DNA of 38,118 bases from Candidatus Gastranaerophilales bacterium. Its GTDB lineage: Bacteria; Cyanobacteriota; Vampirovibrionia; Gastranaerophilales; Gastranaerophilaceae. Shown here piece after piece: positions 1 to 38,118 of this stretch (within the stretch, counting starts at the first letter, position 1; each line of letters starts with the position of its first letter). The stretch lies in the NCBI GenBank assembly GCA_947589705.1, contig CANQCO010000006.1:1-38118 (forward strand), given 5' to 3'. Below the pieces are notes generated by a model, which ran no database searches, was not told the DNA's origin, and was given only the letters and a program-made list of their open reading frames with translations. Made by a program: the position numbers and the translations under genes.

Positions 1-1
1 A

Positions 2-574
2 TCCATGAGAACCGGAGGCTTGTTAAATAATACCGAAATTGCAAATGAACTTGGTATTGATTATAGAACGTATGAAAAATTATTTACTTTTGCCCTAAAC
101 AGTTTTTTAATATTTAACATTAAACCGTGGGCAAAGCCTAATAAATTAAACAAACGGTTTGTAAAATCTCCAAAGTTATATTTTACGGATTGCAGCTTTT
201 TATCTTATATAATGAAACGTAATATTAAAGAATTATATCAAAATGATAAACAGACATTCGGGCATATTTTTGAAAACTTTGCAGCCTGTGAACTGTTAAA
301 ATCCGCAAAATTAAGCAATATAGAGCTATCACATTTCAGGACTCAATCAGGGAAAGAAGCAGATTTTGTACTTGAAAATACTGACGGTGAAATTATAGGA
401 ATTGAAGTTAAATCTTCTAAAGATATTGATAAAAAGTATCTTTCAGGATTAATAGAATTAAAAGAACTGTGTGAAAGTAAATTTAAAAAAGGAATAATTT
501 TATATACGGGAAATGATATTATCCCTGTTGCTGAAAAAATATGGGCAGTTCCTATCGGTTATTTTTGTAAGTAA
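2..574 (+). CDS. AAA ATPase/DUF4143 protein, C-terminal part (5' end outside window)
   Basis: The reading frame is open from the first bases of the window, so the methionine at position 5 is probably internal and the gene starts upstream. The visible 190 residues match the C-terminal DUF4143 half of the AAA_14/DUF4143 family: a winged-helix-like stretch (NNTEIANELGIDYRTYEKL), then a segment typical of the restriction-endonuclease-like fold, with GHIFENFAACELLK, a basic/acidic core GKEADFVLE and IIGIEVKSSK. The E...D...ExK spacing in the last two motifs resembles a PD-(D/E)XK nuclease core. The ATPase domain with its Walker motifs would lie outside the window. Proteins of this family are common, often mobile, and of unsettled function. 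The family call is fairly secure; any nuclease activity is inference. Confidence 0.8.
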   Translation, partial: SMRTGGLLNNTEIANELGIDYRTYEKLFTFALNSFLIFNIKPWAKPNKLNKRFVKSPKLYFTDCSFLSYIMKRNIKELYQNDKQTFGHIFENFAACELLKSAKLSNIELSHFRTQSGKEADFVLENTDGEIIGIEVKSSKDIDKKYLSGLIELKELCESKFKKGIILYTGNDIIPVAEKIWAVPIGYFCK

Positions 575-1135
575 TTTTTGTTTTAACAAAAAGCAGTATT
601 TTATAGTGTAAGGCTGATGGGGGTATAACTTAATACTACGTCTAAATATGTTAAAAACTCGCTACTGTTAAAGTTAAACTAATTAAATATTAGTTGAGAG
701 GCAATGTGTATATTATTTAATTAAACATGAAAAAGATTTCCACATGATTCATGGGATGAAACTGTTTGTGCAATCATTATATACCGGATTACTTTAAGCA
801 GTAGGCAAATTAATTATTTTTTAATAGTTTTATGTATTGCTAAATTACAAATACAAATAACCTCTCAATTTTTACACTCATTGAAAATTATAAAAATATA
901 GCATGATAACAACTTTTATAATTATTTTTCATAAACTAAAAAATAAAACGATAAAAATTTATACTTTAAAAATATGTTATAAGTGCTTATAAAATAGCTA
1001 TTTCCCCATTAATTTTAGCATTTTAAAAATTTACGAAATTAAGGGCTTATTATGTAAAGCATTAAATCCTTTAATGGTTAAATAAAAGATTAAATTTTTT
1101 TCTAAATTTTTAATTAAAATATAAGGAGAGAAAAT
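575..1135. other. 561-bp gene-poor region
   Basis: I find no convincing gene here. It contains a small hairpin-forming palindrome near 678-696 (aactaat...attagtt) and a separated inverted repeat ttgagagg (about 693-700) / cctctcaa (about 861-868). Neither has the flanking features of an insertion sequence. The A+T content is very high, and the region lies between a mobile-type ATPase gene and a decayed integrase, so it may be remnant mobile DNA. Confidence 0.5.
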
Positions 1136-1291
1136 ATGTTAATAAAAGAATACGAAATTGCCGAAAATTATACTGATGAAGAAGAAAAAGATTTTAGGAA
1201 ATTTTTAAAGAAGAATATAAACAAAAAATCAACCAAATGGCTTGGGGTTGAAGTTTATGAGAATAGTATTTATATGCTTAAGATTATTTAA
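1136..1291 (+). CDS. small hypothetical protein, 51 aa
   Basis: A short ORF beginning MLIKEYEIAENYTDEEEK follows a good ribosome binding site (aaggagag about 7 bases upstream). The protein is rich in Glu and Lys and has no recognisable domain, signal peptide or membrane segment. It ends (TAA at 1289-1291) exactly where similarity to the integrase begins in a different frame. It may therefore be the N-terminal part of a different gene whose 3' end was replaced by a deletion joining it to the integrase fragment. The start looks genuine because of the ribosome binding site; whether the product is functional is unknown. Confidence 0.4.
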   Translation: MLIKEYEIAENYTDEEEKDFRKFLKKNINKKSTKWLGVEVYENSIYMLKII

Positions 1292-1768
1292 AAGTGTTGA
1301 TTCTTTTGCCCCGTATTTGAAACCGATAATTATCATGGCCTTACAAACCGGTATGAGACGTTGTGAAATTCTAAATTTGAAGTGGTCAAATATTAAAGAT
1401 AACTACATTGAATTATTAGAAACTAAATCAGGGAAAAAAAGAAATATACCAATATCAGAGAAATTAAAAACTGTATTAGAATCTATCCCTAATGACAATG
1501 AATATATATTTTATAATCCAAAGACGAATGAACCATATACAGATATAAAAAAGTCTTGGCATAAAGTAATTGATGAAGCAAAATAAAAAACTTTAGATTT
1601 CATGATTTACGTCACACAGTAGCTACTCGTATGGTAGAAAAAGGCATAGATTTACTTGTTGTTATGGACATCTTAGGACATACCAAAATTGAAACAACTA
1701 TGCGATATGCTCATCCTGTAACAGAAAGGAAACAAGCTGCAATAAATATCTTAAATTCTTATATATAA
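1291..1768 (+). pseudogene. tyrosine integrase remnant (C-terminal half, frameshifted)
   Basis: Two frames together encode the catalytic half of a tyrosine recombinase closely matching the intact integrase at 13203-14270. The first frame has KPIIIMALQTGMRRCEILNL (first catalytic Arg) and ends at a stop at 1584-1586 after KVIDEAK. The next frame resumes as FRFHDLRHTVATRMVE (HxxR box), then ILGHTKIETTMRYAHP (His and catalytic Tyr), and stops at 1766-1768. Comparison with the intact copy shows that restoring one A in the A run before taaaaaac rejoins the frames. The N-terminal arm- and core-binding domains are absent. It lies 266 bp from the orphan tRNA-Met 3' half, the same order as integrase and tRNA at the right end. 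It is therefore probably what remains of an earlier element at the same site. Confidence 0.85.
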
Positions 1769-2033
1769 TAATGAATATAGATATAAACTTGTTGTCATTA
1801 TATTTAAAAATGGTCTTTTTATTTAGATAAATCAAATATAATCACTATAAAGTTTTCCTTATTCTTTTTAACAGGATATAATTCAAACATAAATTCCGAC
1901 ATATATACGACACAGATAAAAATTAACCATACAGATAATTACTCCCGATAAAGAATAAATCTTAAGATAATAATATGCAGAAATAATGATATAGTCTTGT
2001 TTTTAGGTTTATTTGTGTAACTTAAAATAAAAA
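1769..2033. other. 265-bp gap between integrase remnant and tRNA fragment
   Basis: Low-complexity A+T-rich DNA with no ORF or clear structure. By position it would be the attachment-end spacer of the decayed element to the left. It lacks an exact copy of the ATTACCCA repeats seen inside both ends of the intact element. Confidence 0.4.
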
Positions 2034-2075
2034 TAGCTGGGGAGAGGCTCGAACTCTCGACCTCACGGGTATGAG
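2034..2075 (-). pseudogene. orphan 3' half of tRNA-Met(CAT) (left attachment junction)
   Basis: Read on the minus strand, this is the anticodon loop onward of an elongator tRNA-Met: CTCATAC loop, CCGTG anticodon-stem strand, AGGTC variable loop, a perfect T arm (GAGAG TTCGAGC CTCTC), then CCCAGCT acceptor strand and discriminator A. Upstream of the loop the sequence no longer fits a tRNA (aaaatcggcag on the plus strand). The acceptor strand CCCAGCT pairs better with the 5' acceptor GGCTGGG of the truncated copy ending at 14493 than with GGCTGAG of the complete tRNA at 14333-14406. It is best read as a displaced tRNA 3' end left at the left junction of the element. Confidence 0.85.
2065..2075. 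repeat. attachment-site core, left copy
   Basis: The 11-base sequence acgggtatgag is identical at 14364-14374; the preceding bases also match with one difference (tcgacctc / tcgacctt). It covers the 3' anticodon stem and loop, a favoured crossover position for tyrosine integrases acting on tRNA genes. Confidence 0.75.
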
Positions 2076-2169
2076 AGTGAAAAATCGGCAGTTTTTACAC
2101 CTAAAAACGAATAAAATCAATATTTTTATAATTTTGAAACTTTTTCATTTTAATTAAAACCATATATCA

Positions 2170-2188
2170 ATTACCCATATATTACCCA
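2170..2188 (+). repeat. paired ATTACCCA repeats, left end (possible integrase arm sites)
   Basis: ATTACCCA occurs at 2170-2177 and again at 2181-2188, an 11-base period, about 95-113 bp inside the left core. The same word is paired in the same orientation inside the right end. This arrangement is expected of arm-type binding sites for the integrase N-terminal domain. The assignment is by position and repetition only. Confidence 0.5.
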
Positions 2189-2288
2189 CAAAATTTTTTA
2201 AATATTTTATATTTAATATCCTGTTAAAATCAAATAATATCAAGTAATATTTATCAATTTTGTATTAAAAACAATACTTTATTAATGC

Positions 2289-2294
2289 TATAAT
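2289..2294 (+). promoter_or_regulatory. -10 element TATAAT immediately before the Abi gene
   Basis: A consensus TATAAT lies 6 bases before the ATG at 2301, and no ribosome binding site is visible. Transcription from it would begin at or about the start codon, suggesting a leaderless or nearly leaderless message. The -35 region is not clear. Confidence 0.4.
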
Positions 2295-2300
2295 AAAGTT

Positions 2301-2981
2301 ATGAAATCTATAAATAAAAATACGCAAAATATTATTGAAAATATTAGTGTTGACAGGTTATCATCATACAAATTTGATGATAATGACAATATTGAGTTAA
2401 TTTTAAGCAGATATATTTATAATGTTCAAATTTCAGAAAGTTTTTATCCTGTTTTATCTGCATTGGAAATTTCTTTAAGAAACAGATTATATAATGCAGT
2501 ATCAAAATTAAAGGGTGATAATTGGCTATTAAATGAAATTAATCAACAAAATATTTTATCAATGAATGAAAGAAATATACTTGTAGAATCCTTTAACAAG
2601 TTAAACTGCAAACATAATAGTGTTTCTACAGGTGCTTTAATAGCCGAATTAACATTCGGATTTTGGGTAAATTTGTGTAAAAAGTCATATAAAAACAGTT
2701 TATGGGATAAGCAAGGTTTTTTTGATAGTGTATTTCCTGATTTTGATAAATATTTTACAAGTCCGACTTGGGATAAAACAAAGGTTATATTCCCATTATT
2801 GAAAGACGTTTTAAGACTTAGAAACAGGATATTTCACCACGAAATAATTATCAATAACAAAAACGGTATAGAAAATTGTTATGAAATAACCAAAAAAGTT
2901 TTATATTCTCTATCAGAAGATTATGCACAAATGTTTGAGGATATTTTCAGATTTGATAACATAGTAAAGCAAAAGCCCTAG
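2301..2981 (+). CDS. Abi-family HEPN protein (AbiD/AbiF-like, PF07751-type)
   Basis: A 226-residue soluble protein with the features of abortive-infection Abi proteins. These include an N-terminal motif SALEISLRNRLYNAV near residues 52-66, the family signature TFGFWVNL near 115-122, and the C-terminal HEPN ribonuclease motif RNRIFHHE near 174-181 (R-x4-H with the preceding RLRN). In this family HEPN motifs cleave RNA and cause dormancy or death of infected cells. The gene is the first in the element, adjacent to the left attachment site, a usual position for defence cargo. A structured hairpin begins within its stop codon (2977-3011) and may be a partner RNA. There is no ribosome binding site; a TATAAT lies directly upstream. 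The family call is good; choosing AbiF over AbiD is not possible by eye. Confidence 0.8.
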   Translation: MKSINKNTQNIIENISVDRLSSYKFDDNDNIELILSRYIYNVQISESFYPVLSALEISLRNRLYNAVSKLKGDNWLLNEINQQNILSMNERNILVESFNKLNCKHNSVSTGALIAELTFGFWVNLCKKSYKNSLWDKQGFFDSVFPDFDKYFTSPTWDKTKVIFPLLKDVLRLRNRIFHHEIIINNKNGIENCYEITKKVLYSLSEDYAQMFEDIFRFDNIVKQKP

Positions 2982-3015
2982 CAACTCCACAAAAGTGGTA
3001 CATCAACTAGGACTG
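2976..3015 (+). ncRNA. candidate structured RNA downstream of the Abi gene
   Basis: An outer stem CCTAG (2977-2981, overlapping the stop codon) pairs with CTAGG (3007-3011). An inner stem CCAC (2987-2990) pairs with GTGG (2995-2998) around an AAAA loop. There is no T run after it on the plus strand, so it is not a good terminator. The sequence actaggactg (3006-3015) recurs as its exact reverse complement cagtcctagt at 3293-3302. Abi-family HEPN genes are known to sit beside structured RNAs, and the shape recalls Cas13 repeats. This is a structural suggestion from sequence alone. Confidence 0.45.
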
Positions 3016-3342
3016 TACATATACATTATACACCTTAAATTATCAAACCGCAATAGTTAATAAATATAATAATACAAAGTATTATTTTGATGTATTTTTG
3101 TAATTTTTGTAAGGTTATTGTGTTTTAAGGGTTTTAAAGATTTATGTCGGTGTTAGTTTTGTAATGTTTAATTTTTGTTAATTAATTTATTTATTTAAAA
3201 TTAAATTTAAAATAATTTAAAATCGCATACAATCCGATTTTTTAACCTCCATATACAAAATAACATAAAAAAGATAAAACTATGGTTATTTTCAGTCCTA
3301 GTCGTGTTAGGTGCTATGTTTTAATTATTTCAATATAAAAAA
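3016..3342. other. 327-bp non-coding region between Abi gene and XRE regulator
   Basis: No ORF of note. The region is A+T-rich and ends with cagtcctagt (3293-3302), the reverse complement of part of the Abi-gene hairpin, followed by a weak CCTA/TAGG mini-hairpin near 3297-3311. If the Abi gene has an RNA partner it would be encoded in this interval, on either strand. Confidence 0.4.
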
Positions 3343-3714
3343 TTAAATTTTATCTTTTTTAGAAAAAGTCTTATAACTTTTTTGAGCAAATTTCAGCATT
3401 TCAAGATAGTATTCTTTTTCGTTATTATCACAGGCTGAATTAATAATTTTTGTTGACTGAATAACAAATTCATCAGGTGCATTTATTTTATCTATCGGAG
3501 TATCATTAATTAAAGAATAAAAATCAAAATTAAATAATTCTGATAATTTTCTTGCGACTTTAAAAGAGGGAAGATTTTTACCTGTTTCAATTCTTGATAA
3601 ACATCTGTTATCAATACCGAGTTTTTCAGACAACTTCTCTTGTGTTAAATTGTTTTTAACACGAAGTTCTCTTACTTTATCACCTATGATTTTAGCTTCT
3701 TGTTTTTCTGTCAT
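3343..3714 (-). CDS. XRE-family transcriptional regulator
   Basis: A 123-residue protein with an N-terminal lambda-Cro/C1 helix-turn-helix at about residues 10-65 (VRELRVKNNLTQEKLSEKLG, then CLSRIETGKNLPS). The C-terminal ~55 residues are charged and of no known domain. It is transcribed away from the zinc-ribbon operon that begins at 3871, leaving a 156-bp shared intergenic region. By analogy with other element repressors it probably controls that operon and its own expression; the operator was not identified. The start is placed at the ATG at 3712-3714, which gives the complete domain. Confidence 0.85.
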   Translation of the reverse strand: MTEKQEAKIIGDKVRELRVKNNLTQEKLSEKLGIDNRCLSRIETGKNLPSFKVARKLSELFNFDFYSLINDTPIDKINAPDEFVIQSTKIINSACDNNEKEYYLEMLKFAQKSYKTFSKKDKI

Positions 3715-3870
3715 ATAGTCCTCTTTTCTAATTTTGAATGAATTTCAAAGATTTAAACAGACTACATTCGAGAAATACATGTTAATAATTCTTAAATATG
3801 AGATTTCTTTTTATTTTTGTGTAAGAATAAGAGATAAGGAATTACGAGAACAAAAAATTAAGGAGACTTT

Positions 3871-4263
3871 ATGAAAGGTTTTATTTTAAAAGTAGGTAGA
3901 TTTTTTATTGATTTTGGTACTTTTATTCAGCTATTACTCATTTTAGTATTATCTATTATTGCAGGTGCTGGCATTTCAGGAATTAGTGATAGTGCTGAAA
4001 TTGGATTTTGGTCTGGAATTGTTATTTTTATTTTGTTGTTTGTCATGTTCATTTTGGGAAACTACCTATTTTATTTGTTTATAGGCATGCATGATAGTCA
4101 AGAATCAATAGCTAAAAGTCTTAAAATAATTGCAAATAGCTATAATCAAACCATTACAGTTAATGATAGTCAAGAGCAAGAAAAATTAATATGTCCAAAC
4201 TGCAATGCAGAATATTCAAAAGGTAATAAATTTTGTGAAGAATGTGGAACAAAGTTAGATTAA
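3871..4263 (+). CDS. two-TM membrane protein with C-terminal zinc ribbon
   Basis: A 130-residue protein with two strongly hydrophobic segments (about residues 12-38 and 46-75). A short linker follows, then a C-terminal zinc ribbon (CPNCNAEYSKGNKFCEECG, about 109-127) with four Cys ligands. It has a clear ribosome binding site (aaggag) 7 bases before the ATG. It opens an operon of five genes separated by 1 to 12 bases, three of which carry an N-terminal zinc ribbon instead. The family is not recognised beyond a resemblance to small DUF4282-type membrane proteins. The ribbon probably lies in the cytoplasm. Its role is unknown. Confidence 0.75.
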   Translation: MKGFILKVGRFFIDFGTFIQLLLILVLSIIAGAGISGISDSAEIGFWSGIVIFILLFVMFILGNYLFYLFIGMHDSQESIAKSLKIIANSYNQTITVNDSQEQEKLICPNCNAEYSKGNKFCEECGTKLD

Positions 4264-4275
4264 TGGGGGAAAATT

Positions 4276-5097
4276 ATGAACTGTCCAAATTGTGGAAAAG
4301 AAATCACAGGCAATAAAAAATTCTGTAAAAATTGTGGTTATGATATATCAACAGTTAGTTTTAGAAAAATGATTTTTATAGCCTCCTTAATAATGCCCTT
4401 AATTTTTACAGCTATTATATGTAGTCCTATATCATATAATATGGCTATTTTAATTACACATATAGCCATATTCATTTTTACGATTATTGATTTTGGTTGC
4501 ATGTTAATTTTTACAAATAAAACAAAGACGAAGAATATACTGTTATTATTCGGTTTAAATTTTGCTGTAAGTCTGATATTGTTAAGCCAATTATTGTGGA
4601 TACACGACGATATTTGCATTATACACAACTATATTCGCTATTATTATGCCTACTATATCCCATTTTATTATAAAATAACTGAATTTTGCATAAGCTTTAT
4701 ATTTTTTATTTTAGGCACAGTTATTGCAATTAAATATTTTAAAGATAAAAATTTTTCTATGATAAAGCAAGAATACAACGGTATTTTGGATAGATTAATT
4801 GGGATTTATTTATTTTGTTCATTTTATGGTTTAATCGTTCCAATATATCTATTATGTTTTCATACAGGTGAAATGCACACAGATGAATTATGGCAGTTGG
4901 GTCTTATGATTCGTTCTAATTTAATTCGGTTCGTTCCACCACTTGCATTCATCGGAACTTGTTTTATATTAAACTATAAAAACAATTTAAGAATAAAAAA
5001 TGGATTGATATATTTGATTTATGGTATTCAGCTATTGTTTATTCTGTATATAGGCTATAATATTTATAATTTACTATCTAAATATTACTTAAGTTAA
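4276..5097 (+). CDS. polytopic membrane protein with N-terminal zinc ribbon
   Basis: 273 residues starting directly with a zinc ribbon (MNCPNCGKEI...CKNCG, residues 1-22). About seven hydrophobic segments then fill the rest of the protein (roughly 30-52, 55-80, 84-105, 135-155, 170-192, 210-230, 243-265). A ribosome binding site (gggggaaa) precedes the ATG. It lies 12 bp after the previous zinc-ribbon gene and is followed within about 10 bp by the next. No transporter or enzyme signature is visible, so the function is unknown. Sharing the same ribbon with its neighbours suggests that the ribbons serve a common interaction or assembly role. Confidence 0.75.
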   Translation: MNCPNCGKEITGNKKFCKNCGYDISTVSFRKMIFIASLIMPLIFTAIICSPISYNMAILITHIAIFIFTIIDFGCMLIFTNKTKTKNILLLFGLNFAVSLILLSQLLWIHDDICIIHNYIRYYYAYYIPFYYKITEFCISFIFFILGTVIAIKYFKDKNFSMIKQEYNGILDRLIGIYLFCSFYGLIVPIYLLCFHTGEMHTDELWQLGLMIRSNLIRFVPPLAFIGTCFILNYKNNLRIKNGLIYLIYGIQLLFILYIGYNIYNLLSKYYLS

Positions 5098-5107
5098 GAT
5101 GTATTTC

Positions 5108-5866
5108 ATGTACTGTCAAAATTGTGGAAAAGAAATAAAAGAAAATCAGAAATTTTGCACTAAGTGTGGTGCATTATTAAAGAGCAACGGCAATCGTACA
5201 AAAAATATTGTTATAATTTCTTGTATTGTATTTTTCATTATTTTTAGCATAATTTGTTGTTTCTTATTCTTTAATAATCAAAATTTAACGAATAATATCA
5301 TAAATCAAAAAAATATAATTCCAAATAAGGTGAATCAGCAAAAAGAAAAAACTCCCGATGATATTTTAGAGGAAATCAAAATTTATCAGTCAAAATATTG
5401 GGAAATAATAAAAAGAAATGATTTACTGTTGAGGGTTACTGACGGAAATGATATTGATTTAAACCACGATTCAGACGAATTTAATAGGTTATATAAAGAA
5501 GTTAAAAGTAAAATTGATAAAAATAATATATATTTCAAAAAATATCAGGAAATTTTAGAACAATACGGCAATAATTCAGGTGAAACAGACGAAGAAATGA
5601 TAAATTTTGAAACTGAAAATTATAACGCCATTGATAAACTGTTAAATGAAGTATATAAAGCTGTTAAATTAAAACTTTCAGCAGAAGATTTTGAAAAGTT
5701 AAAAATTGATGAAAAAAATTGGATTAAAGACGTTAATGCTTATCACAAATATGCAGGACTTGAAGATACAAAATTTGAATATGGAAATTTTGTAAGGGTT
5801 TTAATTTGGTCTTGTGAAGTTGACATGAGAAGCTTTAGAACTTTGCTTTTGATGTTGTATTTATAA
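5108..5866 (+). CDS. membrane-anchored protein: zinc ribbon, one TM, LprI/DUF1311-like external domain
   Basis: Starting at the methionine of MYCQNCGK (5108), which matches the starts of its neighbours, the protein has 252 residues. It begins with a zinc ribbon (residues 1-25, four Cys), followed by a transmembrane segment at about 33-55 and a hydrophilic linker. The C-terminal region, about 155-220, reads like a DUF1311/LprI domain (NEVYKAVKLKLSAEDFEKL, then DEKNWIKD). LprI-type domains include lysozyme inhibitors and act outside the membrane. An ATG at 5099 is also possible but adds only three residues and has no ribosome binding site. Ribbon inside, domain outside is the layout of TcaA-like envelope proteins. 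The LprI call is moderate. Confidence 0.7.
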   Translation: MYCQNCGKEIKENQKFCTKCGALLKSNGNRTKNIVIISCIVFFIIFSIICCFLFFNNQNLTNNIINQKNIIPNKVNQQKEKTPDDILEEIKIYQSKYWEIIKRNDLLLRVTDGNDIDLNHDSDEFNRLYKEVKSKIDKNNIYFKKYQEILEQYGNNSGETDEEMINFETENYNAIDKLLNEVYKAVKLKLSAEDFEKLKIDEKNWIKDVNAYHKYAGLEDTKFEYGNFVRVLIWSCEVDMRSFRTLLLMLYL

Positions 5867-5879
5867 GGGAATGCGAAAT

Positions 5880-6926
5880 ATGTATTGTAAAAAATGCGGA
5901 TGTGAAATAAGTAACAATCAAAAATTCTGTACAAAATGCGGTGAAAAGGTTTATGTTTCAAATGAAAACAAAAGTCTAAAATTAACAATAAATAAAAATA
6001 CTGTAAAATTTGTAATTATAGGAATAGTTTTTATTACAATAACGTCAACTATCGGAACGTTTTATGTTTCAGATTTAAAAATTTCCGAAATTTCAACTTA
6101 TAAATCAATAATAGCAATTAAAGAACAGGATTATGAAGATTATGGCATTGATATAAACCAAGAAGCATTGAAACAAGCTATTGAACAAGATAAAAATATG
6201 GAAGAATTTGTTAAAAAACTTCATTTCGCAAAGGCTGACAATGTTTTTAAAACATTTTATGAAAATTTACAAATATTAGCTTCACAAATAGCACAGGATG
6301 ATACATTTAACTTATCTGAAAAACAAAACGGCAGTCTTAAAATCAATAACCCTGATATTGATATAATCAAATTTAAAAAGGATTATTATAATGCTTTAGT
6401 TAATAGGGAATATATATATAATAAATATTCAAAGTATTTAAGTAAATCATGGAATAAATTTTTAAAATTATCTTACGAATTTGAAAATGATATAAATGAA
6501 ACGCTTGCAAATATTGAAGAAACAAAAATAATTGAGTGGATTGTAAAATGGCAAAAGTTTTTAAACAAATATCCCGAATTTCCAATGCAAAATGATGTTA
6601 AAAACGATATAAAATGGCTTATAAATGATATTTTGTATGGTCATTTTTTAAGTAATGATGAAGAACAAAGTTTTAATGTTGAAAAATTAAAAAATAGTTA
6701 TGATGAATTTTTAAATAAAGTTGATAAATCGAGTAAGGAATATGATTTAGCTGTCAAGTGCTATGAAGAACTTAAAAACAATAATTTCAAAAGAACAGCA
6801 CAATACCATAAATATTTATATGATTATACAGGATTTGGTTCGCATGGTTATGAATATGAGCTTTTAAGCGGAATACTTAATACAGATAAAGGGCATTACG
6901 AAGAATATTTCTCTGGCGATTATTAA
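5880..6926 (+). CDS. membrane-anchored protein: zinc ribbon, one TM, large external domain
   Basis: I prefer the ATG at 5880 (MYCKKCGCEI) because aaggga lies 9 bases upstream and the start then aligns with the other zinc-ribbon proteins; the ATG at 5871 directly abuts that site. The 348-residue product has a zinc ribbon (1-25), a single transmembrane segment (about 40-62) and some 285 hydrophilic, mostly helical residues predicted outside the membrane. No known domain was recognised in the external part, which is rich in Asn, Lys, Glu and Tyr. It overlaps nothing, follows its neighbour by 13 bases, and the next gene starts one base after its stop. Confidence 0.7.
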   Translation: MYCKKCGCEISNNQKFCTKCGEKVYVSNENKSLKLTINKNTVKFVIIGIVFITITSTIGTFYVSDLKISEISTYKSIIAIKEQDYEDYGIDINQEALKQAIEQDKNMEEFVKKLHFAKADNVFKTFYENLQILASQIAQDDTFNLSEKQNGSLKINNPDIDIIKFKKDYYNALVNREYIYNKYSKYLSKSWNKFLKLSYEFENDINETLANIEETKIIEWIVKWQKFLNKYPEFPMQNDVKNDIKWLINDILYGHFLSNDEEQSFNVEKLKNSYDEFLNKVDKSSKEYDLAVKCYEELKNNNFKRTAQYHKYLYDYTGFGSHGYEYELLSGILNTDKGHYEEYFSGDY

Positions 6927-6927
6927 A

Positions 6928-7422
6928 ATGAAAATTACAAAAACATTAATTTTCTTATATTCCATTATGTTATCAGCAAATAATTTGGGTTTTGCATTTG
7001 CATTTGAATATAGCTATACACCTAAAAGCATAAAATATCCTCAACACTCACACAATGAAAGTTCATATAAACATGCGTGGTGTTCATATCATAATGGTAT
7101 TGAAGAATATGAAAATAAAGATAAAACAAGGGTTGATTGTTTAACAGATACACATGCAGTTGAATTTGATTTTGCTAATAAATGGGCTGAATCAATAGGA
7201 CAAGCAGAACACTATGCAATTATGACAGGAAAAAGAGGGAAAGTTGTTTTAATTCTTGAAGAGCCTAAAAAACAAATGCGATATTACAAAAGAGTTAAAA
7301 AAGTAAGTAAAAAACATGATTTTGATGTTGAATATATTACTCCGAAAATTTTAAATATTGATAAAGACGGCAAATGCCCATTTATTAATTGCAAATGCCA
7401 TAAAAATAACACAGAAAAATAA
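6928..7422 (+). CDS. exported protein resembling PD-(D/E)XK nucleases
   Basis: 164 residues beginning with a signal peptide (MKITKTLIFLYSIMLS..., likely cleaved after FAFA near residue 25). The mature part has a conserved-looking core: YENKDKTRVDCLTDTHAVEF, then DFANKWAESIGQAEHYAIMTGKRGKVVLILEE. The D...ExD...K layout and the helix with a GQ followed by a hydrophobic strand are typical of a family of small putative restriction-endonuclease-fold proteins found in many bacteria. Cys residues near the C-terminus (CPFINCKCH) could bind a metal or form disulfides. The gene starts one base after the previous stop without its own ribosome binding site, so it is translationally coupled. Nuclease activity and its target are unproven; the family resemblance is from memory of the motif. 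Confidence 0.65.
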   Translation: MKITKTLIFLYSIMLSANNLGFAFAFEYSYTPKSIKYPQHSHNESSYKHAWCSYHNGIEEYENKDKTRVDCLTDTHAVEFDFANKWAESIGQAEHYAIMTGKRGKVVLILEEPKKQMRYYKRVKKVSKKHDFDVEYITPKILNIDKDGKCPFINCKCHKNNTEK

Positions 7423-7424
7423 AA

Positions 7425-7678
7425 TTAACCTAATATCATACTAAGCAATTTTTCAATTTTTTGATTTAATTCGCTGATAGAAATATCGTTAATTTGTTCG
7501 TTTTGTTTATGTTTATTTTTATTCTGATTTTGAATATTTTTCTTTTGTTGTTTAAGTGAATTTATTATTTTTTCATGTTTATCTTTTTCAAAACGACTGC
7601 TACGTTCTAAATTATCGTAACATTTTTATGTCTGTTATTTTCGTTTTCAATATTCCAATCTATTGTTTCAATGCTCAT
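7425..7678 (-). pseudogene. small charged protein gene, frameshifted
   Basis: On the minus strand, an ATG at 7676-7678 with agaggt upstream encodes MSIETIDWNIENENNRHKN. A stop then follows within a few codons. A neighbouring frame continues as DNLERSSRFEKDKHEKIINS and runs to TAA at 7425-7427 (ending LLSMILG). Adding one base near 7618-7622 would restore a protein of about 84 residues, rich in Asn, Lys and Gln, with a C-terminal helix. It converges on the zinc-ribbon operon, ending 2 bp from it. No family was recognised. Confidence 0.55.
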
Positions 7679-7792
7679 TTTTACCTCTTTTATTTTAATA
7701 ATGATATTTAATACTGTTTTTACAAATAAAAAATGCCTAAAAGTCAATAATAAAGCGAAAATGAACCTTTAAGTTTTATAAATCCATAAAAT

Positions 7793-7851
7793 AAAAACCC
7801 TTGAATTTTACTTTATAGATGTATAAAATAAAAATACAAAATAGGGTTTTT
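7793..7851. repeat. inverted repeat aaaaaccc...gggttttt
   Basis: An 8-bp perfect inverted repeat (7793-7800 and 7844-7851) brackets A+T-rich DNA that also holds a direct repeat ataaaataaaaa. It lies between the divergent start of the broken minus-strand gene and the DUF6876-like gene, so it could be an operator or a weak bidirectional terminator. It has no assigned role. Confidence 0.35.
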
Positions 7852-7922
7852 GCTTAATATGATTGACTTACAGACATTTTAAGCCTAAAAAATCAAAAGA
7901 AAATAAAGAAAAAAGAGGAATA

Positions 7923-8366
7923 ATGAAAAGCAATTTTACAACAGACACAGTTAAACAAATTTATTTAAGAAATTACGGCAGTGAAGAATTTTACAAAAGA
8001 AGTTATTGTGAAAATTTGATATATACCGAGGGAATGAGAGATTTTCAAATGACATTAAACACGTTTTGGGTAATCGATTGGTATATATCACATATAAGAA
8101 AAATAATAGAAACAACTAAAGCCGCAGATGACGGCTTTTTTGTTGGAACAATAAAGATAAAAAACAATAATACTGCAACATTTGAAATATTTAGAGAGGG
8201 TTACATCATAAAAAACGGTAAGAAACAGTATAGTGAACATATAACAGTAATTAAAGAAACGGTTAAAAACATTGATTTACCGATATTTGATTATAAATTT
8301 TATTTGATTTTAACCAACGTAGAACCAATATTTCAATATACGTTAATGCTTTCAAGTGAATATTAA
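7923..8366 (+). CDS. DUF6876-like protein
   Basis: The preferred start is the ATG at 7923 (MKSNFTTDTVKQIYL), preceded by agagga; the ATG at 7863 has no ribosome binding site. The 147-residue product shows the pattern I associate with DUF6876: an early FYKRSYCENLIYTEGMRDF, then NTFWVIDWYISHI, a central strand-rich section, and a C-terminus ending in SSEY after a LPIFDYKFYLIL stretch. Such proteins are common in plasmids and integrative elements, where their job is unknown. It precedes the serine recombinase by 21 bp and is likely co-transcribed with it. Confidence 0.6.
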   Translation: MKSNFTTDTVKQIYLRNYGSEEFYKRSYCENLIYTEGMRDFQMTLNTFWVIDWYISHIRKIIETTKAADDGFFVGTIKIKNNNTATFEIFREGYIIKNGKKQYSEHITVIKETVKNIDLPIFDYKFYLILTNVEPIFQYTLMLSSEY

Positions 8367-8387
8367 ACAAAAAGAAAGGATTTTATC

Positions 8388-8981
8388 ATGACAACATATT
8401 GTTATTTAAGAGTAAGTACCGCAGAACAAAATACAGATAAAAATAAAAATGATGTTTTACAGTTCGCTAATAATAAAAAGCTCGGTAATGTTGAATTTAT
8501 CGAAGAAAATATTTCAGGTAAATCAAATTATAAAATGAGAAAATTAGGTTCATTACTTGAAACAATGAAAATAAATGATATTTTAATAGTTCCTGAATTA
8601 TCAAGAATAGCACGTTCTATAACACAAATATTTGAAGTAATTGAAATAACAAAACAAAAACAAATAACACTTTATTCAATTAAAGAAAATTTTTGCAGCA
8701 GCGATAAATCAATCACATCAACAGTTGCAACAACAATATTTGCGTTAGTTGCACAAATAGAAAGAGATTTAATCAGTTTGAGGACAAAGGAAGCACTTCA
8801 AGCTAAAAAACAACAGGGAATAAAATTAGGAAGACCGAAAGGTAAAGGTAAATCAAAACTTGATGAATACAAAGAAGAAATATTAAAACTTGTAGAATTA
8901 AAAGTGCCTAAAACAATCATAGCTAAAAGATATAACACAACAATACCGAATTTATATAATTATTTGAAAGGGTGCACTTAA
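8388..8981 (+). CDS. serine recombinase (resolvase/invertase family)
   Basis: A 197-residue small serine recombinase. The N-terminal catalytic domain has CYLRVSTAEQNTDKN with the nucleophile Ser at about residue 10, VPELSRIARS around 64-73, and the QIERDLISLRTKEAL helix that carries conserved Glu/Arg. It is followed by the linker GRPKGKGKSK and a C-terminal helix-turn-helix (VPKTIIAKRYNTTIPNLYNY). It would resolve or invert DNA at short sites; no paired recombination sites were located. The length is normal for the resolvase/invertase group. It occurs alongside a tyrosine integrase in the same element, so its role may be multimer resolution or a DNA switch rather than integration. Confidence 0.9.
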   Translation: MTTYCYLRVSTAEQNTDKNKNDVLQFANNKKLGNVEFIEENISGKSNYKMRKLGSLLETMKINDILIVPELSRIARSITQIFEVIEITKQKQITLYSIKENFCSSDKSITSTVATTIFALVAQIERDLISLRTKEALQAKKQQGIKLGRPKGKGKSKLDEYKEEILKLVELKVPKTIIAKRYNTTIPNLYNYLKGCT

Positions 8982-9031
8982 CAAGGGGAATTGCAATATG
9001 CTAATATAATAGACAAAAGGAGTCTTATTAT

Positions 9032-9955
9032 ATGACTGAAATGATAATATCAAAACAGTACAAATTATATTTGCTGTATTTTTTAATGTATGGCAAAGAA
9101 AGAACTGTGTCGACAATAATTTCCCAATTTAAGTTTGAATTAAATAAGGAATACGAAATTCTCCCTGTCAAATATATTAATATAGCTTTATTTGACTATA
9201 TTTTGAATAACTGGAATAATTTTAAAATAAAGATTTTCATAATATTTTTTAAATTAATACTGGTATCAGCAAGGTTTTTTTTAAATGTTTATGATATTGA
9301 TAAAAATAATCCCGAACAAATAGCAGTATTTATTTCAGATGTAATAGAACTTGCCTTAAAAACAAAAAGTATTTATATATTTTCAGACAGCTTTTCCGAA
9401 ATATGGGGCTATAAATTCAATGATTTTAGTTTTTTTGACGTAAAAAATTTAAACGAATTACAAAAAACAAAAACTAAGGTTAAAAAAGTGTCTGATAAAA
9501 ATATAAAGCTATTTGAGTGTTATGATATTTCCTTGGAACATTATAATAAAAGCGATAACGAATATAGTAAAAGCTTTTTAGAGATACATGAAAAATTACA
9601 TAGAATATTGTGCGACGATAGCACAAGAGATTTTTGTCCTTATTGCTATCCAAAAGGCAAGAGAACAACTCCTGCATCACATGCTTGTCAAGAATGTAGC
9701 AATATTATTGAAATTATAAAGAAAATATTTGACAACCAAGATACCGTTGAGCAGATACGACATATCTTTTCCAATTCAAAAGATTATAAACTTCCTATCG
9801 AAGAAATAAGAAAAAAACGTTGGAAAAATTTTCAAAGAAGTTTTAATAAAAAATGCAGTAATTTAGAACCATTAAGTAATGTAAACTTGAATTTTAAAGA
9901 ATTAAAGAAACAAGTAGAAAATCTCGTTAAAAGACAGTTACGTATCAAAAATTAA
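9032..9955 (+). CDS. hypothetical zinc-binding protein, 307 aa
   Basis: Not recognised. It has a ribosome binding site (aaaaggag) and a TATAAT at 9005-9010. The N-terminal ~100 residues are hydrophobic and aromatic, with a helix at about 68-85 that could contact the membrane (NFKIKIFIIFFKLILVSARF). A probable zinc-binding knuckle near residues 199-222 contains CPYCYP and HACQECS (four Cys plus one His). The C-terminal ~80 residues are basic (KKRWKNFQRSFNKK, VKRQLRIKN) and could bind nucleic acid. A long terminator-like hairpin follows it at 9999-10049. The zinc knuckle resembles those of replication or transposase-associated proteins, but no function can be assigned. Confidence 0.6.
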   Translation: MTEMIISKQYKLYLLYFLMYGKERTVSTIISQFKFELNKEYEILPVKYINIALFDYILNNWNNFKIKIFIIFFKLILVSARFFLNVYDIDKNNPEQIAVFISDVIELALKTKSIYIFSDSFSEIWGYKFNDFSFFDVKNLNELQKTKTKVKKVSDKNIKLFECYDISLEHYNKSDNEYSKSFLEIHEKLHRILCDDSTRDFCPYCYPKGKRTTPASHACQECSNIIEIIKKIFDNQDTVEQIRHIFSNSKDYKLPIEEIRKKRWKNFQRSFNKKCSNLEPLSNVNLNFKELKKQVENLVKRQLRIKN

Positions 9956-9998
9956 AAATATCATTAATCTAGTTTTTATTAAAATTCATATAAATTGC

Positions 9999-10049
9999 AA
10001 AAAACTCGGAAAAAAATATCAAATTTAAATAATTTTTTTCGAGTTTTTT
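9999..10049 (+). terminator. long intrinsic terminator after the 9032 gene
   Basis: The arm aaaaaactcggaaaaaaat (from 9999) pairs with atttttttcgagtttttt ending at 10049, with one bulged base. The T-rich second arm would serve as the release tract. It separates the zinc-protein gene from the replication block. Confidence 0.55.
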
Positions 10050-10136
10050 AATTTATAAAATCCCCAAAACAGTTATCCCATTTGCGTTTTAACCTATACA
10101 CTTTATAATAAAGATATAAATGTAAGAGGATAAAAA

Positions 10137-10276
10137 ATGAGCATTCAAGAAAAATACAAACCAATAATTCAAAAAAATATCTCGCATATTCCGATGAAAA
10201 CACAGACTTGATTGTTGATATTCTCTACAAAACTACATTTATCGCAATTACAAACAGTTATCTGAAAAGAGGCTAA
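10137..10276 (+). pseudogene. small gene broken by a frameshift in an A run
   Basis: The ATG at 10137, preceded by taagagga, encodes MSIQEKYKPIIQKN before the frame closes. Adding one A to the run of seven near 10170-10177 joins it to a second frame reading YLAYSDENTDLIVDILYKTT and ending at TAA 10274-10276. The restored product is about 46 residues. No family was recognised. Its place just upstream of the replication genes suggests a small accessory protein of the element. Confidence 0.5.
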
Positions 10277-10362
10277 AAATGAAAAAATTAAAATTGTTTC
10301 AAAAAAGGCTGTAATACAGTAATAACTATTATTTTAGACCTTTTTGAATTACAATTAACATG

Positions 10363-10404
10363 TGTTACACACGTAGTAAAGAAAGGAGAAAGATATGTGT
10401 AACA
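10363..10404 (+). promoter_or_regulatory. hairpin enclosing the ribosome binding site of the DUF3987 gene
   Basis: tgttacac (10363-10370) is the exact reverse complement of gtgtaaca (10397-10404). The loop contains the ribosome binding site (aaaggag) and most of the start codon at 10395, so the structure could influence translation initiation. Sequence-based suggestion only. Confidence 0.3.
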
Positions 10405-10883
10405 AAAAAAATGAAAACACCCAACAAGAAATGCAGGGTGCAAAAAAATTAAAAAATTCACCTAGTATTTTAACAAAAACAGTAAAAAAGCTCAAGTCAG
10501 TATTTCCAAATATTGATGAAAATATTATTTGGGCATTCTTGATTGTAATCGTGGTACAAATGTTTTCCAGCAAACAGGTTAGATTTGACGAATCAGGAAA
10601 AATTAACTTGCTAAATTGGTATGCATTGATTTTTGTGCAATCAGGAGGAGGGAAAGATAGGCTTGTTCAGTATATGAAAAAATTTATATTTAAAAAATTT
10701 ACAGAATGGCACAAAGTCCAAGTTGATGAAATTTATGAAATTCAAATGAAGCAATATGAAAAAGCTTTAGAAGAAAACAAGAAAACAAAAAACGCTTCAG
10801 ATGTAATTTCAAAAGAAAATATAAAACAACATTTAAAGCTAGTAAAAGGAGAGTTAAAAAATGGAAAAAGCAATCCGTTTTAA
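10395..10883 (+). CDS. DUF3987-type ATPase, N-terminal fragment
   Basis: 162 residues with an N-terminal charged region. A segment IIWAFLIVIVVQMFSSK (about 54-70) precedes a P-loop-like motif, FVQSGGGKDRL (about 85-95), with Asp where Ser/Thr is usual. A helical linker runs to the stop at 10881-10883. The next gene, starting at 10861 in another frame, carries the rest of the domain. Removing one T from the tttt at about 10878-10881 would fuse the two into one protein of about 505 residues of the DUF3987 primase/helicase-associated class. Either this is a frameshifted gene or the two halves are made separately by coupled translation. Confidence 0.65.
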   Translation: MCNKKNENTQQEMQGAKKLKNSPSILTKTVKKLKSVFPNIDENIIWAFLIVIVVQMFSSKQVRFDESGKINLLNWYALIFVQSGGGKDRLVQYMKKFIFKKFTEWHKVQVDEIYEIQMKQYEKALEENKKTKNASDVISKENIKQHLKLVKGELKNGKSNPF

Positions 10884-11931
10884 AATTGAACCACCAAGAA
10901 AAATACACCTAGAAACAGGCGATTCAACGCCTGAGGGTTTATTTGCTGATGCTTATTCTGTTCACATAGCTAAATTCGGCTCTGTAAACTATATAATAAC
11001 TGAATATTTACTGTGGTTATTAAATGCAAATAATCCAAGAGCAATGTCAACTGAATTATTATTCAATGGGTATGATGGTAAATTTTTTGCAAAAAGCATT
11101 AAAGGCGAAGAAAGAAAAGATGACATTGAAGATGTACCAGTGAATTTTTGCGGTCATTCAGACCCATCTCTTTTTAAAAATTTATTTGTAAAAAATAAAT
11201 TTGATGAATTTATAAACACTGGTCTTTGTCGGAGAACAATGATTAATTTTCAACCCGAGAAAAATTTAATACACAAACCATTGTCCGACAAAAAGCAAAG
11301 GGAAATTAATGAAGAATTACAAAAGTGCGGTAATGAATTATTTGAAATTTTTCAAAAAGTTCCTCATCAAGCTTGTTATATTACACTATCAGAAGCAATT
11401 GACGTATTAAATGACTATCAAGGTGAATTAATTCAAAAATACAACGCAGAAGAAGATGATGTGTTAAGAAAAGAACTGCTATCAAGACATTTTAAAGCTG
11501 CAAAATTATCAAATTTGTTTGCTTGCATTAATCATCCCGAAGAACTTGTAATTAATCCCGAAGATGTTCAACAAGCAATTGAAATGGTTGAATATTTAAG
11601 CGGCGATTTGAAGTTGCTTTTAAACTACAATCCAAAGAAAAAAGATTTGTATGATAAGCTTTACGACATTTTTAAGGAAAATATTGATAAGAAATTGACT
11701 AAAACTGAAATCACTAATTATCGTTACAAAGATATACAAATTCCAAGAGAGAAATTGCGTAATTGTTTTGATGAATTAATTTCATGTGTCAAAGAACTTG
11801 CTGCTAACGATGGATACATCTTATTTGAAGACAATAAAAGCCTTAAAAATGGTGTTTATTACACCTTGAAAAAGTACGTTGAACCCAAATTGAGTGACGG
11901 CGTTCAAGGATTAGAGGAGTTGTTGTCGTAA
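10861..11931 (+). CDS. DUF3987-type protein, C-terminal part
   Basis: 356 residues starting at an ATG with a good ribosome binding site (aaaggag, about 10 bases upstream) that overlaps the end of the previous ORF by 23 bases. The opening residues (KIEPPRKIHLETGDSTPEGL) match the point in DUF3987 proteins that follows the P-loop region. The block SVNYIITEYLLWLL would contain the acidic Walker B-like residue, and LCRRTMINFQ an arginine motif. A helical C-terminal half with a winged-helix-like end (TKTEITNYRYKDIQI) follows. DUF3987 proteins accompany primases in phages and mobile elements and probably act in replication. A terminator-like hairpin overlaps its 3' end. Confidence 0.7.
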   Translation: MEKAIRFKIEPPRKIHLETGDSTPEGLFADAYSVHIAKFGSVNYIITEYLLWLLNANNPRAMSTELLFNGYDGKFFAKSIKGEERKDDIEDVPVNFCGHSDPSLFKNLFVKNKFDEFINTGLCRRTMINFQPEKNLIHKPLSDKKQREINEELQKCGNELFEIFQKVPHQACYITLSEAIDVLNDYQGELIQKYNAEEDDVLRKELLSRHFKAAKLSNLFACINHPEELVINPEDVQQAIEMVEYLSGDLKLLLNYNPKKKDLYDKLYDIFKENIDKKLTKTEITNYRYKDIQIPREKLRNCFDELISCVKELAANDGYILFEDNKSLKNGVYYTLKKYVEPKLSDGVQGLEELLS

Positions 11932-11956
11932 TGACAACTCCTCAACCTAATTTTTT
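11914..11956 (+). terminator. hairpin with T run at end of the DUF3987 gene
   Basis: gaggagttgt (11914-11923) pairs perfectly with acaactcctc (11934-11943), followed after seven bases by a run of six T (11951-11956). It overlaps the stop codon of the DUF3987 gene. The distance to the T run makes it imperfect, so read-through to the primase gene is likely. Confidence 0.5.
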
Positions 11957-12054
11957 ATCAAAAAATACAAACATTTCATTCAATATGAATGCTTAAAAAC
12001 CAATAATAACAATAACCTTGCAAAAATTACAAAAAATCATAAGGAGAAAATTAA

Positions 12055-12993
12055 ATGTACAAAAATGAAATTAAACTTAGCCTTGATTTAATACAACGTC
12101 ATCTCGGACCGTATGAAAGAAAAGTTGGTAGTGAATACGAGTGGCAATGCCCGATTTGTACTCAAAATGGTGGTGATACTCATAAAGATAACTTGAGATA
12201 CAACGAGAAAAAGAACGTACTTTATTGCTTTTCAGATGAAAACCACTCAAGAGAAATTTTAAGTGAAATTTATAAAAGCGAATGGCAAGAGTTGAAACAA
12301 AATGCCAATACCAATAAAACATATATAAAAGACGGATTAAAAGCAAAAGCACAATCAGATAAAGAATTTTTCAAAACATACCAAGAATTTTGTTCATTTA
12401 GCTTAGAGCAAGAACAAGGTGAATATGCAAATATTTTAATGCAAAAACGTGGTTTAACTGCTCAAACAGCTTTAGATGTTGGTCTTGGAATTGATATTCA
12501 AAAAAATATTTGGGTTATACCGACATTCAAATATACAACTTCGACAAATCCTGATGATTACGAAATCACCAGTTTCGAATATAGACCGCTTAATTTCAGC
12601 AAAGAGGGCTTATATCGAGAAAAAGGCACTAAATTGGGATTAGCCATGATAAATGCATACGGCGATAAAACCGAAATTATTGTTATTGTTGAAGGCTATT
12701 TCGACGGATATACACTTTTACAATTTCTAACAGAAAAAGGTCAAGCAGATTTTTATCACATTGTTAGCTGTTCACATGGCGTAAAAAGTTTGTTAAAAGA
12801 AGTTTCTGAAATTGATTTTAAAAAATACAAAAAACACTACTTATTCATTGATAATGATGATGATGGCAGAAAATGTGCAAGCGAAATTATGAAAAAATAT
12901 CCATTTATGGAAAATTTTGTATTGCCTTGCGGTTGCAAGGATTTTAATGAACACTATTTGAAATGTATTAAAGGAGGTCAAAATGACAGATAA
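12055..12993 (+). CDS. zinc-finger/TOPRIM primase-like protein
   Basis: 312 residues arranged like a DnaG-type mobile-element primase. The N-terminal zinc finger contains WQCPICTQNGGDTHKDN (Cys32, Cys35) and VLYCFSDENHS (Cys near 58, His near 63). The TOPRIM domain follows, with IVIVEGYFDGYTLL near 217-230 (catalytic Glu) and YLFIDNDDDGRK near 262-273 (DxD metal site). It would make primers for element replication, probably with the DUF3987 ATPase just upstream. A good ribosome binding site (aaggag) precedes the ATG. There is no helicase domain, which fits a two-part primase/ATPase. Its end overlaps the start of the excisionase-like gene by 11 bases. Confidence 0.85.
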   Translation: MYKNEIKLSLDLIQRHLGPYERKVGSEYEWQCPICTQNGGDTHKDNLRYNEKKNVLYCFSDENHSREILSEIYKSEWQELKQNANTNKTYIKDGLKAKAQSDKEFFKTYQEFCSFSLEQEQGEYANILMQKRGLTAQTALDVGLGIDIQKNIWVIPTFKYTTSTNPDDYEITSFEYRPLNFSKEGLYREKGTKLGLAMINAYGDKTEIIVIVEGYFDGYTLLQFLTEKGQADFYHIVSCSHGVKSLLKEVSEIDFKKYKKHYLFIDNDDDGRKCASEIMKKYPFMENFVLPCGCKDFNEHYLKCIKGGQNDR

Positions 12994-13216
12994 TATCGCA
13001 AATAAAACACTTATCACACTAAAACACAATATGTTTAACTTAATTAAACTTGAAGATTTAGCAAAAGAGCTAAAAACAAACATTAATACAATAAAAACTT
13101 GGAGACGTAGGGGCGATATTCCGCCCTATGTATTCCACAAAATCGGTGGAACAGTATATGTAAAAGAAAATGTTTTCAGAGATTGGATATCGGGAGAAAA
13201 TCATGGCAGTATATAA
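12983..13216 (+). CDS. AlpA/excisionase-like helix-turn-helix protein
   Basis: A 77-residue protein with a MerR-type winged helix: IKLEDLAKELKTNINTIKTW (about 20-40), the wing RRRGDIPPYVFHKIGGTVYV, and KENVFRDWI. This is the HTH_17/AlpA layout typical of excisionases and integrase regulators. A ribosome binding site (aaaggagg) lies within the end of the primase gene, and its own end overlaps the integrase start by 14 bases. It is probably translated in a coupled primase-excisionase-integrase unit. It likely directs excision or represses integrase. Confidence 0.8.
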   Translation: MTDNIANKTLITLKHNMFNLIKLEDLAKELKTNINTIKTWRRRGDIPPYVFHKIGGTVYVKENVFRDWISGENHGSI

Positions 13217-14270
13217 GAAAAAGAATAAATGGTATTACCAATTTATGGTAAACGGAGAAAGGAGACACGGGGTTATTCCCGGTGTCTCCGAGAAAAAAGA
13301 AGCTGAAAAAATAGAAAATGCAATAAAAATTAGAGTAGTACAACAGCAAAATGGTCTTATACCAAAGGAAGAAAAGAATGTTACATTATCACAATTAAAA
13401 AATTTATATGAAAATTATTCTAAAACAAATAAAAAAAGCTATAAGCATGATGTATATTCTTTAAATATAATTGTAAATTATTTTGGGACATCTGCTATTG
13501 TTCAGAAAATCACACCAAAGAAAATTGAAGATTTTAAGCAATACCTTAAATCAGAAAGAAATTTAAAAAATTCATCAATCAACAGATATCTTGAAATATT
13601 AAGTAAAATGTTTAATCTTGGTATTGATAATGAAATTATAAGAAATAACCCATTACAAAAAACAGCAAAATTAAGAGAAGATAATCACAAAATTCGTTTT
13701 CTTTCAACGGAAGAAGAAATCCGATTATTTAAAGCAATAGAGTATGAACATGAGGTTTTAGACAGATATACAAGACTTAAAAAAATAGTTAAACCTTATT
13801 TATTTTTAAAACCTATTATTATAACTGCTCTGCAAACAGGTATGCGTAGAGGTGAAATTCTTAATTTAAAATGGAGTAATATTGATTTTACGTACGGATT
13901 TATTGAACTATTAGATACAAAATCTGGTAAGGCTCGTAAAGTACCAATATCAGACACATTAAGAGATGTATTAAACAGTATAGAACACCAATCAGAATAT
14001 GTATTTGTAAATCCAAAAACAAATAAACCATATATAGACCTGAAAAAATCGTTTCATCAAGTTATGAAATTAGCAAATATTAAAAATTTCAGATTTCATG
14101 ATTTAAGACATACCGTAGCAACAAGATTAGTTGAAAATAATATTGATTTAGCCGTTATTCAAGAAATTTTAGGTCATGCTCATATCGAAACTACTATGAG
14201 GTATGCTCACCCTGTACCAAAAAGAAAACTTGAAGCAATAGATGTATTAAATTCTTATTTTAAAAAATAG
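13203..14270 (+). CDS. tyrosine integrase of the element
   Basis: I place the start at the ATG at 13203 (MAVYKKKNKWYYQ), with gggaga upstream, giving 355 residues. An ATG at 13170 lies inside the previous gene and has no site. The N-terminus (KNKWYYQFMVNGERRHG) is a three-stranded arm-DNA-binding domain. A core-binding SAM-like domain covers about 60-160. The catalytic domain carries TGMRRGE (Arg), a Lys in the KSGKARK turn, FHDLRHT (HxxR), LGHAHIETT (His) and MRYAHP (nucleophile Tyr). All catalytic residues are present. It reads toward the tRNA-Met, ending 63 bp from it, the usual layout for a tRNA-targeting integrase. Confidence 0.95.
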   Translation: MAVYKKKNKWYYQFMVNGERRHGVIPGVSEKKEAEKIENAIKIRVVQQQNGLIPKEEKNVTLSQLKNLYENYSKTNKKSYKHDVYSLNIIVNYFGTSAIVQKITPKKIEDFKQYLKSERNLKNSSINRYLEILSKMFNLGIDNEIIRNNPLQKTAKLREDNHKIRFLSTEEEIRLFKAIEYEHEVLDRYTRLKKIVKPYLFLKPIIITALQTGMRRGEILNLKWSNIDFTYGFIELLDTKSGKARKVPISDTLRDVLNSIEHQSEYVFVNPKTNKPYIDLKKSFHQVMKLANIKNFRFHDLRHTVATRLVENNIDLAVIQEILGHAHIETTMRYAHPVPKRKLEAIDVLNSYFKK

Positions 14271-14303
14271 TTTCATCAAAATAGAAAAAGTTTTAAAAAT
14301 ACA

Positions 14304-14322
14304 ATTACCCACAAATTACCCA
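14304..14322 (+). repeat. paired ATTACCCA repeats, right end (possible integrase arm sites)
   Basis: ATTACCCA at 14304-14311 and 14315-14322, an 11-base period, 42-60 bp inside the right core. Matches the pair at 2170-2188 in sequence and orientation. Confidence 0.5.
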
Positions 14323-14332
14323 CAAAAAAATA

Positions 14333-14406
14333 TAGCTGAGGATGGATTCGAACCGTCGACCTTACGGGTATGAGCCGTACGCTCTCACCAACTGAGCTAC
14401 TCAGCC
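14333..14406 (-). tRNA. tRNA-Met(CAT), elongator type
   Basis: Read on the minus strand it folds as follows: acceptor GGCTGAG/CTCAGCT (first pair G-U), D arm GCTC...GAGC, anticodon stem TACGG/CCGTA around CTCATAC (anticodon CAT), variable AGGTC, T arm GACGG TTCGAAT CCATC, discriminator A. The T stem has one C-A mismatch. The 3' half probably comes from the integrated element and the 5' half from the chromosome, with the junction in the anticodon loop. An Ile2 (lysidine) identity is possible for CAT anticodons but the overall pattern fits elongator Met. CCA is not encoded. Confidence 0.8.
14364..14374. repeat. attachment-site core, right copy
   Basis: Identical to 2065-2075 (acgggtatgag), in the anticodon loop of the complete tRNA-Met; marks the right boundary of the element. 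Confidence 0.75.
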
Positions 14407-14439
14407 ATATTTATATTTTCTATTTTGTTGTCAATTTTC

Positions 14440-14493
14440 AGCCGGACCCTGTGGGTATGAGCCGTACGCTCTGACCAACTGAGCTACCCAGCC
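14440..14493 (-). pseudogene. truncated second tRNA-Met(CAT) gene
   Basis: On the minus strand the 5' half is tRNA-like: GGCTGGG acceptor, TA, D arm GCTC...GAGC, TACGG stem and CTCATAC loop. After the loop it reads CCACAGGGTCCGGCTG and stops resembling a tRNA: the anticodon stem has two mismatches and the T arm is missing. It lies 33 bp from the complete tRNA-Met. Its acceptor strand is the proper partner of the orphan 3' half at 2034-2075. It may be the broken original host tRNA or the scar of an earlier insertion. Confidence 0.65.
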
Positions 14494-14626
14494 TTAAGTT
14501 AAAACTATCATTACATGCTCAAAAAAAAATTACAATACTTTCTTTTGGTTTAATAATGAAAATAGTCTTGTAAGAAGTGCAGCAGACTAATGCCTTTTTT
14601 GTCAATTTGACAGATAAATTTGAATT

Positions 14627-15958
14627 ATGGATAAGAATTGTACAAATAAATTATTAAAAGCTTTAGGTGAAGATATTCATCTTAAAGAAGACGAATGGAC
14701 GAAAGAAAGGACTTATCATTCAATAGGCTGCTATGATTCAAAGAAATGGGTAGCCAATATAGTTCCGTCTGAACTCCTGCAAAGGAGCTTGAAACAGTCT
14801 GTTGAATCTATAGTAACACTTTGCGAGAACAATATATTTTATGAAACTTTTCCCGATAATGTTTCAACTCCCGACTACGGAGACAATTGGGGGAGGCTGG
14901 CAAATTATATTGAATTAAATAATAGAGCCATAGCGGTTATGGATAATGACAGGACTTGCTGCGGGACGTTGAGCTGTATAAAGCTTTTACCCGCCATTCC
15001 GCCTTCGGCTAAAAGCTGGGCAAACTGTATTATTATTTCTCAAATTTTCCCCAATATTTTCGGTGACAGCTATAATAAAGGTCCGTTTGAAGAAAATTCA
15101 ATTTACGGAATAAAGCTTAATAGCGGTTACAGCGATAATATAATATCAAAAGAGTTGTCAAACAGGATATCCCCCGAGGAACAAATAAAGGCGTTTAATG
15201 ATTTAGCGAATTTCAGGGGAATCAAAACTGGTTTTAGGACTGTTATTTCAGCAGACCAGATAAAGGTTGCATACCCTGATAGAGACGATGAAACATTCAG
15301 CTGGCAAAACCCCGACCACGTTGAAATATATATCCGAGAAAGCGTAAAACTTATGGATTTAGGTTTTGAAGCTATGTTTATAGATTCAGCTAAACATATT
15401 GGCGGATATGATATGGGGAATTATACTGGAGTAGGCGCACTTCCTGATTACCCTCAAATGCAGTACATTTTAAATGAAATAAGGTCAAGAAGCGGAAAGT
15501 CTTATATAAGTTTTGTCGGAGAAAAAAGCACGGATGATTTTGAGCGCTATAGAAATATGGGTCTAAATTCAGGAACCGATTTTATAACAGGTGATGATTT
15601 TTATGCGGTAAGAGAGTTATCCGAAAAACTTAAATACAATAGAGTTTACGCCCCAGGTGTTGAAATAGAAAATGACAATTATGAAGGCGGTATAAGCTAC
15701 GAACAAAGGCTGAACAGAATAAATACGGCATTGTTCGCTTTTTATCAGGCAAGTGATAAATTACCAAGCTTTATGCAAACAAATGATATTTTCCCTTTAA
15801 GGTATGACACGAATACTCACCATATAATGATGACAAATCCTTCATATTCACTGGATGGTACACCGGAAAGCCACTGGGAAAATTTATTTACAAAAGATGA
15901 CGGAAGATTATATAACCACAAAGTAGCGGAACTGTTTGCTCACGCACTTTGCTTATAA
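14627..15958 (+). CDS. TIM-barrel glycosidase-like protein (alpha-amylase superfamily-like)
   Basis: 443 residues with no signal peptide. The order of motifs resembles a GH13-type barrel: NCIIISQIFPNIFGDSYNKG near residue 133, a helix then RGIKTGFRTVISADQIKV near 197-214, LGFEAMFIDSAKHIGG near 245-260 (candidate nucleophile Asp and following Lys-His), SYISFVGEKS near 292-301 (candidate acid/base Glu) and LPSFMQTNDIFPL near 385. The canonical NHD box is replaced by TND, so the substrate may differ or activity may be lost. No ribosome binding site is obvious before the ATG. It is followed after 18 bp by the ferritin-like gene and likely co-transcribed. Family assignment rests on motif order only. 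Confidence 0.5.
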   Translation: MDKNCTNKLLKALGEDIHLKEDEWTKERTYHSIGCYDSKKWVANIVPSELLQRSLKQSVESIVTLCENNIFYETFPDNVSTPDYGDNWGRLANYIELNNRAIAVMDNDRTCCGTLSCIKLLPAIPPSAKSWANCIIISQIFPNIFGDSYNKGPFEENSIYGIKLNSGYSDNIISKELSNRISPEEQIKAFNDLANFRGIKTGFRTVISADQIKVAYPDRDDETFSWQNPDHVEIYIRESVKLMDLGFEAMFIDSAKHIGGYDMGNYTGVGALPDYPQMQYILNEIRSRSGKSYISFVGEKSTDDFERYRNMGLNSGTDFITGDDFYAVRELSEKLKYNRVYAPGVEIENDNYEGGISYEQRLNRINTALFAFYQASDKLPSFMQTNDIFPLRYDTNTHHIMMTNPSYSLDGTPESHWENLFTKDDGRLYNHKVAELFAHALCL

Positions 15959-15976
15959 CCAAGAAAGGATAAAATA

Positions 15977-17278
15977 ATGAACGTTTTAAAAGAAAAAGGT
16001 ATTCCGATAGATAAACAGATAAGGACCTGGCATGACATAGTTAAACGTCCTTTTAACAGAATGGAAGTTGATAACTACACAAGAACAAGACAAATTTTAA
16101 TGAACGGTATAGAAACAGAAGCTTGGACTTTTAAACATTGTTTTGTAAGAAAATCCGATGATATGGAATTAAACAAACTTTTAGTTCGTACAAGACGAAT
16201 AGAGGATATGCAGCAGACAACGGTTAACTGGCTGACTCCTTGGAATCAAACCGTTTTAGATACAACTTTGGGCTATGAACAAGTAGCAGTTGATTTAACA
16301 GCTTGGCTTGCACAAAATGAGCCTGATGATTATGTAAAAGAAACATTTGATTTTGGGTTATTAGAGGACTTTGACCACTTATACAGATACTCGCAATTCG
16401 CTTATATGGTGGAAGAAACCGACCCGAATGAAATTCTTCATAAAATGACGGATGTTGTAATAGGCAGACCTACTCAATATCATCATAACTGTAATGCTAT
16501 AAGAATCAGAAAACCTTATGACAAAGAAACCGCATCGCCTCAAACAAAAGTAAATATATTAACTCTTATATCAGGCGAACAGCAGACTCACAATTATTAT
16601 GCGGAACACGGGTTTATGTATGGAAATAACGATTTAAAACGTTTATACGCAGAAATTTGCGACGTTGAAGAAGAACACGTTACAATGTATGAAACTTTGG
16701 TTGACCCCAATGAATCAATGTTTGAAAAATGGCTTTTGCACGAATTTACCGAGGTTTGTAATTATTATAACTGCTATGAAGATGAAGTTGACGAAAGAAT
16801 AAAACTCATCTGGGAAGAAATGATGCAGATGGAAATTGGACACCTTCAAGCAGCTGCTGAAATGTTTAAAAAATACGAAGACCGTGACCCTGAAGAAGTA
16901 ATCGGAACGGAACTTGTACTTCCTTGCAGATTTATGTCGCAAAAGAAATATGTAACTAAAGTCTTAAAAGAAGAAGTAGGAAAACGTGTAATTGAAAACG
17001 GTGAATACGCTTTTGTTGATGAACTTGATGATGATTGGGCAAGCTATAAAGTTCAGGAAAAAGTAAATGAAGACGGAGCTCCTTCTGAAAAAGCCGTAAG
17101 TCTTTCAATTAAATCAATAGGGAGAGACATTGCTTGTGCTGACGATAAATTACTTGAAATGCAGCCTGAGTTATTAGAAGATTCTTTAGAAGATGATTAT
17201 CAGGCACCAAATACCGTTGATGCGGAAAAATATGAGAAAATGAGTAAGATTCCGCCGTTAGATTTCTTAAACTATTAA
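15977..17278 (+). CDS. ferritin-like (di-iron carboxylate) domain protein
   Basis: 433 residues, soluble and acidic. The central region has the spacing of a ferritin-like four-helix bundle with two ExxH motifs: LISGEQQTHNYYAEHG near 196-211, VEEEHVTMYETL near 233-244 (ExxH), LLHEFTEVCNYY near 257-268 and MQMEIGHLQAAAEMF near 287-301 (ExxH). These could hold a di-iron centre. The N-terminal ~190 and C-terminal ~110 residues match nothing I know. A ribosome binding site (aagaaagga) precedes the ATG, and a strong terminator follows at 17285-17312. Its pairing with the glycosidase-like gene has no obvious metabolic explanation. Confidence 0.5.
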   Translation: MNVLKEKGIPIDKQIRTWHDIVKRPFNRMEVDNYTRTRQILMNGIETEAWTFKHCFVRKSDDMELNKLLVRTRRIEDMQQTTVNWLTPWNQTVLDTTLGYEQVAVDLTAWLAQNEPDDYVKETFDFGLLEDFDHLYRYSQFAYMVEETDPNEILHKMTDVVIGRPTQYHHNCNAIRIRKPYDKETASPQTKVNILTLISGEQQTHNYYAEHGFMYGNNDLKRLYAEICDVEEEHVTMYETLVDPNESMFEKWLLHEFTEVCNYYNCYEDEVDERIKLIWEEMMQMEIGHLQAAAEMFKKYEDRDPEEVIGTELVLPCRFMSQKKYVTKVLKEEVGKRVIENGEYAFVDELDDDWASYKVQEKVNEDGAPSEKAVSLSIKSIGRDIACADDKLLEMQPELLEDSLEDDYQAPNTVDAEKYEKMSKIPPLDFLNY

Positions 17279-17284
17279 TAATTT

Positions 17285-17312
17285 AAAGCCGCCTTTTATA
17301 AGGCGGCTTTTT
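17285..17312 (+). terminator. intrinsic terminator after the ferritin-like gene
   Basis: aaagccgcctt pairs with aaggcggcttt around a short AT loop, followed by T residues to 17312. A GC-rich stem directly after the stop codon ends the two-gene unit. Confidence 0.9.
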
Positions 17313-17398
17313 AAAATATTTAAATAAACAAATATAATTTGACAAGTTTGAAAAAATAATATAGCCTTATATTGTTTATTATAAATATGAGGTATAAA

Positions 17399-17638
17399 AT
17401 GAGTAAAATAGTTTTTTGGTTAGTAGTTATTGGATTAATAGTTGCTGCAGTTCAAAATAATTGGTTTAAACCTGTTTCTGATTTTTTTAATAATGTTAAA
17501 GCTGATATAGAATATCAGAAAAATTATGTTCCTAAATCTCATAATGAAATTGATGATAACGGTATATTAACGAAAGAAGAAGGAGAAAGTAAAGTTATAA
17601 GAAGAAGCGCACTGGGGACAGTTTATGGCGGAAGATAA
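17399..17638 (+). CDS. small single-TM protein, 79 aa
   Basis: The preferred start is the ATG at 17399 (MSKIVFWLVVIGL), preceded by gaggt; the frame also has ATGs at 17372 and 17387. One N-terminal hydrophobic segment (residues 3-19) is followed by a hydrophilic tail ending GTVYGGR, so the protein is probably a small inner-membrane protein with most of the chain on one side. A TTGACA lies at 17339-17344 but without a well-spaced -10. Not recognised. Confidence 0.55.
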   Translation: MSKIVFWLVVIGLIVAAVQNNWFKPVSDFFNNVKADIEYQKNYVPKSHNEIDDNGILTKEEGESKVIRRSALGTVYGGR

Positions 17639-17874
17639 ATTATATTTATTTACTTAATCTTAAATGTTTCAAAATACCAATCATACCTTTAACAGCTAAG
17701 TCGTTTGTAATTTTACCTTAATTTTAAATATTATATGAAAAGAAATTAATTGCCATTTTTTTTATTTCATGTATAATAACTTATGTAGATATCAGTTAAT
17801 TATAAGGTTTTTCTGCTCAATATATAGACAAAGTTCATATATTTTTTTGCAGAAGAGTTACTACAAGAGATTTC
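17639..17874. other. intergenic region before the helicase
   Basis: No gene found. A 22-codon open stretch on the minus strand near 17650-17715 lacks a usable start and is probably chance. Confidence 0.4.
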
Positions 17875-20800
17875 ATGACTGTTTGTAATTTTAATTTTAA
17901 GTATTTAAAAGATAACTCTACACCGGGAAGTTGGCGCAGAGGCTATGAGTATCACCAAAAAGAGCAGGTGGCTTTATTTGAAGTCGGAAAAACCGGGATT
18001 AAAGCTAAAGTAAAAGGGAATTTTAAATCTTTTTACGATGTAGAGCTTAAATTCAAAAAAAATGAAGTTGTGCCTTCATGTTCTTGTCCTTTAAAAGAAA
18101 AGTGGTGTAAACACGCAATAGCAGTGGCACTGAAAGCTATAGACGATAATATTTATAATGAATTTGCTCAGCGCAGGTTTAAAGTAGAACCCGATTATTC
18201 CGATACTCAGACAGAAATGAATCCAAACCCAATGGGCGGTTATATTTTTCACTTTAACCCTAAAAGAAGGCAGAATTTCTTCTCTATTCTCGTAATGGAC
18301 AGAAATACAGGTAAGGTAATAAGAGATATAGAAGCACTTTTAAAGGCAATTATAGCGGCACAGAAAGCCGATAAAGATTTTGAATTAAATAATTCACAAA
18401 AAGTAGAACTCGCAATATTCCAGTTGTTACTTAAAAATTCAAGACTTGATAAAAAAGCAGGCTGGTATGATATACCGATTGCTAAATTTGACGGATTCTT
18501 CCAGCTTCTATCTAAAGCCGATGACGTAATTGACGGTAAGTCTAAAAATAAACTTGTTTTCTGCTCGGATGAATGGAAACTTTCAATGTCCGTTAATTTT
18601 TCAATGGTCGGTAACGTTTTATTATCTCTATACTGGCAAAGACCTGACAGAGATGACATAATACCTTTTGAAGAAGTCAGGTATTTTTCAAGGCAGCTCA
18701 AATGGGGAAGATATAAAAATAAGATATTCCCTATAAATGTTGCACTTTCTGCACTTCCTCAGGCTCTTATTAAATCGACATTTACGGATGTTAAAGATTC
18801 GGATGGGGCTAAATTCTTATATGAAGAACTTCCAAAACTCAGAGAATTAATTCCTTGTGAGGTTTCTGAAATTATAGATAAATTGACCTTGGAACAAAAA
18901 CCGCCTCTAAATATTGTTACAATGGGGCTGGATTATGATGGAGCTTTAAAGGCGGAACTTGAATTTGACTATGACGGCACAAGGGTTGCTTATTCAAAAT
19001 CTGCTTCAAAAAGCCCTTATGTTACCATTAAAAAGCCGAAAGAAGACTTATTATACTGGGTAAAAAGGAATATTGCCCACGAAGAAAGAGCATATCAAAT
19101 GCTATTGGCTTGTAAATTTGCACCCATGCAGACAAATAATCTCGCCATTGAAAAAGAAAATGCCATTGACTTTTATAATTATTATTTGAAACAGGCAGGT
19201 GAAGGCTGGAAATTTGAAGAAAAAGATGATATGTCTTTCTTTAAACTATCGCCTAAACCTTTTGAAATGGTTGCTGATATTGATTTTTCACTTGATTCGA
19301 CAGATAGCTTTGAAGTCTCTTTATATGGCAAGGTTGGAGATGAAGAAATTTCTTTTGATGAAATTTATGATCTTATTATTGAAGGCGATAAATATTTAAG
19401 AGTTAAAAACTATGGGTTTGTAGAAGTTCCGGGACCCGATATATTCTCGATATTAAAATCATTTAATACGTTTGATGTGTATAAAAATGATGATAATAAA
19501 TATATTGTAAAAACTTACAGGGCGGGTCTAATCTCTGAAATGCAGAATTTGGGCTTTAAATTAAAAATGAGCCGTAAATTTTCAACATTCTGGAAGCAGA
19601 TATCAACATTTTCTACAATGGATAATGCGCCTTTACCTAAAGATATTAATGCAGAGCTTAGAGAATACCAATATAAAGGATTTAGCTGGCTTTGGTTCTT
19701 GTATAAATACGGTCTTAACGGTATTTTAGCTGATGATATGGGGCTTGGTAAAACACTTCAGGCACTTACTCTGCTTCAAAAAGCTAAAGAAAAAGATAAA
19801 AAAGCACCTTCATTGGTAATCTGTCCGACTTCTGTTGTATTTAACTGGGAAAACGAAGTACAAAAGTTTATCCCGTCATTAAAATGTTTAAAATTAAGCG
19901 GTATGGAGAGAAAAGAACATTTTAAAGAAATTCCAAAACACGATATTGTTATTACAAGCTATGCTTTAATAAGACGTGATATAGATAAACTTAAAAAATT
20001 TGATTTCAGATATATAATCTTGGATGAATCTCAAAACATTAAAAATCCCGAGTCAATAACGGCAAAAAGCGTAAAATTGCTGAATGGTCAGCATAAATTG
20101 GCTCTATCAGGTACTCCGATTGAAAATAAACTTGAAGAACTTTGGAGTGTATTTGATTTCTTAATGCCTGGGTTTTTGCTTAATCTGTCCGAATTTAATT
20201 ACAGATATGTTACTCCTATTGTGGACAGAGGTGAAAAAATTGTAGAAAAACGCTTAAAATCTCAAATTTATCCGTTTATTTTAAGACGTATGAAAAGAGA
20301 TGTTGCCAAAGACCTGCCTGATAAAGTTGAAAATATTGCATACTGCGAACTTACACCTGAGCAAAAAGACTTTTATCTTGAAGTACTGGATTCGACAAAA
20401 GAAGAATTATTCAAATCCATTGCGGAAAACGGACTTGAAAAGAGCCGCATGAGTATATTCTCAGCCCTGTTAAGGTTAAGACAAATCTGCTGTCATCCGA
20501 GATTGTACGATAAAGACGATAAAAAAGGTATTGAAACATCGGGTAAATTTGAACAGTTAAAATCAATGCTGGAAGAAATTATATCGGAAGGTCACAGAAT
20601 ACTTCTGTTCTCGCAATTTGTTGATATGCTCGACATAATAAAAGAATGGCTGATTAAAGAAGGTATTAAACACGAATATTTAACGGGTTCAACCAAAAAC
20701 AGACAGGAAGTTGTCGAAAGATTCAATACGGATGAATCAATACCTATATTCCTCGTAAGCTTAAAAGCCGGCGGTACGGGGTTAAATCTTACTGGTGCTG

Positions 20801-21051
20801 ATTATGTTATTCACTATGACCCGTGGTGGAATCCTGCTGTTGAAGATCAGGCAACCGATAGAGCTTACCGTATCGGACAGACTAAAAAAGTCTTTGTTTA
20901 CCGCTTAATTACAAAAAATACAGTTGAAGAAAAGATACAAAAACTGAAACAAGATAAGAGAAACTTGGTTGATTCCGTAATCAGCGTAGACAGAAACATC
21001 GGAAAAACTCTTACATACGCTGATTTGCAGGATATTTTCACTATTGATTAA
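17875..21051 (+). CDS. SWIM zinc-finger/SNF2-family helicase
   Basis: 1058 residues. An N-terminal SWIM zinc finger has Cys69, Cys71, Cys78 and His80 (CSCPLKEKWCKH). A long bacterial SNF2-associated region follows to about 590. The ATPase then carries DDMGLGKT near 620 (Walker A), DESQNIKNPES near 717 (DExx box) and LSGTPIENKLEELWSVFDFL (motif III/IV). The helicase C domain has ILLFSQFVDMLD, LKAGGTGLNLTGADYVIHYD and DRAYRIGQTKKV (arginine finger region). Such proteins are bacterial Swi2/Snf2 translocases acting on DNA-bound complexes, such as RapA-like remodelling of transcription complexes. It appears intact and stands alone. The ATG at 17875 lacks a clear ribosome binding site. Confidence 0.93.
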   Translation: MTVCNFNFKYLKDNSTPGSWRRGYEYHQKEQVALFEVGKTGIKAKVKGNFKSFYDVELKFKKNEVVPSCSCPLKEKWCKHAIAVALKAIDDNIYNEFAQRRFKVEPDYSDTQTEMNPNPMGGYIFHFNPKRRQNFFSILVMDRNTGKVIRDIEALLKAIIAAQKADKDFELNNSQKVELAIFQLLLKNSRLDKKAGWYDIPIAKFDGFFQLLSKADDVIDGKSKNKLVFCSDEWKLSMSVNFSMVGNVLLSLYWQRPDRDDIIPFEEVRYFSRQLKWGRYKNKIFPINVALSALPQALIKSTFTDVKDSDGAKFLYEELPKLRELIPCEVSEIIDKLTLEQKPPLNIVTMGLDYDGALKAELEFDYDGTRVAYSKSASKSPYVTIKKPKEDLLYWVKRNIAHEERAYQMLLACKFAPMQTNNLAIEKENAIDFYNYYLKQAGEGWKFEEKDDMSFFKLSPKPFEMVADIDFSLDSTDSFEVSLYGKVGDEEISFDEIYDLIIEGDKYLRVKNYGFVEVPGPDIFSILKSFNTFDVYKNDDNKYIVKTYRAGLISEMQNLGFKLKMSRKFSTFWKQISTFSTMDNAPLPKDINAELREYQYKGFSWLWFLYKYGLNGILADDMGLGKTLQALTLLQKAKEKDKKAPSLVICPTSVVFNWENEVQKFIPSLKCLKLSGMERKEHFKEIPKHDIVITSYALIRRDIDKLKKFDFRYIILDESQNIKNPESITAKSVKLLNGQHKLALSGTPIENKLEELWSVFDFLMPGFLLNLSEFNYRYVTPIVDRGEKIVEKRLKSQIYPFILRRMKRDVAKDLPDKVENIAYCELTPEQKDFYLEVLDSTKEELFKSIAENGLEKSRMSIFSALLRLRQICCHPRLYDKDDKKGIETSGKFEQLKSMLEEIISEGHRILLFSQFVDMLDIIKEWLIKEGIKHEYLTGSTKNRQEVVERFNTDESIPIFLVSLKAGGTGLNLTGADYVIHYDPWWNPAVEDQATDRAYRIGQTKKVFVYRLITKNTVEEKIQKLKQDKRNLVDSVISVDRNIGKTLTYADLQDIFTID

Positions 21052-21092
21052 ATTTTGATTTTAAAATTTTATAAATATTCTAACATATTTTC

Positions 21093-21443
21093 CTATTTGG
21101 ATATTTTTTTAATTATTTTTAGTATTTCAGAAATTTGTAATAATTCTTCTGGTTCAAAAAATTCTAATTGTTGATTTATAACTTTTATAGCTTCAGTTTT
21201 GTCTAATGATATTGGAGAAAGAAGCAATGTTAATGGTGTTAAATTAAATGCACTGCATATTTTATCTATGGTTGCAGGATTAGGTGCATATCTGTCACGT
21301 TCCAAATTGCGAAGCGTATCAGGAGATATTTCTGCAATCTCAGCAAAGCGTTCTTGTGTTAAATTCAAATCTTTCCGTAATCGTTTAATATTACTGTTAA
21401 TTAATGTTTGATAACCCATAGTGATTTTAGTATGATTTATCAA
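21093..21443 (-). CDS. XRE-family transcriptional regulator
   Basis: 116 residues. A lambda-repressor-like helix-turn-helix covers about residues 14-70 (IKRLRKDLNLTQERFAEIAE, then SPDTLRNLERDRYAPNPATI). The short C-terminal region ends in a helix (EELLQISEILKIIKK) that may dimerise. It is divergent from the zinc-ribbon gene at 21540, with 96 bp between them, and could regulate it. It converges on the helicase gene, 41 bp apart. Confidence 0.85.
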   Translation of the reverse strand: MINHTKITMGYQTLINSNIKRLRKDLNLTQERFAEIAEISPDTLRNLERDRYAPNPATIDKICSAFNLTPLTLLLSPISLDKTEAIKVINQQLEFFEPEELLQISEILKIIKKISK

Positions 21444-21539
21444 AATATAAAATAAAAGTGAACAAATGACTTATTTTGTGCTATAGATTATTCTGTCTTA
21501 AGATTTTGACTTTAAAAAAATAATTCTTATATATAAAAT

Positions 21540-21920
21540 ATGATATTTGATTTTTTTAAACAAAAACACGAATGCAAACATACTCATGTGCCTATTGATG
21601 TTGATGAAGCATACTGCACAGAATGCGGAGCTTTGATTAAAAATAAATGGTTCTTAATCCGCTGCAGCAGTTGTAACATTAAAAGGACGGCTCATTGTGA
21701 ATATGATATCATTAAGCCTGATACAAAATACTGTCCAAATTGCGGCGGGACTGACTTTTATATTCAAGAGCTTGATAATATTAATTTTATTGATTTACAC
21801 TATGCTGTATTAAAAAAGACAGTAATACCGCAAACAAAACGTGCCACACGTCAAATATGGATAGAACAGGAAGAAACGCTCATTCCTCAAGCAAATAAAC
21901 TGATTGGATTAAGTAAATAA
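21540..21920 (+). CDS. small double zinc-ribbon protein
   Basis: 126 residues with two Cys pairs forming likely zinc sites: YCTECGALIK near 29-38 combined with the earlier C/H residues (HECKHTH), and CSSCNIKR near 46-53 with CPNCGGTDF near 69-77. The C-terminal half has no known domain and ends in a basic/aromatic stretch. No family name is available to me. It is unlike the membrane zinc-ribbon proteins of the element because it has no membrane segment. A shared terminator lies directly downstream. It could be an RNA- or DNA-binding protein, but this is not shown. Confidence 0.6.
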   Translation: MIFDFFKQKHECKHTHVPIDVDEAYCTECGALIKNKWFLIRCSSCNIKRTAHCEYDIIKPDTKYCPNCGGTDFYIQELDNINFIDLHYAVLKKTVIPQTKRATRQIWIEQEETLIPQANKLIGLSK

Positions 21921-21933
21921 ATACACTTTAATT

Positions 21934-21959
21934 ACTGCCTTATTATAAGGCAGTTTTTT
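21934..21959. terminator. bidirectional terminator between convergent genes
   Basis: actgcctt (21934-21941) pairs with aaggcagt (21947-21954), followed by T residues on the plus strand; on the minus strand A/T-rich sequence follows as well. It sits between the ends of the zinc-ribbon gene and the DHH gene. Confidence 0.85.
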
Positions 21960-22899
21960 ATTTATTATCTTCTTCTAATTTTTCAATTTCATTGATAATC
22001 TCTGATAAAATAATATCAGCTTTGTCATTATCAATTTGGCAGGTACCGGCATTAAAATGGCCGCCTCCTTGATATTCGTACATTACGGCTCCGATATCAA
22101 CAGGACAAGATTTGTTTATTATTGATTTCCCTACAGCGAATACGGTATTTTGTTTATTTAGCCCCCATAATATATGTATTGAAATATTACAATCAGGATG
22201 AACGGCATATATCATAAATCTGTTACCGACATGTAAAATTTGTTCATTTCTTAAGTCAAGAATTGCAATTTTATTTTCAAGTCTTGAACATCTGTATATT
22301 TGTTCTCTAAACTTGTCTATTTCTTCAAAATACAAGTCAATTCTTTCTTTAACATCGGGGTCATTCATTATTTCATCAATTGGTTTTTCTAAAATTAAAT
22401 CAATTAATTTATACATTAATTGGAGATTTGAGATATTAAAATTCTTAAATCTTCCAAGACCTGTTCTTGGATCCATAAGATAGTTTAATAATATCCAATC
22501 TTTAGGATTTAAAATATCTTCTTGAGTAAATGTTGTACAATCAGAAATATCAACTGCTGTCATTAAATCATCTAAAGCAGCCGGAAATCTGTCAGTTCCA
22601 CCAAAATATTCATAAATAATTCTGGCAGATGATGGTGCTGCAGGCTCCATTATATAATTGGGTTTTGAATCTTTAATCCTTACAGCTTCACTTGAATGGT
22701 GGTCAAATGCCATATATACATCATCTGAATATGGTAAACTTGCTGTTATTGAGTGTTTATCAAATTTAATTTTACCGTCTTGTACATCTTTAGGGTGCGC
22801 AAATTTTATTTCATCTATCATACCTATTGATTTTAGTAATGCTGCACAAACTAAACCATCAAAATTACTTCTTGTATATAATGTATAAATGTCTTCCAT
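21958..22899 (-). CDS. DHH-family phosphoesterase
   Basis: 313 residues with both DHH and DHHA1 parts. RSNFDGLVCAALL (Asp14 region) is an N-terminal metal motif, MAFDHHSSE near 64-72 is the DHH motif, and GGGHFNAGTC near 278-287 is the C-terminal GGGH motif of DHHA1. The family includes exopolyphosphatase-like enzymes, nanoRNases and cyclic dinucleotide phosphodiesterases; which one cannot be decided here. No membrane or PAS domain is present, unlike GdpP. It lies 64 bp upstream of the end of valS (minus strand), in the same direction, and could be co-transcribed with it. Confidence 0.85.
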   Translation of the reverse strand: MEDIYTLYTRSNFDGLVCAALLKSIGMIDEIKFAHPKDVQDGKIKFDKHSITASLPYSDDVYMAFDHHSSEAVRIKDSKPNYIMEPAAPSSARIIYEYFGGTDRFPAALDDLMTAVDISDCTTFTQEDILNPKDWILLNYLMDPRTGLGRFKNFNISNLQLMYKLIDLILEKPIDEIMNDPDVKERIDLYFEEIDKFREQIYRCSRLENKIAILDLRNEQILHVGNRFMIYAVHPDCNISIHILWGLNKQNTVFAVGKSIINKSCPVDIGAVMYEYQGGGHFNAGTCQIDNDKADIILSEIINEIEKLEEDNK

Positions 22900-22962
22900 T
22901 TGACCTCCAAAACTATCCGATTATTTATATACTATGCTTTTATTAAAATTTTTTCAATATTA

Positions 22963-25611
22963 CTAATCAGATAAAGAATTTACTAAATCTTTTATAGTTT
23001 TTTCCTGCACTGCTATTTCTTCAATTCTGGCTTTTGTCTGCTCAATAAGTTCAGGTTTAGCATTATTCATAAATTTTTCATTATTTACTCTTGCTAAAAG
23101 ACTATTTTTTTCATTCATTAGTTTTTCAAGTTTTTTATTTTGACGTTTAATTTCTTCGTTTAAATCTATTAAACCTGAAAGCGGAATAATTATTTTAGAA
23201 TTACTTACAACTGTGGAAGCCGATTGTTTTTGTGTTTTATGGGTTTCGTCAACATATTTTATATCTTCCACCCTTGCTAAACGGTGAATATACGGTTCAA
23301 CATCTTTAAATATCGTTTCTTCTTCACTGTTTGCAAGTATTTCTATGTTTATTTTTGTTGAAACAGGTATATTAAAGCTTTGTCTAACGTTTCTTAACGA
23401 TTTAATCGTTTCAAAGACCAATTCTATCTGGGTATTTTCTTTAGTAAATTTAAGTTTTTCTTCATAAACGGGATATTTAGAGAGCATAATTGCTTTAATA
23501 TCCGTATTTTTAGGCAGCAATTGCCAGATAGCTTCCGTTATATGCGGCATAATAGGATGAAGCAGCCTTAAAGTCATATCAAGAACATATTTTAATACTC
23601 TTTGAGTATTGAGTTTAATTGATTCATCCTGAAGCTGGATTTTTGCTATTTCCACATACCAATCGCAATATGAATTCCAGAAGAAATCATACAGTGTATG
23701 CGCCATTTCTCCGATTCTGTATTCTTTTATATTTTCATTTGTTTCTTTAGCCGTTTCATTGAGTTTATTCAATATCCATTTATCCGCTAAAGTAAGATTA
23801 TCAAAATCAATTTCATTATTATCAACACCTTCAAGGTTCATCAAAACGAATCTTGAAGCGTTCCAAATTTTATTTGCAAAATTTCTGCCATATTCAAATT
23901 TTTCGTCGCTTATTTTAATATCCTGTCCGCCGTATGTACAAAGTGAAGTAAGGGTAAATCTTAAAGCGTCGCAGCCGTATTTATCGATAATTCCGACAGG
24001 ATCAATCGTGTTGCCTTTTGATTTTGACATTTTCTGTCCGTTTTCATCACGGATAAGCCCGTGGATATAGACGGTTGAAAAAGGAGCTTTCTTTGTAAAT
24101 TCTTCGCCCATGGTTATCATTCTTGCAACCCAGAAGAAAATAATATCAAACCCTGTTACGAGAGTTGAAGTAGGATAGAACTTTTTAAAGTCTTCACTAT
24201 CCGTATTCGGCCAGCCCATAGTAGAAAACGGCCATAACCCTGATGAAAACCATGTATCTAATACATCTGAATCTTGCGTATATTTAGCTGGGTCAGGATT
24301 TTGCTTAGCTACAACCATTTCACCCGTTTCATTATTGTAGTATGCTGGTATTTGATGTCCCCACCACAGTTGGCGTGAAATACACCAATCACGGATATTA
24401 GTCATCCAACCGAGATAATTTTTAGTCCAGCGTTCGGGTACAAACTTTATATCACCTTTTTCTACAGCTTCTATAGCTGCCTGTGCTAAAGGTTTCATTC
24501 TTACAAACCATTGCTCAGATAATAACGGTTCAATAGTTGTTCCACATCTTTGGCATTTTCCGACATTGTGTTCTATAGGTCTGATTTTTACAAGCCTGTT
24601 TTGATATTGCAATAGTTCAACAGTCTTTTTACGTGCTTCTTCACGTGTTAAACCTTGAACGTCTTTATAAACCTCAGGGCAGCGTATCATTTTGCCTTCT
24701 TCATCTATAACCCAAATTGGTTTTAAATTGTGGCGTTTACCTACTTCGTAGTCATTGGGGTCATGTGCCGGAGTTATTTTTAATGCGCCTGTACCAAATG
24801 TTTTATCTACATAATCATCCGCTATAATCGGGATTTCCCTGCCTGTCAATGGGACAAGAACTGTTTTTCCAACCAAATCTTTATATTTAAAATCTGTAGG
24901 GTTAACTGCAACTGCGACATCACCGTATATTGTTTCAGGTCTTGTTGTCGCAACTACAATTGCGCCTTGTTCATCTTTTAGCGGATAGCTTATTTCCCAT
25001 AAATTGCTTTGTTCTGTTTCATAGTCCGTTTCAATGTCGGATATTGCGCTCTGACATCTCGGACACCAGTTAACAATATAGGCGCCTTTATATATTAAAT
25101 CCTTTTCATATAGTTTAACAAAAACTTCTTTTACGGCATCTGAGCAGCCTTTATCAAGCGTAAATCTTTCTCTTGAACGGTCAAATGACGCACCTAATCT
25201 TTTAAATTGGTTTAATATTGCGCTTTTATGTTCGTTTGCCCATTCCCAGGTGAGTTCTACAAATTTTTCTCTGCCGAGGTCAAATCTTGTTTTGCCTTCT
25301 TGTCTTAATTTTTTTTCAACAACGTTTTGAGTGGCAATTCCGGCGTGGTCGGTTCCCGGCATCCATAGAGTTTCATAACCTGACATTCTATGGTATCTTA
25401 CTAAAATATCCTGCAAAGTCCCATCAAGAGCATGTCCCATATGAAGCACACCTGTAACATTCGGCGGAGGAATTACTATTGAATAAGGCTCTTTTTCACT
25501 TTTTGCATTTGCCTTAAAACATTCATTATCTTCCCAAAACTTATATATCGCCTCTTCTGTCTCTTTTGCACTATATACAGTCGGTAAATCTTCTATTTTT
25601 GCTAAACTCAT
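22963..25611 (-). CDS. valS: valyl-tRNA synthetase
   Basis: 882 residues, the usual length for bacterial ValRS. It charges tRNA-Val in the cytoplasm. The class I signatures are present: PPNVTGVLHMGHALD near residues 49-63 (HIGH box) and GQKMSKSKGNTIDP near 523 (KMSKS). The editing domain segment ATTRPETIYGDVAVAVNP lies near 222, there is a zinc-type Cys cluster (WCPRCQ, CQRCGTT), and a C-terminal coiled-coil (LNEEIKRQNKKLEKLMNEKN) that binds tRNA. It is the minus-strand gene just upstream of the DHH gene. No T-box leader is recognisable in the 5' region at 25612-25750. Confidence 0.97.
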   Translation of the reverse strand: MSLAKIEDLPTVYSAKETEEAIYKFWEDNECFKANAKSEKEPYSIVIPPPNVTGVLHMGHALDGTLQDILVRYHRMSGYETLWMPGTDHAGIATQNVVEKKLRQEGKTRFDLGREKFVELTWEWANEHKSAILNQFKRLGASFDRSRERFTLDKGCSDAVKEVFVKLYEKDLIYKGAYIVNWCPRCQSAISDIETDYETEQSNLWEISYPLKDEQGAIVVATTRPETIYGDVAVAVNPTDFKYKDLVGKTVLVPLTGREIPIIADDYVDKTFGTGALKITPAHDPNDYEVGKRHNLKPIWVIDEEGKMIRCPEVYKDVQGLTREEARKKTVELLQYQNRLVKIRPIEHNVGKCQRCGTTIEPLLSEQWFVRMKPLAQAAIEAVEKGDIKFVPERWTKNYLGWMTNIRDWCISRQLWWGHQIPAYYNNETGEMVVAKQNPDPAKYTQDSDVLDTWFSSGLWPFSTMGWPNTDSEDFKKFYPTSTLVTGFDIIFFWVARMITMGEEFTKKAPFSTVYIHGLIRDENGQKMSKSKGNTIDPVGIIDKYGCDALRFTLTSLCTYGGQDIKISDEKFEYGRNFANKIWNASRFVLMNLEGVDNNEIDFDNLTLADKWILNKLNETAKETNENIKEYRIGEMAHTLYDFFWNSYCDWYVEIAKIQLQDESIKLNTQRVLKYVLDMTLRLLHPIMPHITEAIWQLLPKNTDIKAIMLSKYPVYEEKLKFTKENTQIELVFETIKSLRNVRQSFNIPVSTKINIEILANSEEETIFKDVEPYIHRLARVEDIKYVDETHKTQKQSASTVVSNSKIIIPLSGLIDLNEEIKRQNKKLEKLMNEKNSLLARVNNEKFMNNAKPELIEQTKARIEEIAVQEKTIKDLVNSLSD

Positions 25612-25811
25612 TTACTTGCCCTTTTAAATTAATCTGTTTATAATAATATAATACGATATAAATTTTAAACTTAAAGAGTAAGTATTATAAAATTATCCGA
25701 GGAAAATTTCATGGGTTTACCGAGTGTTGAGTGAAAATTTGTGAGTAACGTATGAAAAAGAGTACAATCGAACAATTGGAAGGTTCCTTCGTTAGCGAAA
25801 GGGTTAAAATT

Positions 25812-26756
25812 ATGAAACTAAATACTATTAAAAAAATTTTTTTTTATACAGTTCTTATTGCATCTTTATTGTTAATTTCTGAATTTATTTTTTGTTGTAT
25901 AGATGTATATAATCGTTTACAAATTATGATGATACGTATGCCTAATGTTAATAAATTTGATTGTTTTAAAGATATATTGAAAATGAATATATCTGAATAT
26001 ACGCGAAATTGGGACTATACATATTTTGATGATGATGAATTTAGACCTCCTGCCCTATATTACTTAAATAATATCCCACTAAATAAAAATAAAAAGGATA
26101 TAGTTTTATTAGGTTGTTCTTTTACTTATGGTGATCTTTTAGAAAATGAAAACGCTTTTCATTCTCAGTTATCAAAATATATTCATAGAAATGTATATAA
26201 TTTAGGTCTTTCTGCTAGTTCTCCCAGGGAGATTTTATATATATTTAATAATCCTGAAATATTAGATAAATTAATTGATAAAAGTGATAATATTGAATAT
26301 TTTATATATACATATATTATTGATCATAAAAGACGTTTATATAGTAATCTAAGACCATTGTCTCCATTTTACATATCAGATAAAGATTATAAAAGATTAA
26401 TATATTTAGAATTGCCATCTTGGTTAAATCATTTATATACTATTCGATATATAAATACAATTTTATTTGATAATAATTATTATAAAAATAATAATTTATT
26501 ATTTAATTTATATATGAGAGAGATAAATCAAAAAATAAAAAGTGATTTTAAAAAGGCTAAATTTGTTATTTTTGTATATGAAGATGATAACACTTTAGAT
26601 TGGGAAAAATTAAAAAAAGAAGGAATTATAGTAATTCAAAGATCTGATTTAAATTTAGATTTAGAAGACTCAAAATATAAAGTATCAGATGGACATCCGA
26701 GTGCAAAGGCTTGGCAGGTTATTGTTCCTGCGTTAGCAAAAGAATTAAATTTATAA
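25812..26756 (+). CDS. membrane-anchored SGNH-hydrolase-like protein
   Basis: From the ATG at 25812 (MKLNTIKKIFFYTVL) the protein has 314 residues: an N-terminal signal anchor (about 8-30), then a soluble domain. The motif IVLLGCSFTYGD near 100 places a Ser in the GxSxTxG block of SGNH/GDSL esterases. SDGHPSAKAWQVI near the C-terminus supplies the Asp-x-x-His dyad of block V. These motifs fit esterases that modify cell-surface polysaccharides, such as O-acetyl transfer or removal. An upstream ATG at 25752 in frame would add 20 charged residues before the anchor and cannot be excluded. The stop is followed by a strong terminator. Confidence 0.65.
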   Translation: MKLNTIKKIFFYTVLIASLLLISEFIFCCIDVYNRLQIMMIRMPNVNKFDCFKDILKMNISEYTRNWDYTYFDDDEFRPPALYYLNNIPLNKNKKDIVLLGCSFTYGDLLENENAFHSQLSKYIHRNVYNLGLSASSPREILYIFNNPEILDKLIDKSDNIEYFIYTYIIDHKRRLYSNLRPLSPFYISDKDYKRLIYLELPSWLNHLYTIRYINTILFDNNYYKNNNLLFNLYMREINQKIKSDFKKAKFVIFVYEDDNTLDWEKLKKEGIIVIQRSDLNLDLEDSKYKVSDGHPSAKAWQVIVPALAKELNL

Positions 26757-26759
26757 AGT

Positions 26760-26783
26760 AAAAGCCCCTTAAATGGGGCTTTT
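26760..26783. terminator. bidirectional terminator
   Basis: aaaagcccc (26760-26768) pairs perfectly with ggggctttt (26775-26783). It lies between the convergent SGNH-like gene and gpmI and can serve both strands. Confidence 0.92.
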
Positions 26784-26786
26784 AAA

Positions 26787-28307
26787 CTATTTTATCAAAG
26801 AATTTCCCGTCATTTCTTCAGGTTTTTGTATATCCATTATATCAAGAACTGTAGGAGCTATATCGCACAATGCTCCCGTTTCTTTTAATTTTATGTCGCC
26901 TGCGTTCATAACAAATAACGGAACTGGATTTGTTGTATGTGCAGTGTATGGAGCGTGGGTTATTTTATCTTCCATACATTCGGCATTCCCGTGGTCTGCA
27001 GTTAATATAACCGCAACACCATTTGCTTTTGCTTTTTCAACAATTTTACCTACGCAGGTATCAACTGTTTCACAAGCCTTTACGGCTGCCTCCATAACAC
27101 CTGTATGACCTACCATATCGGGATTTGCAAAGTTTACTAAAATAAATCCATAGTCTTTGTTATCTAATGCACCTAGAACTTTTTCGCAAACTTCAGGTGC
27201 GCTCATTTCAGGCTGCAGGTCATAAGTCGCAACTTTAGGCGAGTTGACCAAAACACGGGTTTCAAGCTTATTCGGAGCTTCAACACCGCCGTTAAAAAAG
27301 AAAGTTACGTGAGCGTATTTTTCCGTTTCTGCTGTTCTGAATTGTTTTATGCCGTTTTTATCCAATACTTCGCCTAAAATATTAGTCAGCTTTTGAGGTT
27401 CAAATGCTACAGGGAACGGAAATGTTGCATCATATTGTGTAAAGGTTACATAATAAATGTTTTTTCTTACCGCTTTACGGTTAAAACCGTCAAAATTTTC
27501 AAAGTTTACGGCTTTTGAAATTTCTCTTGCCCTATCGGGACGGAAATTAAAGAATATTATTGCGTCATTATCTTCTATTCTTGAATCGGGTACATTAATA
27601 ACGGCAGGTTCGACGAATTCATCGTTTACGCCTTTTTCATAAGAAGCTTTAACTGCTTCAACTGCGCTGTCTGCCTTATTTCCTTCTCCTAAAACAAGCA
27701 TATTATATGCTTTTTCAATTCTTTCCCAGCGGTTATCTCTGTCCATAGCATAATATCTGCCTGAAACGGATGCAATTTTTGGAAGTCCCGCTTCTTTTAA
27801 TTTATCTTCAACTTTTTGTAAAAACTCTACAGCACTTTTTGGCGGTGTATCTCTGCCGTCTAAAAAAGCATGGAAGTATACCTTTTTAAGTCCCTGCTGT
27901 TTTGCAAATTCTATTAAAGCAAGTATATGGTCTAAAGAGCTGTGTACTCCGCCAGTTGAAACAAGCCCGTAAAAATGAAGTGATGAATTATTTTTCCTGA
28001 CGTGTTCAACAGCATTTAAGAATTTTTCATTTTTAAAGAAGCTGCCGTCTTTTATCTCTTTATTTATTCTTGTTAATTCCTGATAAACGATTCTTCCTGC
28101 GCCTATATTTAAGTGTCCGACTTCGGAGTTTCCCATTTGTCCGTCGGGAAGTCCTACGTGTTCACCGTCTGCAAATATTTGTATATTCGGCTCAGTCTTA
28201 TAAAATTTATCTATATTAGGTGTATTAGCTGTTTTAGTAGCATCTTTCGGGCAGTCGTTACTGATTCCCCATCCGTCCATAATACATAGCAAAACTCTTT
28301 TTGTCAT
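26787..28307 (-). CDS. gpmI: 2,3-bisphosphoglycerate-independent phosphoglycerate mutase
   Basis: 506 residues, the normal length for the Mn-dependent alkaline-phosphatase-superfamily enzyme, which interconverts 3- and 2-phosphoglycerate in glycolysis. The N-terminus LLCIMDGWG provides the metal-binding Asp, and GQMGNSEVGHLNIGAGR contains the catalytic Ser (about residue 61). HAFLDGRDTPPKSA and VSGRYYAMDRD are substrate-binding motifs. NFANPDMVGHTG and LTADHGNAE supply the remaining metal ligands. It stands alone on the minus strand, divergent from the WG-repeat gene with 133 bp between. Confidence 0.97.
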   Translation of the reverse strand: MTKRVLLCIMDGWGISNDCPKDATKTANTPNIDKFYKTEPNIQIFADGEHVGLPDGQMGNSEVGHLNIGAGRIVYQELTRINKEIKDGSFFKNEKFLNAVEHVRKNNSSLHFYGLVSTGGVHSSLDHILALIEFAKQQGLKKVYFHAFLDGRDTPPKSAVEFLQKVEDKLKEAGLPKIASVSGRYYAMDRDNRWERIEKAYNMLVLGEGNKADSAVEAVKASYEKGVNDEFVEPAVINVPDSRIEDNDAIIFFNFRPDRAREISKAVNFENFDGFNRKAVRKNIYYVTFTQYDATFPFPVAFEPQKLTNILGEVLDKNGIKQFRTAETEKYAHVTFFFNGGVEAPNKLETRVLVNSPKVATYDLQPEMSAPEVCEKVLGALDNKDYGFILVNFANPDMVGHTGVMEAAVKACETVDTCVGKIVEKAKANGVAVILTADHGNAECMEDKITHAPYTAHTTNPVPLFVMNAGDIKLKETGALCDIAPTVLDIMDIQKPEEMTGNSLIK

Positions 28308-28440
28308 AATGTTTCCTTTTTATATCCTCTTATTTATTATTATCCATTCTAAAAAAAAAACTTAAAGTATCTTATAAATAATTGTGCTTTTGTTAAAAAA
28401 ATAGTAACATTAGATTAATAACTAAAAAGAAGGTGGATAT

Positions 28441-29412
28441 ATGAAAAGAATAGCAGCTTTGTTTGTATTTTTGTTTGCGGTGATGATAAATGTTCAGGTT
28501 TTAGCCGGTACTTTACCTCAGGAAGTATATTACGGAAAAAAATATTTTATAGATAAAATGGGGCATAAAGTCAAGACTCCTGTAGTTGAAGAGGAAAAAC
28601 AGGAAGCTGTTTATGTCAATGTTGTTAAAGCAAATAACGGACTATACGGTGTAAAAAATATTGATGATGATTGGATTATAGAACCTCAATTTGAAGAGAT
28701 AGCCGATAAATTTACAAATGGTGTTTTGTCGGTTAAAAAAGACGGTAAATGGGGTGCTATTGATAATAACGGGAATCTGATTATCGAGCCTTCATTTAAA
28801 AATAAACTTATTTTCAATCCCGATTTGGCTTTAGCTTCCAGATACGGAGCTTGGGGCTATATTGATAAAACAGGAAGCTGGGTAATATCTCCAAAATATG
28901 AAGATGCGCTTAATTTTCATAATGGTTTAGCTGCCGTTAAGCTTGATAACAAATGGGGGTATATTGACGATTTGGGTAATTGGTTTATTACACCGAGATA
29001 TTACGGGGTTTTATGCCACGATGAAGGATATGTATCAACTAATTATTTCTGTACAAGTGATTTTCATGAAGGTATGGCAGCTGTTTACTATGATATTCAA
29101 CAGGAAGGGTATATTGATTTAAAAGGTAATGTACTTGTAAAAGGTGATTTTTGGCTTACGGATTTACAAAGATTTTCTGAAGGTTTAGCTGCCGTTAAAA
29201 AGAACGGGAAATACGGTTATATTAATAAACGAGGTCAATTTGTAATTAAACCAAAATATGTTTTGGCTACACCTTTTAAAAACGGTATGGCTCAAGTTGT
29301 TGAACGAAATATAAGAGCCGAGAAAAAAGCTGAAAGAGATTATAAAAAACAAGTTAAAAAGCAGTTAAAAGAACAATTAAAAGAGACTAAAGAGGAAACG
29401 GAAGAACAATAA
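28441..29412 (+). CDS. exported WG-repeat protein
   Basis: 323 residues with a signal peptide (MKRIAALFVFLFAVMINVQVLA, cleaved near residue 22). About six WG (KWG) repeats fill residues 60-275, with the pattern KWGAIDNNGNLIIEPSF, AWGYIDKTGSWVISPKY, KWGYIDDLGNWFITPRY and KYGYINKRGQFVIKPKY. The C-terminal tail is highly charged and helical (KKQVKKQLKEQLKETKEE). WG repeats form a beta-propeller-like or modular surface of unknown ligand and are common in large families. A ribosome binding site (aaggtgg) precedes the ATG, and a terminator overlaps the stop codon. Confidence 0.85.
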   Translation: MKRIAALFVFLFAVMINVQVLAGTLPQEVYYGKKYFIDKMGHKVKTPVVEEEKQEAVYVNVVKANNGLYGVKNIDDDWIIEPQFEEIADKFTNGVLSVKKDGKWGAIDNNGNLIIEPSFKNKLIFNPDLALASRYGAWGYIDKTGSWVISPKYEDALNFHNGLAAVKLDNKWGYIDDLGNWFITPRYYGVLCHDEGYVSTNYFCTSDFHEGMAAVYYDIQQEGYIDLKGNVLVKGDFWLTDLQRFSEGLAAVKKNGKYGYINKRGQFVIKPKYVLATPFKNGMAQVVERNIRAEKKAERDYKKQVKKQLKEQLKETKEETEEQ

Positions 29413-29431
29413 TGTTCTTCCGTTTTTTTTT
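29396..29431 (+). terminator. intrinsic terminator overlapping the WG-repeat gene stop
   Basis: aaacggaagaac (29396-29407) pairs perfectly with gttcttccgttt (29414-29425), followed by a T run through 29431. The stop codon sits in the loop. Confidence 0.92.
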
Positions 29432-29444
29432 AATAATTTTAAAT

Positions 29445-30854
29445 TTATTTGCCGAAAATCTTCATGATTTTATCAAGTAATCCTTCTTCATTCTGAATAG
29501 GCGCGGAAGAAACTATAGACATTTTTGATACTTTCTCTTTTAATTTTTCGCTATCAGGTGATAAAGGTGCTTTTGCAAGATATTTTTCGTAATATTCTTT
29601 AGCGGAAGCATTATCTTTTAGCTTTTCAAAGCAAAAGCCCATTTGTTTATATACGTCATAGTCGTTTGAATCAATTTTAATAAGTTTGTTATAATATTCC
29701 AAGGCATTTTTAAATTCATACATATTGGCATAGATATCCCCTAAACCTTTAAGTGCCATAGGATTATCGGGTTCTTGACGGTAGAGTTTTTCATAAAATT
29801 CCATAAGGCTTGCAGAATCACCGGTTGCTTCATTTATTTTAATTATTTCTTTTATGGCTTCTGATTTGTTGGGGTCGATTCTGTGGGCATTTAAGTATTC
29901 GTTTAAAGCAAGTTCATAATCCTGTTTATATGAATAACATCTTCCCATATAGTAATGGTAGCCGAAAGTATTTCCATTCTCATCTTCAACAAGTGCAAGC
30001 ATTTGGTATACTAAAGGATTATCGGGTGCTTTTTCCCTGAATTTATTTATAAATTCACGGCATTTTTCCCAATCTTTTTTGTTAAAGTAATATTCTGCCA
30101 TTAAGGCGTAATAATCAACGGTTGTTTTATCTTCTAAATTGTTTAAAAGATTAAGTGCAGTTTCATTTTCGCCTTTCATAAGATAGGTTTTTATTTTTGT
30201 ATATTCATTTTTAGCATATTCAAGCGCTTTATCGTACTGACCTTCTTTCATATAGAGTCTTGCAAGATATTCACTGAGTTCTAACGAATCAGGGAATGCT
30301 TTTGTTCCTTTTTCCAGAATATTTATTGCGGAAAATCTGTCATCCGTTTCGTTATACATATCGGCAAGCTTGTAATATATAGCCATATCGTCTTTATATT
30401 CAAGAATCCTGTAGTAATCATCAATAGCACTCTGAGTTTTACCTATAAATTCATAGGATTTTGCTCTTAAAAATCTTGCGTTTATAATCTCATTTTCATC
30501 CGTAGTTGAGTCAATGGCTTTTTTATAATCATCAATTGATTGTGAAACTTTTTCGTTGAGGATTTTATATTTTGCTCTTGTTATGTAATATTTATATTTA
30601 TTGGTATTCTGGTAAAAGTCTAATAACTCTGAATATGCAACGAGAGAATTAGGGTTAACTATGGCGAGTTCTTCCCAATACTTTGCTGCATCGTCATTTT
30701 TTTCTAATGTTTTAGCCAGTAGTGCTATTTTTTCAAGATATTCCGCATCATCTTTTAAGTTATCATAAGATTTTTCCAATAATTCGTATGCCCGTTCATA
30801 TTGTTCCTGATCGGATAACATTTGCGCTTGTGCCAGAATTCCTTTATTGCTCAT
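29445..30854 (-). CDS. TPR-repeat protein
   Basis: 469 residues composed almost entirely of tetratricopeptide repeats (for example YDKALEYAKNEYTKIKTYLM, YELALNEYLNAHRIDPNKSE and FKNALEYYNKLIKIDSNDYD). There are roughly twelve helical pairs from residue 5 to 430, and then a short C-terminal tail (IMKIFGK). No signal peptide or enzymatic domain is seen, so it is a likely cytoplasmic scaffold. It is monocistronic, with a 204-bp region to the next minus-strand gene upstream. Confidence 0.85.
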   Translation of the reverse strand: MSNKGILAQAQMLSDQEQYERAYELLEKSYDNLKDDAEYLEKIALLAKTLEKNDDAAKYWEELAIVNPNSLVAYSELLDFYQNTNKYKYYITRAKYKILNEKVSQSIDDYKKAIDSTTDENEIINARFLRAKSYEFIGKTQSAIDDYYRILEYKDDMAIYYKLADMYNETDDRFSAINILEKGTKAFPDSLELSEYLARLYMKEGQYDKALEYAKNEYTKIKTYLMKGENETALNLLNNLEDKTTVDYYALMAEYYFNKKDWEKCREFINKFREKAPDNPLVYQMLALVEDENGNTFGYHYYMGRCYSYKQDYELALNEYLNAHRIDPNKSEAIKEIIKINEATGDSASLMEFYEKLYRQEPDNPMALKGLGDIYANMYEFKNALEYYNKLIKIDSNDYDVYKQMGFCFEKLKDNASAKEYYEKYLAKAPLSPDSEKLKEKVSKMSIVSSAPIQNEEGLLDKIMKIFGK

Positions 30855-30882
30855 TTTTTCCTCTATCCCTATGGTTCTGTAT

Positions 30883-30972
30883 TTAATTCGGTGTTGAAAC
30901 CTTCAGCCGGCTTATTTTTTGCTTGCCCGTTTTGTAACCTTTTGAATATGCCACTTGTAAATTCTCACTCAT
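30883..30972 (-). CDS. possible 29-aa upstream ORF
   Basis: On the minus strand an ATG at 30970-30972 opens MSENLQVAYSKGYKTG and ends at TAA 30883-30885, about 28 bp before the TPR gene start. An agaagg lies only one base before the ATG, which is too close for good initiation. It could be a leader peptide or chance. Confidence 0.2.
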   Translation of the reverse strand: MSENLQVAYSKGYKTGKQKISRLKVSTPN

Positions 30973-31058
30973 ACCTTCTTATAACTTGTGAAAATTTACT
31001 CGGACAATATAGCACAAAGTTATTATTTTTTAAATAATATATTATTTGGCAAACGGAA

Positions 31059-33497
31059 TTATTTTATTGTTGAATATTTTGCTCGGACATTTTTTATAAA
31101 ATTATTCAGTGTGTATTTATCCTTTTTAAAGCTCATTTTTGCGCCAAGTGCGTATATAACTTTATGGTCATTTTCGTTTACAACAGAAAATACGTATTGT
31201 ATAAATTTTCTTTTTTTCTTTTCTGTATTTTTTGTGTTCATTCTTGCATTTAAATCATCAATGCTTTTTTTCATTGCGTTAATGGAGTTATTAAGATTTG
31301 AAATAGAATTTTCCATATTCATTGTATCTTTTATTAAAACATTGATTAAATCATCTTTATATGTGTCTTCCTTCTCTATTTTTGGTTTTTCAAGCGCATC
31401 TTTGAGCCAATTAATTGCACGTTCTTTTTCGATTTTCAGTTTTTTATTAATTTCCGTATAATCCATTTCTTCTAAAAGATTTCTGTCGTCGATTTCGTCA
31501 ATATTTTCAACTACTCTATCTTCAAGATTAAACATTTTAATTAAAGATGATATTCTTGCTGTATCGCTTAATTTACTTATAATAATATTTTTATTATAAT
31601 ACAAACCGAAACAAGTTCCGTGGAATGTGTTTGTTATTAAATATTTGCAATTTTTTAATTTATAAAGGAAATCTTCTATATTATACCCCGGATTGTTATT
31701 GTAATATCCGTTTAATGAAGGAATCAACTCCACTCTCATATTCAATTTTTTAGATATATAATCTGTTATTTGGTTAATTCTTTCATCAAAAACATTTTCT
31801 CTTACATCACTATAAACAGAGAAATATACAACTATATAATCACCTTCAATATTTGTAGTTCTGTTATTTAACAGTTCATCATAATTATCCAATAAAAATA
31901 CAGGGTCTATGACTTGAGTCATTTCCATATTAAAGAGATTTTTAGCAATTTTAACTCCTTCTTCTTCCCTTGTTGATATTTTATCAAATTGCTCAAAATA
32001 ATATTTCATTAAAGATTTTTTTCTATAGTCTATTCTAGTTTTATAATTTTCTAAAGTGGTATGAAAAGAGGACGCGAAAGCAATTTTCTTTTTAGAATTT
32101 GATACAAAATTCATTAAATAATGATATAAATTTAACCATTTATGCCAAGAAAATACAACATCAGCGCCGACTACAAAAGTGTCACAGTATTTATTATATT
32201 TATATAATTCAGCTTCCGTATAGTTGCTGTTTCCAATATTACAGTATTTTGTTGCTATTTTACATCCTAATGTGTTGTCATAGAGGTTGTTTGTAGTTAA
32301 CTTACTAAATATTATTATCGGGTTATACCCTAATTTTTCTATCAATTTATATAAAGCATAATATGTTAAAACCCCGCCTGCATTATTTGAACTCATCATA
32401 TTAACAATACCGACGTTATATTTTGTGTCGGAGCAATTTTTATATAATTCTTCAATCGGCTCTTTATCAAGATTTTCAAAGAAATATTTTCGATTTGTCC
32501 AAACAGGAGTTATCCAAGGTCCAAAACCGTCATGGGTTACATTTGCTTCTTTATAATTGCATTTGGTTTTTATTTCATTAAATATTTTTGCTGCTTTTTT
32601 GCTGCTTATTTTTACTATAGATATTCCTTTATTATCTTTAGTTTTTGCTTTTTTAGACCAGTAATCCCCAATTGTTATATCAGAGGGTCTATCATATTTT
32701 CTATATTTACAATGCAGACATTCTTCTTTACATGATGTATGATTTACAAACATTTTATAATATAAATCATAAATGTCGAATTTCAGGTATTCTTCTTTTT
32801 TTGTTTTTATATAAAGCCCACCCGACCAATTGAATATATTTTTATCTCTAAAGCTAACATATTCAATATCATCTAAATTTTCTACTTTTTCTTTCAGATA
32901 TTTCTGCCAAACTTTTTGAGGGACTATACTGTTACATAATAAATCTATGGTTAATAAATTGTCATAGTCTTTTCCTAAATAATTATTTAGGGCAGATACT
33001 TGGCAGGGAGTACCTGAAAAAAGCACTTTTTTATTTTCATCCAATAATTTTTTTATTTCGATAAAGATATTACCCAAACTGCTTTCAATGTATTTTGAAT
33101 ATCTTAATTTATCTAAATCTTTTTTATCGTTTATTATAATATGTTCAACTCGAAGCCAGTCATCTGAAAAGCTTGCGCCAACAACATATCCGCCATTTTC
33201 TAAAAAATAGTTTGCAACTAGGGTAAACATTCCGCCGGATGAACTTTTCATTCTTATTTCATCGGGTGCGGTTACTTCGTAAAATTCTTTTTTGTGGTCG
33301 GTTTTAAAATTCGGGTTCAATGAATGGCATTTTAAAGCGCAAATTCCGCAATTTGTGCATTTATTTTCATCTATTGAAGGAAAATGAAACCCTTCTTTTG
33401 TTTCAATCATTGTTATTGCACCACTGGGACAAACCAAGGAACAAACGCTGCATCCCGTGCATTCATTTCTATTTAGTTTGTTTATGTTATTTGACAT
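31059..33497 (-). CDS. ferredoxin/FrhB-FdhB and polysaccharide pyruvyl transferase fusion
   Basis: 812 residues. An N-terminal 2[4Fe-4S] ferredoxin contains CTGCSVCSLVCP (Cys13, 16, 19, 23) and CTNCGICALKCH near 42-53. The FrhB/FdhB-type domain of coenzyme F420 hydrogenase beta subunits spans about 60-330 (SSGGMFTLVANYF, SGTPCQVSALNNYLG, CKYRKYDRPSDITIGDYW). A polysaccharide pyruvyl transferase domain at about 370-670 includes VGIVNMMSSNNAGGVLTYY and YLITNTFHGTCFGLYYNKN. The final ~140 residues are charged and include a coiled coil. Proteins with this fusion occur in exopolysaccharide clusters of anaerobes and probably pyruvylate a sugar using the iron-sulfur part for electron handling; that role is inferred. 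Confidence 0.9.
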   Translation of the reverse strand: MSNNINKLNRNECTGCSVCSLVCPSGAITMIETKEGFHFPSIDENKCTNCGICALKCHSLNPNFKTDHKKEFYEVTAPDEIRMKSSSGGMFTLVANYFLENGGYVVGASFSDDWLRVEHIIINDKKDLDKLRYSKYIESSLGNIFIEIKKLLDENKKVLFSGTPCQVSALNNYLGKDYDNLLTIDLLCNSIVPQKVWQKYLKEKVENLDDIEYVSFRDKNIFNWSGGLYIKTKKEEYLKFDIYDLYYKMFVNHTSCKEECLHCKYRKYDRPSDITIGDYWSKKAKTKDNKGISIVKISSKKAAKIFNEIKTKCNYKEANVTHDGFGPWITPVWTNRKYFFENLDKEPIEELYKNCSDTKYNVGIVNMMSSNNAGGVLTYYALYKLIEKLGYNPIIIFSKLTTNNLYDNTLGCKIATKYCNIGNSNYTEAELYKYNKYCDTFVVGADVVFSWHKWLNLYHYLMNFVSNSKKKIAFASSFHTTLENYKTRIDYRKKSLMKYYFEQFDKISTREEEGVKIAKNLFNMEMTQVIDPVFLLDNYDELLNNRTTNIEGDYIVVYFSVYSDVRENVFDERINQITDYISKKLNMRVELIPSLNGYYNNNPGYNIEDFLYKLKNCKYLITNTFHGTCFGLYYNKNIIISKLSDTARISSLIKMFNLEDRVVENIDEIDDRNLLEEMDYTEINKKLKIEKERAINWLKDALEKPKIEKEDTYKDDLINVLIKDTMNMENSISNLNNSINAMKKSIDDLNARMNTKNTEKKKRKFIQYVFSVVNENDHKVIYALGAKMSFKKDKYTLNNFIKNVRAKYSTIK

Positions 33498-33645
33498 TCT
33501 ATACCCTCACCTATCTAAAATCCTGAAAAATTAACCACCTTCAAGAACATGTAAGCATAAAACGCAATCATATAATATATTTAAAAAATGAATACAATTT
33601 ATATTTAATTATTAAATATATATAAAGCACTTAATATTTAATACA

Positions 33646-33825
33646 ATGATAAATAACATGAGTAATTTTAAGCCTATAAAGCAAGAAAAAACGGTAATCA
33701 GCATAAGGCTCGATGTCGATATGCTAAAATTGGTTGATAACATTTCTCTTAAAACCGATATTAGTCGAAACGAGCTTATAGTTCAATGTATAGAATATGC
33801 TCTTGAACATCTGGATAATGATTAG
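33646..33825 (+). CDS. small ribbon-helix-helix (CopG/Arc-like) protein, 59 aa
   Basis: A 59-residue ORF starting MINNMSNFKPIKQEK. Residues ~16-57 have the ribbon-helix-helix signature: a beta strand VISIRLDVDML, helix KLVDNISLKTD, then SRNELIVQCIEYALEHL. Such proteins bind DNA as dimers, as antitoxins, plasmid partition or copy-number repressors. The ribosome binding site is weak; an internal ATG at 33658 is an alternative start. No toxin partner is adjacent. A perfect inverted repeat tttcgta/tacgaaa lies just downstream (33853-33879). It would be missed by length cut-offs of 60 residues. Confidence 0.65.
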   Translation: MINNMSNFKPIKQEKTVISIRLDVDMLKLVDNISLKTDISRNELIVQCIEYALEHLDND

Positions 33826-33996
33826 GTTAAAACATAATTAAAAAAATTTTTATTTCGTACATACTTCTTTTATACGAAAAATTTAAAAAACGCCAAAAAT
33901 TTATTCATAATTATGTATGATTTAAAAAGAGATTTGTATTGCTAATATTAACCTATATTCCTTGGAAAAACGATGATACACATATCCCTAATCTAC
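33826..33996. repeat. inverted repeat TTTCGTA/TACGAAA in the region after the RHH gene
   Basis: tttcgta (33853-33859) and tacgaaa (33873-33879) are exact reverse complements, with extra A/T pairing (aaattttt/aaaaattt) outside. It could be an operator for the ribbon-helix-helix protein or a stable stem; no gene was found in the rest of the interval. Confidence 0.35.
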
Positions 33997-34020
33997 AGCT
34001 ATGATAAAATCATAGCTTTT
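33997..34020. terminator. terminator hairpin at the end of the GT-C-like gene
   Basis: agctatgat (33997-34005) pairs with atcatagct (34009-34017) and the T run continues on the plus strand. It overlaps the stop codon of the minus-strand gene; on the plus strand it could end transcription from the RHH gene. Confidence 0.6.
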
Positions 34021-35395
34021 TTCTTTTTTTGTAAATTTTAAATATTTCATTGTATTTTCCATAACTCAATATTTCATTATCCGTTTCATAAATCACTTCA
34101 AAATTATCGTTTAACGGAAAATCCTCCTGTGCAATTATATATTTAATTTCAGGGGCAGCTTCCTTTTTTGTTTTTGTATTTGTATCAAAATCATAGTAAG
34201 TAATAAAATAATTATTCAGATATGAAAAGAATTTTTTATTCGGAAGATAAGCACTAATGCTTGTAAAAGTAAAAGGATAACCTACCGCATAAAAATATTC
34301 TTCATCATTAAGATTCTCTTTTATATAATCGGCAATCTGTTTAGCTCCCGTAAATTGATGTGTTATTTCAAGATTTGCAAGAAATATGGAAGGTATAGCG
34401 CATATTGTCAGCAAAATTCCTATAGCTATATTAAGTCCTTTTGTTTTGTTTCTGCTTATCCAATAGCAAAATATTATACACAAAATCAATGTAAAGGCTT
34501 TTTGATTTACTATTCCGTTAAACCATATTTTGTAATAAATAAAGAAAATATAAGAAAATGAAACTAGAAAAATCAGGAAGATTTTTTTATCGTTTTTATA
34601 AAATAAATAACCTAAAACAGCTGATAAAACATAAAAAATAACTGCATTAAAATTAACAAAGTATGAAAACGGATAAAGAAAAAACATTTGGGCAAAGATA
34701 GTTATTGCCTCAATTATAGGTCTTGTGTTATCGGAATAGAAAACTACGGCATGATTCATATTCTGCATATTATAAAAGGTTAAAAATAATAATAAAAAAT
34801 TTAATGCCTGAATTATAACAGGGGTGAACAGTTTGATGTCTTTTGTTTTTAAAAATTCAAATATAATCTCAAATGTATAAATAAAAAACACGATAAAACA
34901 TAATCCGAGCATTAAAACATGGGTTTGAGATAACAAAATCAAAAATAAAGAAAATAAATAAGGATGAGATTTACGTTTTAAATAAAAATCAGCAAGCGGA
35001 AACAAAAATAAAGGAATTAAGGCATAGTTCCTTGCTACAACGGGCATGTAGTAAAGCATTCCCGAACTGAAAACAAAAACGGTTTTAATATAATTATTAA
35101 AATCAGACTTGAAACAAACATATAACACAGATAAAAAAACGCATAAGAAACTTATAATCTGCATTGAAACCAATGGCAATCCTGTTTTGGCAAAAGGAAA
35201 AACCAATAAATACCATAGTATCGGATGTCCCTCAAGTCTTGCTTTATTAAAAACTTCAAATATATTTAAGTCTCTGACTAAGCACCAGACTTGACTTTCA
35301 TCTCGCCATATTTCATGATTTATCATTACAATAAAGACAATAATAAACCATACTATTATTAGAAATATATTATATTTGTTTTTTTTTAATTCCAT
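34010..35395 (-). CDS. GT-C-like polytopic membrane protein (putative glycosyltransferase)
   Basis: 461 residues with about ten hydrophobic segments and a short soluble C-terminal domain. The first extracytoplasmic loop has INHEIWRDESQVWCL near residues 25-40, including the Asp-Glu pair expected for the metal/sugar-phosphate site of GT-C (PMT/ArnT-type) enzymes. HPILWYLLVFPF (near 57-68) is a common second motif. Those enzymes transfer sugars from lipid carriers in the membrane. It is likely but not certain that this one is active; the family was named from topology and these two motifs. It is divergent from the alanine symporter with 153 bp between. Confidence 0.6.
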   Translation of the reverse strand: MELKKNKYNIFLIIVWFIIVFIVMINHEIWRDESQVWCLVRDLNIFEVFNKARLEGHPILWYLLVFPFAKTGLPLVSMQIISFLCVFLSVLYVCFKSDFNNYIKTVFVFSSGMLYYMPVVARNYALIPLFLFPLADFYLKRKSHPYLFSLFLILLSQTHVLMLGLCFIVFFIYTFEIIFEFLKTKDIKLFTPVIIQALNFLLLFLTFYNMQNMNHAVVFYSDNTRPIIEAITIFAQMFFLYPFSYFVNFNAVIFYVLSAVLGYLFYKNDKKIFLIFLVSFSYIFFIYYKIWFNGIVNQKAFTLILCIIFCYWISRNKTKGLNIAIGILLTICAIPSIFLANLEITHQFTGAKQIADYIKENLNDEEYFYAVGYPFTFTSISAYLPNKKFFSYLNNYFITYYDFDTNTKTKKEAAPEIKYIIAQEDFPLNDNFEVIYETDNEILSYGKYNEIFKIYKKRKKL

Positions 35396-35548
35396 AAAAA
35401 TATAATATATTAAAATTTATGGGAAGTTTGTTTTGTAACACTTTGTAAGACTGATATTTTATTTTATTGTACTTAAGTCTTATTTTTATTATCCTTGAAG
35501 GGACGGGCTGAATTTTAATTGGATAAAAGATTGAGAAGGAGAAAAGGA

Positions 35549-37081
35549 ATGCTGTTTCGTATTATGTTTTTAAGTTTGTTGAACATAATCTTTTGTTCTC
35601 AAAAAGTATTAGCAATGGGAATTGATGAAAAAATAGAAAAATATTTTGCTCCTTTCTCTGATAAATTTTCTGAATTTATATTTGCTCCCGTTGAAATATT
35701 TGGTGCTCAGGTTCCTGTATTGATATTTTTGATGATAGGAACGAGTATATTCTGCACATTCTATTTAAGATGTATAGGAATATGGGGGTTTAAACATTCT
35801 TTGTATCAAATATTCCATAAAAAAGATACGGAAGGTCATAAAGGAGAAGTATCCTCTTTCGGTGCTTTGGCAACGGCATTATCAGGAACAATAGGACTCG
35901 GTAATATCGCAGGCGTTGCTATAGCTATATCAATAGGCGGCCCCGGGGCAATGTTTTGGATGTGCCTTGGTGCAATATTCGGTATGGCGCTTAAATTCTG
36001 TGAAGTCACTCTTTCTTTAAAATACAGAACATTTAATGCGGACGGCTCTGTGTCAGGCGGTCCTATGTTTTATATACAAAGAGGATTCGCTCAAAAAGGC
36101 TGGCCTAATTTGGGTAAGACTCTTGCTTATATATTTGCGATAGCAATGATACCTGCAACGGTCGGCGGAGGCTGTATGCTCCAAACAAATCAAGCCGCTC
36201 AGCAGTTTATTAATATATCCGGAGGTGAATCCGGATTTTTTGGTATACATAGCTGGATGTTCGGTCTTATTGTTGCCGTTATTGTTGCGTTAGTTATTGT
36301 GGGCGGTATTAAAAGTATAGCTAATGTTACATCAAAAGTTGTTCCTGTTATGTGCTTGATATATATGGGCGCAAGCTTGATAATAATTATTATGAATATA
36401 ACTCATATTCCGCATGCAATATATACCATATTCCATGAAGCATTCTTTCCAAATGCAGTTGCCGGAGGTGCAATAGGTTGTATTATTATCGGCTTAAGAC
36501 GGTCAATACAATCCAATGAAGCAGGTATAGGTTCATCCCCTATTGCTTATGCTGCCGTTAAAACTAGTGAACCTGTTTCTCAGGGCTTTGTTTCTATGAT
36601 TGAACCATTTTTGGATACCGTTGTTGTTTGCTCAATGACTGCATTTGTTATTATTTTAACGGGTGAATATTTGAATTATACGGATGGTATAAACGGAGTT
36701 GAATTGACCTCCTCGGCTTTTGCAAGTGCATTTTCATTTTTCCCTTATATCCTTGCAGTTGTTATAATACTTTTTGCACTCTCAACAATCTTATCTTGGG
36801 CTTATTACGGTCAAAAAGCCTGGACTTTTCTCGTAGGTGAAGGGAAAAAACGTATTTTATTCTATCAGATTATATTCTGCCTGTTTATTATAATAGGTTC
36901 TTCGATGAATATTAAAAGTGTTATAGATTTTACCGATGCAACTTATCTTGTTATGGCAGCACCTAACTTAATCGCTATTTTTGTACTTCTTAAAGATATT
37001 AAAAAAGATTTAATTGATTATTGCCAAAGACATAATTTAATATTTAAAATGAATAAAGCTTGGTATAAAAATGAGCAATGA
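35549..37081 (+). CDS. sodium:alanine symporter (AGCS family)
   Basis: 510 residues from the ATG at 35549, preceded by aaggag; a TTG at 35519 in frame is less likely. About eleven transmembrane segments are present. The family signatures are GTIGLGNIAGVAIAISIGGPGAMFW split as GLGNIAGVA and GGPGAMFWM, with GMALKFCEVTLS, and the conserved SNEAGIGSSPIAYAAV (substrate/Na+ site region, near 336). An N-terminal hydrophobic stretch (MLFRIMFLSLLNIIF) acts as a signal-like segment. It imports alanine or glycine with Na+. It overlaps the following permease gene by 11 bases, so the two are translationally coupled. Confidence 0.93.
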   Translation: MLFRIMFLSLLNIIFCSQKVLAMGIDEKIEKYFAPFSDKFSEFIFAPVEIFGAQVPVLIFLMIGTSIFCTFYLRCIGIWGFKHSLYQIFHKKDTEGHKGEVSSFGALATALSGTIGLGNIAGVAIAISIGGPGAMFWMCLGAIFGMALKFCEVTLSLKYRTFNADGSVSGGPMFYIQRGFAQKGWPNLGKTLAYIFAIAMIPATVGGGCMLQTNQAAQQFINISGGESGFFGIHSWMFGLIVAVIVALVIVGGIKSIANVTSKVVPVMCLIYMGASLIIIIMNITHIPHAIYTIFHEAFFPNAVAGGAIGCIIIGLRRSIQSNEAGIGSSPIAYAAVKTSEPVSQGFVSMIEPFLDTVVVCSMTAFVIILTGEYLNYTDGINGVELTSSAFASAFSFFPYILAVVIILFALSTILSWAYYGQKAWTFLVGEGKKRILFYQIIFCLFIIIGSSMNIKSVIDFTDATYLVMAAPNLIAIFVLLKDIKKDLIDYCQRHNLIFKMNKAWYKNEQ

Positions 37082-38118
37082 TTTAAAAAGGACTTTAAAT
37101 TTAAAAGATTCAATATCCGTTGTAGTAGGTTCAATGGTAGGGTGCGGAATATTTATTGTATCTGCTGATATATTAAGACAGGTGCAATTGGCTTGGCTAT
37201 TACTTTTAGTATGGGTAATAGCGGGTATTTTTTCCCTTTTCGGCGCAATCGCTTATGCTGAACCTGTCTTAAATATAAAAGAAAACGGCGGACAGTATAT
37301 GTTTTTAAAAAAAATGTTTAATGACTTAACCGCTTTCTTATACGGATGGTCGCTTTTAACCGTTATTCAAACGGCTACTATTGCTGCAGTTTGTATTGCC
37401 GTCGGTAAATTTTTGGGAATACTCTTCCCCTATATAAGTTCATCAAATTATATTATTGATTTTTCTTTCTTTAAATTGTCTTCACAGCAATTAATAGCAC
37501 TTGTTGTATGCACGGTTTTGACTTTTATAAATTCAAAAGGTATAAAATACGGAGTAATAACTCAAAATATTTTTACTCTGACAAAAGTATTATCAATAAT
37601 AGGAATTATAGTATTCGGAATATTTTTAGGCTGTAATTTAGATACCATATCAGTTAATTTAATTAATACGATTCATTTAAGCGATTTTACTTTTGACAAA
37701 ATAGAAATTATTGCGACGGCAACGGTAGGCGCAATATTTGCAATGGTAACCTGGAATAATATTACTTTTATTTCTGGAGAAGTAAAAGAGCCTGAAAAAA
37801 ATATACCTCAGGCACTTTTGTGGGGCGTTATTATTGTAATGGCTCTTTATTTAATGATAAATGTTTTATACGTTTTCTCACTTCCCGTCACGGATATACA
37901 AAATGCACCTGAAGATATTGTAGCGGTCAGCGTTATGCAAAAAATTGCGGGGAATTTAGGCAAAATAATCATAGCCGTTATTATAATGATTTCTGCTGTC
38001 GGCAGTGCTAACGGACTTATAATGACCGGAGCAAGAGTATACTATCAAATGGCAAAAGACAGACTTCTATTTAGAAGCCTTGCCGTTATTAACAGAAAAA
38101 CAAGAGTTCCAGTTAATT
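37071..38118 (+). CDS. APC-family amino acid permease, 5' part (runs off window)
   Basis: The ATG at 37071 overlaps the symporter stop; the frame stays open to the last base (349 codons). The N-terminus has the APC signature SISVVVGSMVGCGIFIVSAD (unwound TM1 with the GSMVGCG motif). Later segments include ENGGQYMFLKK, TWNNITFISGEVKEPEKNIP (TM6-7 region typical of LAT/SteT permeases) and SAVGSANGLIMTGARVYYQM. About eight transmembrane segments are visible. It probably exchanges or imports amino acids, together with the alanine symporter gene it is coupled to. The 3' end lies outside the window. Confidence 0.88.
   Translation, partial: MSNDLKRTLNLKDSISVVVGSMVGCGIFIVSADILRQVQLAWLLLLVWVIAGIFSLFGAIAYAEPVLNIKENGGQYMFLKKMFNDLTAFLYGWSLLTVIQTATIAAVCIAVGKFLGILFPYISSSNYIIDFSFFKLSSQQLIALVVCTVLTFINSKGIKYGVITQNIFTLTKVLSIIGIIVFGIFLGCNLDTISVNLINTIHLSDFTFDKIEIIATATVGAIFAMVTWNNITFISGEVKEPEKNIPQALLWGVIIVMALYLMINVLYVFSLPVTDIQNAPEDIVAVSVMQKIAGNLGKIIIAVIIMISAVGSANGLIMTGARVYYQMAKDRLLFRSLAVINRKTRVPVN

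Follow-up and report, generated by a model that had tools for sequence, protein, structure and literature searches.

The gene abi, in a 38,118-nt stretch of a Candidatus Gastranaerophilales contig (the window), is accompanied on the opposite strand by a small, structurally conserved RNA, and we consider it likely that the two form a type III-like toxin–antitoxin (abortive infection) module—one in which a HEPN ribonuclease would be bound and inhibited by a minus-strand RNA of about 50 nt, as judged by analogy with characterized relatives. The best reading is that the module is like AbiF/AbiFr, yet with another RNA fold and a convergent gene order. A sequence-only reading of the same DNA had proposed an adjacent structured partner RNA: a conserved, structured RNA does lie next to abi and is its probable partner, whereas the strand, size, and ends assigned to that RNA were wrong.

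The abi product belongs to the AbiF branch of HEPN proteins

The product of abi is an AbiF-branch HEPN protein of the Abi_2 family, similar to PD-T4-5. Its match to Pfam Abi_2 (PF07751) lies just above the curated cut-off (27.0 bits versus 25.6), and the PADLOC model for PD-T4-5, which recognizes it at 1.2e-13, was the top model for all 16 homologues considered (the window abi and 15 others). Residues 174–179, RNRIFH, form the HEPN R-phi-x-x-x-H motif, with R174, N175, and H179 invariant in the alignment of the 16 homologues. We also predicted the structure with AlphaFold2 (pLDDT 92.7) and compared it to the PDB with Foldseek, finding as top match chain 8vz6_A, “PbAbiF dimer bound to ncRNA” (probability 1.00, E 0.016). 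Structural alignment to this chain gave Z 12.7 across 202 residues, with the next chain at Z 5.3; because helical proteins can reach a Z of about 12.7 by chance, the match to PbAbiF is supported by the gap to the next chain and by the coverage, not by Z itself. Together, the Abi_2 match, the HEPN motif, and the structural match to PbAbiF bear out the earlier identification of an Abi-family HEPN gene akin to the ancestor of Cas13, and by analogy with this family the protein is predicted to be a ribonuclease toxin. With the single abi protein as query, phage and first viral searches returned distant relatives only or none; with an alignment as query, the viral search retrieved relatives of abi.

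A conserved structured RNA on the minus strand

Several elements noted at the end of abi in the sequence-only reading are present as described: a plus-strand hairpin with outer arms CCTAG (2977–2981) and CTAGG (3007–3011) and an inner CCAC-AAAA-GTGG (2987–2998), which direct inspection confirms is not followed by a T run. The abi stop codon, TAG (2979–2981), falls within the 5′ arm, and in isolation the 61-nt plus-strand hairpin is not unusually stable (z −1.4). The covariance model (R1) that we built from an alignment of 14 homologous loci in related genomes describes an RNA on the minus strand, with an outer stem, an asymmetric internal loop containing conserved bases, an inner hairpin, and a U-rich tail that is itself part of the conserved model (Table 1). 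On the window, which was among the training sequences, R1 aligned to 3018–2963 of the minus strand at 62.7 bits (E 6e-12).

Table 1. Features of the abi–RNA module and of the distant 10-mer, in window coordinates
Feature	Position	Strand	Basis
Extended −10 TGCTATAAT, separated from the abi ATG by 6 nt	2286..2294	+	Promoter scan; spacing shared by most homologous loci
abi gene, 226 aa, AbiF/PD-T4-5-branch HEPN protein	2301..2981	+	Pfam, PADLOC, motif, AF2 model
Small structured RNA, ~50 nt	~3018 (predicted start) to U-rich end at ~2970–2963	−	R1 match, covariation, G-U/A-C count
RNA outer stem, 8 bp, arms AGUCCUAG/CUAGGGCU	3014–3007/2981–2974	−	
RNA inner hairpin	2998–2987	−	
Intrinsic terminator: U-rich tail CUUUUGCUUU that follows the outer stem and overlaps the final abi codons	2963..2973	−	Direct sequence
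Sigma70 promoter TTGCGG-17-TATAAT for the RNA, with 6 nt between its −10 and the start of the RNA model	3025..3053	−	
Reverse-complement 10-mer, outside the module	3293..3302	+	Absent in 23 related loci; conservation ends at 3033; no significant R1 match

Covariation in this RNA is pronounced. Across 45 distinct sequences, the outer helix was paired in 358 of 358 cells and seven of its eight pairs were doubly substituted; its covariation score, from an alignment that was fitted to R1, was 0.578, versus 0.271 ± 0.015 after shuffling and at most 0.139 in slid controls. The MAFFT training alignment agrees (0.495 versus 0.237 shuffled). Wobbles in the outer helix, read on the minus strand, comprise 17 G-U cells and 0 A-C cells, identifying the minus strand as the RNA strand. 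In the internal loop, an unpaired C on the 5′ side and AG on the 3′ side are invariant among the 45 sequences, and several copies carry C(UUCG)G tetraloops. Computation thus establishes the structure of the RNA and its strand, as it does the family and fold of the protein, described above, and the promoter, terminator tail, and linkage to abi that are described below and in Table 1.

Promoters and extent of the module

Nearly all loci with the RNA share a promoter of the form TTGACA or TTGAAA, 17 nt, and a TATAAT-like −10 that ends 6–7 nt before the RNA. Scores of at least 9/12 were attained at the RNA start in 42 of 44 loci, compared to 5% of control positions; no abi-linked copy has a weaker −35 than that of the window (TTGCGG). 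From these sequence signals, the RNA is predicted to be transcribed in the cell. For abi itself, no Shine-Dalgarno-like motif was found ahead of the gene in any homologous locus but one and, given the extended −10 placed 6 nt before the ATG, we predict that its mRNA is leaderless. A strong RNA promoter combined with a leaderless toxin mRNA would be in keeping with a surplus of antitoxin.

Compared with its nearest relatives, the module is similar in DNA sequence from the abi promoter as far as 3033, only a few bases from the −10 of the RNA, and no further. Three loci (L072–L074) help to delimit the RNA—there, a block of 68–71 nt is 91–93% identical and the gene 77% identical, with unrelated spacer DNA between them, so that the RNA block is a discrete unit. 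On both grounds, we place the module at approximately 2265–3053, with the 300-nt interval outside it.

Linkage to abi and copies without it

We examined linkage with an out-of-sample run of R1 on 99 homologous loci that had been collected from GTDB genomes and IMG/VR using only the protein. R1 matched 40 of these at E < 1e-4, always on the minus strand and directly downstream of abi; the 40 include some training loci under other names, and many are not training loci. In all, about 40 loci carry abi with the RNA, in Gastranaerophilales and viral contigs; four IMG/VR viral contigs (L150–L153) have the two together. Searches that started from the RNA instead, among 147 relatives and among 386 genomes of the phylum, also yielded matches mostly at abi, all within one family in the phylum search and some within a second family of the order in the search of relatives. 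R1 did not reach distant homologues, for which the best match was on a Vampirovibrio plasmid, upstream of the gene (E 0.03–0.13). Five homologues from Bacteriovoracaceae have a comparable minus-strand unit in the same place, consisting of promoter-like sequence, a GGCC/GCC stem, and a U-run; since R1 does not detect it, we regard this as an analogous arrangement rather than proven homology.

Eight good R1 matches lacked abi in the flanking DNA retrieved, which extended at most 1.5 kb in each direction (L055, L059, L061, L062, L068, L188, L190, and L195), indicating that linkage of the RNA to the toxin is not absolute. These solo copies mostly retain promoter and fold. One adjoins tail and baseplate genes (L061), another an integrase and an antirepressor-like gene (L190), and a third a phage-type transposase (L195). 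Phages can carry RNA mimics of the ToxIN antitoxin, known as pseudo-ToxI (PMC3475682), and by analogy the solo RNAs are possibly either antitoxins kept after loss of the toxin or a phage-borne counter-defence of the same kind. A further-reaching proposal, which we put forward tentatively and think rather doubtful, is that these RNAs make up a separate class of AbiF antitoxin, with the terminator serving as the antitoxin fold and a convergent gene order, that the class recurs in a second phylum (Bacteriovoracaceae), and that solo copies in prophage-like regions act as counter-defence decoys switching off resident AbiF toxins.

Relation to known RNAs and toxin–antitoxin systems

The earlier reading had proposed searching Rfam for a known Abi-associated RNA, and here the result went against it. 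The Rfam abiF model (RF03085) matched neither the window (searched to E 10) nor 20 relatives (searched to E 5), and Rfam scans of the same sequences recovered neither abiF nor any other relevant RNA; identity with the known abiF RNA was rejected on this basis. In related genomes, the RF03085 model does detect genuine copies next to other abi genes, and it matched in 3 of 41 genomes of distant homologues, counted per genome regardless of the position of abi. The RNA is probably previously uncatalogued, though it may have been described earlier in the literature.

As in type III systems, a small structured RNA with its own promoter lies by a predicted RNase toxin; such systems usually place the RNA ahead of the toxin in a shared operon, on one strand and with an intervening terminator, and this order is not seen here, the RNA being convergent and downstream. 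The closest structural counterpart, PbAbiF/AbiFr (8vz6), is a ribonucleoprotein and type III toxin–antitoxin regarded as the ancestor of Cas13 (PMC12737573). The window module shares with it the AbiF HEPN fold, the HEPN motif, and a small neighboring hairpin RNA whose loop is asymmetric; it differs in that the proteins are only 16% identical in the structural alignment and in that its RNA, encoded convergently downstream, lacks a match to Rfam abiF. AbiF_Cd/RCd22 of Clostridioides difficile prophages likewise pairs an Abi_2 toxin with a stem-loop antitoxin RNA on mobile elements, and RCd22, which neutralizes AbiF_Cd by direct binding that requires its stems, has a sigma-A promoter and terminator of its own, as the window RNA has its own promoter and terminator (PMC12373285). 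In characterized AbiF systems, however, RNA and toxin gene share a strand, with the RNA upstream, and RCd22 is co-transcribed with its toxin by read-through, whereas the window RNA lies downstream on the opposite strand; RCd22 also contains two RF03085 motifs before a separate terminator, while the window RNA has a single motif whose fold is the terminator stem (PMC12373285). Unlike that of AbiF_Cd, the window toxin mRNA is predicted to be leaderless. PD-T4-5, the PADLOC model shared by all homologues, is a plasmid-borne E. coli defence gene, a distant relative of AbiF/D that acts by abortive infection; the available text describes it as a gene and mentions no RNA partner, in contrast to the adjacent RNA of abi (PMC9519451). 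The proposed arrangement also resembles ToxIN, where an RNA antitoxin restrains an endoribonuclease. The two differ in that ToxN lies outside the HEPN proteins and that its antitoxin, ToxI, folds as a tandem-repeat pseudoknot and is encoded upstream of toxN on the same strand.

By analogy with RCd22/AbiF_Cd (PMC12373285) and with PbAbiF/AbiFr (PMC12737573), the RNA most likely binds and blocks the HEPN dimer. In such a scheme, an AbiF/PD-T4-5-branch HEPN ribonuclease would be produced from the leaderless mRNA, and a free-standing RNA of about 50 nt, made convergently from its own sigma70 promoter and terminated intrinsically at a stem that is also its conserved fold, would bind the dimer in trans through the asymmetric internal loop with its invariant C and AG. 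The RNA-bound dimer would be kept inactive; phage infection or loss of the module would cause RNA levels to fall, freeing the RNase and leading to growth arrest. Binding, neutralization, and the phage trigger are all modeled here on the characterized systems.

Alternative explanations

Two other accounts of the minus-strand RNA, antisense control and plain termination, explain less of the evidence than a toxin–antitoxin module does. As a cis antisense regulator of abi mRNA, similar to type I systems, the RNA would act by base-pairing or by transcriptional collision at the 3′ end, and its convergent orientation and the overlap of its tail with the last abi codons (about 18–22 nt in most loci) are in keeping with this. 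That overlap is lost in L072, L073, and L074, where gaps of 35–71 nt separate an RNA that is still conserved from the gene, and pairing with the abi 5′ region gave no consistent signal against mononucleotide shuffles. The invariant unpaired C, A, and G fit recognition by a protein, solo copies exist in which abi is missing, and characterized AbiF RNAs act through protein binding (PMC12373285). We consider antisense control improbable.

Still less probable is that the hairpin merely terminates transcription between convergent genes and has no function as an RNA, as its position at the stop codon and the U-rich tail on the minus strand might suggest. In 42 of 44 loci, a near-perfect sigma70 promoter fires straight into the hairpin from a constant distance, and the unit thus holds nothing but the hairpin. 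The asymmetric internal loop with its invariant bases, the higher conservation of the RNA than of the neighboring gene, and the retention of promoter and fold in most solo copies likewise speak for an antitoxin RNA over a plain terminator.

The sequence-only reading had itself favored a plus-strand partner RNA of about 300 nt (2976–3302), closed by complementary ends. It noted correctly that ACTAGGACTG at 3006–3015 recurs as an exact reverse complement at 3293–3302; an exact, GC-rich 10-mer complement of this kind arises in only about 0.2–0.3% of dinucleotide shuffles (any 10-mer inverted repeat, in 53%), and a 361-nt plus-strand fold is fairly stable (z −2.7). The distant copy is private to the window, as 23 related loci have no equivalent and exact matches there reach 7–9 nt at most, and when covariation was assessed the hairpin stem passed strongly while the long-range closing pair showed no conservation. 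With homologous DNA ending at 3033 in the nearest relatives, and with wobble pattern, promoter, and terminator tail all indicating a minus-strand RNA of about 50 nt, we give the 300-nt RNA almost no credence. A separate possibility, that 3293–3302 is what remains of another copy of the RNA, was rejected, as R1 gave no significant match over 3019–3420. The plus-strand sequence at 3285–3316, CAGTCCTAGTCGTGTTAGGTGCT, looks like a collapsed RNA unit (5′ arm, short loop, and 3′ arm); its R1 score is not significant.

Genomic surroundings

The minus strand at 2025–2075 carries 51 nt copied from the 3′ end of a tRNA-Met, with 80% identity, and an intact tRNA-Met gene (14332–14407) with an intact tyrosine integrase beside it (13170–14270) lies further along; from these features, abi and its RNA are probably located at the distal end of a 12-kb island at tRNA-Met. 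A degraded second integrase (1242–1790), interrupted by a stop and a frameshift and about 73% identical at the DNA level to the intact one, appears from its sequence to mark an older neighboring island with a like site type. A second tRNA-Met-like stretch (14445–14496), not called by ARAGORN, is 88% identical to the tRNA gene at 14358–14409. Upstream of the RNA promoter lies a minus-strand gene for a Cro/C1-type HTH protein (3343–3714); HTH genes also adjoin the solo RNAs of L059 and L068, possibly by coincidence. The products of three consecutive genes at 4276–6926 all begin with similar zinc ribbons, and one has an LprI-like C-terminus; the genes are apparently a tandem family.

Implications

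AbiF and its RNA have been proposed as the starting point of Cas13. Our results indicate that partners of the AbiF branch include at least one RNA family that covariance models do not relate to the described abiF motif and that is encoded in reverse orientation, providing a second test case for what an AbiF protein needs from its RNA. The system is minimal—about 0.75 kb, with one gene and one RNA of about 50 nt—and the gut lineage that carries it is widespread and uncultured. With solo RNAs lying next to phage genes, RNA-based counter-defence becomes testable, and the probable check that the RNA places on the toxin resembles the partnership of guide RNAs with the related Cas13 proteins.
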